Assembly (NCBI RefSeq): GCF_002161805.1
Contig: NZ_NFIP01000009.1
Location: 1 to 64,000 of the forward strand
Source: Collinsella sp. An307
GTDB lineage: Bacteria; Actinomycetota; Coriobacteriia; Coriobacteriales; Coriobacteriaceae
Length of the DNA stretch: 64,000 nucleotides
Reading direction: 5' to 3'
Shown here: positions 1-64,000 of the stretch, one piece after another
Numbering within the stretch: the stretch's first letter is position 1
How the letters are laid out: each line of letters starts with the position of its first letter
Translations under genes and position numbers: made by a program
Notes under the pieces: generated by a model
What the model saw: the letters and a program-made list of their open reading frames with translations, nothing else
Database searches by the model: none
Told to the model about the DNA's origin: nothing

Positions 1-124
1 GCGCGAAAACTCGAGGCCCCTCCGGGGTTTCGCTTGTCTCCCTTGCGCCCGCAGGGGCAGTCGGCGGGAAACGGGTCACGAGGCGGGGCGAAAGGGGCTC
101 CGCCGAACGACGAAGGAGGTCGAA

Positions 125-520
125 ATGAAGAATCTGAAGGAACGCGCAATCAAGGCAGCAAAGCTCTTCCTCGAGCGCCGCGGCTACGAGGTCGTCGAAA
201 CGGGCTGGAAGTGCCCGGCGGGCGCGATCGACGTGGTGGCGATGGAGGACGATATCCTCGTGCTCGTTGAAGTGTCGGCGAGAACCGCCGCCGAGGGAGG
301 CTTCCCGGAGAGCAGTGGCCCCAAAGACCGCGGGCGCCGCGAGACTGCCGCCATCGCGTACCTGGCGGAGCATGAGGGCGTCGACCGCCCTGTCCGCTTC
401 GACAACGTGAGCCTGGTGGTCCTCAGCGAGGGCAAAGCCTTCCTCCGCCACCACATCAACGCCCTCTCCGACGCGATTCCGGACGTTGCCGGTAACGCGC
501 TTCCCTCAGGGGTCGTCTAA
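125..520 (+). CDS. YraN/UPF0102-family protein with altered nuclease motif
   Basis: This 131-residue protein has the layout of the YraN (UPF0102) family, a small PD-(D/E)xK-like fold related to Holliday-junction resolvases. The N-terminal helix (about residues 3-17) is followed by the strand-turn-strand core containing AIDVVA and LVLVEVS. In typical members the core reads GEID followed by VEVK; here the first Glu is Ala and the Lys is Ser, so nuclease activity is doubtful. The start is well set by AAGGAGG about five bases upstream of the ATG. The gene precedes the Hachiman pair in the same direction, about 110 bases away, but its GC-rich codon use differs sharply from those genes. The family call is fairly secure; its role here is unknown. 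Confidence 0.75.
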   Translation: MKNLKERAIKAAKLFLERRGYEVVETGWKCPAGAIDVVAMEDDILVLVEVSARTAAEGGFPESSGPKDRGRRETAAIAYLAEHEGVDRPVRFDNVSLVVLSEGKAFLRHHINALSDAIPDVAGNALPSGVV

Positions 521-629
521 GACCTCCTGGCTCCTCTCGAGAGAGCCTCGGCCGTCAGGCTGGGGCTCTCCATCGTCTCGAGCGTTACCTTATCGCTTTG
601 CGGGTTGGCGTCCTCGAAATCGCTTCACG

Positions 630-1580
630 ATGCACGAACGAACGTCTAGTCCGATCACCATGGAATATAATTTCGCTATATACGATTTGCGGCATGGGCG
701 ATTGGAGGAGCATTTGGCGATAGCCGATCCATCTGCACCAATCAATAGAGACAATATCCGGGATCTTCCTCGACCGAGCTATATTAAGTGGCTTCTGCGC
801 GAGAAGAAACATGTTCCCGGGATTCCAACCGACTGCTATTTTCTTGATTGGACTATTGACGAAGCCGAACTTGAGGCTTGGGCCCTTCACGTAAGAAGGC
901 ATTACGTTCGTGACGACGAACTGCTCGAAGACAGCTCATTTAACGAGATGAGCGTAGAAGACTATCTCTCAACATTATGCATTCCGATGCGCTACGAGCG
1001 AGACAAGCGCGGACCGGCGGTCCGGGCTGGCGATTTCGCCGAAATTGTCGTTAGCGACTTGCTGCAGTTCATCGAGGGGTTAAGCGTTCCCCGATACAAA
1101 CAAATCGAGAGAACCAATCCGAACATATCCGATCCAGGATCGGACGTAGTCGCATACAAAGTCGATGATCCCGGCAACCCGCAAAGAGACGACCTTCTGC
1201 TTGTTGTTGAAGTCAAAGCGAAGCTGACGGGTTCGGTGAAACTAGAGGAAGTTATTAAAAACGCCGGCGAGCATTCAAAGAAGGATGAGCCCGGTGAGGA
1301 TTTTAGGGTCCCGTTTTCATTGAAGGCTATCGGAAAGCGAAGTAGGGCGGCGGGCGATGACCTCACTGCTTTGGAATGCAGGAGGCTTATGAACCTCACG
1401 GAGTATCCCCTTACTTTCAAAAGGGGCTCTGCGGTTATGGTTTCGCTGGAAGACGTCACCGCCCTCGAGGGCTATTCCCTTGAGTCCTTAGGGCTTTCGA
1501 AAGACGAGAGGCTGATTGTGGTCCACGGAAGCAAACTGATGGAACTAGTGCATAGCGTTTACGACAGGTGCGTGAAATGA
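630..1580 (+). CDS. hamA: HamA, DUF1837 nuclease-like subunit of Hachiman anti-phage system
   Basis: I assign this to HamA (DUF1837), the effector partner of the Hachiman defence system. Three segments fit a PD-(D/E)xK nuclease core: GDFAE with Glu at about residue 138, SDVVAYK with Asp at about 172, and VVEVKAK with Glu194 and Lys196 (numbering from this start). In known Hachiman systems HamA is held by the HamB helicase and degrades DNA on infection; activity here is inferred. The stop overlaps the start of hamB (ATGA), so the two are translationally coupled. The start is uncertain: ATG at 630 or 660 both lack a clear ribosome site, and reading upstream from 486 gives GC-rich, non-coding-like sequence. 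Codon use is AT-richer than the neighbours, which suggests horizontal acquisition. Confidence 0.85.
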   Translation: MHERTSSPITMEYNFAIYDLRHGRLEEHLAIADPSAPINRDNIRDLPRPSYIKWLLREKKHVPGIPTDCYFLDWTIDEAELEAWALHVRRHYVRDDELLEDSSFNEMSVEDYLSTLCIPMRYERDKRGPAVRAGDFAEIVVSDLLQFIEGLSVPRYKQIERTNPNISDPGSDVVAYKVDDPGNPQRDDLLLVVEVKAKLTGSVKLEEVIKNAGEHSKKDEPGEDFRVPFSLKAIGKRSRAAGDDLTALECRRLMNLTEYPLTFKRGSAVMVSLEDVTALEGYSLESLGLSKDERLIVVHGSKLMELVHSVYDRCVK

Positions 1581-4500
1581 TATTCGGTAGAAGATCGGAA
1601 CGAGGGTTGAAATACGCTCGAACCAGGGCAAAGATCGATGAGTTCATGGTGGACTCCGACGAAATGCCGGAATTCGCATTCGACTCTGACACCCTTTGCT
1701 TCGAAAGCGTTCTAGCAATTTCCGACGCTTTGGATCTTCTTTCGGAAAAAGGCGAGCTGGATGACGGACCCAAAAGAGATCTGTCCTATACGGCCTCTTT
1801 CCTCAATGCCGCCGCAAATGAAAATAGGCACGCTAAAAAAGCCGACAGCTACTGGGCTTTGGCTTGCACGGCATACTTCCTTCTCGGAAACTACGGAAGC
1901 TCAAAATTTGCTCTGAGTAGAATAAGCTCGAAGGACGTGTTGGGGCACAACGCACGTCTCTTTTTAAGCATAATAGACTACCTGTTCAACTGCGCAAAAG
2001 ACGAATCGTTTCCGCTTTCCCTTTTTGTCTCATATATGGAAGGGCGCTTTGAAGACAAGCGGGAAGTGGCTGAAGAGGTGAGACAGAATCTGACCGAGGA
2101 CAACGCAGCAGATAGCTTTTTTGCCGACGTCGTCAGCACTTGCACAGCCCTCTCCATGGAGTATGCTGCGGCAACTCTTCTTCCTCGTTATTCGGGGATA
2201 CCCCTAAGTTCCTGGGAGCCGTCTCTAAAATCGAACAAGTTCGGAAAGCTCTTATGGCAAGCGCAACAGCGGATCGGGGAAAAGGGTGCTTTTGCGGGCA
2301 AGGATCTCTTCATTCAGCTTCCGACGGGATCCGGGAAAACCAAGAGCATCGAGCTGATTATTCGATCGAGGATTCTTGCGGGAGGCTGCGACACTTCGAT
2401 TGTCGTTGCTCCGCTAAGGGCCCTTTGCTCCGAAATCTCCAAAGATTTGGAAGACAGCCTGGGTGACGTGGCGTGCGTTCATCATGCGAGCGACATCTTC
2501 GAACTGGACGGTTGGCTTAATCTGGGTGATTCCAAGCCGGAAGTGCTTGTCTTCACCCCGGAAAAGCTGTCATTTGTGCTCCATCATTCCGAATTGAGGG
2601 CAACGGATATTGACCTATTCGTATTCGACGAATCGCATCTGATTGACAATGCGTCGCGAGGGCCCTCGTATGAACTGCTATTGGCAGAAATAATAGCGGC
2701 AAAGGAAAATGCCCAACTCGTCTTAATTTCCGCAGTGACATCGAATCCGGACAGGTTATCCGAATGGGCGTTCTCCGACCCCTCAAGATGTACCACTGGA
2801 GATGGGATCGAGTCCACGGAAAAGACGATAGGGTTTCTCTCCCGTAATACGGGCAGCATAGACTTCTTTCAATACGGAGGTTCTGCAGATCTGAATTATT
2901 TCCTCCCTTATCATATATCGGCTCTCACTCTTCCTTCGCCATCGCACGACGGAACGACAACGCAATTCCCCGACTTGAAGGCATCTGCCAAAAGACGGAA
3001 ATCGGGCGACCTGGCTTTGTTCTACTCAATACGGTTGGCCCACGGGGGGCCGGCCGCCATCTTCATACCTCAACGCAGCAACGTCTGGGCTTTTCATGAA
3101 CGTATAGCAGAATTAGCCTCCTTCGGTCTTGATTTCTCCCGGATTACCTCGCTTAGCGATCCCGAGGAGTTGGAGAGAATTGCGCGGTTGTTCGCATTGC
3201 ACTACGGAGAGCATTGCGCCTTCTCGAAAAGCGCATCATCGGGAATACTCCCGCATTTCGGCACTCTCCAAGGCGCGCTCAAGCAGGCCATTGAACACGC
3301 TATGAGAACCGGGGCCGTGAGATGCGTCTCATGCACTTCCACGCTGGCGCAGGGCGTCAACCTTCCTATTCGATATCTGCTGGTTACGGACAGGTCAAAC
3401 GGTTTCGAAAACACCACTGTAAGGGACTTCCAGAATCTTATCGGGAGGACTGCACGCGCCGGAAAATACAGCGAAGGAAGCATCATTGTTTGCGATGTCG
3501 ATTTGGAGAACCAGCGTGCAAGAAGAGCTTACCGAAGGCTGTTCGAGGCTTCTGCAGTAGAAAAATGCGAGAGCGCGATACTCAGTTTGTTCGAAGATGT
3601 GACGTTGTGGGACAGGAAAGTGAAACGAAGGGTGAAAGGCTCGGATATAGCCAACTTCATTTTGGAGCATTTCGACGACGGCGACCTCGAATCGAAGCTC
3701 GTCGACGCTCTGGCATCAGCCTTCAGATGCGCGCCTGAGAAAATTAGCAGGAACGTTTCTGAGAAAATCACCTCGCTTGAAGCAGTGGAAAACTACGTTG
3801 CCAACATGGCGGATGCAAAAGGCGAGCAAATGTCGGAAACTAAAACGATTTGCTCGAACACGTATGCCTATTTCTGCATGGACGATGACAAGCAAGAGCT
3901 TCTGATTAAACTCTTTGAAGCAATCTACGACCACTTCGAAGAGCAGGATGGCGAGCAGAGGATTGCGATGGTGGCGAAAACCCAAGCGGGAATTCGTAAG
4001 TCGACCGCGCTGCGAAATTGGATAGTTACGGAAGAATGCTCCTCTTTCTTGAAAGGCGGCTGCAGCAACCTTGCGCTGCTCGTCGATGCGTTTTTCGATA
4101 TTGAGCATCCGAATCATCAAAAATGGTTGACTGCTCAAGGGCTTGCCGCTATTGCCCGCATGTGGATAGAGGGCGCGAACATTGAGTCAATCCTCGCACA
4201 GGTTGAAAACGATTGCGCCTCGTCGAAGCGAAGCCGTCCGAGCTTAGAATCGATCAGCAAGGTCACCGCAGAAACCGTAAGCTATGATTTGTCCCATTTC
4301 GTCTCGCAGGTTAGTGACGCCTCGTCGATTGTTCTCGGAACCAAAGAGCACGAAGAAAACCTTCTTGCACTCCAAAAGCGTTTAAAATACGGCGTGAGCG
4401 GGATGGTAGAAGCCCAGCTTTGCGAAGAGCTCTTTGACGACAGACTGGTTGTCAAAGAGATCGCCGCTGTTTTAGGGCCGTCTGCAACGAATAGAAGTGT

Positions 4501-4603
4501 GGCCTTAAAACTGAATGCCTTGATAAAACGAGCGCAGATCGAACATGTATTGGAGCCCTATCCCACCTTACTGATGAATCGTTTCCGAACCTGGCTAGCG
4601 TAA
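1577..4603 (+). CDS. hamB: HamB, superfamily 2 helicase of Hachiman anti-phage system
   Basis: This 1008-residue protein is a superfamily 2 helicase that matches HamB by domain content and by its partner gene. Visible motifs are Walker A PTGSGKT (about 249-255), a DEAD-like box DESH (351-354), and a motif VI QNLIGRTAR (about 619-627) that places the two RecA-like domains in the middle of the protein. About 240 residues precede the helicase core and about 350 follow it; the latter probably bind HamA and DNA. I chose the ATG at 1577 because it overlaps the hamA stop as ATGA and has AGGTG at a good distance; a GTG at 1568 is possible. The gene ends at the start of a GC-rich mobilization region. 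Confidence 0.87.
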   Translation: MIFGRRSERGLKYARTRAKIDEFMVDSDEMPEFAFDSDTLCFESVLAISDALDLLSEKGELDDGPKRDLSYTASFLNAAANENRHAKKADSYWALACTAYFLLGNYGSSKFALSRISSKDVLGHNARLFLSIIDYLFNCAKDESFPLSLFVSYMEGRFEDKREVAEEVRQNLTEDNAADSFFADVVSTCTALSMEYAAATLLPRYSGIPLSSWEPSLKSNKFGKLLWQAQQRIGEKGAFAGKDLFIQLPTGSGKTKSIELIIRSRILAGGCDTSIVVAPLRALCSEISKDLEDSLGDVACVHHASDIFELDGWLNLGDSKPEVLVFTPEKLSFVLHHSELRATDIDLFVFDESHLIDNASRGPSYELLLAEIIAAKENAQLVLISAVTSNPDRLSEWAFSDPSRCTTGDGIESTEKTIGFLSRNTGSIDFFQYGGSADLNYFLPYHISALTLPSPSHDGTTTQFPDLKASAKRRKSGDLALFYSIRLAHGGPAAIFIPQRSNVWAFHERIAELASFGLDFSRITSLSDPEELERIARLFALHYGEHCAFSKSASSGILPHFGTLQGALKQAIEHAMRTGAVRCVSCTSTLAQGVNLPIRYLLVTDRSNGFENTTVRDFQNLIGRTARAGKYSEGSIIVCDVDLENQRARRAYRRLFEASAVEKCESAILSLFEDVTLWDRKVKRRVKGSDIANFILEHFDDGDLESKLVDALASAFRCAPEKISRNVSEKITSLEAVENYVANMADAKGEQMSETKTICSNTYAYFCMDDDKQELLIKLFEAIYDHFEEQDGEQRIAMVAKTQAGIRKSTALRNWIVTEECSSFLKGGCSNLALLVDAFFDIEHPNHQKWLTAQGLAAIARMWIEGANIESILAQVENDCASSKRSRPSLESISKVTAETVSYDLSHFVSQVSDASSIVLGTKEHEENLLALQKRLKYGVSGMVEAQLCEELFDDRLVVKEIAAVLGPSATNRSVALKLNALIKRAQIEHVLEPYPTLLMNRFRTWLA

Positions 4604-4642
4604 TCTTTCGTTCTTAAGTCTCTTGGATTAAACAAAGCAAAG

Positions 4643-4686
4643 CAAGAGGCCTATTCCGTGTACACAGGTCCACGGAATAGCTCTTG
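4643..4686. repeat. inverted repeat upstream of mobC, possible oriT
   Basis: The arms CTATTCCGTG (4651-4660) and CACGGAATAG (4671-4680) pair perfectly around a ten-base loop. The stem extends outward with CAAGAG and CTCTTG, leaving a two-base bulge on the left. No T-tract follows, so it is a poor terminator. An inverted repeat just upstream of a MobC gene is the usual layout of an oriT, but no nick site is known for this one. Confidence 0.5.
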
Positions 4687-4886
4687 GCCGCCTCCGGGCG
4701 GCGGCTGCGGGACGCGCCGACGGCGCCTTCCCGGCGTCATCCGGAGCGCGACGAACCGTCCCCGTCCGGGGCGGCGTCCGCACGCGCCGCCTTCGGCTCC
4801 GCTACGCTCCGTGCGGGGGATCCCCCGCGCCCCTAGGGCGCCGGCCCGCCCCCGCGAACGGGGTTCGAGGAGGCGAGCCGGCGAAG

Positions 4887-5297
4887 ATGGAAAGGCACCC
4901 CAAGCAGCTCCACGTGAGGATGTCCGAGGCGGAGATCGCCTCGGCGAAACGGCTCGCGCGGGAGCTCGAGATGACGGTCTCGGACCTCTTGCGGGTCCTC
5001 CTGCAGCTTCCCGCCGAGGCCGTCCGCGGGGGCGGCTCCCTCGTGGTCGTCGACCGCACGACTGCGGCGAGGATATCCCGCGAGATGACGCGCTGGGGCC
5101 ATCATTACAACCAGGCGGTGCACGCGCTCAACGCCATCGCCTACTACCTGAGGTCCAACGACATGGACGCCCCCGAGGTCATGGAGGAGCTCGCGCGGGC
5201 GGAGCGCACCCTGGCGGGGATGCAGCCCGGGATCGAATCCCTCCGCAAGGAGGTTTCCGCGCTGAGCGGGAGCGTGATCGCCGCGCTGGGGAGGTGA
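4887..5297 (+). CDS. MobC-like plasmid mobilization relaxosome protein
   Basis: This 136-residue protein has the form of MobC relaxosome accessory proteins. The N-terminal 45 residues (HVRMSEAEIASAKRLARELE and following) look like a ribbon-helix-helix DNA-binding unit. The MobC segment with RWGHHYNQAVHALNAI lies near residues 70-85. Such proteins bind oriT and help the relaxase nick one strand. The ATG at 4887 is supported by a purine-rich GAGGAGGCGAG upstream. The next gene begins six bases after the stop, where a relaxase gene is normally found; instead there is a damaged nucleotidyltransferase-like gene. The region is therefore read as a remnant of a mobilizable element. No relaxase was found in the window. 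Confidence 0.8.
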   Translation: MERHPKQLHVRMSEAEIASAKRLARELEMTVSDLLRVLLQLPAEAVRGGGSLVVVDRTTAARISREMTRWGHHYNQAVHALNAIAYYLRSNDMDAPEVMEELARAERTLAGMQPGIESLRKEVSALSGSVIAALGR

Positions 5298-5302
5298 GCG
5301 GG

Positions 5303-5878
5303 ATGCCCATGCTCAAGGCCATCGAGGGAGGCCTCGTTCCCTGGGTCGCCTCCGGGCGCGACTCAGGGCGCCTTCACGGTGACGTGGACATTTCGCTTCG
5401 CATGGCCGACATGCCGGCCGTGCGCGCATGGCTCGCCGCCGAGGGCCTGTACAATCCCGCACTCGACTCGCTCAACCTCCCGTGCAACGCGGGCCACGGG
5501 GACTTCGGCGTCCATGCCGTGGCGGGCGGCGTGCTCGTGAGCTTCTGCCCGTTCCGCTTCGAGGGCGGCGATCTCCGCCAGCGCAACGCCGCGCTCGCGG
5601 CGACCGACGGCTTCGACGCCCTGCTCGAGGCGGTCGTTCCCTGCGTCGAGGAGGGCGACCTCTTCGAGGTGCGCGCGCTGCCGGGCGGCACCGTCATCGG
5701 CTGCGCCACGCTCGAGTCCGTCCGCGCGGCCAAGGTCGCGAGCGGGCGCGAGAAGGATGCGCACGACGTCGCCGAGATCGACCGCATCGGCTACGACCCC
5801 GCGCTACGCTCGAGTGGCGGCCGCCTACGGGGCCATGCGCATCGCATGCGTGGCACACGGGGAGTAGGCTGGCCGTAG
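5303..5878 (+). pseudogene. nucleotidyltransferase-like gene with relaxase-like N-terminus and C-terminal frameshift
   Basis: The reading frame gives 191 residues. The body resembles small-molecule nucleotidyltransferases: a HGDVDIS segment near residue 28 could supply metal-binding acids, and REKDAHDVAEI near residue 150 matches the C-terminal helix seen in lincosamide-type enzymes. The first nine residues (MPMLKAIEG) instead resemble the start of relaxases found after mobC in related elements, so the gene may be a deletion fusion. Near 5803 the frame is lost: in the third frame the protein would continue RYARVAAAYGAMRIACVAHG to a stop at 5866, which looks like a natural helix. Loss of two bases in a GCGCGC run would explain this. 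The function call is moderate and the break is visible in the sequence. Confidence 0.55.
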
Positions 5879-5952
5879 AGAGAAGCGGGGGGCGGGTCGC
5901 CACGGTCCGCCCCCATCGCCTCAGCATCGCGCCCCGCGCCTCCCGCCGGCGC

Positions 5953-6339
5953 CTACCTCACGAAAAGGCCGCCCTGTGACACCCCGTAGGCCACCACCAG
6001 GGCGAAGAGCGCCAGGACGACGTAGCCGACGACGAGGAACGCCCGCCAGGCCCTGAGCGCCGCCTCCTTGCCCCGCTCGACGTCCGAGTAGATCGAGGAG
6101 ATCTGCTTCTCGGACTCGTTGAGCGCGCGCACGTCGCCCACGTCGACGCCCCTCACGAGCTCGTCGAGGCTCATCTCGTAGTAGTCGGACAGGAGGACGA
6201 GCCGCTGGAAGTCGGGGTAGGACTGCCCGAGCTCCCACTTCGACACCGTCTGCCTCGAGACGCCGAGCTCGTATCCCAGCCGCTCCTGCGAGAGCCCCCG
6301 CTTCCTCCTGAGGTCGGCGAGCCTGTCGTTGAAGTTCAT
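5953..6339 (-). CDS. XRE-family helix-turn-helix regulator with C-terminal membrane segment
   Basis: This 128-residue protein starts with a Cro/C1-type helix-turn-helix (about residues 6-60, with LSQERLGYELGVSRQTVSKWE). A short charged linker follows, then one C-terminal hydrophobic segment (about residues 98-122, AFLVVGYVVLALFALVVAYG). Regulators with this plan are often membrane-tethered and sit next to transporters or stress genes. The start at 6339 has AAAGGAG seven bases upstream, which decides against longer upstream frames. It lies downstream of the broken DUF3795 gene on the same strand. Its targets are not known. The nearest candidate is its own upstream region. Confidence 0.85.
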   Translation of the reverse strand: MNFNDRLADLRRKRGLSQERLGYELGVSRQTVSKWELGQSYPDFQRLVLLSDYYEMSLDELVRGVDVGDVRALNESEKQISSIYSDVERGKEAALRAWRAFLVVGYVVLALFALVVAYGVSQGGLFVR

Positions 6340-6475
6340 GGTCGCTCCTTTCGGTCGGTCCTGCGGTCCGCACCGCCTTGGTGCGAGACCATGGAACCGC
6401 AGAGCGGGCCCTGGCGCCACCAACGACGGTTGGCGATCCGTCAACCAAAGGCGGCATTGGGCGAGGTTGCGGCGG

Positions 6476-6863
6476 CTAGGGCGCGGACACAGGGCGCCCG
6501 GTCTCGATGAATACAATCAGCTCCTCGAGGTCGTCGAAGTCGTCGTAGTCGCCCGTGATGCCCCCCGCGGTGGTAGACGACCCCCGCGGCCTCGTTCCGC
6601 TCGAGGCAGTCCAGGAGGTGCCCCTCTCCGAACCTGCGCGCGAACTCGCCGAAGGCGCGCGCCTTGAGCTGGGCTCCCGCCATGGCTTCGCAGACGCTCG
6701 AACACTCGTAGCAGTGCGCGATCCCCCGTCCCTTTGAGCACGACCTCACCTCGCAGGTGGCGGCGTCCGGGCAGGACTCGGACTCGCAGCCGTCGCACCC
6801 GTTGTTCTCCGAGCACAGGCAGCAGGCGAGCCCGCACCGCGCGATCCCCAGCTCTCTTCTCAT
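6476..6863 (-). pseudogene. DUF3795 cysteine-rich protein, frameshifted
   Basis: The N-terminal 100 residues carry the cysteine pattern of DUF3795 proteins (CGLACCLCSENNGCDGC, then CPDAATCEVRSCSKGRG and CYECSSVCEA), likely a zinc-binding fold. The start at 6863 is preceded by AAGGGGG. After YHRGG, at a run of six G on the coding strand (near 6560), the frame changes. With five G the protein would continue ITGDYDDFDDLEELIVFIETG to a stop at 6476-6478, a natural acidic end; with six it enters a frame rich in Arg and His. The gene is either mutated or miscalled at the homopolymer. It is divergent from the GyrI-like gene and shares 70 bases of upstream DNA with it. Confidence 0.75.
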
Positions 6864-6933
6864 GATGACCCCCTTGTTAACGAACGTATGTTCCTGTACC
6901 ATGATGCTACCACAAGCGAGGACGGAGGCCACG

Positions 6934-7644
6934 ATGGCGTACGACTTCAAGAGGGAGTTCCGCGACCTGTACCAGCCCAAGACCGCCCCGGCGCTCGTCG
7001 ACGTTCCGGCGATGACCTTCGCCGCCGTCGCCGGAGCGGGGGATCCCAACGAGGAGGGGGGCGCCTACAAGCGCGCCCTCGAGCTCCTGTACGCTTTCTC
7101 CTACACGGTCAAGATGTCGAAGATGGGCGACTGGCAGCCCGAGGGCTACTTCGACTACGTTGTGCCGCCGCTCGAGGGCCTGTGGTGGGGCGGAGAGGGC
7201 GCGTTCGACGGGACGGGTGTCGCTGACAAGGCGGCCCTCTCGTGGGTGTCGCTCATCCGCCAGCCCGACTTCGTGACGCCCGGGACCCTCCCCGCGATTC
7301 GCGAGATGGCTGCCGAGAAGAAGCCCGACCTGGCGGGCGCCCTCGAGTCGGGCGAGCTCCGCCTCGTGCGGTTCTCGGAAGGGCGCTGCGCGCAGTCCAT
7401 GCACAGAGGCCCCTACGACGAGGAGGGCGCCACGATCTCGAAGCTCGCCGCCTTCATCGGCGCGCAGAGCCTTCGCCTCGACATCAGTGAGGTGGGAGGC
7501 TCGCGCCCGAGAGACATCCTCGGCGCGCTCGACTGCGACGGCGGCGTCCCCGCCGTCCGCCTCCACCACGAGATCTACCTGGGCGACCCCAGACGCACGA
7601 AGCCCGAGAACCTCAGGACCGTCATCCGGCACCCGGTAGCTTAG
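6934..7644 (+). CDS. GyrI-like small-molecule binding domain protein
   Basis: This 236-residue protein resembles the stand-alone GyrI-like (SOUL/AraC effector-type) family, a duplicated fold that binds small hydrophobic or cationic molecules. Typical elements are the N-terminal FKREFRDLYQPK, the VPAMTFAAVAGAGDPN stretch, the aromatic LWWGGEG near residue 95, and the late CAQSMHRGPYDEEGATI (about residues 152-168). No DNA-binding domain is attached. The start at 6934 is chosen because GGAGG lies just upstream and the family begins at this Met. It lies nine bases before an MmcQ/YjbR gene and the two may be co-transcribed. Members are often near stress or multidrug genes, and the ligand here is unknown. 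Confidence 0.8.
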   Translation: MAYDFKREFRDLYQPKTAPALVDVPAMTFAAVAGAGDPNEEGGAYKRALELLYAFSYTVKMSKMGDWQPEGYFDYVVPPLEGLWWGGEGAFDGTGVADKAALSWVSLIRQPDFVTPGTLPAIREMAAEKKPDLAGALESGELRLVRFSEGRCAQSMHRGPYDEEGATISKLAAFIGAQSLRLDISEVGGSRPRDILGALDCDGGVPAVRLHHEIYLGDPRRTKPENLRTVIRHPVA

Positions 7645-7652
7645 GGACGACC

Positions 7653-8036
7653 ATGGACCTCTCGCGCATAGACGCCCGCCTGCTCTCGCGCTCCGGCGCA
7701 ACCAAGGACCTCCACGAGAAGTGGGGCTGGATGGTCTACTGGGTGGGCGGAAGGCAGTTCGCCTGCGAGTTCACCGCCTCTCCCGACGCCAAGCCGCCCT
7801 ACGCGGGGCGCCACCTGCTCTCGCTCAAGTGCGACCCCGACCGCATCCTGGAGCTGCGCGCCGAGCACCCGGGCGCGGTGCTGCCCGGCTACTACTCCGA
7901 CGGTCGCACGTGGGTCTCGGTCGACCTTGACGCCGATTTGTCTGAGAAGCTCATGCTCGACCTCTGCGACATGAGCTACGACCTCGTCTTCGCCAAGCTG
8001 CCCAAGCGCGTGCAGCGGGAGGTCGCGGGCGAGTAG
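7653..8036 (+). CDS. MmcQ/YjbR family protein
   Basis: A 127-residue protein of the MmcQ/YjbR (DUF419) family, a small alpha/beta fold once proposed to bind DNA. Family features are the central SLKCDPDRILELRAEHPGAV segment (about residues 52-72), the GYYSDGRTWVSVDLD segment, and the C-terminal helix in which LCDMSYDLVFAKLPK occurs. The length is normal. It starts nine bases after the GyrI-like gene and its end nearly meets the convergent lipoprotein gene (three bases apart). The biochemical role of the family is not firmly established, so only the family assignment is claimed. Confidence 0.85.
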   Translation: MDLSRIDARLLSRSGATKDLHEKWGWMVYWVGGRQFACEFTASPDAKPPYAGRHLLSLKCDPDRILELRAEHPGAVLPGYYSDGRTWVSVDLDADLSEKLMLDLCDMSYDLVFAKLPKRVQREVAGE

Positions 8037-8039
8037 GCG

Positions 8040-8540
8040 CTACCCCGCGAGCGCGCGCAGCGATTCGGCTGCCGCCCGCGACGTGATGTGGAGCCTGAGC
8101 CCGATGGGGCTCACCTCGAGCCCCACGACGGGCGACCCCTCGTAGGTGGTGACCTCGAGCACCTTGACCTCGTCGAGGTCGTCGGCGCTCTGCCCGAGCT
8201 TCTGCGTCTCCGGCTGCCACAGCTCGAAGGCGTACTCCGCGTCGGCGTCCGGCTCCGCGGCCAGGCCGTTCTCGTCGGAGAGCGGGTCGAAGGCGCCCTC
8301 GATCTGGTCCTGGTCGGTCAGCTCGCGCACGACCTCGCCGGTCTGGGCGTCCCTCACGACGAGGCGGGAGACCTTGCCCCAATCGACGTCCGAGAGCGTG
8401 TCGGCGAGCTCCTGCGTCTGCGAGGCGAAGTCCTCCGCCTGGTCGGCGACGTCGTCGAGGCCGGGCAGGCCGAAGCACCCCGCGAGGGGCAGCGCGACGG
8501 TCGCGGCGAGTAGGGCGGCGATGGCGGCGCGGGCTCTCAT
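8040..8540 (-). CDS. predicted lipoprotein, unknown function
   Basis: The 166-residue product begins with a short positive segment, a hydrophobic stretch and the lipobox LAGC (Cys at residue 22), so it should be lipid-anchored on the outer face of the membrane. The mature part is acidic and holds a short coiled region (about residues 30-52), then a beta-rich segment containing SRLVVRDAQTGEVVRELTD, which resembles domains that compute substrate or signal contacts, though no family is recognised. It lies downstream of the ABC export module on the same strand, with a gap of 123 bases, and may be regulated separately. No enzymatic motif is visible. Confidence 0.75.
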   Translation of the reverse strand: MRARAAIAALLAATVALPLAGCFGLPGLDDVADQAEDFASQTQELADTLSDVDWGKVSRLVVRDAQTGEVVRELTDQDQIEGAFDPLSDENGLAAEPDADAEYAFELWQPETQKLGQSADDLDEVKVLEVTTYEGSPVVGLEVSPIGLRLHITSRAAAESLRALAG

Positions 8541-8663
8541 TGGTCTCCTTCCGGCGGGGCTTCCCGCCCATTCTACCCCCTGGGCCGCCCCCGCGGGATC
8601 TCTCCCACGGGGGCGTCTCGCCCAGGGACCGGGGCTCGTGGGGACTGTCTTTTGGGCCCTGGC

Positions 8664-9425
8664 CTAGTTGTCCCGGGCGAGCCTGCGGTAGAGGGCCGCG
8701 AAGACCGCGGCGCCGGCGACGGCCCAAGCGAGCGTCGCCGCCATCGGGGCCAGGGAGTCGGTCGTGAGGAGGCGCCCGTCGACGGCGAGGCCGAGCAGGT
8801 CGTAGACGCCCCCGAGCGGCGTGAACGCGGCAATCGCGTCGACGGCGTCGTTCGCCGTCCCGAAGGTGGGCACGAGGGCCAGCAGCAGCACGGGCACGCT
8901 GTAGAAGCCCGCCGTCATCTGGTCGCGCGAGGCGAGCCCGAGCACGAGCGACACGAGCACCACGGGCACGGCGCCCAGCGCGGTGAGGGCGAGGTAGACG
9001 GGCAGCAGCGCGGGGTCGCCCTCCGCGACGGCGAAGCACGCCGCGCCGACCGCGACCACCGCGGCGAGCGTCACTCCGCCCTTGGACGCGGCCACCTCGC
9101 CGGCCCCGACGTTGGCGAGCATGAGGGTGCGCAGGGTGTGCTTCTCCTTCTCCTCGGCGATGCCGTAGATGAGCACCATCGAGGCGACCATCCCGACGCT
9201 CATGCAGAGCCCGGAGCCGAGCAGGAACTTCTGGAACTCGCCCTCGGCGCCGGCGAGCCCCGCGCCGGCGAGCCCCGCGTCCGCCGCCGTGTCGCCGATG
9301 ACGAGGCGGAACAGCAGCATGAAGCCGATGGGCATGAGCAGCACCACGAGCATCGTGAGGTTCTTGAAGAGGTCGGCGAGGTCCTTCGCGGCGAGCGCGC
9401 CGATGCGCCTCATCGTGGCGTCCAT
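8664..9425 (-). CDS. ABC-2 type membrane permease
   Basis: This 253-residue protein has about six hydrophobic segments, with the first near residues 22-42 and others near 77-95, 115-150, 160-175 and 215-240. The N-terminal start (LAAKDLADLFKNLTMLVVLL) and the central EEKEKHTLRTLMLANV motif are typical of ABC-2 permeases of the NatB type, where the latter forms the coupling helix. The gene starts one base after the stop of the ATPase gene, so the two form an exporter. It is similar in plan to the permease at 11806, which lies across the LytTR regulator gene. The substrate is not known. Confidence 0.87.
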   Translation of the reverse strand: MDATMRRIGALAAKDLADLFKNLTMLVVLLMPIGFMLLFRLVIGDTAADAGLAGAGLAGAEGEFQKFLLGSGLCMSVGMVASMVLIYGIAEEKEKHTLRTLMLANVGAGEVAASKGGVTLAAVVAVGAACFAVAEGDPALLPVYLALTALGAVPVVLVSLVLGLASRDQMTAGFYSVPVLLLALVPTFGTANDAVDAIAAFTPLGGVYDLLGLAVDGRLLTTDSLAPMAATLAWAVAGAAVFAALYRRLARDN

Positions 9426-9426
9426 C

Positions 9427-10281
9427 CTACAGCTCCCTTCCGGTCAGCTCGAGGAAGACCTCCTCGAGGTCGGGCTCGTCCGAGTGTATCGACAGCACCT
9501 CGCCGGCGGCGAAGAGCTCGCGCGCGGCGTCGGCGGACGCGGCGTCCTTCGTGAGCTCGACGGCGCCGCGGGTGCGCGTGGCGACCACGACGCGGTTGCG
9601 CGCGTGCTCCATGGTGAGCTCCGCGGGCGCCCCCGTCGCCGCGATGCGTCCCTCGTTGAGGATCGCCAGGCGGTCGCAGCAGCCCTCGGCCTCGGCCATG
9701 TCGTGCGTGGTCAAAAAGACCGTGGTCCCGGCGCGGCGGAGCTCGGCGAGCATCCGGTGCACCTCGGCGCGGGCCGCCGGGTCCAGGCCGCTCGTCGGCT
9801 CGTCCAGAAAGACGAGCTCCGGGCTGTGGACGAGGGCCGCGAGCAGCGCCGCCCTCTGGCGCATGCCCTTCGAGCAGTTCTTGACGAGCGTCTTGCGGTC
9901 CCGCTCGAGGCCCACGCGCTCGAGGAGCGCCGGTATGCCGCGCTCGCCGCGCCCGCGCACCTTCGCGTAGAGGCGCAGGTTCTCCTCGATGGTGAGCCGC
10001 TCGTAGAGGGCGCTCGTGTCCGAGAGGATGCCGATGCGGTCGTAGTCGGCGCCCGACGCGTTCTCGATGGGCCTTCCGAACAGCGTGATGCGCCCGGTGT
10101 CCGCCGAGAGCTGGCGGGTGAGCAGCTTGATCGTGGTGGTCTTGCCGGCGCCGGAGGGGCCGAGGAACCCGAAGCACTCGCCGCGCGCGACGGCGAAGGT
10201 GAGCCCGTCGAGCACGCGCTTGGCGCCGAAGGAGAGGCAGACGCCCTCCATCGAGAGCACGGGGCTATGCGTCGCGGCCAT
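9427..10281 (-). CDS. ABC transporter ATP-binding protein
   Basis: A complete 284-residue ABC ATPase: Walker A GPSGAGKTT (about residues 42-50), the signature NCSKGMRQRAALLAAL, Walker B LVFLDEPTSGLDP, and the switch histidine in LTTHDMAEAEGC. The C-terminal 70 residues form the extra domain common in exporters of the CcmA/NatA group. The start at 10281 has GGAGGGCGACG upstream and overlaps the end of the 50-residue gene by 17 bases, showing tight coupling. With the ABC-2 permease just downstream it should power export of an unknown compound. Motifs are all intact, unlike the ABC-like domain of the LytTR protein in the same cluster. Confidence 0.92.
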   Translation of the reverse strand: MAATHSPVLSMEGVCLSFGAKRVLDGLTFAVARGECFGFLGPSGAGKTTTIKLLTRQLSADTGRITLFGRPIENASGADYDRIGILSDTSALYERLTIEENLRLYAKVRGRGERGIPALLERVGLERDRKTLVKNCSKGMRQRAALLAALVHSPELVFLDEPTSGLDPAARAEVHRMLAELRRAGTTVFLTTHDMAEAEGCCDRLAILNEGRIAATGAPAELTMEHARNRVVVATRTRGAVELTKDAASADAARELFAAGEVLSIHSDEPDLEEVFLELTGREL

Positions 10282-10417
10282 CGTCGCCCTCCTTCCGGGG
10301 AGCCTCCCCGCTCCCGCCCTTCTCGTCCTTCCGGTTCTTCTTGCGCCTGCCGGTCTCGAACACGCCGGCGGCGAAGCAGCACGCGATGATGATGACGCCC
10401 ATGATCGCGGGGTCCAT
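10265..10417 (-). CDS. small membrane protein, 50 residues
   Basis: A 50-codon gene lies exactly between its neighbours: its ATG is one base after the stop of the 72-residue gene, and its end overlaps the ATPase start by 17 bases. It encodes one hydrophobic helix (about residues 4-19, IMGVIIIACCFAAGVF) and then a highly charged, Lys/Arg/Glu-rich tail. Conserved spacing is the main evidence that it is translated. Such short membrane peptides can be accessory subunits of exporters, but that is an inference. No family is recognised. Confidence 0.6.
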   Translation of the reverse strand: MDPAIMGVIIIACCFAAGVFETGRRKKNRKDEKGGSGEAPRKEGDDGRDA

Positions 10418-10418
10418 G

Positions 10419-10637
10419 CTACATCGCCTCCCTCGCGGTGCGGTTGCCGGCGGCGAGCGCGGCCTCGAGGCTCTTGATGCGCTTCTCGGCGCGGGCGATC
10501 TGGTAGCCGAGCCCCGCGGCGAGGAGCACCGTCGCGATGGCGAGCACCATGAGGAGCGCGGAGAGCTGCTCCAGCGTGAGCGGTGCGTTGGGCCCCAGCG
10601 CGTCGGCCACGATGTCGAGGATCTGCTGTTCGGTCAT
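10419..10637 (-). CDS. small membrane protein, 72 residues
   Basis: This 72-residue protein has an acidic N-terminal part, a single membrane helix (about residues 24-45, LSALLMVLAIATVLLAAGLGYQ) and a basic, coiled C-terminus. The start at 10637 follows AAGGGA at a good distance. It is the first gene after the LytTR regulator gene on the same strand, 171 bases downstream of it, and is followed by the 50-residue gene and the ATPase. It is probably the first gene of a short export operon. No family is recognised. Confidence 0.6.
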   Translation of the reverse strand: MTEQQILDIVADALGPNAPLTLEQLSALLMVLAIATVLLAAGLGYQIARAEKRIKSLEAALAAGNRTAREAM

Positions 10638-10808
10638 GGCGTTTCCCTTCTCGTCTCCCCGGCGCCCCCTCGGGCGGAGCCGGGTGCCTTTCCGATGGCA
10701 CCATCCTCGCCGGCGCGACACGCCGCCTCAAGGGGTTTCGACCATCAGGAGCTGCGGAAACGACGAGAGGAGCAATAGGGGCCACGAGAGGAGCGCCGGG
10801 GGGCGCGC

Positions 10809-11741
10809 CTACCTCCAGCCGTAGCGGTCGCGCATGGCCTCGGCGCGCCCCTTGGCGAGCGGGATCTGCGTCGCCGCCGCGTCGGCCAGCGTGAGGTTGA
10901 AGCTGTTGCGCGTGAAGCGCTCGACCTTGGCGACCTTCTGGACGTTCACGATGTAGGAGCGGTGGCAGCGGAAGAAGCCGTAGCGCTCGAGCTCGGCCTC
11001 CAGCTCGTCGAGGGTCATGCTCACGGGGTAGAGCTCCCCGCGCACGGAGGCGAAGTTGGCGCGGTTCACGCTCTCCACGAAGTCGACCTCGCGCGGGTCG
11101 AACAGCAGAGTCGCCCCGTCGGACCTCGCCGGGACCTTGAAGACGCGGACCTCGTCGCCGGCGAACCCCGCGCCGTCCTCCTCGTCCCCCTCGACGGCCG
11201 TCTTGGCCTCGCGGAGGACCCCGTCCTCCTCGTAGAACGCCGTGCCGGGCATGAGCAGCGCCTCGCGCAGCGGCTCGCCCGCGGTGATGAGGACGCCGCC
11301 GGCGTCCGCGACCTGGCCCATCCACGCGGTGACGAGGCCGCGCGTGGCGGGCGTCACGTCGGCGAGCGGGCGCTCGCAGAAGACCACCTCCGGCTCGGAG
11401 AGGCTCATGCGCGCGAAGTTGAGCAGCGCCCGCTGCTCGTTCGTGAGGTTCTTGACCTGCGTGCGCGCCGCCGGGGCAAGGCCGAAGTGGGCCATGGCGT
11501 CCTCGGGCGCGACGGCGCCGCCCGCGAGGCGCGAGAAGAGCCTGAGGTAGGAGCGCACCGTCTCGCGGTCGAAGCCGCGGTCGGTGCTCACGTAGAACGC
11601 GCACCTGCGCCGGGCGTAGCGCCCGTGCACGAAGCGCACGGCGCGGTCCACCGTCTCGCGGCGGCACTCGAGGTGGACGCTCTCGCCCTCGCGGTCCGCG
11701 AGCAGGTCCTCGACGGTCTCGTACGATGCTGTGTCCGGCAC
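10809..11741 (-). CDS. degenerate ABC ATPase domain fused to LytTR DNA-binding domain
   Basis: The C-terminal 100 residues (from about 210) are a LytTR DNA-binding domain, with DFVESVNRANFASVRGELYPV and FFRCHRSYIVNVQKVAKV as its markers. The first 200 residues follow the layout of an ABC ATPase but lack a Walker A loop; NEQRALLNFARMSLSEP and VVFCERPLAD mirror the signature and Walker B regions with key residues changed. It is therefore likely a regulator that uses a dead ABC fold, perhaps to contact the transporter subunits. A GTG at 11741 with GGAGGGG upstream is the best start; an ATG near 11797 is possible. It is divergent from a permease gene and lies upstream of the small-protein/ATPase/permease operon. 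Confidence 0.78.
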   Translation of the reverse strand: MPDTASYETVEDLLADREGESVHLECRRETVDRAVRFVHGRYARRRCAFYVSTDRGFDRETVRSYLRLFSRLAGGAVAPEDAMAHFGLAPAARTQVKNLTNEQRALLNFARMSLSEPEVVFCERPLADVTPATRGLVTAWMGQVADAGGVLITAGEPLREALLMPGTAFYEEDGVLREAKTAVEGDEEDGAGFAGDEVRVFKVPARSDGATLLFDPREVDFVESVNRANFASVRGELYPVSMTLDELEAELERYGFFRCHRSYIVNVQKVAKVERFTRNSFNLTLADAAATQIPLAKGRAEAMRDRYGWR

Positions 11742-11805
11742 GTGCCCCTCCCGGTCCCTCGTCCAATGGAAAGCGAAACCAAGTATATCGGGTATCATGG
11801 GGCGC

Positions 11806-12561
11806 ATGGGAACAAGCGCACTCCGAAACATACGCGCGCTCGTCGCGCGCGACCTCCTCGACGCCGTCCGCAACCCCACGACGCTCATGTCGTGCGCCGC
11901 GGGCGCGCTCGTCGCCGCGTTCTTCGGGCGCGTGGTCGCCGGCGCGCCAAGGCTCTCCGCCGCCGAAGGCGACGCGTTCGCGCTCGTCGCGGCCCTCTGC
12001 ATCGCCCCGGCGTTCGCCGGCTGCGTGGTGGAGCTCTACGTCATGGCGGAGGAGCGGGAGCGCGGCGCCTACGTCACGCTCGCCGAGGCGGGCGTGGCCC
12101 CGGGCGAGATCGCCATCTCCAAGTGGGCCTCCGGAACCATCGCCACGCTCGTCACCCAGGCGGTCTCGTGCCTGCTCCTGGGGCTCCCGCCCGAGACCAC
12201 GGCCGCGCTCCTCGCGCTCTCCGCCGCGGGCGCCCAGCCCCTCCTGCTCGCCGGCCTCGCCTCCGGGCTCTACGCGCGCGAGCAGATGGCCTCGAGCCTG
12301 CTCGCCGTGCCGCTCACGGTCGTCGCCGTCGCCCCCGTCCTCTCGTTCGTCTCCGGGACGGTCCGGTCCTTCACGTGGTTCTGGCCCCTGGGCCCCGCCG
12401 CCGAGGCGGTGCGCGCCGCGTGCGGCGCGGGCACCGCGGCGCCGGCCCCCGTCCTCGCCGCCCTCGCGGTCGCGTGGACGGCAGCTGCCGCCGCGCTCGC
12501 CGCGCGGGGGTGCCGCCGCTTCGCCCGCGAGCTCGCCGCCGAGCGCGACCGGCTGGCGTAG
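11806..12561 (+). CDS. ABC-2 type membrane permease, divergent from LytTR regulator
   Basis: A 251-residue permease related in plan to the one at 8664: the N-terminus (LVARDLLDAVRNPTTLMSCAAG) and the coupling motif EERERGAYVTLAEAGV are both present, with about six hydrophobic segments. It has no ATPase gene of its own on this strand, so it may use the ATPase of the divergent operon and form a heterodimer with the other permease. Starts at 11797 or 11806 are both possible; neither has a strong ribosome site. Only about 65 bases separate it from the LytTR gene, so both promoters must lie within or overlap that gap. The substrate is unknown. Confidence 0.85.
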   Translation: MGTSALRNIRALVARDLLDAVRNPTTLMSCAAGALVAAFFGRVVAGAPRLSAAEGDAFALVAALCIAPAFAGCVVELYVMAEERERGAYVTLAEAGVAPGEIAISKWASGTIATLVTQAVSCLLLGLPPETTAALLALSAAGAQPLLLAGLASGLYAREQMASSLLAVPLTVVAVAPVLSFVSGTVRSFTWFWPLGPAAEAVRAACGAGTAAPAPVLAALAVAWTAAAAALAARGCRRFARELAAERDRLA

Positions 12562-12579
12562 CGTTTGCCGACCGCCTTC

Positions 12580-12623
12580 TTGACCTGGCTCCTCGCTAAG
12601 CAGACAATGTAAAGACATTGTCT
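12580..12623 (+). promoter_or_regulatory. promoter with palindromic operator before the RHH-ABC fusion gene
   Basis: A -35-like TTGACC (12580-12585) and a -10-like GACAAT (12603-12608) are 17 bases apart. The -10 lies inside the left arm of a perfect palindrome, AGACAATGT (12602-12610) and ACATTGTCT (12615-12623), with AAAG between. This arrangement suggests repression by a protein that binds the palindrome. The obvious candidate is the ribbon-helix-helix domain encoded by the next gene. Confidence 0.6.
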
Positions 12624-12638
12624 TTAAGGAGGTGCCGC

Positions 12639-13529
12639 ATGGCTGATACGACCCTCGTGAACTTCCGGCTCGATCAGGACACCAAGCGCTCGATGGAGGG
12701 TGTCTGTCGAGACCTCGGCATGAGCATGACCACGGCGTTCACGCTCTTCGCCAAGAAGGTCAACCGCGAGCGGCGCATCCCGTTCGACGTTTCGCTCGAC
12801 GGCGCGGCGGGAGCACGGGCGTCCGTGCCGTCGCTCGCCGTGGGCGCCAACCACGCCGACCCGGCAGTCATCGTCGAGGGCGTGACGCGCGTCTTTGGCG
12901 AGGGGGCGGCCGAGCGCCGCGCGCTCGACGGCGCCTCGCTCACGGTGCGCCGCGGGGAGTTCGTCGCCGTCATGGGGGCCTCGGGATCGGGCAAGTCCAC
13001 GCTCCTGCACATCTTGGGCGGCGTCGACGCGCCCACCGCGGGCCGCGTCGTGGTTGACGGCATGGACCTCTCCACCTTGGGGCCGGATGCGCTGGCGCTC
13101 TTCCGCCGGCACACCGTCGGGCTCGTCTACCAGGCGCACAACCTCGTTCCGTTCCTCACGGCGCGCGACAACATCGAGCTGCCCCTGCGCTTCGACGGAG
13201 CCAGGCCCGGCCCCTCCGAGGTGGCGGAGCTGCTCGACCTTCTCGACATAGCCGATTGCGAGCAGAGTCTCCCCTCCGAGCTGTCGGGCGGGCAGCAGCA
13301 GCGCGTCGCCATCGCCCGGGCGCTCGCGGCCAAGCCCGCCGTGGTGCTTGCGGACGAACCGACGGGCAGCCTCGACCGTGCGAACGGAGGGCGCGTGGTG
13401 CAGCTGCTCGGCAGGGCGCGCGACCGCTTTGGGACCACCGTCGTTCTGGTAACGCACGACGAGAGCGTCGCCGCCGCGGCGGACCGCGTTGTGCGCATCT
13501 CGGACGGCCGCGTCGTCGAGGAGGGCTGA
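12639..13529 (+). CDS. DinJ/RelB-type ribbon-helix-helix domain fused to MacB/LolD-type ABC ATPase
   Basis: Residues 1-50 match the DNA-binding part of DinJ/RelB antitoxins (VNFRLDQDTKRSMEG, then LGMSMTTAFTLFAKKV and RRIPFDVS). The toxin-binding tail of such antitoxins is absent. After a linker (about 51-73), residues 74-296 form an ABC ATPase of the MacB/LolD kind: Walker A ASGSGKST (about 113-120), signature LSGGQQQR (215-222), Walker B VVLADEPTGSLD and the switch histidine in LVTHDE. The start at 12639 has AAGGAGG upstream; a TTG at 12618 would lie in the operator. The permease gene follows four bases after the stop. The fused domain may let the transporter subunit regulate its own operon. 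There is no frameshift between the two parts. Confidence 0.85.
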   Translation: MADTTLVNFRLDQDTKRSMEGVCRDLGMSMTTAFTLFAKKVNRERRIPFDVSLDGAAGARASVPSLAVGANHADPAVIVEGVTRVFGEGAAERRALDGASLTVRRGEFVAVMGASGSGKSTLLHILGGVDAPTAGRVVVDGMDLSTLGPDALALFRRHTVGLVYQAHNLVPFLTARDNIELPLRFDGARPGPSEVAELLDLLDIADCEQSLPSELSGGQQQRVAIARALAAKPAVVLADEPTGSLDRANGGRVVQLLGRARDRFGTTVVLVTHDESVAAAADRVVRISDGRVVEEG

Positions 13530-13532
13530 GCA

Positions 13533-15029
13533 GTGCTTCGCTCCTACCTTGAGGCGTACATCAGCCACAACAGGGCGCCCGTTGCCGCCCTCGCCTCGCT
13601 TTCGTTTGTGGCGTCCGTCCTGCTCGGGCTCATCGTGGGCGTGGGCAGCCTCATGGTCACCGACTACCTCGTGCGCATGGCGGCGCTTGGCCAGGCCCCC
13701 GACGTTACCGGGTCGACCATCGCCTTCGGCCTCGTGATCGCGTTGGCGGCCGTCGCCGTTGTTCTCATGCTCAAGAGCGCCTTCGACGTCTCCATGAGCG
13801 CGCGCATCAGGCAGCTCGGGCTTCTCAAGAGCATGGGTGCCAAGGACGGTCAGGTCAGGCGGCTGCTGCTCGCCGAGGGCTGCGCGCTCTCGCTTCCCGC
13901 GGCCGCCGCCGGCGTGCTTGTCGGCCTTGGGCTGGCGCTCGCGCTGGTGAGCGCCGTGGTGTCTGCCACCGCGCAGAGCCGCACATACGACCCGGTGGTC
14001 GAGATCGCGCCGCAGACGGTCGTCCTCGGGCTCGCCGTCGCCGTCTCGACCGTCCTTGTCTCCGCCCTGCTCCCGGCGCGACGCATCGGGCGCGTGAGCA
14101 TCGTCCAGGCGATGCGGCAGGGCGATGACGACTGTCGCGCGGCCAAGCGGCCCGGCGTCCTTGCCCGCATCATGGGGAGCGGCCTCGGCATCGAGTTTCA
14201 GCTGGCGGCGTCGTCGCTGCGCGCCCGGCGCCGCGGCATGCGCACCGCGAACGTGTCGATCGCCCTGGCCGTGCTCGCCTTTGTGACGCTCCTCAACTTT
14301 GAGACGCTCTCGCACCTCTCGACGCAGGTGACGTACTTTGATCGCTACGCGGGCGTCTGGGACGTCCGCGTCACCGTGGACGGCGCCGAGGCCGCGGGTC
14401 CCGACCAGGCGCTTGTAGACGAGCTGCTTGCGACCGACGGCGTGACGGGCGTCTCCACCGGCGACGCTTACAAGGTCGGCTCGGGCGACCTGTTCTATAA
14501 CGTCCTGACCGACTCGGCGGCGTCCGAGGCGCGCGTCGCCGACGAGCTCGCCCGCCGTTTCGCGGGGCGGGACGACGTTGAGGTGCTGAGCCTTCGCGCC
14601 GAGGCGGCGCGCGACGCGAGCGTGCGGGCCGGCCTTCGCCTCTTCGTCGACGTGCTGGCCGGAGTGCTCGCCTGCGTTGGGATCGCGGACGTGTTCGCGA
14701 GCGTCCTCGGCAGGATTCCGGCGCGCCGGCGCGAGATGTCCCAGCTCCTTGCGGCAGGCATCGACCGCAGGCAGGCCTCGCGCATGTTCACGGCAGAGTC
14801 GGTGCTTATCATCGCCAGGCCGCTGGCGTGGGCGCTCGCCCTCAACGTCGTCATCGCCGTTCTCGCGATTGCCGCGAGCCCGGTTGAGCCGTTGGTGTTT
14901 CTCGCCAGCATGCCGGTGGCGCCGGTTGCGCTCTTCGTCCTCGTGTGCTGGCTCCTGGTGCGTCTTGCCTACGCCCTCGGCGAGCGGGCCGTCTTCCGAG
15001 CGCCCACCCTTGCCGTAAACGTGGAGTAG
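13533..15029 (+). CDS. FtsX-like ABC transporter permease
   Basis: This 498-residue protein begins with a GTG close behind the ATPase stop. It has two FtsX-type halves: the first with a membrane segment near residues 17-45 and the cytoplasmic motif IRQLGLLKSMGAKDGQVRRL (about 90-110) followed by two more membrane segments, the second from about residue 225 with an extracytoplasmic region (about 260-360) and the motif RRREMSQLLAAGIDRRQASRM near 400. This layout belongs to BceB/MacB-like permeases that act on antimicrobial peptides or lipids. With the fused ATPase upstream it forms a complete transporter. A two-component system follows, as is common for peptide-sensing transporters. The substrate is not known. 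Confidence 0.87.
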   Translation: MLRSYLEAYISHNRAPVAALASLSFVASVLLGLIVGVGSLMVTDYLVRMAALGQAPDVTGSTIAFGLVIALAAVAVVLMLKSAFDVSMSARIRQLGLLKSMGAKDGQVRRLLLAEGCALSLPAAAAGVLVGLGLALALVSAVVSATAQSRTYDPVVEIAPQTVVLGLAVAVSTVLVSALLPARRIGRVSIVQAMRQGDDDCRAAKRPGVLARIMGSGLGIEFQLAASSLRARRRGMRTANVSIALAVLAFVTLLNFETLSHLSTQVTYFDRYAGVWDVRVTVDGAEAAGPDQALVDELLATDGVTGVSTGDAYKVGSGDLFYNVLTDSAASEARVADELARRFAGRDDVEVLSLRAEAARDASVRAGLRLFVDVLAGVLACVGIADVFASVLGRIPARRREMSQLLAAGIDRRQASRMFTAESVLIIARPLAWALALNVVIAVLAIAASPVEPLVFLASMPVAPVALFVLVCWLLVRLAYALGERAVFRAPTLAVNVE

Positions 15030-15061
15030 GCCCTTGGGCCGGCCCGTGCGAAATGCGGGCC

Positions 15062-15078
15062 GCTAACCAAAAGCTAAC
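15062..15078 (+). promoter_or_regulatory. direct repeat before the response regulator gene, possible autoregulatory box
   Basis: GCTAAC occurs at 15062-15067 and again at 15073-15078, an eleven-base period. OmpR/PhoB-type regulators bind tandem half-sites with this spacing, and the repeat lies about 50 bases before the regulator gene. Binding is inferred from spacing and position only. Confidence 0.4.
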
Positions 15079-15125
15079 GGATCTGGCCTACCGTTGCGCT
15101 GGGTGATGCCGGAAGGGGTGCATCT

Positions 15126-15821
15126 ATGGCGAAGCATGTGCTCGTCGTCGAGGACGAGCCCGACGTGCTGGACGCGCTCGTCCAGCTGCTCGCGAGCGCG
15201 GGCTTTGAGGTGCGGGGCGAGAGGGATGGGCTCGCGGGGCTCCGCGCGTTCCAGGAGGCCCTTCGGAGCGTGCCCTTCGACCTCGTCATGCTGGACGTGA
15301 TGATGCCCAGGATCGACGGCTTTACCCTCTGCGAGGCGATCAGGTCCTCCTCCGACGTCCCCGTCATGGTCATCACCGCCCTTGACGGCGAGGACGACCA
15401 GCTGCGCGCCTTCCGCCTGCTCGCCGACGACTTCGTGTCCAAGCCCTTCTCGCTGCCCGTGGTGCTCGAGCGCGCCCGCGCGCTGCTCAGGCGCTCCTCA
15501 GCGCGGCCTGCGCCCGCGGACGCCGCCCTGGCGTGGCGCGACGTGGTGCTCGACCCCGCCTCGCGCGAACTATCGCGGGGCGGGGTCCCCGTCGGGCTCA
15601 CCAGGACCGAGTTCGACGTCCTGCTCGCCCTCATGTCGCGGCCGGGTAGGGTGCTCTCCCGCGCCGAGCTCGCCTCCGCGGGCGGGCAGGCCGACCCCGC
15701 CGACCCCACCGCCGGCGAGTCGGCCGTGAAGCTCCACGTCATGAACATCCGCCGCAAGCTCGGGGCCGACGTCGTCGAGACCGTGAGGGGGGTGGGCTAC
15801 CGTGTGCCGCGCGATCGCTAG
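15126..15821 (+). CDS. OmpR-family response regulator
   Basis: A 231-residue regulator with an N-terminal receiver domain and a C-terminal winged helix. The receiver has the acid pair EDE (about 9-11), the phosphoacceptor Asp57 in LDVMMP, Thr in VITA near 84, and Lys in SKPF near 109. The winged helix (about 135-231) has the usual LTRTEFDVLLALMSRPGRVLSR and ends with VETVRGVGYRV. AAGGGG precedes the ATG. The stop overlaps the start of the kinase gene by 20 bases, so the pair is translationally coupled. It probably controls one or both flanking transporters. The upstream direct repeat is a possible binding site. Confidence 0.93.
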   Translation: MAKHVLVVEDEPDVLDALVQLLASAGFEVRGERDGLAGLRAFQEALRSVPFDLVMLDVMMPRIDGFTLCEAIRSSSDVPVMVITALDGEDDQLRAFRLLADDFVSKPFSLPVVLERARALLRRSSARPAPADAALAWRDVVLDPASRELSRGGVPVGLTRTEFDVLLALMSRPGRVLSRAELASAGGQADPADPTAGESAVKLHVMNIRRKLGADVVETVRGVGYRVPRDR

Positions 15822-17175
15822 CAGCCTCTCCGCGAAGGTGTTCCTGCTCACGGCGGCGCTCCTCGCCGTCGGGTGCCTTGCCCTCTACGTCGCCGTCGCG
15901 CTCGCGCTGCCGGGCGGCTACCGCGCCCTCTCCGCAGCCCGCGCCGAGGAGGCCGCCGCGGCGCTCGCCGCCGAGCTCTCCGAGGCGGACGCCGGGGAGG
16001 CGGCGGGCATCGTCGAGCGCTTCGCCGCTGAGAACGGCGCGGCGGTGACGCTCTCCGGGGAGCCCGGCACCGCGGCCGCCGGGGAGGGGGCTTCGGAGGG
16101 CTCCGCCTACACCGTGTCCGTTGCCGTCGAGCTGGCCGACGGGTCGAGCGAGCTGCTCACCATCACCGACTCATCGGGTGCGCTCGGAATCATCGGCGAC
16201 GCATTCCTGCGCCTCTTTCCTCCGGCGGCCCTGCTCATCTTGGCCTTCTCCGCTGTGGGCGCCTGGGCATGCACGCGTTTGGTTGCCCGGCCCGTGGTGG
16301 AGATCGCCGACGTTTCCGAGCGCCTGTCGCGCCTCGACATGACGTGGTCTTGCGACGAGCGGCGCGCAGACGAGGTGGGCGTGCTCGCGCGGAGCCTCAA
16401 CGCCATGGCGGCGAGGCTCGGGCGCACCATCGGCGAGCTCCGGGGGGCCAACGAGCGCCTGCGCGCCGAGGCCGACGCGGCTCGCGCACGGGAACGGGAG
16501 CGCCGCGACTTCCTTGCCGCCGCCTCCCATGAGCTCAAGACCCCGCTCGCCGCGGCGCGGGCGCAGGTTGAGGGGATGATGCTCGGCATCGGCGACTTCG
16601 CGGATCATGAGGCGCACCTGCCGCGGGCGCTCGCGGCGCTCGACCGCATGGACGCCCTCGTGCGCGAGATGCTCGCGGCGGCGCGGGCCGAGTCCGCTCC
16701 CGCGGCGGCGCCCGAGGCCCTCGACGCCCGCGAGGTCGCGGCCTCGGCGGTGTCGGCGTCGCGGGAGCTCGCCGCGTCGCGCGGCGTGGAGCTCGCGCTG
16801 CTCCCCGGGGCGCCCTGCCCGGTGGTGGCCGAGCGCGCGCAGCTCGAGCGGGCCGTCTCCAACGCCGTCTCCAACGCCGCGCGCCACGCCCTGCCCGGGA
16901 CCCGCGCGACCGTCTCGCTCGGGGGCGGCCACCTGCGCGTGGAGAACCGCTGCGAGCCGCTGCCGCCCGAGGTCGCGGCCCGGCTCACCGAGCCCTTCTT
17001 CCGCCCAGACGCCTCGCGCTCGCGCGACGGCGGCGGCTCCGGCCTGGGGCTTCACCTCGCCGCACGTGCCCTCGAGCGTCTGGGTACTCCACTCGAGCTC
17101 TCCTGTGAGGACGGGACGTTCGTCTTCGAGGCCGACCTCTCCGGCCTCGCCGCGCCGGCGCGAACGGAAGACTAA
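15802..17175 (+). CDS. sensor histidine kinase
   Basis: This 457-residue kinase starts with a GTG inside the end of the regulator gene. It has a membrane segment near residues 12-34, an extracytoplasmic part of about 95 residues, a second membrane segment near 135-157, a HAMP linker, the phosphoacceptor domain with His243 in ASHELKTPLAAA, and an ATPase domain with the N box NAVSNAARHA (about 355) and G box GGGSGLGLHLA near 410. All core residues are present. The small outer domain suggests it senses a ligand directly or through a transporter partner. It is paired with the upstream OmpR-type regulator and lies between two FtsX-type transporters. Confidence 0.92.
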   Translation: MCRAIASSLSAKVFLLTAALLAVGCLALYVAVALALPGGYRALSAARAEEAAAALAAELSEADAGEAAGIVERFAAENGAAVTLSGEPGTAAAGEGASEGSAYTVSVAVELADGSSELLTITDSSGALGIIGDAFLRLFPPAALLILAFSAVGAWACTRLVARPVVEIADVSERLSRLDMTWSCDERRADEVGVLARSLNAMAARLGRTIGELRGANERLRAEADAARARERERRDFLAAASHELKTPLAAARAQVEGMMLGIGDFADHEAHLPRALAALDRMDALVREMLAAARAESAPAAAPEALDAREVAASAVSASRELAASRGVELALLPGAPCPVVAERAQLERAVSNAVSNAARHALPGTRATVSLGGGHLRVENRCEPLPPEVAARLTEPFFRPDASRSRDGGGSGLGLHLAARALERLGTPLELSCEDGTFVFEADLSGLAAPARTED

Positions 17176-17265
17176 CCGAACGAGGACCGTGCGCGAACGG
17201 GTGCGCGCCACCATCGGGGGCGTCAGGGCGGCTGCGGCCGCCGAACCCGATGGAAAGGTGGTTCC

Positions 17266-18735
17266 ATGTCGTTTCCCAGACGCGCGCTGCTCTACCTCGC
17301 GCGCAAGCGTGGCAAGACGCTCACGCTGCTTGCCCTACTCTTCGTGGTCGCGGTCCTCGCGCTCACGAGCTGGTCTGTCCGAGGTGCCGCCCAGACGGCG
17401 CAGCTGAACGTCCGCCAGGCGCTCGGCGGCACGTTCACCGTGGAGCCAGACTCCTCCAACATGTCCAACTGGGGCAGCTCGAGCGTGGGCACGGGCTCGC
17501 AGATCACGTTCCAGGGCGAGCCGCTCACGGCCGACTTCGTGCGCGACGTCGTGGAGGGCGTGGACGGCGTGCGCGGCGGCTCCGGCAGCGTGTCCAACGT
17601 CCTCATCCCCGAGACGACGGACGGCTCGGCGGCGCTCGAGCTCGTCGAGGGTGCGGATGGCGACTCCTCGCTCGCGGCCGCCTACGCAGGCGACGACTTC
17701 GGCCGCACGGTGCAGTTCTTCGCCGTGAGCGACAGCGCCTTCGACTCCTACTTCGCCAACGGCTACCTGCGCCTCGTCGAGGGAGAGCCCGTCACCGAGG
17801 ACTCCGGCGACGGGGTGCTCGTGAGCCGGGAGTTCGCCGAGAAGAACGGCCTTGCCGTCGGCGACGAGTTCAGCGTGCGCCGGGCGACCGTCCACGCGCA
17901 GATGGCAGGCATCGACGTGGAGGACACCCGCACGCGGGTGCGCGTCGCCGGCGTCTTCGAGCCCACGGCCAAGTCCCAGGCCGACCTCGCCAGTTGGTCG
18001 ATGGACAACGCCATCTTCGGCACCATCTCGACGCTCGACCACGCCCGCGAGGGCACCGCCGAGCAGGGCTACGACCGCGTGACCTTCCAGGTGGACGACC
18101 CCGCCGAGCTCGGGCGCATCACCGGGGAGGTCGAGGGGCTCGACGCCCTCGCGGGCAAGGGCTACCTCGTCTCGGCCGACACCTCCGACGTCGACGCGGT
18201 GAGCGCGCCGCTCGAGAACATGGACCGCCTCGTGACCGCGCTCGCGGCGGCGTCGGTGGCCGTGGGCGCCGTGGTCCTCTACCTCGTGCTCTCCGGGCGC
18301 GTGCGCGACCGCCTGCACGAGAGCGGCGTGCTGCTCTCGCTCGGGCTCAGCCGCGCCTCGGTGGTGGGGCAGTACCTCTGCGAGGTCCTGCTCGTGGCCG
18401 CCGTCGCCTTCGCCCTCGCCGTGCCGGCGAGCTCGATCGCGGCGCGCACGATGGGGGACGCCCTCCTGGGCTCGGCGTCCGAGAGCGTCCAGACGGGCGG
18501 CGGCGACGGAGGCGTCAGCACCGCCGACGGCGTGTCCACCGTCTCGGGCGACCCCTTCGCGCCGACCTTCGAGGTCGACGGTGCCTCGTTCACCGACATC
18601 GAGGTCGAGGTGGGGCCGGAGTCCGTCGCGGCGCTCTTCGGCGTGGGGCTCGCCGTCTCGGCCGCCGCGGTGCTTCTGGCCAGCCTGCCGCTCAGGCGCA
18701 TGGGGCCCCGCGAGATCCTGTCAACGCTCAGCTAG
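17266..18735 (+). CDS. FtsX-like ABC transporter permease
   Basis: A 489-residue permease of the MacB type. There is one N-terminal membrane segment (about residues 19-38), then a long extracytoplasmic region of about 280 residues, then three membrane segments near 325-345, 370-395 and 455-480. The cytoplasmic motif VRDRLHESGVLLSLGLSRASVV (about 345-367) fits the FtsX domain. The C-terminal end PLRRMGPREILSTLS is typical. The ATPase gene starts 11 bases after the stop. It follows the histidine kinase after 90 bases. Compared with the permease at 13533 it has a simpler MacB plan and is not a recent copy. It may export lipoproteins, peptides or drugs. Confidence 0.88.
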   Translation: MSFPRRALLYLARKRGKTLTLLALLFVVAVLALTSWSVRGAAQTAQLNVRQALGGTFTVEPDSSNMSNWGSSSVGTGSQITFQGEPLTADFVRDVVEGVDGVRGGSGSVSNVLIPETTDGSAALELVEGADGDSSLAAAYAGDDFGRTVQFFAVSDSAFDSYFANGYLRLVEGEPVTEDSGDGVLVSREFAEKNGLAVGDEFSVRRATVHAQMAGIDVEDTRTRVRVAGVFEPTAKSQADLASWSMDNAIFGTISTLDHAREGTAEQGYDRVTFQVDDPAELGRITGEVEGLDALAGKGYLVSADTSDVDAVSAPLENMDRLVTALAAASVAVGAVVLYLVLSGRVRDRLHESGVLLSLGLSRASVVGQYLCEVLLVAAVAFALAVPASSIAARTMGDALLGSASESVQTGGGDGGVSTADGVSTVSGDPFAPTFEVDGASFTDIEVEVGPESVAALFGVGLAVSAAAVLLASLPLRRMGPREILSTLS

Positions 18736-18746
18736 GGAGGAAGACC

Positions 18747-19418
<672 letters not shown>

Positions 19419-19563
19419 CCTCCGGGCACCTGTCTGCCCGGCGCAGTTTCCTGTGCGCCAAGTTATGTCATGAGGCTTCCCCTGAGCGGCTCCTTTTGTC
19501 CGTAAGGGCAAGAGGGGCCGTCTTTTTGTGTACCGTGCTTCTCTTCAAAGAAAGAGGGGCAGG

Positions 19564-20013
19564 ATGGAGCACTCCCACGATTCCGTCCGACGTGGCGCGC
19601 GCGGCGCCTCCGTCACCGTGGCCTTCCCCGGCGGAGCGAGAGTCTCCGTCGAGGTGACGGACGAGGTCGCCAGCGCCCTCAGGGACATGCAGCGCGAGAC
19701 ATGGCGGATCGAGCGCAGGGAGGCCAGGCACACGCTCAGCCTCGACGCGATGGATTCATTTGTCCCATCCGCCGGCCCGAAGTCGGAGCCGGGATTCGAC
19801 CTCTTGAGCAAGTGCCGGAAGGGCGAGCTCGTTGCGGCTTTGGCCCAGCTTCCCGCCGTGCAGCTCCGCCGCCTCCTCATGCACGCGGTCGCCCAGCTCC
19901 CCGTCAGGGAGATCGCCCGTCGCGAGGGGTGCTCCGAGCGCGCCGTCAAGTGCAGCCTCGCGAAGGCGAGGAGAAAGATGAAAGAAATCCTCCCCGAGGG
20001 CTTCCCCTCCTGA
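19564..20013 (+). CDS. sigma-70 region 4-like regulator of a mobile element
   Basis: This 149-residue protein ends with a helix-turn-helix of sigma-70 region 4 type (about residues 90-145, with LPAVQLRRLLMHAVAQLPVRE, then EGCSERAVKCSLAKARRKMKE). There is no region 2, so it is not a complete sigma factor. Proteins of this design occur near the integrase end of conjugative elements, where they probably control excision or transfer genes. The start at 19564 has a purine-rich GAGGGGCAGG upstream. It is followed by a hairpin and then the MazF-like and excisionase genes, which fits a mobile-element end module. Function is by analogy only. Confidence 0.7.
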   Translation: MEHSHDSVRRGARGASVTVAFPGGARVSVEVTDEVASALRDMQRETWRIERREARHTLSLDAMDSFVPSAGPKSEPGFDLLSKCRKGELVAALAQLPAVQLRRLLMHAVAQLPVREIARREGCSERAVKCSLAKARRKMKEILPEGFPS

Positions 20014-20047
20014 GCGCCCCCTGTCCGTATGGATGAGGGGGGCGCTC
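20012..20047 (+). terminator. GC-rich hairpin after the sigma-like gene
   Basis: GAGCGCCCCC (20012-20021) and GGGGGCGCTC (20038-20047) form a perfect ten-base stem with a 16-base loop, overlapping the stop codon. There is no T-run after it, so it may be a weak terminator or an mRNA-protecting structure. Confidence 0.4.
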
Positions 20048-20223
20048 CCCTCATGGACCTTGAGAACCGCATACCCGTCCGCAACGGCAAGGGCATGAGC
20101 GCGCCACGCGATGAGGGCCCTCGGGGGGCGGGCGGGAGCCGCTTTCAGCGGCGATCCGGGGGCGGCGCCGCGCCGTCCCCGTACATACCGACAGGACGAA
20201 GGAAGGAGCGGGGGTGGTCTCAC

Positions 20224-20735
20224 GTGGATGGGATCCGACGCGGTCAGATATTCCTCGCGGGCCTCGACCCGGTGGTAGGCGGCGAGCAGGGCGGGGTGCG
20301 CCCGGTGCTCGTCATCCAGAACAACGCGGGCAATCGGCACGCGGGGGCGGTCATCGTCGCGGCGCTCACAAGCAGGTGCAAACCGGGTCTGCCGACGCAC
20401 GTCGCGCTGCCCGCGGGAGCCGGCGGGGCGGGGGTCCGACGGTGATGCTCGAGCAGATCAGGACGATCGACAAGTCCCGGCTCCTGCGGTCGATCGGCTC
20501 GCTCGACCGGGCGCCCATGCGGCGCGTGGACGCGGCGATCGCGGTGAGCCTCGGCCTCAGGGGGACGGCCGGCGTCATGACCCTCTGCGGGCGGTGCGCC
20601 CGGACGTTCCGCAACGACGGCGGGTACGAGGTCACGCGCGTCGACCCCGGGCAGCGTTCGGGCGAGTCGTGCGCGTACTGCGGCTCGCGGCCCGGCTTCG
20701 ACTACTTCGTCGAGAAGGGGGCGGGGACACCGTGA
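20224..20735 (+). pseudogene. MazF/PemK-type toxin with C-terminal zinc ribbon, frameshifted
   Basis: The first part ([20 protein letters not shown], then [15 protein letters not shown] and [18 protein letters not shown]) is a MazF/PemK endoribonuclease, a toxin that cuts mRNA. The matching second half ([17 protein letters not shown] and VDAAIAVSLGLRG) continues in another frame after a G-rich run near 20430. One added or lost G explains the break. The downstream frame also has two CxxC pairs (CGRC and CAYC, with GFDYF at the end), a zinc ribbon seen in toxins and accessory proteins of mobile elements. No antitoxin gene is visible beside it. The GTG at 20224 is the most plausible start but is weakly supported. 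Confidence 0.7.
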
Positions 20736-20858
20736 TGCACAGCTGTCAAGGGTGCAATCGCACGCCTCGCATCATGGCGTCCCGCCTCTTCTCAAATGAG
20801 GATATGGCGTGGCGCAAGGCGGTGCCGGATGCGCGCGAAGCATGGCCGGGTGACCACC

Positions 20859-21116
20859 ATGTCCGCGCATAAGTGCCCAGTCGAGGCTGACGAGCGACTC
20901 CTCGCGGATGCCGACCCCGAGAGGATTTTCATCGACGCCCTCTCAGGCTTCCCCTACCTTATGACGCCCGCCCAGGTCGCGTCGTTCACCCAAACGACCC
21001 CGGCGGGCGTCCGCAAGCTCCTCGCAGGCGGGGAGCTCCAGGGGAGCAGAATGGGCGCACGCTGGGTCATCCCGAAGGTCTGTCTCCTGCGCTACCTGAA
21101 CGGGAACCGCCAGTAG
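20859..21116 (+). CDS. excisionase-like helix-turn-helix protein
   Basis: This 85-residue protein holds a winged-helix or MerR-type helix-turn-helix in its second half (about residues 35-80, LMTPAQVASFTQTTPAGVRKL followed by GARWVIPK). Small proteins of this kind next to an integrase usually act as excisionases that bend DNA at the element ends. The start at 20859 was chosen because the upstream frame shows no coding bias. It is 24 bases upstream of the integrase start and runs in the same direction, which supports the call. The basic tail (LRYLNGNRQ) could contact DNA. Confidence 0.7.
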   Translation: MSAHKCPVEADERLLADADPERIFIDALSGFPYLMTPAQVASFTQTTPAGVRKLLAGGELQGSRMGARWVIPKVCLLRYLNGNRQ

Positions 21117-21139
21117 GCGGGCGACTGACGGGAGGGCCT

Positions 21140-22500
21140 ATGGTGAGGCTGAGGTGTGACAAGCCGTATAACGTGGACGAGGCGAGGAAGCGGAAGGGGC
21201 TGCCGAGAAGAAGCGCGCGAACCCCAAGACGACGTGCTACGAGCTAGCGATCAGGATACCCGACGAGTACCAGACCGTCATGGGCCGAAAGAAGGTCACC
21301 AAGACCGTCTACGCGCTCAACAAGAAGGATGACCTGCGCACCCAAGTGCACGACTTCGAGGACGAGCAGAACGCGAAGCTCGAAGCCCTGCTCGGCAAGG
21401 TGCAGATAAGGACCGAGGCCAGATCATCCCTTACAGGCGAGAGCTCGCTCGCCGCTTACATAGATCGCTATGTTGAGCTTCGAAGCTCCGGGGCGATCTC
21501 GAGGCAGACGCTCACGAGCGAGAAGCGCTACGCCCAGTATGTCGAGGCGTCGATAGGCGACGTGGCGCTTCGGCTTCTGAGCTCCGAGGACGTCGAGCGC
21601 TGCATCCTTGCCGTCCCAAGGCTCTCGAAGGAGTGGGCGCTGGAGAAGAGGCGCGAGTACGAGGAGAACAGGCGCAGGCTCGAGCGCGAGGGCAACCATC
21701 GAGTGAAGAAGCCGTTCGGCCCCCTGCGGGTTGGAGGGCCCGACCTCCAACACAAGGTCCTCAAGTTCCTCCGGGAGGTTTTAAACGACGCTGTCGACCG
21801 TGAGGTCATCGACCGCAACGTGGCGAAGTCTCGATTCCTCTCGAAGAACTTCAGGAAGGGCCGCCCGCTCATAGACCCTCTTTCGGAGGAGGAGGCTGCC
21901 CGTTTTCTCGCCGAGGTCAAGGCGCTCCCTCTGTGCTCCTTCAAGGTCGAGGTGCTGCTCCTCTTTTCGAGCGGCATGAGGCCGGAGGAGATGTTGGGCG
22001 TGCGCCCGAGCGGGCTCTCCCTCCGTGGGGCGCCTTCGGCCCGAATCACAGGTGCCGTGCGGCGCGACAGCAACGAGGTCGAGGAGTACACGAAGACGAG
22101 CACGTCGCGTCGGACCGTCCCGCTCGACGACTACACCGCCGAAGCGGTCGGCGAGTGGCTCGACCTGAAGCGGAGGCGGCTGAGGGGAATGGGAATCAGG
22201 TCGGTTGACGGGCTGCCCGTCGTTGCGGAGCTCGACGCGGTCAAGCCGTACAGCTCCTTCATCAACGAGTGGCACAAGTTCATCGAGAAGACCGGGTTCG
22301 ACGGCACGAGGCCCTATGCGCTCAGGCACACCTTTGCCACCCTCAATCTCGCCTACGGGGAGAACATCAAGACCATCTCGGTCGTCCTTGGCCACGCGAC
22401 CCCGTCGTACACCCTCGACCTCTATGTCGGGTACATACCGTCGACAAGCGCTGAACTCTCGAACCGCTACATGGGCAGGGTTGAGGCAGTCGCCGCGTGA
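21140..22500 (+). pseudogene. tyrosine recombinase (integrase), N-terminal frameshift
   Basis: The main frame from 21280 contains a complete tyrosine recombinase catalytic domain: Arg in SSGMRPEEML, Lys in YTKTSTSRRTVPL, the box ALRHTFATL, and the end box VLGHATPSYTLDLYVGY with the nucleophile Tyr. A core-binding domain precedes it. The true start seems to be the ATG at 21140 (MVRLRCDKPYNVDEARKRKG), but the frame changes at a run of four G near 21200; one extra G would join it to AAEKKRANPKTTCYELAIRI and the rest. Either the gene is disabled or a base is missing in the assembly; a start at 21280 would give a protein with a shortened N-terminal domain. It lies just before tRNA-Gly. Confidence 0.78.
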
Positions 22501-22541
22501 GCCGTTTTCGTGCGGATCGTGCTCGTTTCCGCGGCGATGCC

Positions 22542-22570
22542 TTGTCCTGCGAAAACGGGCACGGTATACT
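22542..22570 (+). promoter_or_regulatory. promoter of tRNA-Gly
   Basis: TTGTCC (22542-22547) and TATACT (22565-22570) lie 17 bases apart, 35 bases before the tRNA start. This is the best promoter in the gap between the integrase and the tRNA. An inverted repeat, CCGTTTTCG (22502-22510) and CGAAAACGG (22550-22558), brackets its upstream part. Confidence 0.6.
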
Positions 22571-22604
22571 ATCCCCTGCGCCGGTCCTTCCGGCGAAGAC
22601 GCAC

Positions 22605-22679
22605 GCGGGCGTCGCCAAGTGGTAAGGCCCCAGCTTCCCATGCTGGTATCCGCGGGTTCGAATCCCGTCGCCCGCTCCA
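22605..22679 (+). tRNA. tRNA-Gly (CCC anticodon)
   Basis: A cloverleaf can be drawn: acceptor GCGGGCG pairs with CGCCCGC, the anticodon loop CTTCCCATG gives CCC, and the T arm reads GCGGGTTCGAATCCCGT. The CCA end is encoded (22677-22679). The integrase gene lies on its 5' side, 104 bases away. Confidence 0.95.
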
Positions 22680-22689
22680 TATGAGGGAT

Positions 22690-22722
22690 GGGCCCGGCGC
22701 CAATGCGGCATCGGGCCTTTTT
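22690..22722 (+). terminator. terminator after tRNA-Gly
   Basis: The arms GGCCCG and CGGGCC pair with a GC-rich inner part, followed by five T (22718-22722). It ends tRNA-Gly transcription. Confidence 0.8.
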
Positions 22723-23046
22723 CGTGTGTTGATATCGTGGCTCTTTTTCTTGCGATTGCCGAGGTGCCGGCCAAGAGCGCGGCACGTTACGATGGCTTTA
22801 CCAGCGGAAATCAGAAACCGATCAGAAAGTGGTCAAACGTCTGTGAGACCGCGGGCATATTCCGCGTGAAATCTGTAAGACGCGAGCGGGATACTCGGGC
22901 CTGTAGGACAGAGCAGATGTGGAGGTCATGAGGGGTGACCGGGTCTTCTTGAGCGCGCGGGCAGAAGCGGCTATAGTAGCTAGGTCCTTTCCTGCCCCGA
23001 GCGCACCTTCACGACCCGGGGCCTTATGCCCAGAGGAGGTGACCAC
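22723..23046. other. intergenic region before rpsF
   Basis: No gene is supported here. The last hundred bases hold the rpsF promoter. The rest has only short, weak inverted repeats and no open frame with normal codon use. Confidence 0.6.
22949..22977 (+). promoter_or_regulatory. promoter of the rpsF operon
   Basis: TTGAGC (22949-22954) and TATAGT (22972-22977) are 17 bases apart and leave a leader of about 65 bases before rpsF. Both boxes are close to the vegetative consensus. Confidence 0.65.
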
Positions 23047-23340
23047 ATGAAGGCTTATGAACTGCTGTTTTTTGTCAATCCTGCACTCGATCCCGAGACT
23101 CGTCTCGCGGTGATGAAGCGTATCGACACCACGATTGCTGAGGGCAACGGCACGGTTGACAAGGTTGACGAGTGGGGCAAGCGCAAGCTCGCCTACGAGA
23201 TCAACGACCTCACCGAAGGTGATTACACCCTCATCAACTTCCACGCAGACCCGGCGCAGATCGCCGAGCTCGACCGCGTTCTCCGCATCACCGATGCGGT
23301 GGAGCGTCACATGATCGTCCGTCGCGACGACATGGAGTAA
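23047..23340 (+). CDS. rpsF: 30S ribosomal protein S6
   Basis: The 97-residue product matches ribosomal protein S6: YELLFFVNPALD at the start, the central WGKRKLAYEINDLTEGDY segment (about residues 47-64) and the end ERHMIVRRDD. S6 binds 16S rRNA with S18, which is encoded two genes downstream. The start at 23047 has AGAGGAGGTGACC in front, better than an earlier ATG at 23026. It heads the common bacterial operon rpsF-ssb-rpsR-rplI, with a clear promoter about 70 bases upstream. Length and order are normal. Confidence 0.97.
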   Translation: MKAYELLFFVNPALDPETRLAVMKRIDTTIAEGNGTVDKVDEWGKRKLAYEINDLTEGDYTLINFHADPAQIAELDRVLRITDAVERHMIVRRDDME

Positions 23341-23432
23341 ATGCGTTTGGAAGGTCGCGCGGCGCCGATGCCAGCGCGACGCCGGGCTGTGCGGCATGAG
23401 CGCGGCCCATCTTTGAGAGGTAGTGAATTCAC

Positions 23433-23900
23433 ATGAGCATCAACCGAGTGAACATCTCCGGCAACCTCACCCGCGACCCCGAGGTCCGCATGACCTCCGG
23501 CGGCACGCAGGTGCTTTCGTTCGGCGTGGCGGTCAACGACCGTCGCCGCAACCCGCAGACCGGCGAGTGGGAGGACTACCCCAACTTTGTCGACTGCACC
23601 ATGTTCGGCTCCCGGGCGGAGGCCGTGAGCCGCTACCTCGCCAAGGGCAGCAAGGTCGCCATCGAGGGGAAGCTCCGCTACTCCTCGTGGGAGCGCGACG
23701 GTCAGCGCCGCAGCAAGCTCGAGGTCATCGTCGATGAGATCGAGTTCATGAGCCGCGGCCAGCAGGGCCAGCAGGGTCAGGGTGGCTACGCCCCGGCTCC
23801 GCAGGCAGGCTACGCTCCGGCACCTCAGCCCCAGCAGCCCCAGGCACCCGTCCAGGCTCCGCCTGCGGTGGATGTCTACGATGAGGACATTCCGTTCTAG
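23433..23900 (+). CDS. ssb: single-stranded DNA-binding protein
   Basis: A 155-residue SSB. The OB fold covers about residues 3-105 ([37 protein letters not shown], and [24 protein letters not shown]). A flexible region rich in Gln, Pro and Gly follows. The protein ends with the acidic DEDIPF tip that recruits replication and repair proteins. It coats single-stranded DNA during replication, recombination and repair. It lies in the normal place between rpsF and rpsR. The linker contains repeated GQ and PQ units, typical of actinobacterial SSBs. Confidence 0.97.
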
Positions 23901-23998
23901 TATCCGCTTGGCGGAATGTCGGTAAGGTAAGGCGGCCGGCAGAGAGCCGCGCCGCAGGCGAAAGCGCCCACGCTTCGCCAGAAGAAAGGTATTTTGAC

Positions 23999-24271
23999 AT
24001 GGCTAAGGCTAATGATTTTGCAGCACGTCAGCCGCGTCGTAAGTACTGCCAGTTCTGCAAGGAGGGCACTGAGTACATCGACTACAAGGATACTCAGCTC
24101 CTCCGTAAGTACATGACCGACCGCGGCAAGATCAAGCCGCGTCGCGTCACCGGCGCTTGCACGCAGCATCAGCACGATATCGCGAACGCCATCAAGCGCG
24201 CCCGCGAGATGGCCCTGCTGCCGTACACCGTTCCCGTGGTTTCTTCCCGCGGTGAGCGTCGTCGCGGCTAG
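23999..24271 (+). CDS. rpsR: 30S ribosomal protein S18
   Basis: The 90-residue product is ribosomal protein S18. It has a basic N-terminus ([11 protein letters not shown]), the core [27 protein letters not shown] (about residues 28-54) and the final helix of [15 protein letters not shown] Cys pair near the N-terminus (CQFC) suggests the zinc-binding type of S18. S18 forms a dimer with S6 on 16S rRNA. It is 98 bases after ssb and has AGAAAGG before the ATG. Its length is slightly more than usual because of the C-terminal SSRGERRRG tail. Confidence 0.96.
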
Positions 24272-24295
24272 TGGCGCTTGACTAAAGGAGATCTC

Positions 24296-24829
24296 ATGAA
24301 AGTCATTCTTCTTGGTGAGATCAAGGGCAAGGGTGGCGAAGGCGACGTCGTAGACGTGGCCCAGGGCTACGCCGAGAACTACCTCTTCCCGAAGAAGCTC
24401 GCCGTTGCGGCTACCAAGGGCAACCTCAAGCAGCTCGAGGAGCGCCGCAACAACATCGCTAAGCGCGAGGCCGTCCGTATGGCGGACGCCAACACGCTCA
24501 AGGAGACCCTCGAGGGCAAGCAGGTCACCGTCGACGCCAAGGTTGGCGACGAGGGCATCCTGTTTGGCTCGGTGACCGCCGCTATGATCGCCGACGCGAT
24601 CAAGGATCAGCTGAACGTCGAGGTCGACCGCAAGCGCGTCGAGCTCGGTAAGCCGATCAAGGTTGCCGGCACCCACCAGGTCGACATCTCGCTCTATCGC
24701 GAGGTGCGCGCCACGGTCACGGTTCTCGTGGGCGTGGACGCCGCGGAGGCCGCTGCTGAGGTTGAGGCTGAGGCCGAGACCGCTGAGGCCGAGGTCGCCG
24801 AGGTTGAGACCGAGGAGGCCGCCGAGTAG
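24296..24829 (+). CDS. rplI: 50S ribosomal protein L9
   Basis: A 177-residue L9. The N-terminal domain starts MKVILLGEIKGKGGEGDVVDV and continues with GYAENYLFPKKLAV, the rRNA-binding surface. A long helix follows (about residues 42-72) and then the C-terminal domain ending in YREVRATVTVLV. The last 25 residues are an acidic Glu/Ala-rich tail (AEAAAEVEAEAETAEAEVA) not found in the shorter L9 of E. coli. The ATG at 24296 has AAAGGAGA upstream, so it is preferred over TTG at 24278. It ends the operon and a good terminator follows. Confidence 0.96.
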   Translation: MKVILLGEIKGKGGEGDVVDVAQGYAENYLFPKKLAVAATKGNLKQLEERRNNIAKREAVRMADANTLKETLEGKQVTVDAKVGDEGILFGSVTAAMIADAIKDQLNVEVDRKRVELGKPIKVAGTHQVDISLYREVRATVTVLVGVDAAEAAAEVEAEAETAEAEVAEVETEEAAE

Positions 24830-24863
24830 CGAACGCTCTCGGTGAAACCGATTCTGGTTAGAA

Positions 24864-24894
24864 GGGGCTGCAGCTCTGCGCTGCGGCCCCTTTT
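24864..24894 (+). terminator. terminator after rplI
   Basis: GGGGCTGCAGC (24864-24874) pairs with GCTGCGGCCCC (24880-24890) with one wobble, followed by TTTT. It ends the ribosomal operon. Confidence 0.85.
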
Positions 24895-24933
24895 GCTATG
24901 CGCGGTGTCCGCACGGCGTGGCGCGGCGGCGTT

Positions 24934-25869
24934 TTACAGGCTGCGAGCGTAGGAGACGAGGCCCTCGCGTGCATCGGCGGGGGCGATGATGCGCATGGCT
25001 CCGCCGGCAGCGAGCACATGGTCGTAAAGCCAGGGCAACGAGCTGGTGCGTACCGTAAAGCGCGTGCTGCCGTCTGCCAGCGGGCGTGCCTGCTCAATAC
25101 CGCTCCATGCGGGGACGGGCTTGTCGGGTGCGATTTCGAGCTCGATGGCGGTCCCGCTCGCGCGCAGGCTGTCCGCCACAGCGGGAACAGCGCACGTCGC
25201 GCTGCGCGCAGGCTCGTCAAGAACCTCGACGCGGCCGATTCGCTCAAGGCGATAGCGGCGCGGGGCGTTCTTCTCGACATCTTGGGCAAGCAGGTAGGCG
25301 CCGTCGCCGGTGACGTCGATGGAGAGCGGGTCGACTACGCGCTCGCGCGGTGCCGTCTCGCCGTGGGAGCGGTAGGAGATGCGGCAGCGCCGATGGCCTT
25401 CAAGAGCGCGCCTGAGCGCGGGGTAGTGCGTGCCAAACGAGGTCGAACCGGCAACGAGGGGAGCGTCGCCGCCCGTGTGCGCAAGGGGCAGGAGTGCACG
25501 GCTCAGGCGGTCGCGCACGTTGGCATCGAGCGCGAGCGAGCCCATGACGTGCGCCAGAACGGCGCCCTCGCCCAGGCTTAAGCGAAGCGGTGTGAGGTGC
25601 GCCCCGTCGCCGGCAAGCACGATGTCGCCATGGTCGCGAAAGATGACCGCGCGAGCACCGCTCTCGCGGTCGGCAAGGGCTGAGATGAGCTCGATTGCCT
25701 CGTCCAGCTGGGCATCTGTACAGGCGAGCTGACGAGCTGCCTCGTTGGCAGCTACGAGCGAGTCCTCTGTGGAGGAGAGAAGCTCGAGCAGCCGAATGGC
25801 CCGGTCAACGCGGGTGTCGGAGAGGGTGAGCGCGGTGTTGCGCTGCTGCTTGCGCGGCTTACGAGGCAT
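24934..25869 (-). CDS. WYL-domain transcriptional regulator (PafC-like)
   Basis: This 311-residue protein has an N-terminal region with a helix-turn-helix (about residues 20-85) and a WYL domain (about 150-235) with YRSHGETAPRERVVDPLSID and GAYLLAQDVEKNAPRRYRLERI. WYL proteins sense ligands or single-stranded DNA and regulate repair, defence or metabolism. It is the second of two overlapping WYL genes, an arrangement like PafB-PafC, which control the mycobacterial response to DNA damage. Its start at 25869 lies inside the end of the upstream gene (11-base overlap). The exact equivalence to PafC is inferred from pairing, not from a direct comparison. Confidence 0.85.
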   Translation of the reverse strand: MPRKPRKQQRNTALTLSDTRVDRAIRLLELLSSTEDSLVAANEAARQLACTDAQLDEAIELISALADRESGARAVIFRDHGDIVLAGDGAHLTPLRLSLGEGAVLAHVMGSLALDANVRDRLSRALLPLAHTGGDAPLVAGSTSFGTHYPALRRALEGHRRCRISYRSHGETAPRERVVDPLSIDVTGDGAYLLAQDVEKNAPRRYRLERIGRVEVLDEPARSATCAVPAVADSLRASGTAIELEIAPDKPVPAWSGIEQARPLADGSTRFTVRTSSLPWLYDHVLAAGGAMRIIAPADAREGLVSYARSL

Positions 25870-26905
25870 GTGCGGCCACCGTCCTCTCAATATGCGCTCG
25901 CCATGCGTCGACGAGAGGCGCGGGTCCCTGGGGGCGCATGCCATCGTGCGCGTGCGAAAGGGCAAAGGCTGCCGCCGCATTCACATCGCGCGCCTCCACC
26001 GTCCAGCTCCAGGTGCCGTCGGCCTCGCGCTGGGCGCGCCCGCGTCCGTAGGTAATCGCCTGCACCTCTGCCTCGGTGCGCTCGGCGGGTAGGGTGAACA
26101 CCGCCGTTGCCGTGGGGCCACTTGCGAGGTCAAAAGGCAAAAACAGATAGGCCCGGGCGTCGAACCCATCGGGGATTTCATAGGGGCTGCCGAGTGCACC
26201 AAGGCGCGCGATGCGGTCGATGCGAAACGTGCGGACCTCGCCAGATGCATCGTCGAGCGCGGCGATGTAGCCGGCAGACTCGTGTGAGAAGATGCCGTAC
26301 ACCGCAATCACGCGCTCCGATTGTTTGCCGGCGGCATCGGTGTAGCGCATCTTGATCGTTCGGCGGAGCGAGAAGGCGGTCCACAGCGCGTCGGTTATGG
26401 CGTCGCGCGCGGTGCAATCGCGCCTCGTTGCTCCGTCTTCAACCGACAGCTCACCCTCCACCGCTTCGAGAGATTCGAGCGCCTTGGTGCGGATTGCCCT
26501 CAGCGGCGGCTCGAACGGCGAGCCCGGCACGGCGAGGTGGGCGTCGATGGTGGCCACGAGCAGGCGCGCGTCCTCTTCGCGCACGAGGCCGCCGGTGGCA
26601 AAGGTGCGCGCGCGGTCGAGCGCCCATGCGCTCTGCTCGGTTTCGGAAGAGCCGGGGGTCTTAAGCTCGGCGATATACACGCCGCGCTCTTCGAGTTTCT
26701 CGCGATCGCGTCTGAACTTACGCAGGTCTGAGGCGCGGTTGCCCGACCCGTAACCAAGGTCCGAGTCAGAGACAATCTCCTCGGTGGCAAGAGGGCGCAC
26801 GGCGGCATTGAGCACAAACAGGAGGTTCAGCAGGCGCTGAGCCGTCTCGTCGACGGGCATCGGCTCGGGGTCGTCATGCGCCTCGGCTGCGTGTCGATCT
26901 GCCAT
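25859..26905 (-). CDS. WYL-domain transcriptional regulator (PafB-like)
   Basis: This 348-residue WYL protein has an N-terminal winged helix (about residues 20-85, LLNLLFVLNAAVRPLATEEI then ASDLRKFRRDREKLEERGV) and a WYL domain near residues 170-245 with YTDAAGKQSERVIAVYGIFS and GYIAALDDASGEVRTFRIDRI. The ATG at 26905 has GGAGGGAGG upstream. It overlaps the start of the second WYL gene, so the two subunits are probably made in equal amounts and may form a heterodimer. The pair is transcribed away from the large M28-like gene. Assignment to the PafB position is inferred. Confidence 0.85.
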   Translation of the reverse strand: MADRHAAEAHDDPEPMPVDETAQRLLNLLFVLNAAVRPLATEEIVSDSDLGYGSGNRASDLRKFRRDREKLEERGVYIAELKTPGSSETEQSAWALDRARTFATGGLVREEDARLLVATIDAHLAVPGSPFEPPLRAIRTKALESLEAVEGELSVEDGATRRDCTARDAITDALWTAFSLRRTIKMRYTDAAGKQSERVIAVYGIFSHESAGYIAALDDASGEVRTFRIDRIARLGALGSPYEIPDGFDARAYLFLPFDLASGPTATAVFTLPAERTEAEVQAITYGRGRAQREADGTWSWTVEARDVNAAAAFALSHAHDGMRPQGPAPLVDAWRAHIERTVAAHAS

Positions 26906-27139
26906 TGCGGCCTCCCTCCGTGCGGTTGTGCGGGCAACGCTCAAGGGCGCTCGCGGCGCCTGTCTCGGTGCCCCATTCTAGACGATGCGCCCGCTGCGGC
27001 GCGCGCCATCGCGTTCTCACCATAACGGGTGGGTCGATAGCTGCAGAAACAGCAAACTCGCGCTATACTTTCGACTACATACGGAGAATGCCTCGCCCCC
27101 GGCGGGAGCATCTGAGAACACAGCGATGCGGAGTCCCCT

Positions 27140-30100
27140 ATGGCTAACGTCCGCCCTTATATCAACCACCTGCTCCAGAGCTCGGGCATCACGCCCGCAT
27201 GCAGCGAGGAGGAGCGCCTTGCCGCCGAGGACCTGGCGCAGATTTTCCGCAACCACGGCTTCGAGCCGGAGCTGCAGGAGTTCAGCGCTTCGGGCTCAAA
27301 GAAGATCGTGAACGCGGTCTTGGGCGTGCTTGTCTTTTTGGGCGCCCTGCTCATGGGCATCGGCGGTGCTATCGGCTTCATCGGCATTCTGTTGGCCATC
27401 GCCGGCGGTGTGCTCTTTACGCTCGAGCGCATGGGCAAAACGTCGCTGTCGAGCATTGGTGCGGCGGGTCTCTCCCAGAACGTGATTGCCTACCACAAGG
27501 CGTCCGGCCCGCTTGCCTCGCCGCGCAACCGCCCCGTTGTGGTGGTCGCCCACTACGACTCTCCGCGCGCCGACCTGCTCTCGCAGATGCCCTACGCGGC
27601 GTACCGACCGCTGATCGTCAAGCTCCTGCCTTACGCCATGCTGGCGCCTGCGGTTATCTCCATCGTTCGCCTGCTGCCGCTTCCGGGCGCACTTAAGGTT
27701 GTCCTCTGGGTCCTCGCGATCGTCGCTGCGCTGGTGCCCCTCGCGGCCGCGGTTGCCACGTTCGCCAACCGCTTCGTGCTGCCCTACACCTCCGGCGCGG
27801 TGTGCAATAAGTCCTCCGTTGCCGCCATGCTCGGTGTGATGAACGCCGTCGCCCCGTTTAAGGGCGACAAGGAGTTCCCCGCTGACGTTCCGTTCAAGAA
27901 GTACATGCGCGAGCAGCGTCGTGCCGCCGAGGCTGCGGCCCGTGCCGCTGCTGAGGCCGCTGCTGCGGAGGCTGCCGCCAAGGCGGCCAAGCATGGCGAG
28001 CCCGTTGAAGACGTTGCCGCCGCTGGCGTTGCCACTGCCAACGTTGCCGCTGTTGACGAGGCGCCCGAGGGTGCCGCTGTCGATGCTACCGAGGTGGCCG
28101 AGGCCGCGCTTGGGGCTACGCTCGTTGGTGCTGCCGCGGGTGCGATTGCCGAGGGCATTGCCAATGCCGACGAGGCGCCCGAAGCTGAGGGCGAGGCCGA
28201 CGCCGACGCGTTTGCAGAGGAGACGGCAGGGCCCGAGGATCTCTACGTCGATGCTGCCTACGATGAGGCTGACGAGGAGCCAGTGGAGGAGCCTGCCCCT
28301 GTGGAGGCTGCCCCTGCGGAGCCCAGCATTCTCAACGCCGCCGGAAACTATCGCTTTGGTGAGGAAACCATCCGCTCGCTCGGAATGGTTTCCAAGTCCT
28401 GTGTTCTCGAGTATGAGGAGCCCGCGGTTCCCGAGCCCGTGGCGGAGCCCGCTCCCGCGCCTGCCCCTGCTCCTGTTGAGGACGAGGCCGAGCAGGAGAC
28501 CGAGGCCGAGGCGAGCGATTTTGCCGAGGACGAGGTTGCCGACGAGGCAGACGTTTATGCCGACGCCTACACCGACGACGAGGAAGACTACCTCGGCGAC
28601 GATTACGACGACTATGACGATGATGGCCACGGCAGTTACGCGGATGCGAACGATAACTTTGAGGACGCGGGCGAGGACGAGGACGACGACTATGACGGTG
28701 AGTTCTCCGACTTTGCCTATCAGCCTTCTGCCTACGATACGAACGGCCTCGCACGTTTCGGCGGTGGTGCTACGGGTATCGCGGGAGCACTCTCTGCGGT
28801 AGGTGCCGGTGCGTCACGCTTCTTTGGTGACGCGCTCAATCGTGGTAGGGAAGCCCTGCGTAACCTCGAGGACACCGCTCGCGATATGGCCGGGCGCTTA
28901 GGTTCTTCTGCCGAGCGCGTGGACGATTTTGCCGATGAGCGTTCCGAGCTCGATGAGCAGGAGCTGTTCTCCGATCAGACTATCGGGTTCGACAATGATG
29001 AGGAAGATCTCGAGGGTGAGGAGGTCTCAACGGTCGACCAGCCGACCGTTGCGTACGAGGCCATCCCGGATACGGCGCTTTCAGCGACCGAGGCCATCGA
29101 CACCGCGCCCGAGCTGTCTTCTGTCGGCCAGACCACGGAAAGCACGGCGGTCTTCACTCCGGTTTCTACTGAGGATGATGGCGATGTCGTCGACGACGAG
29201 GTAGATTCCAATCTTTCAGCGGAGACGGTAGAGGATGCTTTGCCGGAGGATGAGAGCTACGTGGCTACTGCCGAGGATCTCGCTGGTGAGGATTACGCCG
29301 TCGACGAATCTGCCGATGGAGGCCCCGTCAATGGGGATAGTGCCGCTGAGATTTCCATGACGAGCAAGGTGTCTGAGGATGAGCCCGAAGACGCTGTCGA
29401 TCCGATGGATCTCCCCTCGTTTGAGGTATCGTCGGAGGTTTCCGACGATACCGTCACCACTAATGAGGACGCGAGCACAGGTCCGTTTCTGGGTGAGACG
29501 GCAGCATTTACGACGCCGTCTTCCGAGATGATGTCCACTGCGGCGGGACCCGCTTCGCAGAGCGTCCCTGTTGCGCCCAACCTTGGCGATACGATGGATG
29601 CGCTCGTGGCGCAGCTTGACCCGTCCGATATGCCGCGACAACGCCCGAGCATGGTCATTCCTGACCCTCAGCATCCCTCGCTAAATCAGCCAGTTGTTGC
29701 TAGTCGGTCGTCGCTGTTTGATCTTCCCGATCCCTCGGCGCCCGAGGTGGATCCCTTCGCGCCGCAGAGTGCTACGGGGTCGCTGCCCGCGGTCGCCCGT
29801 TCCGAAGCGCCCGGCAAGCGTCGCTCGTTCAACGTAATTGACCCTGCCGCGGCTCCGTCGCCTACACCCTCTGCCCCCGTCACGGCTCCTGCCACCGCAA
29901 CGGGTGCTTTCGAGGTGATCTCCTCCGACGCGCCGATGGTGAGCTATCAGAAGGAGGAGAAGCGCCATGGCCTTGGCGGCCTCTTTCGTCGCAAGAAGAA
30001 GGATGAGTCCTCCATGAGCGAGTACTTGGGTGTCGACGATGATTTCGACGCCAAGCGTTCCGGTCGCAACATTGGCTCGTGGGAGAACTTCGAGGATGAT

Positions 30101-30625
30101 GGCTGGAAAGGTGGCGCAGCCGGTGCTGCGGGCGTCGGGGCTGACGAGCTTCGTGATGCGGTGACCTCGCTTGGTGATGACGAGCTTCTCGGACATGATA
30201 TCTGGTTTGTGGCAACGGGCGCATCTGAGTACGGAAACGCCGGGCTTGAGGCGTTCCTCGCCTCCCATCGTGATAAGCTGCGCGGCGTGTTCCTCATCAA
30301 TCTCGAGTGCGTGGGCGCGGGTCAGCTCGCCATGCTTGCAACTGAAGGAGATCGGCGTGTGCTTAAGGGCGATAAGCGCATCATGAATCTGGTGAGCCGC
30401 GTTTCCTCGGCACTCCATCACGAGATCGGCTCTGTTGAGATGCCCTATCTCGCTACCGACGCATATGTGGCAATGAACATGAGCCTGCGCTCACTCACCA
30501 TAGCTGGCGTGGAGGGTTCTTGCCTTGCATGCTCGCATAGCGAGGAAGACCTGCCGATTAACCTCGATGTGGATAATATCAATCGCGTAGCTGACGTTGT
30601 GACCGAGGTCATTCGTCGCTCGTAA
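27140..30625 (+). CDS. M28-like membrane peptidase family protein with a large acidic insert
   Basis: The 1161-residue product has an M28 peptidase fold split by a long insert. Residues 1-255 hold two membrane pairs (about 53-93 and 165-215) and a HYD zinc motif (VVVAHYDSP, His138 and Asp140). Residues about 257-1000 are disordered and acidic, with Ala/Glu-rich and Asp-rich stretches and hardly any hydrophobic core. Residues about 1010-1161 return to the fold (WFVATGASEYGNAGLEAFL, LINLECVGAG, CSHSEEDLP). Expected metal or catalytic residues differ: GANDN-like Asp is replaced by Cys in GAVCNKS, the catalytic EE pair reads SE, and the later Asp is Glu. So it may be inactive or have another metal site. 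It is followed by a small membrane protein gene. Confidence 0.75.
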   Translation: MANVRPYINHLLQSSGITPACSEEERLAAEDLAQIFRNHGFEPELQEFSASGSKKIVNAVLGVLVFLGALLMGIGGAIGFIGILLAIAGGVLFTLERMGKTSLSSIGAAGLSQNVIAYHKASGPLASPRNRPVVVVAHYDSPRADLLSQMPYAAYRPLIVKLLPYAMLAPAVISIVRLLPLPGALKVVLWVLAIVAALVPLAAAVATFANRFVLPYTSGAVCNKSSVAAMLGVMNAVAPFKGDKEFPADVPFKKYMREQRRAAEAAARAAAEAAAAEAAAKAAKHGEPVEDVAAAGVATANVAAVDEAPEGAAVDATEVAEAALGATLVGAAAGAIAEGIANADEAPEAEGEADADAFAEETAGPEDLYVDAAYDEADEEPVEEPAPVEAAPAEPSILNAAGNYRFGEETIRSLGMVSKSCVLEYEEPAVPEPVAEPAPAPAPAPVEDEAEQETEAEASDFAEDEVADEADVYADAYTDDEEDYLGDDYDDYDDDGHGSYADANDNFEDAGEDEDDDYDGEFSDFAYQPSAYDTNGLARFGGGATGIAGALSAVGAGASRFFGDALNRGREALRNLEDTARDMAGRLGSSAERVDDFADERSELDEQELFSDQTIGFDNDEEDLEGEEVSTVDQPTVAYEAIPDTALSATEAIDTAPELSSVGQTTESTAVFTPVSTEDDGDVVDDEVDSNLSAETVEDALPEDESYVATAEDLAGEDYAVDESADGGPVNGDSAAEISMTSKVSEDEPEDAVDPMDLPSFEVSSEVSDDTVTTNEDASTGPFLGETAAFTTPSSEMMSTAAGPASQSVPVAPNLGDTMDALVAQLDPSDMPRQRPSMVIPDPQHPSLNQPVVASRSSLFDLPDPSAPEVDPFAPQSATGSLPAVARSEAPGKRRSFNVIDPAAAPSPTPSAPVTAPATATGAFEVISSDAPMVSYQKEEKRHGLGGLFRRKKKDESSMSEYLGVDDDFDAKRSGRNIGSWENFEDDGWKGGAAGAAGVGADELRDAVTSLGDDELLGHDIWFVATGASEYGNAGLEAFLASHRDKLRGVFLINLECVGAGQLAMLATEGDRRVLKGDKRIMNLVSRVSSALHHEIGSVEMPYLATDAYVAMNMSLRSLTIAGVEGSCLACSHSEEDLPINLDVDNINRVADVVTEVIRRS

Positions 30626-30643
30626 TTAGGGAGAGGGGGCACC

Positions 30644-30883
30644 GTGCTCAGATATATCAAGGAGCATTGGCTCATCTATTTGATCGGCGTAGCGGTTGCC
30701 GTTGCGCTTGGGCTCAGCGCCTCCTATGTTGTCGGTGTAATCGGGTCGACGCCCGTTGACGTACGGGCGGAGCGTCGCGAGAGCGAGCAGCAGCGCGAGA
30801 ATGAGCTCAGCAGCGTCGATGAGGGCCTGAACGATTTCTCCGGTGAGGTCGTTGATGAGGCAGGAGAGGTTGCTGCGGACTGA
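30644..30883 (+). CDS. small membrane protein with acidic tail, unknown
   Basis: This 79-residue protein begins with a GTG that has AGGGAGAGGGGG upstream. It has one membrane segment (about residues 9-33, WLIYLIGVAVAVALGLSASYVVGVIG) and a charged, mostly helical second half (AERRESEQQRENELSSVDEG). It lies 18 bases after the large M28-like gene and is probably in the same transcript. The plan resembles single-span accessory proteins, but no family is recognised. A terminator follows, inside the convergent sortase gene. Confidence 0.65.
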   Translation: MLRYIKEHWLIYLIGVAVAVALGLSASYVVGVIGSTPVDVRAERRESEQQRENELSSVDEGLNDFSGEVVDEAGEVAAD

Positions 30884-30891
30884 GCGTGTTC

Positions 30892-31635
30892 TCACGCCGT
30901 CGCCGTGAAGATGACGAGGGTGCGCCCCGCTGAGCGGGGCGCATTTTGTGAGCAGGTCACAAGGGTAAGTATTCGGGCGCAAGATGCGGCCTGAGTTTCC
31001 CATCGCGTCGAGCGCGCGCTTGCTTGCTGTGCCAGATCGTATACGAGGTGCGCGCATTTATCGTCCGTAAGGTCAAACTGCTGTATCGCTGCAAACCGCT
31101 TATCAACCTGTAGGGCACATAGCGGGCGGAACTTTGTTACTTGGCCCCGAGCATCGTGCCAGGCAGCGTTTCCAATCGACGAGAAGATGTCAGGCAAGTA
31201 CGCGCGGTGAAGCGGACCGAACATGGCGCTGCTGCCAAAAGCGCTGTGAGCATACACCATGAGATGGGAGCCGTCCGGGTTCGTGCGTCGATCGAGAAAG
31301 GGGCACCCCATAGGGGATGGGGCGCCCCAGGCGTCGTGTGTGAGGAAATAATCGTCGGGATCTTGGGCGCTGAGCTCCATGACAGGATAGGCGATATCTG
31401 TGCCTGCGACTTCAAGCCAAGCGCAGGCGTGTGAAACGTTGTCGCCGTCAAGTGATGTCATCACCTCAGCGGCGCTTTGGTACGCGACGGTGTCTTGCAG
31501 GCGCATGTAGGGGATCTCGCCCAGGGACGCGATGCCGGCGCTTATGCCGGCGCAGATGCAGAGGCCGACGCTGGTTATGCGTACGAGATTTCGCAACGGT
31601 TTTCTACCGCGTTCGCGGCTCTGGGCAGGATCCAC
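30892..31635 (-). CDS. class B-like sortase, probable partner of the LPQTG surface protein
   Basis: This 247-residue sortase has an N-terminal membrane helix (about residues 19-40), catalytic His130 in VYAHSAFG, catalytic Cys228 in LVTCSQN and Arg238 in SAGR. Spacing and the YFLTHDAWGAPSPMGCPFLD segment fit class B or related single-substrate sortases. It would cleave the LPxTG-like signal of a surface protein and attach it to peptidoglycan or a pilus subunit. The VaFE/SpaA protein with an LPQTG end lies eight bases upstream on the same strand, so that is the likely substrate. The C-terminus is short and overlaps the terminator of the convergent operon. Confidence 0.88.
   Translation of the reverse strand: MDPAQSRERGRKPLRNLVRITSVGLCICAGISAGIASLGEIPYMRLQDTVAYQSAAEVMTSLDGDNVSHACAWLEVAGTDIAYPVMELSAQDPDDYFLTHDAWGAPSPMGCPFLDRRTNPDGSHLMVYAHSAFGSSAMFGPLHRAYLPDIFSSIGNAAWHDARGQVTKFRPLCALQVDKRFAAIQQFDLTDDKCAHLVYDLAQQASARSTRWETQAASCARILTLVTCSQNAPRSAGRTLVIFTATA
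30921..30947 (+). terminator. terminator of the M28-like operon, inside the sortase 3' end
   Basis: TGCGCCCCGC (30921-30930) and GCGGGGCGCA (30934-30943) form a perfect stem with a three-base loop, followed by TTTT. On the minus strand the same bases encode the segment between the sortase catalytic Cys and Arg. Confidence 0.75.
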
Positions 31636-31643
31636 GTATCCTC

Positions 31644-34600
31644 CTATCGTGCCCGGCGGTTACGTTTGGGGTGTCCGCCTTTTCGCGCAGGCGTCGCCGC
31701 GAGACCGATGCCGATAATAAGGCCCATGCTGAGCAGGATTGGCCAGATGCTGAAAGTCCCCGTTTGAGGCAGATCGGGCGCCGGGTTTTCTTCCGGCTCG
31801 CTTTCTTTGATGGAGACTGTTTGGTTTGCATCGTTAAGGTCGGCGTGCTCGGCAACGAGGCGCCTGCTGTCCGGTTTCGAATCATCGACTAGATATAGCC
31901 GTTCGAACGCCACGATATCGTGGCCCGAGAGCTCCGCGGCGTCTATGTGAAATCCCATCTCAATGGCGGCCTCGCGCTTATGAGGTGCAAAGACAATGGA
32001 CTCGCTCAACTCGTCTCCGTCGGCGTTGCGTAAGGGTTGTCCGCTTTCGCGGTCATAAAGCGTGCCGACCAGAACGTGTTCGACATCGCATTCGAGTCCA
32101 GAGAACGTGACGGTATCAATCAGCTTGACGAATCCGGGCGCCGCCTCATGCGTGCCTGCATCCGCATTGACGAGTGCAGTAGAAATGCGGGGGAGCGCCT
32201 CGACCGGAGTCTGTTCGACGCGGTCCTCGTCATTATCTTCGAGGCGCTCGTGCTCCTCGATGTTGCCTCCGTTGCGGTAGAGCGCCACGGAGGCGGAGTT
32301 CTCGAGCCCGCTGCCGGCACGGTACGAGTCCGTGACTGCCATGTGGAGCGTGAGCGGAGACCCAGCCTCGTCCTCCCCGATGCCCTCGATGTCGTCGTGG
32401 GCGTCCTTGAGGCCGTCGCGGTCCCAGCCGCCGGCGCGCGTGGTGAAGCCCTCCTCGACACGGCCGTACTCGAGGCGCACGGCGGTCACGGTCTCCCCGT
32501 CGGCAAGCCCCAGGTCGGAGACGCTGAGCTCGGTCGCCTCGGTGGCGGAGAGGTCCGCCGCCCAGAGGCGCCAGCCCGTGTAGTCGATGACCCGGCCGTC
32601 GTCGCCTAGGCGCTCGGCGGTCGTCTCGTCGGAGAGCCAGGGGTTGTCGTGCCCGTCGCCGAGCGTGGCGTTGGCGCCGCTCGGGTCGACGTAGTCGGCG
32701 GGGGTTGCGCTCGTCTTGTACCACACGTTCACGAGGCCGTCGTAGTCCTCGCCGGCGGAGGCCGTGGTGATGCTCGTGAGCTCCGCGAAGCCGTCGGCGA
32801 CCGCTTGGAGCTCGTCGGTCACGGTGAACTCGTCGACCCAGGTGCTGCTCGTGCTGCGGAAGTCGACCGTGTAGTCGTAGCTGCCGTCCTCGGAGACCGT
32901 GACGGGGGCATTGTTGCTGCCGCCCTCATCGGCCGTCGCGTCGGCGTCGGTGTAGGGGTGCGTCGGGTCGGCGATCTGCTGGCGCTTGTCGATCTCACCG
33001 CTAATCTCGATGGGCTCGTCGTACATGACCACGCGCTGGACCTCGCCGGTCTCCTCGACCGTGAATTCGACTGCGGTCGCCTCGTCGTAGGCGTGGGGCG
33101 TCATCTCCTCGACGAGCGTGTAGTCGCCGGGGGCGAGGGCCTCGATCCGGTGCTCCTCCTCGGTGGAGACCCAGGTGTCGACGACGTTGCCCTCGGAGTC
33201 GAGGACGGTGAGCGTCGCCCCGGGGATCTCGTCCTCGTTGGTGATGTCGCGCTTGGAGAGGTCGACCTTGGTGAAGTCGTCCTCGATGTGGATGCCGTAG
33301 CTCGGCTGCCCCTCGGTCATTCCGTTGCGGTCAACCGTGAAGTAGTGGACCACGCCGTCGGGGAGGAACCCGTCCGGCGCGGACGTCTCCCAGATCCGGT
33401 AGCTGCCCTCGGCTAGGTGGCGGATCGTTATGAGGCCGTCATCGCCGGTCGTGACCGTCTGCGGCGCGGTCCCGTCGGCGAGCAGCGCGGGAAGCTCTGT
33501 GAGCGAGCACTCCTCGCCAAGCCCGTAGACCTTCGTCTCCCCCGCGATGAGGTTGATACCGCCGGTGTCCTCGCCGTCGACCGCGACCCGGTAGGTTCTG
33601 GGCTCGAGGGACGTGGCGACGCAGGCGCCGAGATCCTCGTCGTAGGCTACCTCGACGGTCTCGGAGACCCGGCCGTCCGTCGCGAGGGCCGAGGTGATCC
33701 CCGTGAAGAAGCTCTCCGATACGGTGAGCGTGTAGGACGTGTCGGCTGCAAGCTCGAGCTCGTCGTCGCCGTCGAACTCCGCCGCCTCGCCGGTCTCGGG
33801 GTCGAGGAGCTCGAGGGCGTACTTGCCCGGATCGAGCGCGACGGTGCCAGCCTCCACAGCGAAGCTGGTGCCGTCCTCCCCGGTGAGTGTGGCGGCGAGG
33901 GAGTCGGGAATCTCGACCGCGAGCTCCGCGTAGGCGGCCGGCGACGAGAGCTCGATCTTGTGCCCGGCGCCGTCGGCGTCGACCGCGAGGGCGGCCATGC
34001 CCTCGTCGGGCGTCACGGCGAGCTCGTCATCGGCGCTCCACACCGCGAACTCCGCCCCGGGGAGGGCGTCGCTGTGGCCCATGACCGTCTTGTCGAGCAC
34101 GATCTCGGTCGGGGCGTCTGAGACCTCCACGCCGACCTCCACGAGCGGGGTCTCGGCGTTGGCGTAGGCAAGCGTGAACTCGTGCGGCGTCTCGTCGAGC
34201 ACGTGCCCCGCGGGCGGGACGGTCTCGACGAAGGCGTAGGTCGCGGATCCCGCGCCCAGGTAGAGGTCCTTGGTGGTCGCCTTGCCGTCCTCGCCGGTCA
34301 CGACGTGGTCGGCGACCTCGCCCTCGACCGCGCGGACGGTCCCGTCGGGGGAGATGACGTCCTGCATCGCGACGACGTCGAACTCCGCGCCGGCGAGCGT
34401 GCCGGCGCAGCCCTCGTCATGTACGTGCTCGCCATCGAGCTCTCCATCGGTGCAGGTCTTGGTGACGGTCGCACGGCCCATGGCCTGCTCGTCGGGGAAT
34501 GCGACCGCGGCGAGCGGGGCGGCGACCGCGGTACCGGAAATCTCGATCTCGAGGTCCTCACCGCCGAGGAGATACACCGGCGAGGCGGCAGTCTCACGGA

Positions 34601-37175
34601 TGTAGTAGGTTCCGGCCTGAAGCGGCTCGGGCAAGGTCACCGATCCTGTCTCATCGGTGGCGAACTCGGAGAGCTCGACATGATTGGGGTACCATGCCTC
34701 CTGCGTGATGGGGTTCTTGTCCTTATCGAGGAGCTGGAACGTGAAGCCGGCGGCAGGGACCGTGAGGCCGGTCTCGGCGTCGGTTTTCACAATTCGGAGT
34801 CTGCCTTGCACCTGCGCGTTGTCCACGATGTAGTGCAGCGTGGCACCGTCGACCATCTGGTCGGGCCCAATCTGCCACTCGTCCGCCGCGGCGAAGCCTT
34901 CGGGCGTCGTTGAGGCGTCCTCGCGTACGGTATAGCCTTTGGCGTCGTAGGGCAGCGCGCCAGAGATTTCCCCATTGCGTTCGCCTTCCCCGAACCAGAG
35001 GCCGTCTGTCGTGGCCTTGCCGTTCTCGTCGGTTACGAGGGAGCCCACGACCTTACCGGTGGTGTTGCTCACGATCTCGAAGCGCACGCCCCCAGCGGCT
35101 TGCTGGAGGCCGGAGCCCTCCTCGCCCGTGTCGAGGTACTTTACGAGTTCGATGTCGAAGGCGATCGGGTGTTCAACAAAATCGTCCTCTGGTTCGAGCA
35201 CAAATGTGCCGGCATCCGTTATCTGTCCCGCATGGACAACGTAAGTGTGGACCGTGCTGTCGAGCTTGTAGCCCTCAGGCGCTTCGTCCTCCATCACTCG
35301 TATGCTGCCCAAGGGGATGCGATTGAAGCTGGCGTGCCCGGCGCTGTCGGTCGTTGCGGTATGGGTGTCGCCGTTGGCATCGATGAGCTTGTATACTGCG
35401 CCTTCGAGCGAGGCGCCCGGCTGGGGTGCGCCGCCGGTTGCAGAGTCCTTTTTCGCGATGCGCAGCGTGACGGTGCCGGGCTCGTCGGTGAGAGTAACGG
35501 AGGAGGACGCACTGCCGGTCGCAAATGCGATGCGCTCAGGGTTTTTCGCAAACCCAACGGGCGCCTGCTTCTCCACAGCGTAATAGCGCTCGTTTGCATC
35601 GAGCCGATAGCTGGCGTGGCCTGCGTCGTCAGTAGTGATAGTCGTCATGTGCTTGTCGTCCGAGGCCCGGAATATCTCATAGACCGCTCCAGCGTAGGCA
35701 TATTCTTCGTTGCCGTCGCTTACGGTCGCATCCGCTGACACTTTCGTAAAGGTAACGGTCACATGTGGGGCATCGGGCAGGGCGACGGTACTGCCGCTGC
35801 CGGTGTTGAACGCGATCTTCTCCGGGTTCAACGTGAAACCTTCCGGGGCGTTGGTCTCTACGGCGTAGTAATCGGTGTTGGGTTTAAGGTGTAGCATGAA
35901 CGTTCCATCATCACCGGTTGTGTAGGAGCCAACCTTCGTTCCATCGTTCATAAAGATGTCGTAACCGGCTCCAGCAGTTGAGTAGCCCTCAACCGTTACA
36001 TCAACCTGCGGAAGGGAGCTTACCTTTCGAAACGTCACCGGAACATATGGCTCCTCGGGCAGCACGACGTTTGCTGTGTCACCAGCGGTAAACGAGATGC
36101 GTTCGGGATTGAGCACATAGCCTTTTGGCGCCTTGGTTTCTTGTGCGTAATACGACTCCCCTGCCTTGAGCGTTATTGAGGCGCGACCGTCGGCATTTGT
36201 GGTGATTGTGCCGGCAAGTGTGTCATCCTGCGTGCGGCGGATCTCGTAGGTTGCTCCAGCGAGGCTGTAGAACGTTCCCGTTGTGTTGACCTCGGGCATG
36301 GAAGAGGCTTTCTGAAAGTCTATCTCAATGGTGTGCTGTGTTTTGATGACGAGAAACCCTGTTGCGGGGCTTTTCGGTGTTATCTGGGAAATCATGTTGC
36401 CCGGCTGGGAACCGGCAGTAAGGCCGTCGCCGTGGCTCGAGCTGTGCCAGAACTTGTCTTCAGAGGGCGTGTTGCCCCAAAAGAAGCCGATATGATAATC
36501 GTTTCCCGCCACTGCTCGATTGGTATCGATGAAGATGATATCGCCCTTCTCCAACACGCCGGAGGCGAGCATCTCTGCTTTGGTCGCGAAGCGGTAGGTC
36601 GCTACACCGTGGTCGAGCGCCCAGTAGTACCACTTGCGCGCGTTCGTATCGTTGCTCTTGTAGTCGGGGTTCGCGCCGTTCGCGAACGAGCGCCAGGTGG
36701 CAACGCCCGACACGTCGCCGCCGGCATCCATGATGACACGCGAGACAAAGCCCGCGCAGTTCATGTAGGCGCCCACGCCCGGTTTGGGACTGCCGTTGGG
36801 CCAGCGACAGTCCCAGTCGGCCTTGAGGCCGCCCTCGCCGTTGGGGCCGGTGTTGCCGTACGGCGTGCCCAGATAGTAGCTGTCTGACGCGTGCGCCTCG
36901 AGAACAGACTGGATGGTGCGCGTGCAGCCGAGGGCCTGGTCGATGGTGAGCGTGGTTGCCGCGCGGGCGCTTTGGCTGATAAGAAGCGCAGCGACGGTAC
37001 AGCCGAGCAGAGCGAGCAAGAGGGGCAGAAGGCCCTTTAGGCGCACCCCGCGCCTCTTTGCCCTGCGTAGCGTTGGTTTTAGGTTGCGGCAATACGACCC
37101 TGGCGGCATAGCGGATCTTGCATGTCTACCTGAATACGCGCTCCTCTGGCGTGGCCTGAATGGCTTGGTGCCCAT
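31644..37175 (-). CDS. LPQTG-anchored VaFE/SpaA-repeat surface protein with NlpC/P60-like N-terminal domain
   Basis: An 1843-residue surface protein with a signal anchor (about residues 48-72). A cysteine-peptidase-like domain of NlpC/P60 type follows: Cys140 in MNCAGFVSR and His228 in DYHIGFFWG. Then come many SpaA/Cna-B repeats, each with an E box such as YYAQETKAPKGY, YYAVETNAPEGF, YAFVETVPPAGH or YRIWETSAPDGF. Near the end is a VaFE repeat (HDIVAFERLYL) and the sorting signal LPQTG with a hydrophobic helix and a basic tail. Isopeptide bonds probably stiffen the stalk. The start at 37175 has GGAAGGAG upstream. GC content changes inside the gene, high around 32.3-34.9 kb and lower at both ends. 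It forms an operon with the sortase. Confidence 0.9.
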   Translation of the reverse strand: MGTKPFRPRQRSAYSGRHARSAMPPGSYCRNLKPTLRRAKRRGVRLKGLLPLLLALLGCTVAALLISQSARAATTLTIDQALGCTRTIQSVLEAHASDSYYLGTPYGNTGPNGEGGLKADWDCRWPNGSPKPGVGAYMNCAGFVSRVIMDAGGDVSGVATWRSFANGANPDYKSNDTNARKWYYWALDHGVATYRFATKAEMLASGVLEKGDIIFIDTNRAVAGNDYHIGFFWGNTPSEDKFWHSSSHGDGLTAGSQPGNMISQITPKSPATGFLVIKTQHTIEIDFQKASSMPEVNTTGTFYSLAGATYEIRRTQDDTLAGTITTNADGRASITLKAGESYYAQETKAPKGYVLNPERISFTAGDTANVVLPEEPYVPVTFRKVSSLPQVDVTVEGYSTAGAGYDIFMNDGTKVGSYTTGDDGTFMLHLKPNTDYYAVETNAPEGFTLNPEKIAFNTGSGSTVALPDAPHVTVTFTKVSADATVSDGNEEYAYAGAVYEIFRASDDKHMTTITTDDAGHASYRLDANERYYAVEKQAPVGFAKNPERIAFATGSASSSVTLTDEPGTVTLRIAKKDSATGGAPQPGASLEGAVYKLIDANGDTHTATTDSAGHASFNRIPLGSIRVMEDEAPEGYKLDSTVHTYVVHAGQITDAGTFVLEPEDDFVEHPIAFDIELVKYLDTGEEGSGLQQAAGGVRFEIVSNTTGKVVGSLVTDENGKATTDGLWFGEGERNGEISGALPYDAKGYTVREDASTTPEGFAAADEWQIGPDQMVDGATLHYIVDNAQVQGRLRIVKTDAETGLTVPAAGFTFQLLDKDKNPITQEAWYPNHVELSEFATDETGSVTLPEPLQAGTYYIRETAASPVYLLGGEDLEIEISGTAVAAPLAAVAFPDEQAMGRATVTKTCTDGELDGEHVHDEGCAGTLAGAEFDVVAMQDVISPDGTVRAVEGEVADHVVTGEDGKATTKDLYLGAGSATYAFVETVPPAGHVLDETPHEFTLAYANAETPLVEVGVEVSDAPTEIVLDKTVMGHSDALPGAEFAVWSADDELAVTPDEGMAALAVDADGAGHKIELSSPAAYAELAVEIPDSLAATLTGEDGTSFAVEAGTVALDPGKYALELLDPETGEAAEFDGDDELELAADTSYTLTVSESFFTGITSALATDGRVSETVEVAYDEDLGACVATSLEPRTYRVAVDGEDTGGINLIAGETKVYGLGEECSLTELPALLADGTAPQTVTTGDDGLITIRHLAEGSYRIWETSAPDGFLPDGVVHYFTVDRNGMTEGQPSYGIHIEDDFTKVDLSKRDITNEDEIPGATLTVLDSEGNVVDTWVSTEEEHRIEALAPGDYTLVEEMTPHAYDEATAVEFTVEETGEVQRVVMYDEPIEISGEIDKRQQIADPTHPYTDADATADEGGSNNAPVTVSEDGSYDYTVDFRSTSSTWVDEFTVTDELQAVADGFAELTSITTASAGEDYDGLVNVWYKTSATPADYVDPSGANATLGDGHDNPWLSDETTAERLGDDGRVIDYTGWRLWAADLSATEATELSVSDLGLADGETVTAVRLEYGRVEEGFTTRAGGWDRDGLKDAHDDIEGIGEDEAGSPLTLHMAVTDSYRAGSGLENSASVALYRNGGNIEEHERLEDNDEDRVEQTPVEALPRISTALVNADAGTHEAAPGFVKLIDTVTFSGLECDVEHVLVGTLYDRESGQPLRNADGDELSESIVFAPHKREAAIEMGFHIDAAELSGHDIVAFERLYLVDDSKPDSRRLVAEHADLNDANQTVSIKESEPEENPAPDLPQTGTFSIWPILLSMGLIIGIGLAATPARKGGHPKRNRRAR

Positions 37176-37410
37176 GGCTCTCCTTCCCCTCGAAAACGGG
37201 AGGGAAGGATACGCCCGGTGCTCTAACAGAAATAAAGGCGTCTCTAACTAAGGGCAAACGGCGGTCCAAAAGGAATCTTGTCTTTTCTAACCGCGCAGGT
37301 AAAAGGGCATGTTTTAAAGCGAGCGACGGCGCGGGCCGCGCCGGTCTGCCCACAAGTCTTCACGCAGAATACAGGAATTCGGCATTGGCAAAGTCGTTCA
37401 AAAAAACTTG

Positions 37411-37440
37411 TTGACTTGGTACGGGGGCACGAGGTAATAT
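37411..37440 (+). promoter_or_regulatory. promoter of the tRNA-Ile gene
   Basis: TTGACT (37411-37416) and TAATAT (37435-37440) are 18 bases apart, 14 bases before the tRNA. The boxes are close to consensus. Confidence 0.75.
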
Positions 37441-37453
37441 TTCCGAGTGCGTT

Positions 37454-37530
37454 GGACCTGTAGCTCAGTTGGTTAGAGCGTCCGGCTGATAACCGGGAGG
37501 TCACAAGTTCGAATCTTGTCAGGTCCACCA
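37454..37530 (+). tRNA. tRNA-Ile (GAT anticodon)
   Basis: Acceptor GGACCTG pairs with CAGGTCC. The anticodon loop CTGATAA gives GAT and the T arm contains GTTCGAATC. CCA is encoded at 37528-37530. Confidence 0.96.
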
Positions 37531-37540
37531 TTCCTTTCGC

Positions 37541-37585
37541 AATAAACACCCCAGCGAGAGCCGAGTCGCCGCTGGGGTGTTTATT
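37541..37585. repeat. 16-base inverted repeat between two tRNA genes
   Basis: The arms AATAAACACCCCAGCG (37541-37556) and CGCTGGGGTGTTTATT (37570-37585) match perfectly with a 13-base loop. It lies between tRNA-Ile and tRNA-Ala. It could be a terminator that works in both directions, though the T-run is part of the stem. Confidence 0.7.
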
Positions 37586-37590
37586 ACATC

Positions 37591-37666
37591 GGGGGTTTAG
37601 CTCAGCTGGGAGAGCGCGGGCTTTGCAAGCCTGAGGTCAGGGGTTCGATCCCCCTAACCTCCACCA
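37591..37666 (+). tRNA. tRNA-Ala (TGC anticodon)
   Basis: Acceptor GGGGGTT pairs with AACCTCC, with one G-U pair. The anticodon loop CTTTGCAAG gives TGC. The T arm contains GGGGTTCGATCCCC and CCA is encoded at 37664-37666. Confidence 0.96.
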
Positions 37667-37677
37667 TAGAATCGACG

Positions 37678-37703
37678 GCTCCGCGCTTGCGGAGCCTTTT
37701 TTG
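37678..37703 (+). terminator. terminator after tRNA-Ala
   Basis: GGCTCCGC (37678-37685) pairs with GCGGAGCC (37690-37697), followed by a run of T. It ends tRNA-Ala. Confidence 0.88.
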
Positions 37704-37732
37704 TATCGGGGTGCGATGGCGAGGGGCGAACG

Positions 37733-38332
37733 ATGACCCACGACGAAGCTCTGCAGGTGCTCGGGCTCAAGCCCGGTGCCACGCGCGATGAGGTGCAGGT
37801 TGCCTATCGCGAGCTCGCCCAAATGCTCCATCCAGATAAGTTTGCCGATAACAAGCGCCTGCGTGAGCGTGCCGAGGCGCAGATGCGCTCCATCAACGAG
37901 GCGCGCGATATGCTGCTCAAGGGTTTTGGGCAACGTGCGCGGTCCGCGGGCGGCCCCGCTGCCTCCGGCGTCCGGTCCTCTGCAGGTGCCTCACGCACGC
38001 CGGCCTCCATCGCCTTTGAGGCGGAGGTCCGGGCGCATGCCGCCGAGACGGCGCGCCTTGCCGTGGTGGCCCAGGCGCGGACGCTGCGCGAGCGCCGCGG
38101 CGGGATGCTCACGCTCGCTGTGGTTTCGGCGCTTGTTATGCTCGTTACCATGCGCATGCGCGGCACCCTCGGCACGCTCATCTTCTCGGTGGCGTCTATG
38201 CTCACGGTGTGGGGAATCGTCGATGTGGTGATGATTGCCAGCCAGACGCGCGTGCTCGACCGTCGCGCCAAGAACCTTCTGCGCCAGCGCGACAGCGCCG
38301 CCGACATTGCGCGCCGCGCCCGCGAGCTGTAG
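37733..38332 (+). CDS. J-domain protein with C-terminal membrane segments
   Basis: This 199-residue protein begins with a J domain (about residues 2-65): LGLKPGATRDEVQVAYRELA, then the invariant HPDK in MLHPDKFAD, and MRSINEARDMLL. J domains stimulate Hsp70 ATPases. A linker rich in Ala and Gly follows, then two hydrophobic segments (about 125-140 and 145-165) and a basic tail. So the co-chaperone is probably held at the membrane. It is not a full DnaJ, since the zinc and substrate-binding regions are missing. A GAGGGGCG sequence precedes the start. It is 30 bases downstream of the tRNA terminator. Confidence 0.8.
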   Translation: MTHDEALQVLGLKPGATRDEVQVAYRELAQMLHPDKFADNKRLRERAEAQMRSINEARDMLLKGFGQRARSAGGPAASGVRSSAGASRTPASIAFEAEVRAHAAETARLAVVAQARTLRERRGGMLTLAVVSALVMLVTMRMRGTLGTLIFSVASMLTVWGIVDVVMIASQTRVLDRRAKNLLRQRDSAADIARRAREL

Positions 38333-38395
38333 GCGGCCCGCGACCAGATACGTTTTGCGTGCTAGAATGGCCCTGCGAGAGAGAGGACCTGCGAC

Positions 38396-38845
38396 ATGAC
38401 GAACCACAACTCGAACCCCAGCGCCGTGTCGCCGGAACTCGACGAGATGGTCTGCGACCTCATCGGCTATATGCTCGACGAGCTTGCCGAGGGGCGCGAC
38501 CCCGGCACCGCTGCCTGCGCAGAGGACGAGGCGGACGGGCGCATTGAGGCCGTTTTTACCGACGACGGCGAGGAAGCCTGTCTGGAGGCGGCGCAGGCGT
38601 TTATCACGGATAACGCCCGCGGCAATGCCGAGGAAGGGCTGCGCGCTATCGACCGCTATGCCATTGCCTGCACGGGTGCCGTTGAGATTGGGGGCGCCTA
38701 TCGCGATGCTGTGCTCGTGAGCTTTTACGAGCGCGCCTTGCCCACGGGCTATTCCGCCTACGTTCTGTACGAGAACCCCGGTGCAGGGGATCGCTTTGGC
38801 TGGAGCGACCCGGAGCCGGCAGGCGAGGAGCCCGCGCTCATCTAG
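38396..38845 (+). CDS. acidic hypothetical protein
   Basis: An acidic 149-residue protein with no recognised family. It is mostly helical in the first 70 residues (ELDEMVCDLIGYMLDELAEG) and then more beta-like (YAIACTGAVEIGGAYRDAVLVSFYERALPTGYSAYVLYEN). There is no signal sequence, so it should be cytoplasmic. AGAGAGGACC lies upstream and TAGAAT near 38363 may be a -10 box. It follows the J-domain gene on the same strand after 63 bases and precedes typA, so it may be its own transcription unit. Its codon use is normal for the region, which argues that it is a real gene. Confidence 0.7.
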   Translation: MTNHNSNPSAVSPELDEMVCDLIGYMLDELAEGRDPGTAACAEDEADGRIEAVFTDDGEEACLEAAQAFITDNARGNAEEGLRAIDRYAIACTGAVEIGGAYRDAVLVSFYERALPTGYSAYVLYENPGAGDRFGWSDPEPAGEEPALI

Positions 38846-39130
38846 GTGTGTGGAGCCGCCTTGCGTTTACAGAACGCAAACAACCGCTGACCGGCACATC
38901 GTTTACTATTAGTACCGTTTGCGCTAGAGACGCCTTGGCCCCTATGACCTGTTGGTCCTACCCGGCCGATGGCCCTACTGCGCATTCTGATTGATATCGT
39001 CTACAACCCGGCGTGCCCGGCGCCGCGCTCTTCTTCCGCGCGATTTCTGAGCTGTGCGAAGCTGAGCGCGGGAGAAGAGTACGGCGCCGGGCAACCTTTG
39101 GGGATAGAAGAGGCAAGGAGAACTGCAAGT

Positions 39131-40969
39131 ATGCGCGTCGAGAACCTGAGGAACATCGCCATCATCGCACACGTCGACCACGGCAAGACCACGCTCGTCG
39201 ACAAGCTGCTGCGCGCCACGGACGCGTTTCGTGCCAATCAGCAGGTCGAGGAGCGCGTGCTCGACTCCAACGATCAGGAGCGCGAGCGCGGCATCACGAT
39301 CCTCGCCAAGAACTGCTCCATTGAGTACAAGGGCGTGAAGATTAACGTCATCGACACCCCCGGCCATGCCGACTTTGGCGGTGAGGTCGAGCGCGTGCTC
39401 AAGATGGCCGACGGCGCCCTGCTTCTGGTGGACGCCTTTGAGGGCCCCATGCCCCAGACGCGCTTTGTGCTCTCTCACGCCATCGCGTGCGGCCTCAAGA
39501 TTATGATCGTTATCAACAAGATCGATCGCCCGGGTGCTGAGCCGGATCGCGCCTACAACGACTGCCTCGACCTCATGGCCGACCTCGGTGCTACCGACGA
39601 GCAGCTCGAGTTTGCCATGGAGCACGTGGTGTACGCGAGCGCGGTGAACGGCTACGCGCGCCTCGACCCGCTCGCCGACGGCGACGACATGTATCCGCTT
39701 CTCGACATGATCATCCACGAGATGCCCGCGCCCGAGGTGGAGGAGGGCGCGCCGCTCGCCATGCAATGCGTGACCATCGACCACTCGAGCTACGTCGGTC
39801 GCATTGGCATCGGCCGCGTGTACTCCGGCACCATCCACAATGGCGACCAGATCCTTGTGGTCAAAAACGACGGTTCGAGCTCCACGGCCACGGTGAAGCA
39901 GCTCTACACCTTTGACTACCTCGGCCGCACCGAGTGCCAGGAGGTTCAGGCGGGCGACATTGCCGCGGTGGTGGGTATCGACCGCACCGATATCGGCGAC
40001 GTCTACACCGATCCGGAGCACCCCGTGTACCTCGATCCCATCGAGATCGACCCGCCGACGCTGTCGGTTGTCTTTGAGGCGTCGACCTCGCCGCTCGTGG
40101 GCCGCGACGGCGACATTGTGGGCGCGCGCCAGCTGAAGGAGCGCCTCTTTGCCGAGGCCGAGAACAACGTGACCATGAAGATCGAGGAGCTCGAGGACAA
40201 GAGCGGCGTCGAGGTCTCGGGCCGCGGCATCCTGCACCTGTCGGTTCTTATGGAGACCATGCGCCGTGAGGGCTACGAGTTCCAGGTTGGCCGTCCGCGC
40301 GTCCTCATCAAGACTGACGAGCACGGCAACAAGCTCGAGCCTATCGAGCAGGCCGTGGTGGAGTGCCCCGACGAGTACGCGGGCAAGGTCATCGAGGTCT
40401 TTGGTAACGCCGGCGGCACCATGACGAGCATGAACGCGGGCTCAACCGTGACCCACATTGAGTTCCGCATCCCCACCCGCGGCATCATGGGTCTTAAGAA
40501 CCGCATCCTGAACGTCAGCCACGGTGAGGGTGTTTTCTACCACACCTTCTTGGAGTACGGCCTCTTTGCGGGTGATCTGGGCGGGCGCAACAACGGCGCC
40601 ATGATCTCGATGACGACCGAGAAGGCCGTTGCCTACGCGCTCGGCACGCTGCAGGAGCGCGGCCAGCTCTTTGTGGAGCCCGGTACCGAGTGCTACGAGG
40701 GCATGCTCGTGGGCGAGCGCAACAAGCCGGGCGACATGGTGGTCAACATCGCTCGTACCAAGAACCTCGGCAACCAGCGCAGCTCCACTGCCGACATTGC
40801 GGTGCAGCTCACCCCGCCGCGCACCTTCACGCTTGAGGAGGCGCTCGAGTACATCGCTGACGACGAGCTTGTGGAGGTCACGCCTAAGAACATCCGCCTG
40901 CGTAAGCGCATCCTGAACGCGACCGATCGCAAGAAGGCCGCGGTGCGTGCCGGCCAGGTGAACAAGTAA
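39131..40969 (+). CDS. typA: ribosome-associated GTPase TypA/BipA
   Basis: This 612-residue GTPase has all the features of TypA/BipA: G1 AHVDHGKTT (about residues 11-19), the switch region [31 protein letters not shown], and the C-terminal domain with [23 protein letters not shown]. It binds the ribosome and helps 50S assembly and growth at low temperature or stress. The start at 39131 has AAGGAGAACTGC upstream and matches the family start ([17 protein letters not shown]); longer upstream frames start in non-conserved sequence. The gene is followed by a long imperfect hairpin. Confidence 0.95.
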
Positions 40970-41541
40970 CGAGCAACGCGCTCGATTCTTATCGGGAGGC
41001 CTCGCTTGGGTTCCCCAAGCGAACGTCCTCGGCCTTGCGGCCTGCGGAATGTTCGCTTAGGGAATCCCGGCTGGGCCTCCTTTGTGTGCGGAGCAGCGCG
41101 TGCATGGGGGTCCTGCTCGCCGCCTTCAAGTAAATGGGCGTCTTTTTGCCGCGCCGTGTTTGCTTTGGCGCCCTTGCGCGGCGGGCTGGGCCCGGAAGTG
41201 GGCATCAAATAATCGATTGCGTGCGGAGCGCCCTTTCTATCGGTTGAATGCGGAGCAAAATCCGCAGGGAGTACTTTAGAAAGATAAAGCGTACTTGGAA
41301 CGAAACTCATTTTGATACCCATTATCGACTCGAACTTGTATCGTTCGGGTGGCTGTGGGGCAAATAGGCTCATCACGCTTGTCCCAGCTGCGAATCTGGT
41401 ATCATCACGTGGCCAATTGCGGTTTGGCGCGTCGGGGCCCAGCGCCTCGCGCGCGGCGATGCCGCACTATAGCGCCCGGCTTTGCCGGGGAGGCGCGCAG
41501 CCATGGCGCGTACCAACTCAGCTCGTTTGGAGGAGGAAGCC
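40970..41541. other. intergenic region between typA and the MFS gene
   Basis: No gene is supported in this 572-base stretch. It contains a long imperfect hairpin at 40995-41083. The right part has lower GC, and TATCAT near 41399 with TTGTCC upstream could be a weak promoter for the MFS gene. Confidence 0.55.
40995..41083 (+). repeat. long imperfect hairpin after typA
   Basis: Complementary blocks are nested: GGAGGCC with GGCCTCC at the outside, TTCCC with GGGAA, AAGCGAAC with GTTCGCTT, and GGCC with GGCC at the tip. The whole forms a rod of about 86 bases with small internal loops, then TTT. It may be the typA terminator or a structured RNA. Confidence 0.6.
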
Positions 41542-42852
41542 ATGGGTATCATGCGCGCCCGACGCACGCAGGCAGATTCGTATAACAAATGGGCCGTGCT
41601 CTTCACGGTAGTTGTGATGTCGTTCATGTCGACGCTCGACAGTAGCGTCGTGAACGTTGCCCTTCCCGCCATGCAACGCGAGCTCGGCGTCTCGGCGGGC
41701 GACATCCAGTGGGTGTCGAGCGTCTACCTGCTGGTTTGCTGCGCCGCCGCCGTTCCTTTTGGCCGGCTGGGCGATCGCGGCGGCAAGGTGCGCTACTTCC
41801 AGCTCGGTGTGGCGCTCTTCACGCTGGGCTCGCTGTTGTGCGGCCTTGCAACAACGCTGCCCGTGCTCGTGGCGGCGCGGGTGGTGCAGGGCGTCGGTGC
41901 GTCGAGCGCTCTTTCTAACAACATGGGTATCGTTACCGAGACGTTCCCCACGCAGGAGCGCGGACGCGCCCTTGGTATCGTGAGCACGTTCGTGTCGCTC
42001 GGCCTCATGTGCGGCCCGGTGCTCGGCGGCATGCTCGTGGCGGCTTTCCCCTGGGAGTCCATCTTCTTGGTCAACGTGCCGGTTGGCATTGCCGCTTTTG
42101 CGGCAGGACTGTGGACGCTGCCGGCGGATGCGCCTCGGCGCGCGCCCGCCGACGGGTGCAGTACCGCGGCCACGTTGGAGCCGGCGGCGCCTTCCTCGCC
42201 CTGGCGCCTGTTTGCTAACGGTGCCTTCACGCTTAACCTCGTGACGATGTTTCTCTGCTTCTTTGCCGTGGGCTCAACCGAGCTGTTGCTGCCCTTCTTT
42301 TTGCAGGACGCCTGCGGTTTTTCGCCCGATGTTGCCGGCGTGATGCTCACCTCTATCCCGCTTGCTATGGCGGTGGTAGGTCCTATCGCGGGCGCGGTGT
42401 CCGACCGTGTGGGCAGCGCCATCCCGTGCCTCGTGGGGCTCGGGATCTACGCCATCGGCATCGCGGTGGTGGGCGTGCTTCCCACCGACGCGGGCGCGGC
42501 GCGCATCTATCTCACCGTTGTGGTTATGTCGCTTGGCACCGGCATGTTCCAGGCGCCCAACAACTCGCTCGTTATGGGCACGGTTGATACCGCTAACCTT
42601 GGCTTTGCGGGGAGCATGGTCTCGCTTGTGCGCAACCTCGGTATGGCGGTGGGCATCACCGGGGGCACGGCGCTTCTCTACGGGCGCATGAGCGCGCTCG
42701 CCGGACACACGGTCTCATCGTATGTGCCGGGAGAGCCCGAACTCTTCCTCGCGGGCTTCTCATTTGCGTTCTTTGTCATCGCCGCGCTGGTGGCGGCGGG
42801 CGCCGTGCTTACGGCGGCGGGTGTCGTCACCAGGCGCCTCCGTCAGAAATAA
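41542..42852 (+). CDS. MFS drug exporter, DHA2 type
   Basis: A 436-residue MFS protein with about 14 hydrophobic stretches at most, probably 12-14 membrane helices. DHA2 motifs are present: the N-terminal LDSSVVNVALPAMQRELG (about residues 33-50), GRLGDRGGKV loop near 75-84, and the helix 5 pattern GPVLGGMLVAAFPWESIFLVNVP. Such proteins export drugs or toxic compounds by proton exchange. The ATG at 41542 is chosen because GGAGGAGGAAG lies just before it. It stands alone between the structured intergenic region and a convergent gene. No regulator gene is beside it, so substrate and control are unknown. Confidence 0.88.
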   Translation: MGIMRARRTQADSYNKWAVLFTVVVMSFMSTLDSSVVNVALPAMQRELGVSAGDIQWVSSVYLLVCCAAAVPFGRLGDRGGKVRYFQLGVALFTLGSLLCGLATTLPVLVAARVVQGVGASSALSNNMGIVTETFPTQERGRALGIVSTFVSLGLMCGPVLGGMLVAAFPWESIFLVNVPVGIAAFAAGLWTLPADAPRRAPADGCSTAATLEPAAPSSPWRLFANGAFTLNLVTMFLCFFAVGSTELLLPFFLQDACGFSPDVAGVMLTSIPLAMAVVGPIAGAVSDRVGSAIPCLVGLGIYAIGIAVVGVLPTDAGAARIYLTVVVMSLGTGMFQAPNNSLVMGTVDTANLGFAGSMVSLVRNLGMAVGITGGTALLYGRMSALAGHTVSSYVPGEPELFLAGFSFAFFVIAALVAAGAVLTAAGVVTRRLRQK

Positions 42853-42866
42853 AGCGCCGCTGCGCG

Positions 42867-43442
42867 CTAAGGCCTGATGAGCTCGATAAACGAGAACGCC
42901 CCGTCCTCATAGCCAAAGTGGAGGATGCCACCGTTGGGCAGGCGCCCGCCAATCAGCTCCCGAGGATCGGTGAGGTGCGAGGTGAAGCTCATGCAGGCGC
43001 CGGCATGCGAGACGGCAAGCACGGTATCGCTCTCGGGGCGCTCCATAATCTCGGTCAGCGCGCCGCGCATGCGCTCGCGGACCTCGGCACGCGTCTCGCC
43101 CCCGTATAGGGGAAAGAGCTTGTCGTAGTATTCGGGCGCGGGGTTGAGGTCTTCGCTCTCGCCCTCAAAGGTGCCAAAGTAGCGCTCGCGCAGGTCCTTG
43201 ACGCGCTCGTAGACAAGGGGGCGGCCGAGCGTCCCGAGCACGATCTCAAGCGTGTCACAGGCGCGCTCCGCCGTGCTGGAAAAGGCAAGGCTGGGCACAA
43301 CGCCGCGCTCGGTCAGCGCCTCTCCCGCGCGCCGCGCTTGGGCAATGCCCTCTTCCGTCAGCGGCGAGTCGCACCATCCCTGGATTTTGTGGCGGAGGTT
43401 AAAGAGCGTCTCGCCGTGGCGCATGAGGTAGAGGTGCTTCAT
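42867..43442 (-). CDS. histidine phosphatase family protein
   Basis: This 191-residue protein belongs to the histidine phosphatase (phosphoglycerate mutase-like) superfamily. The catalytic RHGET lies at residues 8-12 and the second His is in VSHAGACMSF near 145; Arg at about 58 and Glu near 90 fit the phosphate pocket. SPLTEEGIAQARRAGEAL (about 26-43) is the usual second segment. Substrates range from sugar phosphates to nucleotides; the true one cannot be seen. The gene is on the minus strand, divergent from the MBL-fold gene. AGAAAGGGC precedes the start. It is convergent with the MFS exporter gene. Confidence 0.9.
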   Translation of the reverse strand: MKHLYLMRHGETLFNLRHKIQGWCDSPLTEEGIAQARRAGEALTERGVVPSLAFSSTAERACDTLEIVLGTLGRPLVYERVKDLRERYFGTFEGESEDLNPAPEYYDKLFPLYGGETRAEVRERMRGALTEIMERPESDTVLAVSHAGACMSFTSHLTDPRELIGGRLPNGGILHFGYEDGAFSFIELIRP

Positions 43443-43515
43443 GGGAGCCCTTTCTGCGGGGGTGTTTTGACTGGTATGCTCCTATGGTAGCAAGGCAAAG
43501 GGGAAAGGGGAGCGC

Positions 43516-44376
43516 ATGAAGGTCACGGTTCTGTTAGAGAACGCCACGCCCACGAGCCGCCTTGCCGCGCGGCACGGCCTTGCGCTTTGGGTCGAGGCGG
43601 CGGGCCGGCGCATCCTCTTTGATATGGGGCCGGACGCTGCGTTTTTGGCTAATGCCGAGGAGCTCGGCATCGATGCGGCCACGGCGGATGCCGTAGTGCT
43701 CTCCCACGGTCACGCCGATCACGGCGGTGGCCTCGGCGCATACCTTGCAGCGGCGGACGCACGCAGCGCGCAAGTGCCGATCTTTGTGCGCGCCCATGCC
43801 TTTGACGTGCATCTTTCGGGCTCGGGGGAGCGCCGCCACGCCATCAGCCTCGACCCCGCGCTTGCAGGCGCGGCGCGCCTTGTGACGGTTACAGAAGATG
43901 CCCTCGACATCGCGCCTGGCCTCACGCTGTTTGCGACGACGGCTCGCCCGCATCCGGAGCCCGCCTCCAACGCTCGGCTCTTTGCCGTGCCGGCCGGCAC
44001 GTCGGCAGATGCCGCAGGCGCGGAGGTTGTTGCAGATGACTTCTCCCACGAGCAGAGCCTGCTCGTGCGCGAGGGTGGGCGCACGGTCCTCATATCCGCC
44101 TGCTCGCACGCGGGCATCCTGAACATCATGGACGAGGCCGAGCGTCTGGCGGCCAGGCCGCTCGATGTGGTTGTTGCCGGCTTTCACCTTATGGCGCCCT
44201 CGGCGCTGGGCACGGCGGATGATGCGACGGTGCGCGCCCTCGCCCGAGAGCTCGCCGCGCACCCCGCACGTTACTTCACATTCCATTGCACCGGGCTCGC
44301 CGCGTACAGCGTTCTGCGCGACGAGCTTGGCCCGCGCGTAAGCTACCTCGCCTGCGGTTCTACGGTCGAGCTCTAG
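43516..44376 (+). CDS. metallo-beta-lactamase fold hydrolase
   Basis: A 286-residue MBL-fold protein. The metal motif is HGHADHGGG (about residues 64-72), and further ligands are probably in SACSHAGILN near 196 and the late HCTGLAAYSV (about 257). The start ENATPTSRLAARHGLALWVEA fits the group of dihydropteridine-phosphate-like or general MBL hydrolases rather than beta-lactamases. It is cytoplasmic. The gene is divergent from the histidine phosphatase gene, with about 70 bases between. AAAGGGGAGCGC precedes the start. The reaction is unknown. Confidence 0.85.
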   Translation: MKVTVLLENATPTSRLAARHGLALWVEAAGRRILFDMGPDAAFLANAEELGIDAATADAVVLSHGHADHGGGLGAYLAAADARSAQVPIFVRAHAFDVHLSGSGERRHAISLDPALAGAARLVTVTEDALDIAPGLTLFATTARPHPEPASNARLFAVPAGTSADAAGAEVVADDFSHEQSLLVREGGRTVLISACSHAGILNIMDEAERLAARPLDVVVAGFHLMAPSALGTADDATVRALARELAAHPARYFTFHCTGLAAYSVLRDELGPRVSYLACGSTVEL

Positions 44377-44453
44377 CTTGGCGCCTAGACTACGGAGCGC
44401 TCGGCAGCTCGAGCGTAGGGAGCCCGGCCCCAAGCGCTCGGCCCCTCGGCGCC

Positions 44454-45422
44454 TTAGCGCCAGAGCCCTTTGCGCTTGAAGACGTAGGCCGCTCCAACGC
44501 AGGCAACGACGGTGATAACGGTCGGCAAGATCCAGCTGTCGCCGCCCGCGCCGGCAAGCGGCAGCGTGACGTTCATGCCAAAGAAGCCAAACACCATGTT
44601 GGGGATTGCCATCACGATGGTGATGACCGTGAGCACCTTCATGACGATGTTCAGGTTGTTGGAGATCACGCTCGCGTAGGCGTCCATCGTGCCCGAGAGG
44701 ATGTTCGAGTAGATGTTGCACATCTCCTGCGCCTGATGGACCTCGATCATGACGTCTTCCATCAGGTCCTGATCGTCCTCGTACAGGGTGATGATGTGCC
44801 CATGCTGAATCTTATTGAGCGTGACCTCGGCCGATTTAAGCGAGGTCGAGAAATAGACGAGCGACTTTTCGAGCGAGAGCATCTGCAGGAGCTCTTCGTT
44901 GCGCATCGAGCCGTAGAGGCGCTGTTCGGTGGCGGTGGAGAGGTTGTCGATGCGGCGCAGGTGCACAAGGTAGCTCTGCGAGATGCGTAGCAGCATCTGC
45001 AGCAGAAAGCGGGTGCGCAGGCGCGTATTGAGGCCGCGCACGCGCCCGGCCGCCATGTCGGCGACGATCGCGTTCTCGTCTAGGCTCACCGTGACCACGA
45101 GGCTCTTCTCGGGCAGCGAGAAAAACGAGATAGGCAGCGTCGTGTACTGCAGCATCGTGGGGTCTTGCATGTCCTCGGCATCCTCGGCGCAGGGGTAGTC
45201 GACGATGATGAGGGCCTGGTTGACGTCGTCGTCGTAGTCGATGTGGGAGGTCTCCTCCTCGTCGAGGGCGGAGCGCACAAACTCGGGCAGAACGCCGATC
45301 TCGTCTTCCAGCCAACGACGTTCTTCGTCCGTGGGCGCGACGACGTTGATCCACGCGCCGGGCTCGGGCGCCTCGATAAGCGAGGTGATGCCATTGAGGT
45401 CGGTCTTGTAGCAGGTAATCAC
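44454..45422 (-). CDS. CorA-family magnesium/divalent ion transporter
   Basis: This 322-residue protein is of the CorA family. It has a long N-terminal cytoplasmic domain and two C-terminal membrane helices. The first of them ends with the GMN signature in FGMNVTLPLAG (about residue 290), which forms the ion pore. Preceding helices form the stalk (MRNEELLQMLSLEKSLVYFSTSLK). It should transport Mg2+, Co2+ or related ions as a pentamer. GTG at 45422 with AAAGGAGG at five bases is preferred over the ATG at 45509, which lies in non-conserved sequence. It is convergent with the MBL-fold gene. Confidence 0.92.
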   Translation of the reverse strand: MITCYKTDLNGITSLIEAPEPGAWINVVAPTDEERRWLEDEIGVLPEFVRSALDEEETSHIDYDDDVNQALIIVDYPCAEDAEDMQDPTMLQYTTLPISFFSLPEKSLVVTVSLDENAIVADMAAGRVRGLNTRLRTRFLLQMLLRISQSYLVHLRRIDNLSTATEQRLYGSMRNEELLQMLSLEKSLVYFSTSLKSAEVTLNKIQHGHIITLYEDDQDLMEDVMIEVHQAQEMCNIYSNILSGTMDAYASVISNNLNIVMKVLTVITIVMAIPNMVFGFFGMNVTLPLAGAGGDSWILPTVITVVACVGAAYVFKRKGLWR

Positions 45423-45713
45423 GGGGACCTCCTTTGCGGTTTCTGCGCGCCGCGCACGGGCGGCGCCGCGATAGGTCTTTGCCGCAGCTGGCAGCAGACG
45501 ATACCGCAAACCGGCGGTCGGCGGCGCTACTTCGCGTAAAACGCAGAGAGCTCTTACGGATTCCTTACCGTTTTGTGACGGTGCGTGATGAAGCTGTTGT
45601 TGTTGCGTGGCGCCGGGCGCTTGCCGGTATAGGCTGCCTCACGCTGGGCATATCGAGCGGTAGCAACTCTGCACGTCTGAGGGTCGCGGTGCGGCCGATG
45701 GGATCTGATAGCT

Positions 45714-46115
45714 ATGGCACAAGCAGGACGAAACGCGTATGGCGAGGAGATGCGCCGACGGGCCGTGCGCATCTTGAGCGAGGGCGCCGGGCATCGCTCG
45801 CTTGCGCGCGAGCTGGGCATTCCCGACGCTACGGCGCGCCAGTGGGCGCGCGCCTTTGCCGCGGGCGGTGAGGACGCGGTGATGAACGGCGGGTCACACC
45901 ACAGGGCATACGATTTTGAGACCAAGCTCGCCGTTGCGCGCGACCGTGTCGAGCGCGGTAAGTCGGTTCGCGAGGTCATGATTGCCCACGGGGTGACAAG
46001 CGAGTCCTCGGTAAAGATGTGGTGCCGCAAGTACCGCGACGGTGGCGCCGACGCGTTAGTGGAGAAGCGCCGTGGTCGGCGTCCTGCCAGCGGAGAGCGC
46101 CGCGACGACATCTAA
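45714..46115 (+). CDS. helix-turn-helix protein resembling IS3-family OrfA
   Basis: This 133-residue basic protein contains two helix-turn-helix units: residues about 10-55 (RRRAVRILSEGAGHRSLAREL, then DATARQWARAF) and about 65-110 (ETKLAVARDRVERGKSVREV). It resembles the OrfA (DNA-binding) half of IS3-type transposases. No OrfB with a DDE catalytic domain follows; instead a hairpin and the fprA gene come next. It may be an IS remnant or a domesticated regulator. The start at 45714 has no strong ribosome site. Codon use is normal for the chromosome. Confidence 0.6.
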   Translation: MAQAGRNAYGEEMRRRAVRILSEGAGHRSLARELGIPDATARQWARAFAAGGEDAVMNGGSHHRAYDFETKLAVARDRVERGKSVREVMIAHGVTSESSVKMWCRKYRDGGADALVEKRRGRRPASGERRDDI

Positions 46116-46140
46116 ATGATAGAAGCAATGTAGCGTTTAT

Positions 46141-46198
46141 GCGTAAACCCGCAACTGCCCTTCTAGCAGGAGGTTCGCGGGTTTGCGCGTGGTATGAT
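46141..46198 (+). promoter_or_regulatory. hairpin and extended -10 promoter before fprA
   Basis: GCGTAAACCCGC (46141-46152) and GCGGGTTTGCGC (46177-46188) form a 12-base stem with one wobble. Right after it is TGGTATGAT, an extended -10 with TATGAT at 46193-46198. The hairpin may end the upstream gene or regulate the promoter. Confidence 0.5.
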
Positions 46199-46262
46199 GG
46201 GTGCAAAGCAACCTCGCCGCGGCATGCGGCAACGCCGCCCGGGGCGGCAGAAAGGACGCGTC

Positions 46263-47447
46263 ATGCTTAACGCAATCGAGATCTCGCCCAAGGTCTGGTG
46301 GGTTGGCGGCATCGACTGGAACGAGCGCTCGTTCCACGGCTACACCACCGAGCGTGGCATCACCTACAACGCCTACCTCATCATGGACGAGACCATCACC
46401 CTTATCGACACGGCCAAGGCCACGTTTACCGATGAGTTTTTCCAGCGCATCAGCCAGGTGGTCGACCCCGCCAAGATCGGCCTTGTGGTTACCAATCACG
46501 TGGAGATGGACCATTCCGGGAGCCTCCCCAAGATCCACGAGCTCGCGCCCAACGCCCGCCTGGTGGCGAGCGGCCCCGCCGGCGTGAACGAGATTCGCGC
46601 CCACTACGGCATTGAGGTCGAGGGTGTGAAGACCGGCGATTCCGTCTCCATCGGCGAGCGCACGCTCCACTTTGTGCAGACGCCCATGGTGCACTGGCCG
46701 GACAACATGGTCACCTGGTGCCCCGAGGACGGCATCCTCTTCTCCAACGATGCCTTTGGCCAGCACTTTGCCTCGACCAAGCGCTTCGATGACGAGAACG
46801 ACCTCTGCGAGGTCTTCAAGCAGGCCAAGAAGTACTACGCCAACATCGTGTGGCCCTACGGCGCTCAGGTGCAAAAGGCGCTTGGCGCTCTCGGCGGGCT
46901 CGACATCAAGCTCATCGCCCCGTCGCACGGTGTCATCTGGCGCAGCAACATCGCCAAGATTCTCGAGAAGTATCAGGCGTGGAGTACCTATCAGACCGAG
47001 GAGAAGGCCGTGGTGGTCTTTGACTCCATGTGGCACTCCACCGAGTCTATGGCGCGCGAGATCGTGGACGCCTTCATCCGCGAGGGTGTGCCGGCCGAGC
47101 TCATCGACGTCAAGCACACCCACATCTCCGACATCATGCTCGAGCTGTGCGACGCGCGCTACGTTGCCTGCGGCTCGCCCACGCTCAACTCCAACATGAT
47201 GCCCACCATGGCGAGCTTCCTCACCTATATGCGCGGTCTCTCGCCGGTGAACACGCAGCGCATCGGCATCGCGTTTGGTTCCTACGGTTGGGCGCCGCTT
47301 GGTCCCAAGCAGGTCTACACCGAGATGGAGAACATGAAGTTCAACATGGCGTGCCCGGTCGTGGCGCAGCAGTGGATCCCCAGCGAGGAGAACCTCACTG
47401 CGCTGCAGGAGACGGTGGCCAAGGTCATCGAGGACGCCCGCGCTTAG
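46263..47447 (+). CDS. flavodiiron protein (FprA family)
   Basis: A 394-residue flavodiiron protein. The first 250 residues are an MBL-like domain with the diiron ligands in NHVEMDHSG (about residues 79-87), SNDAFGQHF and SHGVIW; the last 140 residues are a flavodoxin domain (VVVFDSMWHSTESMAREIVDAF, then SFGSYGWA-type loop as AFGSYGW). It reduces oxygen to water or nitric oxide to nitrous oxide, protecting anaerobes. The start at 46263 has AAAGGACGCG upstream. It is a single gene with its own promoter. A repeat that resembles the fabH-fabK one follows. There is no rubredoxin domain, so an external electron donor is needed. Confidence 0.93.
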   Translation: MLNAIEISPKVWWVGGIDWNERSFHGYTTERGITYNAYLIMDETITLIDTAKATFTDEFFQRISQVVDPAKIGLVVTNHVEMDHSGSLPKIHELAPNARLVASGPAGVNEIRAHYGIEVEGVKTGDSVSIGERTLHFVQTPMVHWPDNMVTWCPEDGILFSNDAFGQHFASTKRFDDENDLCEVFKQAKKYYANIVWPYGAQVQKALGALGGLDIKLIAPSHGVIWRSNIAKILEKYQAWSTYQTEEKAVVVFDSMWHSTESMAREIVDAFIREGVPAELIDVKHTHISDIMLELCDARYVACGSPTLNSNMMPTMASFLTYMRGLSPVNTQRIGIAFGSYGWAPLGPKQVYTEMENMKFNMACPVVAQQWIPSEENLTALQETVAKVIEDARA

Positions 47448-47454
47448 TTGCACA

Positions 47455-47471
47455 TTTGGGGACGGGTTCAA
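47455..47471. repeat. REP-like element after fprA
   Basis: TTTGGGGACGGGTTC, followed by AAAACG, closely resembles the arms of the repeat between fabH and fabK. It lies eight bases after the fprA stop. Confidence 0.45.
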
Positions 47472-47647
47472 AACGTGCACACGCGCCCATAAGCGCTAGC
47501 GCATGCGGGGGAGTGGCAAGCGCCGCTCCCCCGTTTTGGTTACCGTAAGGTCTCAGGTGCGCTTCGGGCCCTGCCCGCGCTGGGCTTCGGCCTACAATGA
47601 AACGGCGGAGCGCCGTTGCGCGTCGCAACGTGATAGGAAGGGGCCCC

Positions 47648-48847
47648 ATGATCAACGAGCAGATGTACGCCTACGGAGCGGAGAGCTCCAAGATTCGCGA
47701 GATCTTCTCTTACGCCTGCGCGCGCAAGGCAGAGATCGGCGCCGAGAACGTGTTCGATTTTAGCCTGGGCAACCCCTCCATCCCCGCGCCCGATGCGGTG
47801 CGCGAGAGCATCGAGCGTTCGCTTGCCGAGGTGCCCGCCGCGGAGCTTCACGGCTACACGCCGGCGCCCGGCCTGCCGGCGGCGCGCGAGGCGGTTGCGG
47901 CCTCGCTCAACCGGCGCTTTGGTACCGCCTACACCGCCGCGGACGTTTTCATGACGGTGGGCGCCGCGGCATCGGTCTCGTGCACGCTGCGCGCCGTCAC
48001 CTGCCCGGGTGACGAGATCATCGTTATCGCGCCCTACTTTCCCGAGTACCGCGTGTGGATTGAGACGGCAGGCGCGACCTGCGTTGAGGTCCCGGCGGAC
48101 CAGGAGACGTTCCAGATAGATCCGGCAGCGGTCGCTGCGGCCATCACACCACGCACCGCCGCGGTCATTATCGACTCGCCTAACAACCCCACCGGCGCCA
48201 TCTACCCGCGCGAGACGCTCCAAGCGCTCGCCGCCGAGCTTGAGCTCGTCAACCAAGCGCGCGAGCAACAGCTGGGGCACCCGCAGCCCGTCGTTCTCAT
48301 TTCCGACGAGCCCTACCGCGAGATCACCTACGGCGCGGAGGTCCCCTGGGTGCCGGCGCTCTACGAGCACACGGTGGTCTGCTACTCCTACAGCAAATCG
48401 CTTTCGCTTCCCGGCGAGCGCGTGGGCTGGATTCTGGTCCCGCAGGTAAGCGAGGGCGCCCGCCGCGTTATGGCGGCAGTTGCCGGCGCGGCGCGGGCGC
48501 TCGGTTTTGTCTGCGCCCCGGCACTCTTCCAGCGCGTGGTCATCGACTGCGTGGATACGCCCACCGATGTGGAGGCTTACGCCCGCAACCGCCGCATGCT
48601 CACGCAAGCGCTTGCCGAGGCGGGCTACACCTATGTGGAGCCCGACGGCGCCTTCTACCTGTGGGTGCGTGCGCTGGAGCCCGATGCGGAGGCCTTCTGC
48701 GAGCGGGCGCGCGCCTTTGAGCTTTTGCCGGTACCGAGCGACAGCTTTGGCGTGGGCGGCTGGGTGCGCGTGGGCTACTGCGTGGCCCCCGAGACCATCG
48801 AGCGCTCGCTTCCCGCGTGGCGCGCCCTTGCGGAGAGTTACCGCTAG
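47648..48847 (+). CDS. class I/II pyridoxal-phosphate aminotransferase
   Basis: This 399-residue enzyme is a fold-type I aminotransferase. The PLP-binding Lys is in SYSKSLSLPGERVGW (about residue 260); the conserved NNPTG is in SPNNPTGAIYP (about 180-190), with DEPYREI and the end box FYLWVRA as further markers. It transfers amino groups between amino and keto acids. The specific substrate (aspartate, aromatic or other) is not visible. The ATG at 47648 has AAGGGGCC upstream and the family begins at MINEQMYAYG. It is followed by a PHP gene. No operon partners point to a pathway. Confidence 0.92.
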   Translation: MINEQMYAYGAESSKIREIFSYACARKAEIGAENVFDFSLGNPSIPAPDAVRESIERSLAEVPAAELHGYTPAPGLPAAREAVAASLNRRFGTAYTAADVFMTVGAAASVSCTLRAVTCPGDEIIVIAPYFPEYRVWIETAGATCVEVPADQETFQIDPAAVAAAITPRTAAVIIDSPNNPTGAIYPRETLQALAAELELVNQAREQQLGHPQPVVLISDEPYREITYGAEVPWVPALYEHTVVCYSYSKSLSLPGERVGWILVPQVSEGARRVMAAVAGAARALGFVCAPALFQRVVIDCVDTPTDVEAYARNRRMLTQALAEAGYTYVEPDGAFYLWVRALEPDAEAFCERARAFELLPVPSDSFGVGGWVRVGYCVAPETIERSLPAWRALAESYR

Positions 48848-48941
48848 AAGCGCACTCACGCCTCCGCGCGCCCGCATACGTGAGACAATAGCGGCGGCCC
48901 GCGCACGCGGGTACATGGCCCATCGCGGGAAGGACGGTACC

Positions 48942-49739
48942 GTGCCTTACACCATCGCTGGCGATATCCACACCCACACACTGGCCTCGCGCCACGCCTA
49001 CGCGACCATCAGCGAGAACGTCGCCGCCGCGCGCGCCGCCGGGGTCGAGGTGCTGGGCTCGACCGACCACTTCAGCATGATGCTCTACCCCGAGCAGCAC
49101 ATCCGCAACTTTCAGTTCTTCATCAACCAGGGCATCTGGCCGCGCGAGTGGGACGGCGTCACGGTGCTGCACGGTGCCGAGGTGGACATCGTCTCCCTTG
49201 CGGGCACGTTCTTTGGGCAGGACATCCCCTGTCCCGAGGGCATCGTTGGCCATCTCAATCGCCCCGGCAGCACGCTGTTTGACATCGTGACCCGCGACCT
49301 CGACTACCTCATTGCGAGCGTGCACAACGGCATGTTTGCCGACGGCGCCACCGTCGCCCAGACCACGGCCATGTACACCGCCGTGCTGGAGAGCCCACGC
49401 GTGCTCGTGCTTGGCCATGCAGGCCGCTCCGGTATTCCCTTTGATATTGACGAGGTGCTCACCGTTGCGCGTGAGAACCACAAGCTTATCGAGATCAACA
49501 ACCACAGCCTCGAGAGCAGGCGCCACCATGACGTCTGCCAAAAGATCGCCGAGCGCGCTGCCGAGCTCGGTGTGGGCATTGTGGTGTCGAGCGACGCGCA
49601 CATCGCGCCTGCCATCGGTAAGTTCCCGTGTGCCGAGCGCATGCTCGAGGAGATTCACTTCCCCGAGGAGCTCATCATGAATCGCGGCCGCGACGCGCTG
49701 CTTGGCGCCATGGCGGCAGCCGGGCTCGAGGTCAAGTAG
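48942..49739 (+). CDS. PHP-domain phosphoesterase
   Basis: This 265-residue protein is of the PHP superfamily. The metal motif HTHT is at about residues 10-13, followed by STDHF near 42, HGAEVDI near 75, and SSDAHI near 220. It is similar in length to YcdX-type phosphatases, whose trinuclear site uses these His and Asp residues. It may hydrolyse phosphate monoesters. GTG at 48942 has GGAAGGA before it and is preferred; an ATG at 48915 is possible. It lies 90 bases before an FmdE-type gene. The substrate is unknown. Confidence 0.88.
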   Translation: MPYTIAGDIHTHTLASRHAYATISENVAAARAAGVEVLGSTDHFSMMLYPEQHIRNFQFFINQGIWPREWDGVTVLHGAEVDIVSLAGTFFGQDIPCPEGIVGHLNRPGSTLFDIVTRDLDYLIASVHNGMFADGATVAQTTAMYTAVLESPRVLVLGHAGRSGIPFDIDEVLTVARENHKLIEINNHSLESRRHHDVCQKIAERAAELGVGIVVSSDAHIAPAIGKFPCAERMLEEIHFPEELIMNRGRDALLGAMAAAGLEVK

Positions 49740-49828
49740 GCTGACGGCCACGCACCCGGCGGACCCGGCGCATCCGACGCGCCGCACCGCCCGGCGCACC
49801 CGCCCCCGCGCCGCAAGAAAGGATCACC

Positions 49829-50428
49829 ATGCTCAAGCGAACTTTCGACGAGGACCTCGACCGCGCCATCGCCTTCCACGGTCACCTGTGTGGCGGGCAG
49901 ATCATCGGCACGCGCATGGCACGCCTTGCCCTTACCTACTTTGGTATCGAGGACACGGACACCTACCGTGACCTCGTCGCCTTTGTTGAGTGCGACCGCT
50001 GCCTCGCCGACGCGGTGATCTCGGTCGCCAATTGCCATCTGGGGCGCCGCCGCCTCAAGTGGTACGACTACGGCATCATGTCTGCAAGCTTCTTGGACCT
50101 GGCGAGCGGCCGCGCTATCCGCATCTCGCAGCAGCCCGATTCGCCGCACTGCCCCAAGGGGGAGGACATGCGCGCCTTCTACGCCCGCTTCTCGGACGCC
50201 GAGTTCTTCCGCGTTCACGAGGTGGAGCTTCCCGATTTTGCCGAGTACGACCTGCCGGGCAAGCCGCGCCAGACGCAGGTATGCGAGCGCTGCGGCGAGC
50301 GCATCCACGACGGTCGCGGCATCGAGCGTGACGGCCACGTGTACTGCCGCCGCTGCGCCGGCGAGCACGTGTACTATGTGGAAGGTGCCGAGCTTTCTGT
50401 GGACGACATCGTTGCAGGCGACGTCTGA
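49829..50428 (+). CDS. FmdE-family protein with C-terminal zinc finger
   Basis: A 199-residue protein. The first 130 residues are an FmdE domain, with HGHLCGG at about 18-24 and CDRC near 53-56, which could bind a metal or Fe-S cluster. The last 60 residues form a zinc finger with CERCGERIH and CRRCAGEH. FmdE proteins occur near molybdenum or tungsten formate or formylmethanofuran dehydrogenases, though their job is unclear. No such enzyme is encoded nearby. AGAAAGGATCACC precedes the start. The protein is cytoplasmic. It is followed by a lipase-like gene 15 bases later. Confidence 0.88.
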   Translation: MLKRTFDEDLDRAIAFHGHLCGGQIIGTRMARLALTYFGIEDTDTYRDLVAFVECDRCLADAVISVANCHLGRRRLKWYDYGIMSASFLDLASGRAIRISQQPDSPHCPKGEDMRAFYARFSDAEFFRVHEVELPDFAEYDLPGKPRQTQVCERCGERIHDGRGIERDGHVYCRRCAGEHVYYVEGAELSVDDIVAGDV

Positions 50429-50443
50429 GCCTTAAGGAGACCC

Positions 50444-51751
50444 GTGCGCCGCCACCCCTCGCATATAGCCACAGCACACCCGGTCCGCCAGGCGCTCGGC
50501 CGTCTGGTCCTCGCGGCCGGGCTCACGGTCCTCGTTATGATGCTCATCGGGGCCATCTCGCTCTACGTCCGCCACTGCCAGCGCACGCTCGGCGTCGGCG
50601 CGGTGGAGGGACCGGTGCTCAACGCCACGACCGCGTGGGGCGACGACCTTGCGCGCGCGGGGCGTTTCACGGCAAACATCGCCTTCACGGATTTTGCCGT
50701 GCCGGGCGACGGCGAGACCGAGATTGCGCTCACCTGGGACGACAACTGGTTTTTTGACGAGAGCACGGCATACAACCCCGAGCTTGCCTGCGCGGGCTCG
50801 GTGATTGCGAGCCTTGCCTATGCGGAGTCCGGCTACTACCAGGCGGATTCCGATTGCCTGCCCTATATGGAGCTCGGCCTGTCTGCGCTTGGCATGACCA
50901 ACATCTCCACCGATTCGTACCGCTACCGCAGCGAGGTGGTGGACGAGGTGCTGGGCTTGGTGACGCAAGAGGCGGACGGCGCGGCCTTTGGCATTGCCGA
51001 GAAGCGGATTGTGAGCAACGAGGGCGAGGAGCGCCAGCTCATTGTGGCGAGCATCCGCGGCAGCTACGGGTCGGAATGGCTGAGCAACCTCTCGGTCATG
51101 GGCGGGGAGGACCATCCCGGCTACACCGGTGCGGCTGACGAGGTCGCCCGCGCACTGGCGCCGCGCATCGAGCGCGCACAAGAGGCGGGTCTTGCTGTGG
51201 AGCTTCTGCTCGTGGGGCACAGCCGCGGCGGTGCAATCGCCAACTTGGTGGCCGCCCGCGCCGACGATGCCCTATTTGGGGACGGGGTCAATGTGCGCGC
51301 CTACACCTATGCCTCCCCGGCAACGACGCTTTCCGCCGATGCGGCATGCGCCCGCTACGCAAACATCTTCAACATCGCCAACCCGGCGGACATCATGACG
51401 CACCTGCCGCTCGAGGAGTGGGGATACGCGCGCTACGGGGTGGACGTTACGCTTCCCGGCGTGACGGACGCCGATTTTGCCGCTCGCTACGAAAAGATGC
51501 AGCGTACCTTTGAGCAGGTTATGGGCGCGACCTCGCCCTATAACCCCGACGACGAGCTTTTGATCGAGAGCCTTACCTCAGACATCGCCGGCCAGGTGAA
51601 GACGGTAGAGGAGCTCTACACGCCCGCCGGCGTGGCGTCGGTGGCGTCGACCGTTGCTTTGCGCGTGAGCCCGTGGGAGCTCCTGTACGCGCACTATCCG
51701 AGCGTCTACATCGCATGGCTTGCGAGCTTTGTGGGTACGCCCCAAAGCTAG
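50444..51751 (+). CDS. membrane-anchored lipase-like alpha/beta hydrolase
   Basis: A 435-residue protein with an N-terminal membrane anchor (about residues 20-45) that places the rest outside. The nucleophile is in LVGHSRGGAI (Ser at about residue 259), the usual G-x-S-x-G of lipases; the Asp is probably in NPADIMTHL near 313, whose His may complete the triad. The middle has no further family marks. It begins with a GTG 15 bases after the FmdE-type gene, with AAGGAGACCC upstream. The last bases overlap the convergent methyltransferase gene by four bases. A role in lipid or ester breakdown is likely but untested. Confidence 0.8.
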   Translation: MRRHPSHIATAHPVRQALGRLVLAAGLTVLVMMLIGAISLYVRHCQRTLGVGAVEGPVLNATTAWGDDLARAGRFTANIAFTDFAVPGDGETEIALTWDDNWFFDESTAYNPELACAGSVIASLAYAESGYYQADSDCLPYMELGLSALGMTNISTDSYRYRSEVVDEVLGLVTQEADGAAFGIAEKRIVSNEGEERQLIVASIRGSYGSEWLSNLSVMGGEDHPGYTGAADEVARALAPRIERAQEAGLAVELLLVGHSRGGAIANLVAARADDALFGDGVNVRAYTYASPATTLSADAACARYANIFNIANPADIMTHLPLEEWGYARYGVDVTLPGVTDADFAARYEKMQRTFEQVMGATSPYNPDDELLIESLTSDIAGQVKTVEELYTPAGVASVASTVALRVSPWELLYAHYPSVYIAWLASFVGTPQS

Positions 51752-53193
51752 CTGCGCTCAAGCACCGCCACGGTCTCGATATGGTCGGTGTGCGGGAACA
51801 TGTCCACAGGCGTCAGGCGGATCATGCGGTAGCCCGCCTCGCCCAAAAGCGCGAGGTCGCGCACCTGCGTGACGGGGTTGCAGCTCACGTAGACGATGCG
51901 CCTGGGGGCGATGTCCGCAGCTGCTGCCAAAAACTCCGGCGTGGAGCCGGCGCGCGGCGGATCGAGCACAACCACGTCTGCCGCAAGGCCTTCTGTCGCG
52001 GCACGGTGCAGATAGTGCGTTGCGTCCTCGGCAACAAAATCGCAGGTATCGGCCATACCGTTGAGCTCGGCGTTACGACGCGCGTCAACAATGCCAGAGG
52101 GGTTGCGCTCCACGCCGCGCAGGGTCACCTCTGCGCCTGCCGCACGTGCCGCATGCGCCGCGGTGATGCCGATGGTGCCGCTGCCGCAGTACGCGTCCAC
52201 TACAACGTCGTCGCTGCGCAGGCCCATCCCGTCGATGGCAAGGCGGTAGAGCACCTCGGTTTGCTGAGGGTTTGTCTGGTAGAACGCGGTGGGCGATATC
52301 TCAAACGTGCAGCCAAGAAGGCCATCTTTCATGGTGCCGGGGCCCAGGAGGGGCCGCGTCTCGGCGCCCAAGATTGCGTTGCCCTCGCGCCCGTTGATGT
52401 TTTGCGCCACGGTGACAATGCGCGGGTCAAAGGCCATGATTTCGCGCGCGAGCTCCTCGAGCGCGGGCACGTCGCGCTGCGCGGTCACCAGGGTGAGCAT
52501 GCCCTCGCTGCTCCGCCAGCCCAGGCGCAGCACGGCGTAGCGGAGGATGCCGCGCCGCCGGTCCTCGTCATAGGCGGGAATGCCCAGGCGCTCTGCCGCG
52601 CGGGCAACTTCGTTCAACGTGCGGCGCGCGCCCGGGGCCTCGACCACGCAGTCGGGGACGGCAACAATGTCGTGCGTGCCGCGCGCGTAGAAGCCCGAGC
52701 GCACCTCACCGTTGGGGCCGGGCGCAAAGGGCGTTGCCGCCTTATAGCGAAAAGCGCGGGGCGCGGGGCATTTGCCCTCAGCCGCGGTGATGGTCCCGTC
52801 GCGGAGGGGGTCGTAGCCGGGCTCGCGCGCGGCGTCTCCCACGTTGGCGCGCATGCCTGCCACAGCGTCGGGCACAACGTCCCACCCAAACTGGGCGATA
52901 AGCGGTGCAAAAAGCTCCTCGATGGTCGCCTGTTTGTGGGCGAGCTGCTTTTTGTAGGGCATGCCGATCCACGCGCAGCCACCGCAGGCACGCATGATGG
53001 GGCAGGGGCCGGCGGCGTCCTTGCGGGCGCGGCGCTCGGCAGATGCCGAGGGACGCGGTGCAGGTTGGTTGCTTTGCGCGGCGCGTTTGGTATGCGCGGT
53101 GCGTTTGGCGTGTGCGGCTTGCTTGGCGCGTTCGCCGTGCTTTGCGGGCGCGCTGTGCTTCTTCTGCGCGGGTCGTTGGGTGCGGGAGCGCAT
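51748..53193 (-). CDS. 23S rRNA (uracil-5-)-methyltransferase, RlmD/RumA family
   Basis: The 481-residue protein has a disordered Lys- and Ala-rich N-terminal tail (about residues 1-58), a Fe-S cluster site with CPIMRACGGCAWIG (about 63-76), and the methyltransferase core with DAYCGSGTIGI (about 345-355), DPPRAG and the catalytic Cys in VSCNP near 440. These mark the RlmD/RumA/TrmA group that makes 5-methyluridine in 23S rRNA. The usual TRAM domain at the N-terminus is absent, as in some relatives. The start at 53193 has GGAGAGGACG; the frame is open farther upstream but less conserved. It is convergent with the lipase-like gene. Confidence 0.9.
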   Translation of the reverse strand: MRSRTQRPAQKKHSAPAKHGERAKQAAHAKRTAHTKRAAQSNQPAPRPSASAERRARKDAAGPCPIMRACGGCAWIGMPYKKQLAHKQATIEELFAPLIAQFGWDVVPDAVAGMRANVGDAAREPGYDPLRDGTITAAEGKCPAPRAFRYKAATPFAPGPNGEVRSGFYARGTHDIVAVPDCVVEAPGARRTLNEVARAAERLGIPAYDEDRRRGILRYAVLRLGWRSSEGMLTLVTAQRDVPALEELAREIMAFDPRIVTVAQNINGREGNAILGAETRPLLGPGTMKDGLLGCTFEISPTAFYQTNPQQTEVLYRLAIDGMGLRSDDVVVDAYCGSGTIGITAAHAARAAGAEVTLRGVERNPSGIVDARRNAELNGMADTCDFVAEDATHYLHRAATEGLAADVVVLDPPRAGSTPEFLAAAADIAPRRIVYVSCNPVTQVRDLALLGEAGYRMIRLTPVDMFPHTDHIETVAVLERS

Positions 53194-53468
53194 CGCGGGC
53201 GTCCTCTCCTTATGCGCCGGGCGATGCCCGGGAGTGAGCGGCTGGTTATTTCTATTATGCGCAGGCAACATGCGCTTTGCGAAAAACACAGGTTTGTAGG
53301 TTCGCCGTCACCTGCTGCCACTTGAGCCCCTCGCATGATTCAGCCCGCCGCTTGCGGGTACCATGACCATCATGAACCGCCGTGCGACGCGCGCATGCGC
53401 CGCGCAAACAGATAGACGGGCAGCCGCGTTGCTCGGCCACCCGCACCTTGCAAGAAAGGTCCCGACCC

Positions 53469-56126
53469 GTGCTCGAACTCAAAGGCATCACCAAGGACTA
53501 CCCCTCGGGCGACACCGTCGTCCACGCCCTCAAGGGCATCTCCGTCACCTTTCGCGACCAGGAGTTTGTAAGCATCCTTGGCCAGTCGGGCTGCGGCAAG
53601 ACCACGCTGCTCAACATCATTGGCGGCCTTGACCAGTACACCCGCGGTGACCTTGTTATCAACGGCCGCTCGACCAAAAGCTACCTCGACCGCGACTGGG
53701 ACACCTACCGTAACCACAGTGTGGGCTTTGTGTTTCAGAGCTACAACCTCATTCCGCACCAGACGGTCATCTCCAACGTAGAGATGGCGCTGGTGCTCTC
53801 CGGCACGCCCAAGGCCGAGCGCCGCCGCCGCGCGGAGGAGGCGCTGCGCCGGGTGGGCCTGGGCGAGCACCTCAAGAAGAAGCCCAACCAGCTTTCCGGC
53901 GGGCAGATGCAGCGCGTGGCCATCGCCCGCGCCATTGTGAACGACCCCGAGATCATCCTCGCCGACGAGCCCACCGGCGCGCTTGACACCGAGACCTCCG
54001 TTGAGGTGATGGAGATTTTAAAGGAGCTCTCGCGCGACCGGCTCGTCATCATGGTCACGCATAACCCGCAGCTGGCGGAGGAGTACTCCGACCGCATCGT
54101 GCGCATCTCGGACGGTCTCATCACAAGCGACACCGCGCCGGTGGATGCAGCGCGCGAGCGTCTCACGCCCGAGGAGATTCAGGCGCACGCCGTGGCGGAC
54201 GTCAAAAAGGGCAAGCGGCAGATGAGCTTCCGCTCGGCGCTCTCGCTTTCTGCCAACAACCTCATGACCAAGAAGGGCCGCACGCTGCTCACGGCGTTTG
54301 CCGGGTCCATCGGCATTATTGGCATTGCGCTTATCCTCTCGCTCTCGGACGGCGCGCAGAACTACATTGCCGAGACCGAGCAGTCCACTATGGGAAGCTA
54401 CCCGCTCACCATCAACGAGACGAGCGTGGACATGGCGAGCATGATGACCTCGATGATGGGCTCTGCCGCAGAGACCGCCGCGAGCGCGGTGGAGGAGGGC
54501 ACGGTCGCCTCCAAGGACCTGGTGACCGACATGGTGACCGGCGTGGCCGATGGCGCCAACGAGAACGATATGCCCACCATTAAGGAGTGGCTCGACTCCA
54601 ACCCCGATGACATTGACGACATCACCACGGCGATCGAGTACACCTACGACGTGCCGCTCAACATCTACGCAAGCGACACCTCGGACGGCCCCGTGCAGGT
54701 GAACCCTGCGACCGTGATGGACGCGCTGGGGTTCTCCATTGGCGAGACGCAGGGCGAGATGCTCTCTTCCATGGGCTCGTCCTACGACGTCTTTACCGAG
54801 CTTCTGCCCAACCGTGACACGTGGAAGACCGATTACGAGGTCCTTGCTGGGCATATGCCCGAGAGCTGGGACGAGGTCGTGCTGTACGTGGACGAGAACG
54901 GGCGCATCTCCGACTACACGCTCTATGCGCTGGGGCTGCTTGACCAGAGCGACCTGCGCGGCATGATGGCAGACGTGGTCGCCGGCCGCGAGGTGGAGGA
55001 GGTCGAGGGGACGAGCTACACCTACGACGACCTCATGGGGCTCACGTTCAAGCTCGTGCCCGAGGCGTCGAAGTATGCCGAGCAGGCGGACGGCACATGG
55101 GCAGATAAGAGCGACGACGATGCCTATATGGCGGACGTGATCAACTCCGCCGAAGAGCTGCACGTGGTAGGTATCGTGCGCCCCGCCGAGGGTAACGACG
55201 AGACCAACTGGGGCACGCTGCTCTACACGCCCGAGCTTATTGAGCATGTGATTGAGCTTGGTGACGAGAGCGCCGCCGTGAAGGCGCAGGAGGCGGACCC
55301 CACGACGGACATCTTTACGGGCCTGCCGTTTGAGGAGAGCTCGACCGGGCTCACGATGGAGGCCATCGAGCTCATGCTCGACCAGATTGGTGGCGAGCAG
55401 GCAGCTCAGCTGCAGTCCTATGTGGACGAGCTCCGCGCCGAGGGCCTCACGGACGACGAGATTGCCGAGGCGTTTTCCGAGCAGATGGCGAACCAGACCG
55501 ACAACGCCACCTACGAGGGCAACCTCGAGCTGCTGGGCAAGGGCGACCTCGACAGTCCCTCGACCATCAGCATCTATCCCATCGACTTTGAGGCGAAGGA
55601 AACCATCGACAAGCTCATCGCCGACTACAATGCGCAGATTCGCGCCGACGGTGAGGGGACCGAGATCCAGTACACCGACATTGTGGGCATGCTCATGTCG
55701 AGCGTGACCGACATCGTGAACGCCATCACCTACATCTTGATTGCGTTTGTGGCCATCTCGCTCGTGGTGAGCTCGATCATGATCGGCATCATCACCTATA
55801 TCTCGGTGCTCGAGCGTACGAAGGAGATCGGCATCCTGCGCGCCATCGGTGCGAGCAAGCGCGACGTGAGCCGTATCTTTACGGCGGAGACGTTCATTAT
55901 TGGTCTGGTGAGCGGCCTGCTTGGCGTAGGTATTACGGTGCTTCTGGATATCCCCGTGAACGCGATCATTTACGCGGTCGCCGGGGTGGAGAACTTGGCG
56001 GCGGTGCCGGTTGGTCCGGGTATCGCGCTCGTGGTGATATCGGTTGCGCTCTCGTGGGTGGCGGGCTTGGCGCCCAGCCGCATGGCAGCCAAGAAGGATC
56101 CGGTCACGGCCCTGCGCACGGAGTAG
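53469..56126 (+). CDS. ABC transporter fusion: ATP-binding domain plus FtsX-type permease
   Basis: An 885-residue fusion. Residues 1-230 are an ABC ATPase (Walker A GQSGCGKTT, signature LSGGQMQRVAIARAI, Walker B ILADEPTGALD, switch His in VTHNPQ). From about 250 there is a membrane segment near 285-305, a large extracytoplasmic region (about 310-745) rich in Asp and Glu, and three C-terminal membrane segments (about 755-885) with the FtsX motif VLERTKEIGILRAIGASKRDVSRI. MacB-like proteins normally have this same fused order, with the ATPase first. It may export peptides, lipids or antibiotics. GTG at 53469 with AGAAAGG upstream starts it. It stands alone without a regulator. Confidence 0.9.
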   Translation: MLELKGITKDYPSGDTVVHALKGISVTFRDQEFVSILGQSGCGKTTLLNIIGGLDQYTRGDLVINGRSTKSYLDRDWDTYRNHSVGFVFQSYNLIPHQTVISNVEMALVLSGTPKAERRRRAEEALRRVGLGEHLKKKPNQLSGGQMQRVAIARAIVNDPEIILADEPTGALDTETSVEVMEILKELSRDRLVIMVTHNPQLAEEYSDRIVRISDGLITSDTAPVDAARERLTPEEIQAHAVADVKKGKRQMSFRSALSLSANNLMTKKGRTLLTAFAGSIGIIGIALILSLSDGAQNYIAETEQSTMGSYPLTINETSVDMASMMTSMMGSAAETAASAVEEGTVASKDLVTDMVTGVADGANENDMPTIKEWLDSNPDDIDDITTAIEYTYDVPLNIYASDTSDGPVQVNPATVMDALGFSIGETQGEMLSSMGSSYDVFTELLPNRDTWKTDYEVLAGHMPESWDEVVLYVDENGRISDYTLYALGLLDQSDLRGMMADVVAGREVEEVEGTSYTYDDLMGLTFKLVPEASKYAEQADGTWADKSDDDAYMADVINSAEELHVVGIVRPAEGNDETNWGTLLYTPELIEHVIELGDESAAVKAQEADPTTDIFTGLPFEESSTGLTMEAIELMLDQIGGEQAAQLQSYVDELRAEGLTDDEIAEAFSEQMANQTDNATYEGNLELLGKGDLDSPSTISIYPIDFEAKETIDKLIADYNAQIRADGEGTEIQYTDIVGMLMSSVTDIVNAITYILIAFVAISLVVSSIMIGIITYISVLERTKEIGILRAIGASKRDVSRIFTAETFIIGLVSGLLGVGITVLLDIPVNAIIYAVAGVENLAAVPVGPGIALVVISVALSWVAGLAPSRMAAKKDPVTALRTE

Positions 56127-56247
56127 CCTGGCTTCCCCAGACGCCGCACCTCGGCGCTCAATCGTTGGGCATGGCCGCAAGGCCTATGCCCTCCTCTTTC
56201 GCACCGATCTGCGGCACCTGGGAAACCCAGTCCTGTGTGCGATAAAA

Positions 56248-56311
56248 CTCGACAACTCGACAAATCAAAACGTCGAGTACTCGACAAAACTTGCGTCGAG
56301 TACTCGACGTT
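56248..56311. repeat. 17-base inverted repeat between convergent genes, with nested palindromes
   Basis: Arms at 56269-56285 and 56295-56311 are perfect reverse complements (17 bases) around a nine-base loop. Each arm contains the 14-base palindrome GTCGAGTACTCGAC (56272-56285 and 56295-56308). Half-sites CTCGAC occur at 56248-56253 and 56256-56261. The region lies between two genes that end toward each other. It could be a bidirectional terminator or a protein-binding site. Confidence 0.75.
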
Positions 56312-56337
56312 ATGTTGGGCGTATTGCCTGGGCGGCC

Positions 56338-57102
56338 CTACAGGTCGCGGTAGTCGATGAGCTTGAGGTCGGGTTGGGCCTCGAGCCAAGCGCGGAGCTC
56401 GGGCGAGACGAGGGCATCGACCTCTTTGGTGCGGTCCTCGGTGAGCGAGGACGTGCTCAGAATGAACTGGTCCAGGTAGCCGGGGTGGCAGACAAATACC
56501 ACGGTCTCATCGGTGCCCATCTCCTCCACCGTTTCGCGGATCGCGGCGGCAGGATTGTAGCCGGGCGTCATCGAGCGCATCACCATGCGGACGGGCGTGG
56601 TGCCGCACGTGACCGTTGCTGCCGGATCGAACGATGCCGCCTGATAGCGGTAGCCATGCTCGCGCGCAACGTGCTCGATGGCACGGTTGAGGTTCTCGGA
56701 GACCACGGCGTGCGCCTCGAAGTAGTCCGGGTCGCGTCCCACGACCTCGAGGAAGCGTGCGAGCTGCGCCTCGATCTCTGCGACGGCCTCCTCAAAGACC
56801 ACGAAGTCCTCGCCGCGCTTGAACGCCTCGCGGTAGGTGCGGCTGCTCTTGAACTGGCCGTTCTCGTCAATCAGAGAAGGAATCGCGGCAGGGTCGGAGC
56901 AGGGCGTGCCGAGGCAGAGGTTGGTGTGCTGGCCGATGGCGATGTCTGCATCCCGCACCCAGTCGACGCCGCGCGCCGTTTCGGGCATGTTGGGCATAAC
57001 GCCCACCGATCGGATGAGTCCCTCGTGGACCGTGCGGGCGATACCGACGTTCACCGCGTGCGAATATCCAATGTCATCGGCGCGGATGAGCAGCTGCTTC
57101 AT
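56338..57102 (-). CDS. YdjC/ChbG-family carbohydrate deacetylase
   Basis: This 254-residue protein is of the YdjC (ChbG/HpnK) deacetylase family. The metal motif DD (IRADDIGYS, about residues 7-15) and two His sites (IGQHTNLCLG near 57, FEAHAVV near 120) fit it. The family removes acetyl groups from N-acetylated sugars such as chitobiose. The start at 57102 has GGGAGG upstream and gives the usual MKQLLIRADDIG. It is a single gene convergent with the ABC fusion. Its substrate could be a host or dietary glycan. Confidence 0.9.
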   Translation of the reverse strand: MKQLLIRADDIGYSHAVNVGIARTVHEGLIRSVGVMPNMPETARGVDWVRDADIAIGQHTNLCLGTPCSDPAAIPSLIDENGQFKSSRTYREAFKRGEDFVVFEEAVAEIEAQLARFLEVVGRDPDYFEAHAVVSENLNRAIEHVAREHGYRYQAASFDPAATVTCGTTPVRMVMRSMTPGYNPAAAIRETVEEMGTDETVVFVCHPGYLDQFILSTSSLTEDRTKEVDALVSPELRAWLEAQPDLKLIDYRDL

Positions 57103-57610
57103 GTGAACCTCCCGAAGCGGATTGTCGTCTTCTAGCGCGGCGCGTAACAAGGCAATTGTGCCCTGATGTGAAGACGTTTTTCAGTTATTCAATAATCCTG
57201 CGCAGAGTGCGTGACTATCCAGCATGATGTGCGTCGGATTTCCCAGATAGACGCAGGGGAAGGTGCGGGGGGATACTTCGCCCTTTCGCCTGAGATTATT
57301 GAATAGCTGCATTTCTGAGACAGGGGCGCGGCAATTTGAAGCGGGCGCAGCCCAGCCGAATCGCAAGAACGATGTGCAGCAAAATGTATTGACGCTATAT
57401 CAATAAACGTCAATTTGTGCAGAGCATAAGGAGAATGGAGAAATCCGAGGTTCTCAGCTATATCTCAAAATCCTTAACTAAAATACTTTAACTAAGTTTT
57501 TTGAGAGAATTGGTTGTGAGCCGCTCTCAATAGACTCCGGCGCGTCGGCAGATCCGCGTGGCGCTCCGTTCACACGAGATGAAGGGCTTCGCGCCCGGAA
57601 AGGACAGATC
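57103..57610. other. long leader/intergenic region before acpP with several repeats
   Basis: No gene is certain here. It contains a possible MITE at 57182-57309, an inverted repeat ATTGACG/CGTCAAT (57388-57394 and 57408-57414), a direct repeat TTAACTAA (57474-57481 and 57488-57495) and an inverted repeat TTGAGAG/CTCTCAA (57501-57507 and 57524-57530). The last three could be operator or leader elements controlling fatty-acid genes. Confidence 0.6.
57182..57309. mobile_element. possible MITE-like element
   Basis: The ends carry imperfect inverted repeats: CAGTTATTCAATAATCC (57182-57198) on the left and, on the right, the reverse complement CAGCTATTCAATAATCTC (57292-57309). The element is 128 bases long. 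No clear target duplication is visible. A short minus-strand frame inside (SEMQLFNNLRRKGEVSPRTF and so on) may be fortuitous. Confidence 0.4.
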
Positions 57611-57841
57611 ATGGATTTCGAGAAGATGCGTGAGGTTATCTCCGAGACCGTCGGTTGCGACCTTGAGAAGGTTACCCGCGAGGCCAAGCTCGAGGAGGAC
57701 CTCGGCGCCGACTCCCTCGCCGCTATGGAGCTCGTTATGGCTCTTGAGGAGGCCTTTGAGGTCGAGATCGACGATGCCGAGCTCGATCAGTTCAAGACCG
57801 TGGGCGACCTCGCTGACTACGTCGAGGGCAAGCTCGCCTAA
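57611..57841 (+). CDS. acpP: acyl carrier protein
   Basis: A 76-residue acyl carrier protein. The attachment site Ser35 is in DLGADSLAAMEL, where phosphopantetheine is added. The rest is the acidic four-helix form (MDFEKMREVISETVGCDLEKV at the start and FKTVGDLADYVEGKLA at the end). It carries all acyl intermediates of fatty-acid synthesis. It is the first gene of the cluster and has AAAGGACAGATC before the ATG. A strong terminator follows, so acpP mRNA probably exceeds that of the accB-fabD part. That fits the need for large amounts of ACP. Confidence 0.98.
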   Translation: MDFEKMREVISETVGCDLEKVTREAKLEEDLGADSLAAMELVMALEEAFEVEIDDAELDQFKTVGDLADYVEGKLA

Positions 57842-57872
57842 CTGCTGTTTCGATGCCCGTGAGGCATCGCCT

Positions 57873-57921
57873 AAAAACGCATCTGCGCCTCGCCTCCTAG
57901 GCCCCGCGCAGGTGCGTTTTT
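57873..57921 (+). terminator. strong terminator between acpP and accB
   Basis: AAAAACGCA and CTGCGC (57873-57888) pair with GCGCAG and TGCGTTTTT (57906-57921), with a single mismatched base. The T-run is part of the stem. Readthrough would be needed for the downstream genes unless they have their own promoter. Confidence 0.85.
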
Positions 57922-57964
57922 GTCAGGGTGCGCGGGCGCGCGCCACACGTGTGAAGGAGGACCC

Positions 57965-58465
57965 ATGGGCGTGAAAGCTCAGGACATCTACGATCTGATG
58001 GACCGTTTCGAGGCGGGTAGCGCCACGCGCCTCAAGCTCAATTGGGATGGTGTCGAGCTCGAGCTCGAGAAGGGCGGGGCGACCGCTCCCGTGGCGCCGC
58101 AGATCATGCCGGTCGCCGTGCCGGCCATGCCGGGTGCTGTAGCGCCCGCGCCCGTTGCCGCTCCGGCAGCCGCACCTGCAGCCCCGGCGCCCGCCGAGGC
58201 CGCGCCCGCGCCGGTTGCGAGCGACGCGCCCGCCATTACCGCCCCGCTCGTGGGCGTGTTCTACGCCGCGCCCGCGCCCGACAAGGACCCCTACGTCCAG
58301 CCGGGTGATCACGTGAAGAAGGGCGACACGGTCTGTCTGCTCGAGGCCATGAAGATGATGAGCGAGGTCGAGGCCCCCTGCGATTGCACGATCGAGGAGG
58401 TGCTCGTCGCCGACGGCGAGCTCGTGGAGTTTGGCGCGCCGCTCATCCGCTATCGCGAGGACTAA
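57965..58465 (+). CDS. accB: biotin carboxyl carrier protein of acetyl-CoA carboxylase
   Basis: The 166-residue product is BCCP. It has a short N-terminal segment (KAQDIYDLMDRFEAGSATRLKL), an Ala/Pro-rich linker (about residues 45-95) and the biotinyl domain with Lys130 in EAMKMM. Biotin on that Lys carries CO2 between the accC and accD/accA enzymes. AAGGAGGACCC precedes the ATG. It starts the acetyl-CoA carboxylase genes of the cluster and is followed by accC ten bases later. Domain order and length are normal. Confidence 0.97.
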   Translation: MGVKAQDIYDLMDRFEAGSATRLKLNWDGVELELEKGGATAPVAPQIMPVAVPAMPGAVAPAPVAAPAAAPAAPAPAEAAPAPVASDAPAITAPLVGVFYAAPAPDKDPYVQPGDHVKKGDTVCLLEAMKMMSEVEAPCDCTIEEVLVADGELVEFGAPLIRYRED

Positions 58466-58475
58466 CGGGGCCGCC

Positions 58476-59899
58476 ATGTTCAAGCGTATTCTGATCGCAA
58501 ACCGCGGGGAGATCGCCGTCCGCATCTTCCGCGCGTGCCGCGAGCTCGATATCGAGCCCGTGGTGGTGTACTCCGAGGCGGACCGCGAGGCGCTGCACGT
58601 GCAGCTCGCCGAGCACGCCTACTGCATTGGCCCGGCGCCCTCTGCGGAGAGCTACCTCAACGTCGACGCCATCCTCACCGTCGCCAAGGCGGCACACTGC
58701 GACGCCATCCATCCCGGCTACGGCTTCCTTTCCGAGAACGCCGACTTCGCGCGTCGCTGCGCGGAGGAGGGCATCGCCTTTATCGGTCCGTCTGCCGAGG
58801 TCATCGAGCAGATGGGCAACAAGGCCGCCGCGCGCGAGCTCATGAAGAGCGCAGGCGTGCCCGTGGTCCCCGGCTCCGACGGCAGCGTACCGGACGCCAA
58901 AACAGGCGCCAAGATTGCCGAGGAAATTGGCTATCCCGTCCTCATCAAGGCCGCGGCGGGCGGTGGTGGCCGCGGCATGCGCCGCGTCTTTGACCCCGCG
59001 CAGTTTGAGGACCTCTTTGAGGAGGCCCGCGCCGAGTCGCGCGCGTGCTTCAACGATGACGAGATGTACCTCGAGAAGCTCGTCCTGAACCCGCACCACA
59101 TCGAGTTCCAGATCATGGCAGACGCCCACGGCAACGTGGTCGAGCTCGGCGAGCGCGACTGCTCCATCCAGCGCCGTGGCCAGAAGATGATCGAGGAGAC
59201 CCCCTCGCGCCAGCTCACGCCCGAGCTCCGTGCCGAGATGGGCGCCGCCGCCGTGCGCGCAGCCCGCGCCGCCGGCTACGTGAACGCCGGTACCATCGAG
59301 TTCGTCCTCGACCCCTCGGGCGCGTTCTACTTCATCGAGATGAACACGCGCATTCAGGTTGAGCACCCCATCACCGAGATTGTGACGGCCACGGACCTCG
59401 TGCGCGAGCAGATCCGCGTGGCCGCCGGCCTCACCCTCAGCTTCACGCAGGATGATATCCGCCCGCACGGGCACGCCATCGAGTGCCGCATCAATGCCGA
59501 GGACCCTTCCCGCAACTTCTTGCCCGTGCCCGGGCACGTGGGCTTTTTGCATCTGCCCGGCGGCGCGGGCGTGCGCGTGGACTCGGGCCTCTATGCGGGC
59601 TGTGAGCTGCCGCCGTATTACGACTCGCTCATCGCCAAGCTCATCGTCTGGGCGCCCACGCGCCTCGAGGCCATCCGCCGGATGCGCCGCGCGCTGGAAG
59701 AGACCATCGTCGACGGCCTCACTACCAACATCGACCTCTTGCACCAGATCATGTACCACCCCCAGTTTGTGCGCGGCACCTACGACACGTCGTTTATCGA
59801 CGCCAACCTCGAAACGCTTCTTGCTTGGAGCGCGGGCGTGGACGAGGAGCTGGCCGAGGGCGCCGCTGCAACCGATGCTGCAAAGGAGGGCGAGGCCTG

Positions 59900-59900
<1 letters not shown>
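58476..59900 (+). CDS. accC: biotin carboxylase subunit of acetyl-CoA carboxylase
   Basis: A 474-residue biotin carboxylase. It has the N-terminal FKRILIANRGEIAVRIFRAC, the ATP-grasp glycine loop AAAGGGGRGMR (about residues 164-174), and the active-site MNTRIQVEHPITEIVTATDL near 290. The C-terminal part with DSLIAKLIVW and ARNINCRINAEDP-like ECRINAEDPSRNF completes the fold. It adds CO2 to the biotin of AccB using ATP and bicarbonate. The stop overlaps the accD start as TGATG, so translation is coupled. A short acidic tail rich in Ala ends the protein. Confidence 0.97.
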
Positions 59901-60755
<855 letters not shown>

Positions 60756-60766
<11 letters not shown>

Positions 60767-61670
60767 CAGCACCAACGAGAACACGCATGAGGTCACGGCC
60801 GTAAGCGCCGATACGACCGCAAGCGCTGGCGCACCCCGCGCGGCAATCACGGTGGGCGCGCCCACCGCGGCGGAGCGCGTGGCATTGGCGCGCCACCCCG
60901 GTCGCCCCGGCACGGCCGAGATTGTGGAGGCCCTCTTTAGCGACTTCTTCGAGCAGAAGGGCGACCGCTCCTCCACCGATGACCCGAGCATTATGGGCGG
61001 CATCGCCCTTTTTCACGGGGTCCCCGTCACGGTACTCGGCCATCGCAAGGGCTCCAACATTGAGGAGCGCGTCGAAATGAACTTTGGCATGCCCTCGCCC
61101 GAGGGCTACCGCAAGGCGCAGCGCATCATGCGCGCCGCCGAGAAGTTCGGCCGCCCCATCATCACCTTTGTTGACACGCCTGGTGCCTACCCTGGCCTCG
61201 AGGCCGAGGAGCACGGTCAGGGTGAGGCCATCGCCCGCACCATCGAGCTCATGAGCGCACTCACCGTTCCCACCATCGCCGTCATCACCGGCGAGGGCGG
61301 CTCGGGCGGAGCGCTCGCGCTCGCCGTGGGCAACCGCGTGCTCATGCTCGAGAACGCCGTCTACTCGGTGCTCTCGCCCGAGGGTTTCGCGAGCATCCTG
61401 TGGAAGGACGCGAGCCGCGCGGACGAGGCTTGCGAGGTCATGAAGCTCACCGCGGCAGACCTCCTCTCCCTCGGCGTGATCGACGCCGTGGTGCCCGAGC
61501 CCGAGGGCGGCGCGCACGAGAACCCGCAGGCGCTCTACCAGGTGCTCGACACCTATCTCACTCGCGAGCTCGCGCGCGTGACCAAGATGAGCCGTACCGC
61601 GGTGGCCGAGGATCGCTATCGCAAGTTCCGCGCTATGGGCGCCGCCGCCGTCAAGAGGGGGCGCGCATGA
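60756..61670 (+). CDS. accA: acetyl-CoA carboxylase carboxyltransferase subunit alpha
   Basis: The 304-residue alpha subunit begins with a 45-residue extension rich in Ala, Thr and Asn, then the usual AERVALARHPGRPGTAEIV. The crotonase core has RKGSNIEERVEMNFGMPSPEGYR-type regions, FVDTPGAYPGLEAEEHGQGEAI and TGEGGSGGALALAVGN (about residues 190-210). It pairs with AccD. AAGGGAGG is 7 bases before the ATG and inside the end of accD, so the two overlap by 11 bases. The alpha subunit overlaps the fabH start by four bases (ATGA). Confidence 0.95.
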
Positions 61671-62638
61671 GGGGCGTGAAGATTGTCGGCACCGGGTCGG
61701 CGCTGCCGAGCCGTGTTGTCACCAACGACGACATGGCGCAGATGGTCGATACCTCCGACGAGTGGATTTCCACCCGCACGGGCATTCGCTCGCGCCGCTG
61801 GTGCGCCTCGGGCGAGAACCAGTACACGCTTGCTCGCGACGCCGCAAAGCGCGCGCTCGACGCTGCCGGCATCACGCCCGATGAGGTGGGGGTGTGCCTC
61901 GTGGCGACCTTCACGGCCAGCGCGGCAACGCCGTCTGCGGCCTGCCTCATCCAGCGCGACCTGGGCCTAGCCGAGGACACCTTCTGCCTGGACGTCAACG
62001 CGGCGTGCGCGGGCTTTGTCTATGCGCTTGCGGTGGCAGAGAGCCTGCTTGCCCGCGGTGGCAAGCGCTACGCCCTGGTGGTGGGTGCCGAGGAGCTCAG
62101 CCGCGTGATGGATATGGCCGACCGCACCACCTGCGTGCTCTTTGGTGACGGCGCCGGCGCGTGCGTGCTTAAGGCCGCGGAGGGCTATCCCTCCCTGCAC
62201 GCGGTCTGGGGCTCGCGCGGCAACGGCGAGGCGCTCGCCGCGCCGGGCGTGAACGCCGCGCGCGACGAGGCGGGTGCGGTGCGTCCGTCGTATCTCGCCA
62301 TGGACGGCCGCGCGGTCTTTCGCTTTGCGACCGAGGTGCTGCCGCGCTGCTGCGCGGAGGTGCTCGAGCGCGCGGGCGCCTCTGCCGCAGACGTCGACCG
62401 TTACGTATTCCACCAGGCAAACAAGCGCATCGTGGACGTTGCCGTGAGAAAGCTCGGGCTCGACTCCGCCAAGTGCGCCGGCAACATCGACCATACGGGC
62501 AACACGAGCGCGGCGAGCGTGCCGATCCTTTTGGATGAGCTCGTGCGCGAGGGCGCCCTTGGCCCGGGCGACCGCGTGGTGCTCGCAGGCTTTGGCGCCG
62601 GCCTCACCTGGGCGGGCTGCTTGGCCGAGCTCGCATAG
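61667..62638 (+). CDS. fabH: beta-ketoacyl-ACP synthase III
   Basis: This 323-residue protein is FabH. The catalytic Cys114 is in DVNAACAGFVYAL, His in VFHQANKRIVD (about 245) and Asn in GNTSAASVPI (about 275). It condenses acetyl-CoA with malonyl-ACP to start fatty-acid chains. Its ATG overlaps the accA stop as ATGA. A 27-base inverted repeat follows and separates fabH from fabK. FabH of Coriobacteriia may prefer straight or branched primers, which cannot be told from sequence alone. Confidence 0.96.
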   Translation: MRGVKIVGTGSALPSRVVTNDDMAQMVDTSDEWISTRTGIRSRRWCASGENQYTLARDAAKRALDAAGITPDEVGVCLVATFTASAATPSAACLIQRDLGLAEDTFCLDVNAACAGFVYALAVAESLLARGGKRYALVVGAEELSRVMDMADRTTCVLFGDGAGACVLKAAEGYPSLHAVWGSRGNGEALAAPGVNAARDEAGAVRPSYLAMDGRAVFRFATEVLPRCCAEVLERAGASAADVDRYVFHQANKRIVDVAVRKLGLDSAKCAGNIDHTGNTSAASVPILLDELVREGALGPGDRVVLAGFGAGLTWAGCLAELA

Positions 62639-62645
62639 ACGCTCA

Positions 62646-62729
62646 TTTGGGGACGGGGTCGTTTTGCTCATGAAGCGGCCTGCCCCCAGCGTGACAGCAA
62701 GGCATGAGCAAAACGACCCCGTCCCCAAA
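62646..62729. repeat. 27-base perfect inverted repeat (REP-like) between fabH and fabK
   Basis: The arms (62646-62672 and 62703-62729) are perfect reverse complements with a 30-base loop. They start and end with TTTGGGGACGGGGTC, then GTTTTGCTCATG on the left. The hairpin lies seven bases after the fabH stop and 39 before the fabK start. It resembles REP elements, and a partial copy occurs at 47455. Confidence 0.85.
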
Positions 62730-62768
62730 CAGGCGGCGGCAAAACGATAGAAAGGGTTGCGACTACCT

Positions 62769-63701
62769 ATGAAGAAGTTGAACGAGATTCTGGGGACCGA
62801 GTTCCCCATCATCCAGGGAGGCATGGCCAATATCGCCACCGGCGCGTTTGCGGCCGCGTGCTCCAACGCCGGCGCGCTCGGCCTTGTGGCCGGCGGCGGC
62901 CTCGACGGCGAGAGCCTGCGCAAAGAGATCCGCGCTGCCCGCGCCGCGACGGACAAGCCGTTTGGCGTGAACCTCATGCTCATGAACCCGCACATCGACG
63001 AGTGCGCGCGGGTCGTTATCGAGGAGGGTGTCTCGGTCATCACCACCGGCGCCGGCAACCCCGCTAAGTACATCGAGGCGTGGAAGGCGGCCGGCATCAA
63101 GGTGTTCCCCGTGGTTGCCGCGCCCATTCTTGCCAAGCGCCTCGCGCGCCTGCCCATCGACGGCATCATTGCCGAGGGTACCGAGTCCGGCGGGCACGTG
63201 GGCGAGGCCACCACGATGGCGCTCGTTCCCGCGGTGGTCGATGCCGTGCCGGGGCTTCCCGTCATCGCGGCGGGCGGCATTGCCGACGGCCGCGGCATGG
63301 CGGCTGCCTTTGCGCTCGGCGCCTGCGGTGTGCAGATTGGCACGTGCCTGCTCGCGAGCGAGGAGTGCCCCATCCACCAGAACTATAAGGAGAAGGTCGT
63401 CTCTGCGGGCGTGAACGACACCGTGGTCACGGGCCGTCCGGCGGGTGCCCCCGTGCGTTGCCTCAAGAACAAGATGACCAAGAAGTATCTGGAGCTCGAG
63501 CGCACCGACACCAAGCGCGATGAGCTCGAGGCCCTCACCCTCGGCAGCCTCCGCCGCGCGGTGTTTGACGGCGACGTGGACACCGGCAGCTTTATGTGCG
63601 GCCAGGTGGCGGGCATGGTGCACGAGGTGCGGCCCGTCCGCGCCATTCTGGAGGACATGATGGCCGGCTGCCGCTCGGTCATTGCCGGATTGGAGGCGTA
63701 A
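62769..63701 (+). CDS. fabK: enoyl-ACP reductase II (FabK)
   Basis: A 310-residue FabK, an FMN-dependent enoyl-ACP reductase of the TIM-barrel nitronate monooxygenase-like group. It has FPIIQGGMANIATGAFAAACS (about residues 16-36), a central GTESGGHVGEATTM (about 139-152) with the catalytic His in GGH, and the phosphate-binding AGGIADGRGM (about 173-182). It reduces the enoyl-ACP double bond with NAD(P)H and is not inhibited by triclosan. The start at 62769 is preferred over TTG at 62757. It is followed at once by fabD. Confidence 0.93.
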   Translation: MKKLNEILGTEFPIIQGGMANIATGAFAAACSNAGALGLVAGGGLDGESLRKEIRAARAATDKPFGVNLMLMNPHIDECARVVIEEGVSVITTGAGNPAKYIEAWKAAGIKVFPVVAAPILAKRLARLPIDGIIAEGTESGGHVGEATTMALVPAVVDAVPGLPVIAAGGIADGRGMAAAFALGACGVQIGTCLLASEECPIHQNYKEKVVSAGVNDTVVTGRPAGAPVRCLKNKMTKKYLELERTDTKRDELEALTLGSLRRAVFDGDVDTGSFMCGQVAGMVHEVRPVRAILEDMMAGCRSVIAGLEA

Positions 63702-63706
63702 ACGTC

Positions 63707-64000
63707 ATGGCGTGCGCATTTCTCTTTGCCGGCCAGGGCTCGCAGCATGCGGGCATGGGCCGCGACCTGTACGAGGCCTACCCGACGTTTGCCCGCGTGA
63801 TTGACGCGGCGGACGAGGCCGTCGACTTTGACCTCAAGACCCTTATGTTTGAGGATCCCGAGGGCAAGATCTCCGATACCGCCTACACCCAACCGGCGAT
63901 GGTCGCCTTTGCCTGCGGCGTGGCGGCGGTGCTGGCGGAGCGCGGCATCGAGGCCGACTTTGCCGCCGGCCTTTCGCTGGGCGAGTACTCCGCCCTCGCT
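63707..64000 (+). CDS. fabD: malonyl-CoA:ACP transacylase, partial at window end
   Basis: The first 98 residues of FabD are present. FAGQGSQHAGMGRDLYEA is the start motif and the catalytic Ser is in AGLSLGEYSAL (about residues 89-97), very close to the window end. It moves malonyl groups from CoA to ACP. It starts five bases after the fabK stop. The rest of the gene, and probably fabG and fabF, lie beyond the window. Only the N-terminal third can be judged. Confidence 0.93.
   Translation, partial: MACAFLFAGQGSQHAGMGRDLYEAYPTFARVIDAADEAVDFDLKTLMFEDPEGKISDTAYTQPAMVAFACGVAAVLAERGIEADFAAGLSLGEYSALA

Follow-up and report, generated by a model that had tools for sequence, protein, structure and literature searches.

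It has long been asked how transporters report their own state to transcription, and direct physical answers are few. In MalK-MalT and BceAB-BceS, the state of the transporter governs its own genes through contact with a regulator or sensor, and it is an active ATPase or permease that touches this separate regulator. The locus described here differs from these systems in that the regulator itself is a dead ATPase, fused to a LytTR domain. ABC-LytTR fusions are an architecture already known, and our literature search found no paper dedicated to them. The fusions on Priestia plasmids (Bacillota), which we take to be PIRSF036612 / IPR012046 and in which Pfam shows ABC_tran and LytTR, likewise carry LytTR at the C-terminus behind a degenerate ABC domain, and genes for an ABC-type ATPase and permease follow. 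Unlike the regulator studied here, they have an almost full-length ABC domain, which lies above the Pfam cut-off and has a degenerate P-loop. The Priestia module also has one permease and no tiny membrane proteins, and a search for a matching operator in Priestia gave no clear copy.

The LytTR Regulatory Systems (LRS) of Streptococcus mutans (HdrRM and BrsRM) combine a LytTR protein without a receiver domain with an adjacent membrane-partner gene and 9-bp direct repeats at 12-bp spacing, and some LRS are linked to ABC transporter genes (PMC6193735). The present locus is similar in each of these respects, with permease A as the membrane protein that adjoins the regulator gene in 38 of 41 distinct loci. 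However, the membrane partner in LRS is a DUF3021/DUF2154 protein and not an ABC-2 permease, the regulators of LRS have no degenerate ABC domain (pseudo-NBD), and the autoregulation of LRS was not found, as the repeats in the window precede the ATPase operon only and not the regulator's own operon. Inhibition of the regulator by its membrane partner is a further mark of LRS. Exporters of the DrrAB, NosFY and PmtCD types (ABC-2) are close in their single parts, since the ATPase here matches drrA, permease A folds like NosY and the pseudo-NBD folds like LptB and PmtD, but they are without a fused DNA-binding pseudo-ATPase.

We consider it rather probable that the locus encodes an ABC-2 exporter that regulates itself through a local transcription factor, in which a dead transporter ATPase domain does both the sensing and the docking. 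In gut Coriobacteria, the fused regulator is nearly always found with a real exporter, and the genes of this exporter bear a DNA switch that matches. This pattern suggests that a non-working part of a transporter serves as the sensor that turns on the working one.

Gene content and the exporter subunits

The window is the whole stretch of DNA that was analysed, 64,000 nucleotides from Collinsella sp. An307. The first-pass annotation had placed six genes at 8664-12561, and this arrangement was borne out. Permease B (8664..9425, minus strand) is an ABC-2 type transmembrane subunit of 253 aa (PF12698, E=1.1e-6, below cut-off), and its gene follows the ATPase gene in the surveyed loci that have it. 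The ATPase (9427..10281, minus strand, 284 aa; PF00005, E=3.3e-27) is intact in the alignment, where GPSGAGKTT is Walker A, SKGMRQR the signature, LVFLDEP Walker B and TTHD the H-loop; the claim of an intact ATPase next to a second permease also stands. Two single-span proteins are encoded upstream on the same strand, sm2 (10265..10417, 50 aa), which overlaps the start of the ATPase gene by 17 bp, and sm1 (10419..10637, 72 aa), whose stop lies 1 bp from the start of sm2. Both are real genes: they show conservation and close spacing, and purifying selection acts on them for the most part. The core of sm2, M[DE]PALMGAIIIACCFAAGVF, is followed by a basic tail, and the protein is conserved across most Coriobacteriaceae/Atopobiaceae loci (dN/dS mostly 0.2-0.7). 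The cytosolic tail of sm1 is heptad-like (dN/dS 0.2-0.8), and many Eggerthellaceae carry divergent equivalents at its position.

The regulator gene lytTR (10809..11741, minus strand) starts with GTG and encodes 310 aa. Permease A (11797..12561, plus strand; about 252 aa, with the ATG at 11797 or 11806) diverges from it and, as first described, has no ATPase gene of its own. It scored 26.3 bits against PF01061, just under the cut-off of 26.9, and its AlphaFold model (pLDDT 92.9) gave NosY as the top Foldseek match with a probability of 1.0. When the intergenic regions of 8 divergent lytTR/permA pairs were aligned, the stretch TGATACCCGATATACT (minus-strand letters; 11781..11798, no strand assigned) proved to be kept, and it is probably the -10 element of lytTR, a promoter role read from conservation.

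The two permeases are paralogous (33% identical, each about 250 aa) and come with one ATPase, as in the LanFEG immunity exporters. On an alternative reading, permeases A and B are plain halves of a heterodimeric exporter, permease A is no sensor, and the local regulator has inherited its pseudo-NBD as a module for oligomerisation or ligand binding. The lantibiotic-protection model TIGR03740 does match the ATPase, at 149.7 bits against a cut-off of 309.75, and one copy on a Priestia plasmid has mersacidin-type lantibiotic genes nearby. On the other hand, lantibiotic genes were not noted around the window module in an unsystematic look, permA is paired with lytTR rather than with the ATPase operon, and the evolution of permease A is far more rapid than that of permease B (mean pairwise identity 29% vs 52%). 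LanF carries an E-loop, and the Q-loop position here, in difference from LanFEG, is IGILSDTS. A lipoprotein gene (8040-8540) after permB is found solely in the closest relatives; this restriction also speaks against a LanFEG-like exporter, and a LanI-like role for the protein was rejected on the same ground. Taken together, we consider this explanation unlikely. Against TIGR01188 (drrA), the ATPase scored 213 bits, under an equivalog cut-off of 312.45, and from its kinship one may guess at an antimicrobial peptide or another amphipath as the cargo.

The degenerate ABC domain as a proposed docking module

A LytTR regulator bearing an ABC-like domain without Walker A had been noticed in the first reading of the sequence, and both parts were recovered here. 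The LytTR domain (residues about 200-310; 10812..11144, minus strand) matched PF04397 with 68 bits against a cut-off of 22.6 (E=8e-19; residues 218-313 of the query used) and is the most conserved region of the regulator, with a mean pairwise identity of 75%. For the N-terminal part (residues 1-180; 11202..11741, minus strand), the profile search with Pfam/NCBIfam gave a sub-threshold match to CcmA (E=4.8e-5, residues 55-161). Its AlphaFold model is confident (pLDDT mostly 84-96 over the domain), and the top Foldseek matches in the PDB were LptB, PmtD, MacB and MalK, with a probability of 1.0 and E-values of about 1e-9 to 1e-8; for LptB and many other NBDs an E-value of about 5e-10 was also obtained at this probability. 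Thus the domain has the fold of an ABC NBD and not another one.

Alignment with intact ATPases indicated that Walker A was lost by deletion of the P-loop together with the antiparallel N-terminal beta-subdomain, which goes beyond point mutation. The strand and helix of the P-loop are present in both the alignment and the model, with the loop and the beta-subdomain excised, and the reading that an ABC domain survives here with just its C-terminal half was therefore rejected. In addition, the Walker B sequence LVFLDEP of the ATPase is VVFCERP in the pseudo-NBD, with the catalytic Glu turned into Arg, the H-loop TTHD is TAGE without the His, and the signature Gly is replaced. In the 24 aligned homologues the pseudo-NBD lacks the motif set of an active ATPase (P-loop, catalytic Glu, signature Gly and H-loop His). 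As judged from these motifs, normal binding or hydrolysis of ATP is shown to be beyond this domain. It is nevertheless conserved at a mean pairwise identity of 56%, above permease B and permease A, and the helix after the Q-loop is kept.

There is indirect support for the view that the regulator mimics the ATPase at a permease, since the dead domain is strongly conserved and keeps this helix, and since the regulator is nearly always beside permease A, in which the coupling-helix loop (residues about 77-107) is the best-kept stretch of a fast-evolving protein. Like an ATPase, the pseudo-NBD would dock on a permease at the coupling helix, and this permease is probably A. Permease A and the regulator would then form an always-present sensor half, and the ATPase, permease B and the tiny membrane proteins an inducible catalytic half. 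Binding of a substrate, or displacement of the pseudo-NBD by the real ATPase, would alter how much of the regulator is free and thereby determine the level of the exporter. The sensing of transporter assembly, as first suggested, is one among several signals that would fit. More tentatively, the pseudo-ATPase transcription factor and its dedicated permease could be a non-transporting half-transporter with the role of a receptor, by which the catalytic half of the same exporter is switched on, in a distinct form of one-component sensing. That the regulator docks, that it binds DNA and in which direction it regulates are inferences. The locus would show how pseudo-ATPase domains can persist as docking modules, and an input domain derived from a motor and deprived of its catalytic motifs, with an operator readable from the sequence and a single target operon, makes a compact system for testing.

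The pseudo-NBD might instead pair with the true ATPase through an NBD-NBD contact, and sense or titrate free ATPase, thereby reporting subunits not yet built into transporters. When the pseudo-NBD is compared with the ABC proteins of each genome, the neighbouring ATPase ranks among its best matches, and three Bacillota loci (L123-L125) hold a simpler form, in which only the ATPase and one permease adjoin the regulator and a neighbouring permease A is absent. The latter indicates that permease A is dispensable for the basic device. But the P-loop and the signature glycine, the two halves of the ATP sandwich through which a normal NBD dimer is in contact, are both lost, and in rearranged loci the regulator stays beside permease A and not beside the ATPase, so this pairing is quite unlikely.

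The candidate operator

For the docking regulator to act as proposed, its LytTR domain would bind a repeat and activate the ATPase-permB operon. Upstream of every ATPase operon examined there are direct repeats of 9 bp, spaced 12 bp apart (TCCTnTCGT-N12-TCCTnTCGT). In the window, this candidate operator (10742..10792, minus strand) consists of TCCTCTCGT (10792-10784), 12 bp, and TCCTCTCGT (10771-10763), followed downstream by either a third repeat or the -35 region, TCCTGATGG (10750-10742). The footprint comprises 35 loci, one of them from Clostridia (Subdoligranulum). The exact pattern occurs at a single place in the 2.2-Mb genome. Among 400 genomes, 34 had operator and regulator and 3 the operator only (Fisher P=4e-35); of these three, one has a contig that ends before lytTR, one holds a remnant and one an apparent chance match. 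A candidate operator in front of the ATPase operon that tracks the regulator is new here, and the geometry of the repeats and the co-occurrence point to binding by the fused regulator, as HdrR and BrsR bind 9-bp repeats with 12-bp spacing (PMC6193735). No copy was found upstream of lytTR-permA in the window. This transcription unit may be constitutive, but the distance between the genes alone is no proof, and the operator-like repeat upstream of lytTR in L095 counts against it.

The sign of regulation is unreadable from the sequence, and in many loci the third repeat-like element and the presumed -35 region overlap, which could mean that the regulator represses the ATPase operon and that docking lifts the repression. 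We regard this as decidedly improbable, because characterised LytTR regulators with such repeats upstream of the -35 region are activators (PMC6193735). Downstream of the repeats, a CCTTG element (10726..10738, minus strand) is conserved, the T at offset 61 reaching 2.0 bits in the 35 loci, and from its column information content it is possibly a promoter or start-site element.

Distribution of the module

The fused regulator was present in 47 of 400 genomes of the class and, in a phylum-wide search of 397 genomes, was confined to the order Coriobacteriales. Of 39 distinct loci in Coriobacteriales, 38 had the regulator, the ATPase and permease B. In three loci of this order (L092, L094 and L111), no permease A could be recognised next to lytTR, and in L094 the ATPase, too, is absent from the available DNA. 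The core genes stay linked across several gene orders, with the pairs lytTR-permA and ATPase-permB kept; this linkage through differing orders, and the presence of the fused regulator in 47 of 400 genomes, show that the association is not due to chance. The check for co-occurrence of the genes was passed in many genomes, and the small proteins and permease A are less constant than the regulator, the ATPase and permease B. The spread in Bacillota is known from plasmid records only.

The module is 97% identical over 4.9 kb to a copy in another genus; it is patchy, appears to be horizontally transferred and moves as a unit. Such patchiness might suggest that the regulator controls other genes and merely hitch-hikes in the genome, which is extremely improbable given that the sole exact operator of the genome lies within the module and that the genes remain together across rearrangements and phyla. 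The self-regulated exporter proposed here predicts a function for otherwise unannotated genes in common gut bacteria, and the carriers include Collinsella, Enorma, Eggerthella, Gordonibacter, Adlercreutzia and Slackia.

Gene layout and the ABC-like domain of the regulator

In the window (G000:C17:1-64000, from a genome of 2.2 Mb), the gene of the LytTR regulator (lytTR) lies at 10809-11741 on the minus strand, as do the genes of two tiny single-span membrane proteins, sm1 (10419-10637) and sm2 (10265-10417), the ATPase (9427-10281) and permease B (8664-9425). The permease A gene, which starts at 11797 or 11806 and ends at 12561, is divergent from lytTR, and the two permeases are paralogues with 33% identity. 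Except for sm1 and sm2, the genes were assigned by Pfam, NCBIfam and fold comparison. The relatives sharing the locus are Coriobacteriales; the lipoprotein gene downstream of permease B (8040-8540, minus strand) was found in the closest relatives only. The gene at 12639-13529 (plus strand) joins a MacB/LolD-type ABC ATPase to a RelB/DinJ antitoxin-like domain (residues 5-52), and an FtsX-like permease gene (13533-15029, plus strand) comes next; the full-length fusion occurs in two further genomes with 83-85% identity.

The first-pass annotation described the regulator as carrying an ABC-like domain without Walker A, and both points held. The domain is a weak ABC match at sequence level, and its best profile match in the PDB was an ABCA7 NBD (E = 4e-7). 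The AlphaFold model, built from a 24-sequence alignment, was confident at residues 1-180, and Foldseek returned more than 1000 matches at E < 0.001, the top 50 of which were all ABC NBDs; the domain thus has the NBD fold rather than another one. Alignment with the neighbouring ATPases and Bacillota relatives confirmed the loss of the P-loop and revealed a stepwise decay. The Priestia domain is near full-length with a degenerate P-loop (CNNEVGQF versus GPSGSGKT), while the first beta-subdomain and the P-loop are missing in the regulators of Subdoligranulum and Coriobacteria. In the Coriobacterial regulators the H-loop His and signature Gly are also lost and, with few exceptions, Walker B DEP has become ERP or EHP. 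The pseudo-NBD is unable to power transport, yet it retains the helix that in real ATPases comes after the Q-loop and faces the permease. Its mean pairwise identity over 27 loci was 56%, compared with 73% for the ATPase, 75% for the DNA-binding domain, 52% for permease B and 29% for permease A (computed on the permease B profile and maybe somewhat low). As judged from these alignments, the pseudo-NBD is under strong constraint despite its lost motifs.

Distribution of the module

The fused regulator was present in 47 of 400 genomes of the class, spread over three families, and in 27 named loci. Co-occurrence was surveyed in 41 distinct loci with one HMM per gene. The ATPase and permease B accompanied the regulator in 38 of the 39 loci not cut by contig ends, the exception being L094 (Raoultibacter), and permease A lay next to lytTR or close by in 38 of the 41; L092, L094 and L111 have none that is recognisable. 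Of the six genes, those of the regulator, ATPase and permease B keep together most constantly, those of permease A and the tiny proteins less so. Many Eggerthellaceae encode single-span proteins of low sequence similarity at the sm1 position, several surveyed loci have none, and in L039 (~6374-6830) and L092 (~7545-7997), a family of 151-aa proteins that match no Pfam entry replaces sm1 between the candidate operator and the ATPase gene. Three gene orders recurred: permease A divergent from lytTR-sm1-sm2-ATPase-permease B; lytTR-permease A divergent from sm1-sm2-ATPase-permease B; and the single run lytTR-permease A-ATPase-permease B. The pairs lytTR/permease A and ATPase/permease B were maintained in all of them.

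The segment 7651-12561, comprising the module, a yjbR gene and the lipoprotein gene, was 97% identical to 1903-6810 of L038 from another genus (Enorma burkinafasonensis). A second yjbR piece lies there in direct orientation on the module's other side, which suggests a recent transfer between genera by recombination. Broken genes were also seen: permease A with a stop codon (L040, 5101-5889, a MAG), permease B with a frameshift (L042, 3351-4129, Enorma massiliensis), and the ABC-LytTR gene split into two frames (L126, 3222-4327, a Priestia megaterium plasmid).

A candidate operator before the ATPase operon

Aligning the DNA upstream of sm1 revealed phased repeats, TCCTnTCGT, 12 bp, TCCTnTCGT, and 10 bp further GCTCC[CT], possibly the -35 region or a third repeat unit. 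Every one of the 38 ATPase-bearing loci has the repeat before the ATPase operon (weaker in L115), as has the Clostridia locus L123. GCTCCnnTCGT-N10-GCTCC occurred in the genome only at this module, with 0.01 occurrences expected by chance in the window. The GC-TCC form was found in 37 of the 400 genomes, and 34 of the 37 carry the regulator. Fisher's test gave P = 4e-35, a value that marks the upper limit of the evidence because related genomes were treated as independent. As for the other three, the contig of G324 stops inside a locus with sm1, sm2, ATPase and permease B, G373 keeps a remnant with a permease B piece, and the G096 site looks like a chance match. Upstream of lytTR-permease A the window was found to have no such pattern; a similar repeat occupies this position in one locus, L095.

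Proposed mode of action and related systems

The probable target of the regulator is this repeat, from which it would activate the ATPase-permease B operon. In the simplest reading, the regulator and permease A would make up a half-transporter that is always in place and senses substrate or the state of the transporter; the real ATPase and permease B would be the induced part of the exporter. The coupling-helix loop is the best-conserved stretch of the fast-evolving permease A, from which we infer that permease A still contacts an NBD-like partner. A dedicated permease A is evidently not needed for the basic device, as one-permease systems exist in Bacillota (sampled from plasmids only), where the docking site of the regulator would be the permease of the exporter itself.

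The closest described mode of action is that of the LytTR Regulatory Systems, some of which are linked to ABC transporters. HdrR and BrsR sites consist of 9-bp repeats with 12-bp spacing, commonly placed 10 bp ahead of the -35 region (PMC6193735), the same geometry as the candidate operator. However, none of the regulators in that paper has an NBD, whereas the present one carries a pseudo-NBD, and the autoregulatory repeat that defines those systems, before the regulator, is lacking in the window.

The ABC-LytTR architecture was also seen, in Pfam terms, in the Priestia homologues, and is presumably a known PIRSF family. The ABC-LytTR exporter of the Priestia locus L125 has mersacidin-type lantibiotic and LanM genes (1677-2081) a few kb away, which offers a lead for the cargo.

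Follow-up and report, generated by a model that had tools for sequence, protein, structure and literature searches.

Structure of the locus

The window is a stretch of 64,000 nucleotides from Collinsella sp. An307 (positions 1 to 64,000 of contig NZ_NFIP01000009.1; this genome is G000 in our set). Two genes converge on the gap studied here: an FtsX-type ABC transporter gene on the plus strand ends at 56126 and ydjC on the minus strand ends at 56338. The gap contains an array of repeated half-sites arranged in units, which we call FF (tandem half-sites) and RF (palindrome); RR denotes the fourth unit of the full form. The features are as follows.

53382–56126, plus strand: ABC transporter with FtsX-like permease, converging neighbour; an orthologue lies upstream of the array in all eight array-bearing genomes
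56247–56262, plus strand: FF unit, two tandem ACTCGACA at a spacing of 8; an FF-like pair aligns in 11 arrays
56269–56311, minus strand: terminator-like hairpin in the ydjC orientation with TTGATTTGTC after it; 18 pairs counted, with covariation of the hairpin
56272–56285, no strand: palindrome 1, GTCGAGTACTCGAC, RF unit; left stem arm 56269–56285
56286–56294, plus strand: spacer or loop of 9 nt, AAAACTTGC; the same as the spacers of the gene-bearing G007 upstream and Enorma arrays
56295–56308, no strand: palindrome 2, GTCGAGTACTCGAC, RF unit; right stem arm 56295–56311
56312–56337, plus strand: right flank, 26 nt to the ydjC stop codon, without an RR unit in the alignment with the upstream arrays of G007 and G062
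56338–57150, minus strand: YdjC-like (ChbG) gene, converging neighbour

Both copies of the 14-base palindrome are exact and lie 9 nt apart, and the half-sites at 56247 and 56255 are located to the left of both. Residues 56269–56285 pair with 56295–56311 in a 17-bp stem with a loop of 9 nt (fold z of −7.2 for the plus and −6.6 for the minus strand). The first-pass annotation had described the two palindromes, the stem, the further half-sites and the converging genes correctly. It had placed the array at 56248–56311; these limits have to be shifted slightly, to a start at approximately 56246 and an end of the last complete unit at 56308. By chance, 0.26 matches to GTCGAGTACTCGAC with up to two mismatches are expected in the window; two such matches occurred in 2 of 100 shuffles, where they were not necessarily exact or adjacent. 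A genome-wide search for the palindrome had been suggested as a check. Carried out over the whole 2.2-Mb genome with up to one mismatch, it returned a single place, namely that between the ABC transporter gene and ydjC. A search of the array region against Rfam gave six matches, every one far under the gathering score, and a literature search for the exact palindrome string gave no match.

Two further elements were seen in the window. A large imperfect hairpin (56128–56230, arms of 45 nt, 71% complementary, fold z −6.45) lies just past the stop codon of the ABC transporter gene and is probably the terminator of that gene. An AT-rich near-palindrome, AACTAAAATACTTTAACTAAGTTTTTT, at 57463–57505 precedes an apparent acyl-carrier-protein gene and may be an operator of the fatty-acid gene cluster. 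G054 (L047) and G064 (L045) each have a very similar element downstream of the ABC gene.

Occurrence of the array in related genomes

The exact palindrome is present in 4 of 65 genomes of the family (G000, G006, G007 and G062). A generic array pattern, which allows altered centres and up to three mismatches, was found in 8 of 65 (G000, G001, G002, G003, G006, G007, G011 and G062). All eight arrays are located downstream of one and the same ABC gene. This gene gave 61 matches, 30 of which were inspected as loci, the remainder being covered by the whole-genome pattern alone. The first-pass annotation would have been contradicted by a site both unique and not conserved in relatives; the site is indeed unique in its genome, but the array recurs in 7 of the 64 other family genomes. 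G007 corresponds to an uncultured Collinsella MAG and G062 to Enorma phocaeensis; the genomes of G007 and G006 are incomplete (89% and 81%).

Compared with the seven other genomes, the window is 84.7–98.5% identical in the array, 82.1–94.7% at the end of the ABC gene and 62.8–98.3% in the left flank; these figures come from local alignments, which flatter short segments and leave parts of the flanks uncovered. The contents of the gap vary. The ABC gene and the array of G001 are separated by an ATPase-like minus-strand gene (L067 1422–2780), and the gap between ABC gene and ydjC therefore accepts different genes. In G011 the ABC gene is followed by the array and then by small reading frames before ydjC.

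A gene next to the array

In G007 the same gap holds an extra gene bracketed by arrays on both sides. Its product of 499 amino acids (P0001) contains an SLFN_AlbA_2 domain (E 6e-14) and a HATPase_c_4 domain (E 3e-10) according to Pfam. At E ≤ 1e-20 homologues were found in 2 of 65 family genomes, G007 itself and G062 (77% identical), where the gene follows the ABC gene. Both carriers belong to the four genomes with the exact palindrome, and in both the array lies directly upstream of the gene. The other six of the eight array-bearing genomes lack this gene at the same threshold. Among 396 genomes of the phylum G062 alone had a match at E ≤ 1e-60 (G007 was evidently outside that draw), and G000 had no match to P0001 at E ≤ 1e-3. 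G000 contains two other SLFN_AlbA_2 genes, one of which (G000:C12:96304–96663, L197) has an in-frame stop; from the null search with P0001 we assume that their products do not read the array of the window.

A scan of genome contigs, which detects close relatives only, yielded four gene loci: G007, G062 and two Treponema MAGs at 59% identity. Both Treponema genes have the same half-sites upstream, in the same order and at a period of 23 bp. Their neighbourhood differs from that in Collinsella. Judged by sequence, the neighbouring genes are presumably tsaD and leucine-rich-repeat genes, and no ydjC or ABC gene was recognised beside the arrays in the stretches examined. Since these homologues carry the same array elsewhere, the linkage of array and gene extends beyond the gap between ABC gene and ydjC. 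In one Treponema MAG (L026 2960–3355) a second copy of a 3' part of tsaD immediately precedes the array and the SLFN_AlbA_2 gene, with a presumed leucine-rich-repeat-like gene between both tsaD copies. The one Treponema array scanned for promoters contains a promoter-like match (10 of 12 positions) in which the last half-site provides TCGACA as −35 element, 17 nt before TATACT; 0.4 matches as good as this are expected in shuffles. The same scan of the window and of the Collinsella G007 and Enorma arrays gave no match.

Relatives of P0001 were found in 34 plasmid or phage records. The upstream region was inspected in five of these, at about 40% identity (39–42%); none of the five contains this array, and one (L075) has a different 7-mer three times. 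No relative was found in viral contigs, and four viral-contig matches to the array core look like chance. PADLOC returned partial matches to Argonaute-associated models (46–55 bits, E down to 9e-16), which we took as common SLFN-type domains. A structure model built from four sequences was of low confidence (mean pLDDT 45) and too poor for a fold search. By sequence match alone the AlbA_2 region resembles structure 2kyy, a RecG-related protein (E 3.2e-5), and the HATPase_c_4 region resembles structure 3lmm, an uncharacterized protein (E 1.2e-5); no DNA site is known from these matches.

To our knowledge, little is known of what bacterial SLFN_AlbA_2 products do. The closest studied protein that we found in open-access text is TrlG of Photorhabdus laumondii, from a temperature restriction locus. 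It shares both Pfam domains with P0001, PF04326 preceding PF13749 as there, and is likened to it by these domains alone. According to the main text of PMC7554251, TrlG is encoded by an operon of three genes, the first of which (trlR) resembles a regulator; the terms "palindrom" and "inverted repeat" do not occur in that text. Operator arrays of the SLFN_AlbA_2 family are not described in any of the listed open-access titles and abstract openings or in passages of PMC11621453 and PMC7554251.

Organization of the array

The full form of the array is present in Enorma and G007 and has the unit order FF-RF-RF-RR, which is symmetric overall; in Enorma the arms of 40 nt are 80% complementary. Full arrays have seven half-sites that match at up to one mismatch in 7 and an eighth, weaker one. 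The half-sites of the window and their order FF-RF-RF match the array upstream of the gene, and the RR end is absent. It is likewise absent in G001–G003, G006 and the downstream copy of G007, and an RR-like end is present in G011. Bases of the FF-like pair are altered in some of the 11 aligned arrays, for example in the downstream copy of G007, in G001 and in G011. The window, G006 and the two G007 arrays differ in the spacer (TTGC or GTGT) and in one C/T position. These differences would loosely fit an exchange between array copies, and they are too few for a proof.

Hairpin and terminator

In an alignment of nine arrays 98% of the cells of the hairpin formed between the palindromes are paired. 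Four pairs are changed on both sides, a number reached by 1 of 500 shuffles, and the covariation score was reached by none of 500. For the single palindromes 92% of the cells are paired and no double changes were found. In G001–G003 the centres of the two arms read AA and TT, respectively; in G011 GGGGA stands opposite TCCCC, and the arm has a single wobble at another position. Of the four pairs with double changes, the two at the base of the stem come from the gene-bearing G062 alone, and the change common to G001–G003 may be one event, so that the independent support for covariation amounts to few events. The first-pass annotation had argued that a pure terminator would not need palindromic arms. 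This was half right: the palindromes themselves are not kept across relatives, whereas the hairpin between them is.

Rho-independent terminators occur between convergent genes. Like these, the element in the window has a strong hairpin past the ydjC stop codon and a T-rich tail after it: 17–18 pairs, a moderate tail TTGATTTGTC and a distance of 26 nt from the stop. It differs from them in that two near-palindromes make up its stem and that there are conserved half-sites beyond the stem. Terminator-like matches on the ydjC strand were obtained for the window (18 pairs) and G003 (20 pairs), with T-rich sequence after both. The gene-bearing G007 array also gives a terminator-like match with a T-rich tail, which marks the T-run as characteristic of the lineage and not of orphans. 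No such match was obtained for the long hairpin of Enorma; there the matches are a six-pair minus-strand hairpin within the array and one outside the array. The sole match in Treponema is a seven-pair hairpin on the minus strand. Since the hairpin is kept across relatives and the palindromes are not, a present role as terminator is likely, and we infer from the pattern of changes that this function was kept or added beside ydjC.

Arrays at other SLFN_AlbA_2 loci

SLFN_AlbA_2 (PF04326) genes are present in 57 of 65 family genomes, with 139 matches. From these, 100 loci were picked by hand, omitting some near-identical orthologues; one of the chosen loci, G000:C12, carries an internal stop. The selection still includes orthologues, and the counts of loci are therefore not independent. 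In the 260 nt that precede the domain match a 7-mer is over-repeated at 42 of 100 loci with p ≤ 0.05 and at 28 with p ≤ 0.01; 58 loci are without signal at p ≤ 0.05. Inside the same genes the same statistic gave 6 and 2 of 100, and at TetR loci 3 and 1 of 30, although these control loci seem to include orthologues (many are of one length) and one of them is short. The half-sites differ between subfamilies (ACTCGAC, CTTTCCA, ATCTCTC, TCTCTAA, CTGCGAC, GTCCAGA and others). In 22 hand-picked arrays the spacing of neighbours was 7–13 nt in 70 of 127 cases, 32 of them at 11 or 12, counted without a shuffled control.

At 10 of 100 loci the upstream region is partly repeated after the gene, compared with 0 of 294 mismatched pairs and 1 of 28 TetR loci (21 nt). 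The repeat is the array itself in seven of the ten (L187, L148, L131, L156 of G007, L174, L158 and L191). The best match runs in the direct orientation for all seven, although arrays that are nearly symmetric match in the reverse orientation too. For two of them (G037 and G050) an assembly error is unlikely, as the genomes are single contigs. In L158 the half-sites of the downstream copy are kept and the intervening stretch has drifted, which suggests that this copy is itself used. The remaining three (L181, L175 and L146) were not counted as arrays, since the bulk of each repeat resembles a terminator, a tRNA end or other sequence. Judged by eye, L181 has a terminator- or attenuator-like flanking repeat and L175 a tRNA-like end together with a terminator-like stretch. 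L175 also shows an inverted, array-like match of 36 nt directly past the stop codon and is a possible eighth bracketed case.

A search for the array of the ATCTCTC subfamily found it in 9 of 65 genomes, one of them (G047) without a PF04326 match. There the array is followed by a gene of this subfamily that lacks its first ~99 codons and is otherwise 99.5% identical (L254, G047:C35). As the 5'-shortened gene proved to be present, G047 is not an orphan case, and no second orphan array of this subfamily was found in the 65 genomes.

Proposed origin of the array in the window

In two of the eight array-bearing family genomes an intact gene follows directly on the array, and the Treponema homologues carry the same array; we therefore regard the array as most likely the operator of this gene, orphaned in the window. 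G000 lacks the cognate gene next to the array, and G007 and G062 have it there; as G000 has no match to it at E ≤ 1e-3, the array in G000 is an orphan and not a working operator. We think it reasonably probable that it belonged to an SLFN_AlbA_2/HATPase_c_4 gene that is now absent, and that it was later kept or recruited as the hairpin terminator of ydjC. This agrees with the first-pass annotation in its idea of a remnant of a lost gene, which gains support from the genes at the same place in G007 and Enorma and from the Treponema homologues. A site for a dimeric protein, as was also suggested, is plausible.

Based on the comparison of these loci we propose the following course of events. The complete operator would consist of seven or eight ACTCGACA in four units, FF-RF-RF-RR, with an overall dyad and a period of ~23 bp, and would be located just upstream of the promoter of the gene or overlap it. 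The SLFN_AlbA_2 product probably binds its own array cooperatively as an oligomer and would thereby control its own transcription. Autoregulated repressors of toxin-antitoxin systems and phages have multi-site operators; there, too, several dyad half-sites overlap the gene's own promoter or lie just upstream of it. Unlike in these systems, the half-site varies by subfamily and some arrays are repeated past the stop codon. In G007 recombination between the two direct copies of the array would remove the gene and leave a single array, as in the window, which would have retained three units, FF-RF-RF. Afterwards the orphan array would have been retained, or newly put to use, as a hairpin terminator for the convergent ydjC.

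Gain of the gene at an older array accounts for G007 equally well as its loss. The truncated right end is common to G000, G006 and the downstream copy of G007, and the truncation is therefore perhaps one old event. For the window itself we consider a site that was never filled to be less likely than the leftover of a lost gene. Another possible course, in which units of array and gene enter resident arrays by recombination, would make the array of the window an unoccupied site and not a scar; it appears quite improbable to us. The array-gene-array arrangement at 7 of 100 loci with mostly unrelated sequences would be consistent with it, as would the patchy occurrence of the gene in the phylum together with its presence in Treponema, where one unit comes after the duplicated end of tsaD. 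However, no second array was seen in the 300 nt that follow the gene of Enorma or either Treponema, Pfam detects no recombinase domain in P0001, and the downstream copies are not fresh but diverged (64–93% identical).

The array could also be a native intrinsic terminator of ydjC, or perhaps of both genes, that looks palindromic because of the way its stem is constructed, with the SLFN_AlbA_2 genes lying beside it by chance or by borrowing. The terminator-like matches of the window and G003, the position shortly after the ydjC stop and the paired changes that preserve the hairpin at the expense of the palindromes all point in this direction. We still hold this to be unlikely: the FF half-sites outside the stem are conserved as well, the Treponema array lies upstream of the gene with neither a recognised ydjC nor an ABC gene nearby, and arrays of unrelated sequence precede other SLFN_AlbA_2 genes. 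Hardly any weight can be given to the idea that a dimeric protein acting in trans still uses the site for chromosome organisation, a role which the first-pass annotation had raised. The site is palindromic, conserved and intergenic, but chromosome-organising sites such as parS or matS have multiple dispersed copies in a genome, and this one is found at one place only. Moreover, the cognate protein has no match in G000 at E ≤ 1e-3, and palindromy itself is not kept in G001–G003 and G011.

The preferred reading, an orphaned operator reused as a terminator, makes the array of the window an apparent fossil, a site that seems to have outlived its gene. Where a gene is bracketed by its own array, so that one and the same sequence precedes the promoter and follows the stop codon, the protein would hold its gene at either end, and the direct repeats would allow the gene to be lost or gained as a unit in one step, leaving orphan arrays. 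On the basis of the repeats described here it is conceivable, although we regard it as rather doubtful, that the SLFN_AlbA_2/HATPase_c_4 proteins form a large set of autoregulators with private arrays, that a share of their genes is self-bracketed and that orphan arrays then become terminators. The differing half-sites suggest that protein and site change together. Each array predicts one testable cognate pair of protein and DNA and thus offers a handle on the SLFN_AlbA_2 family.
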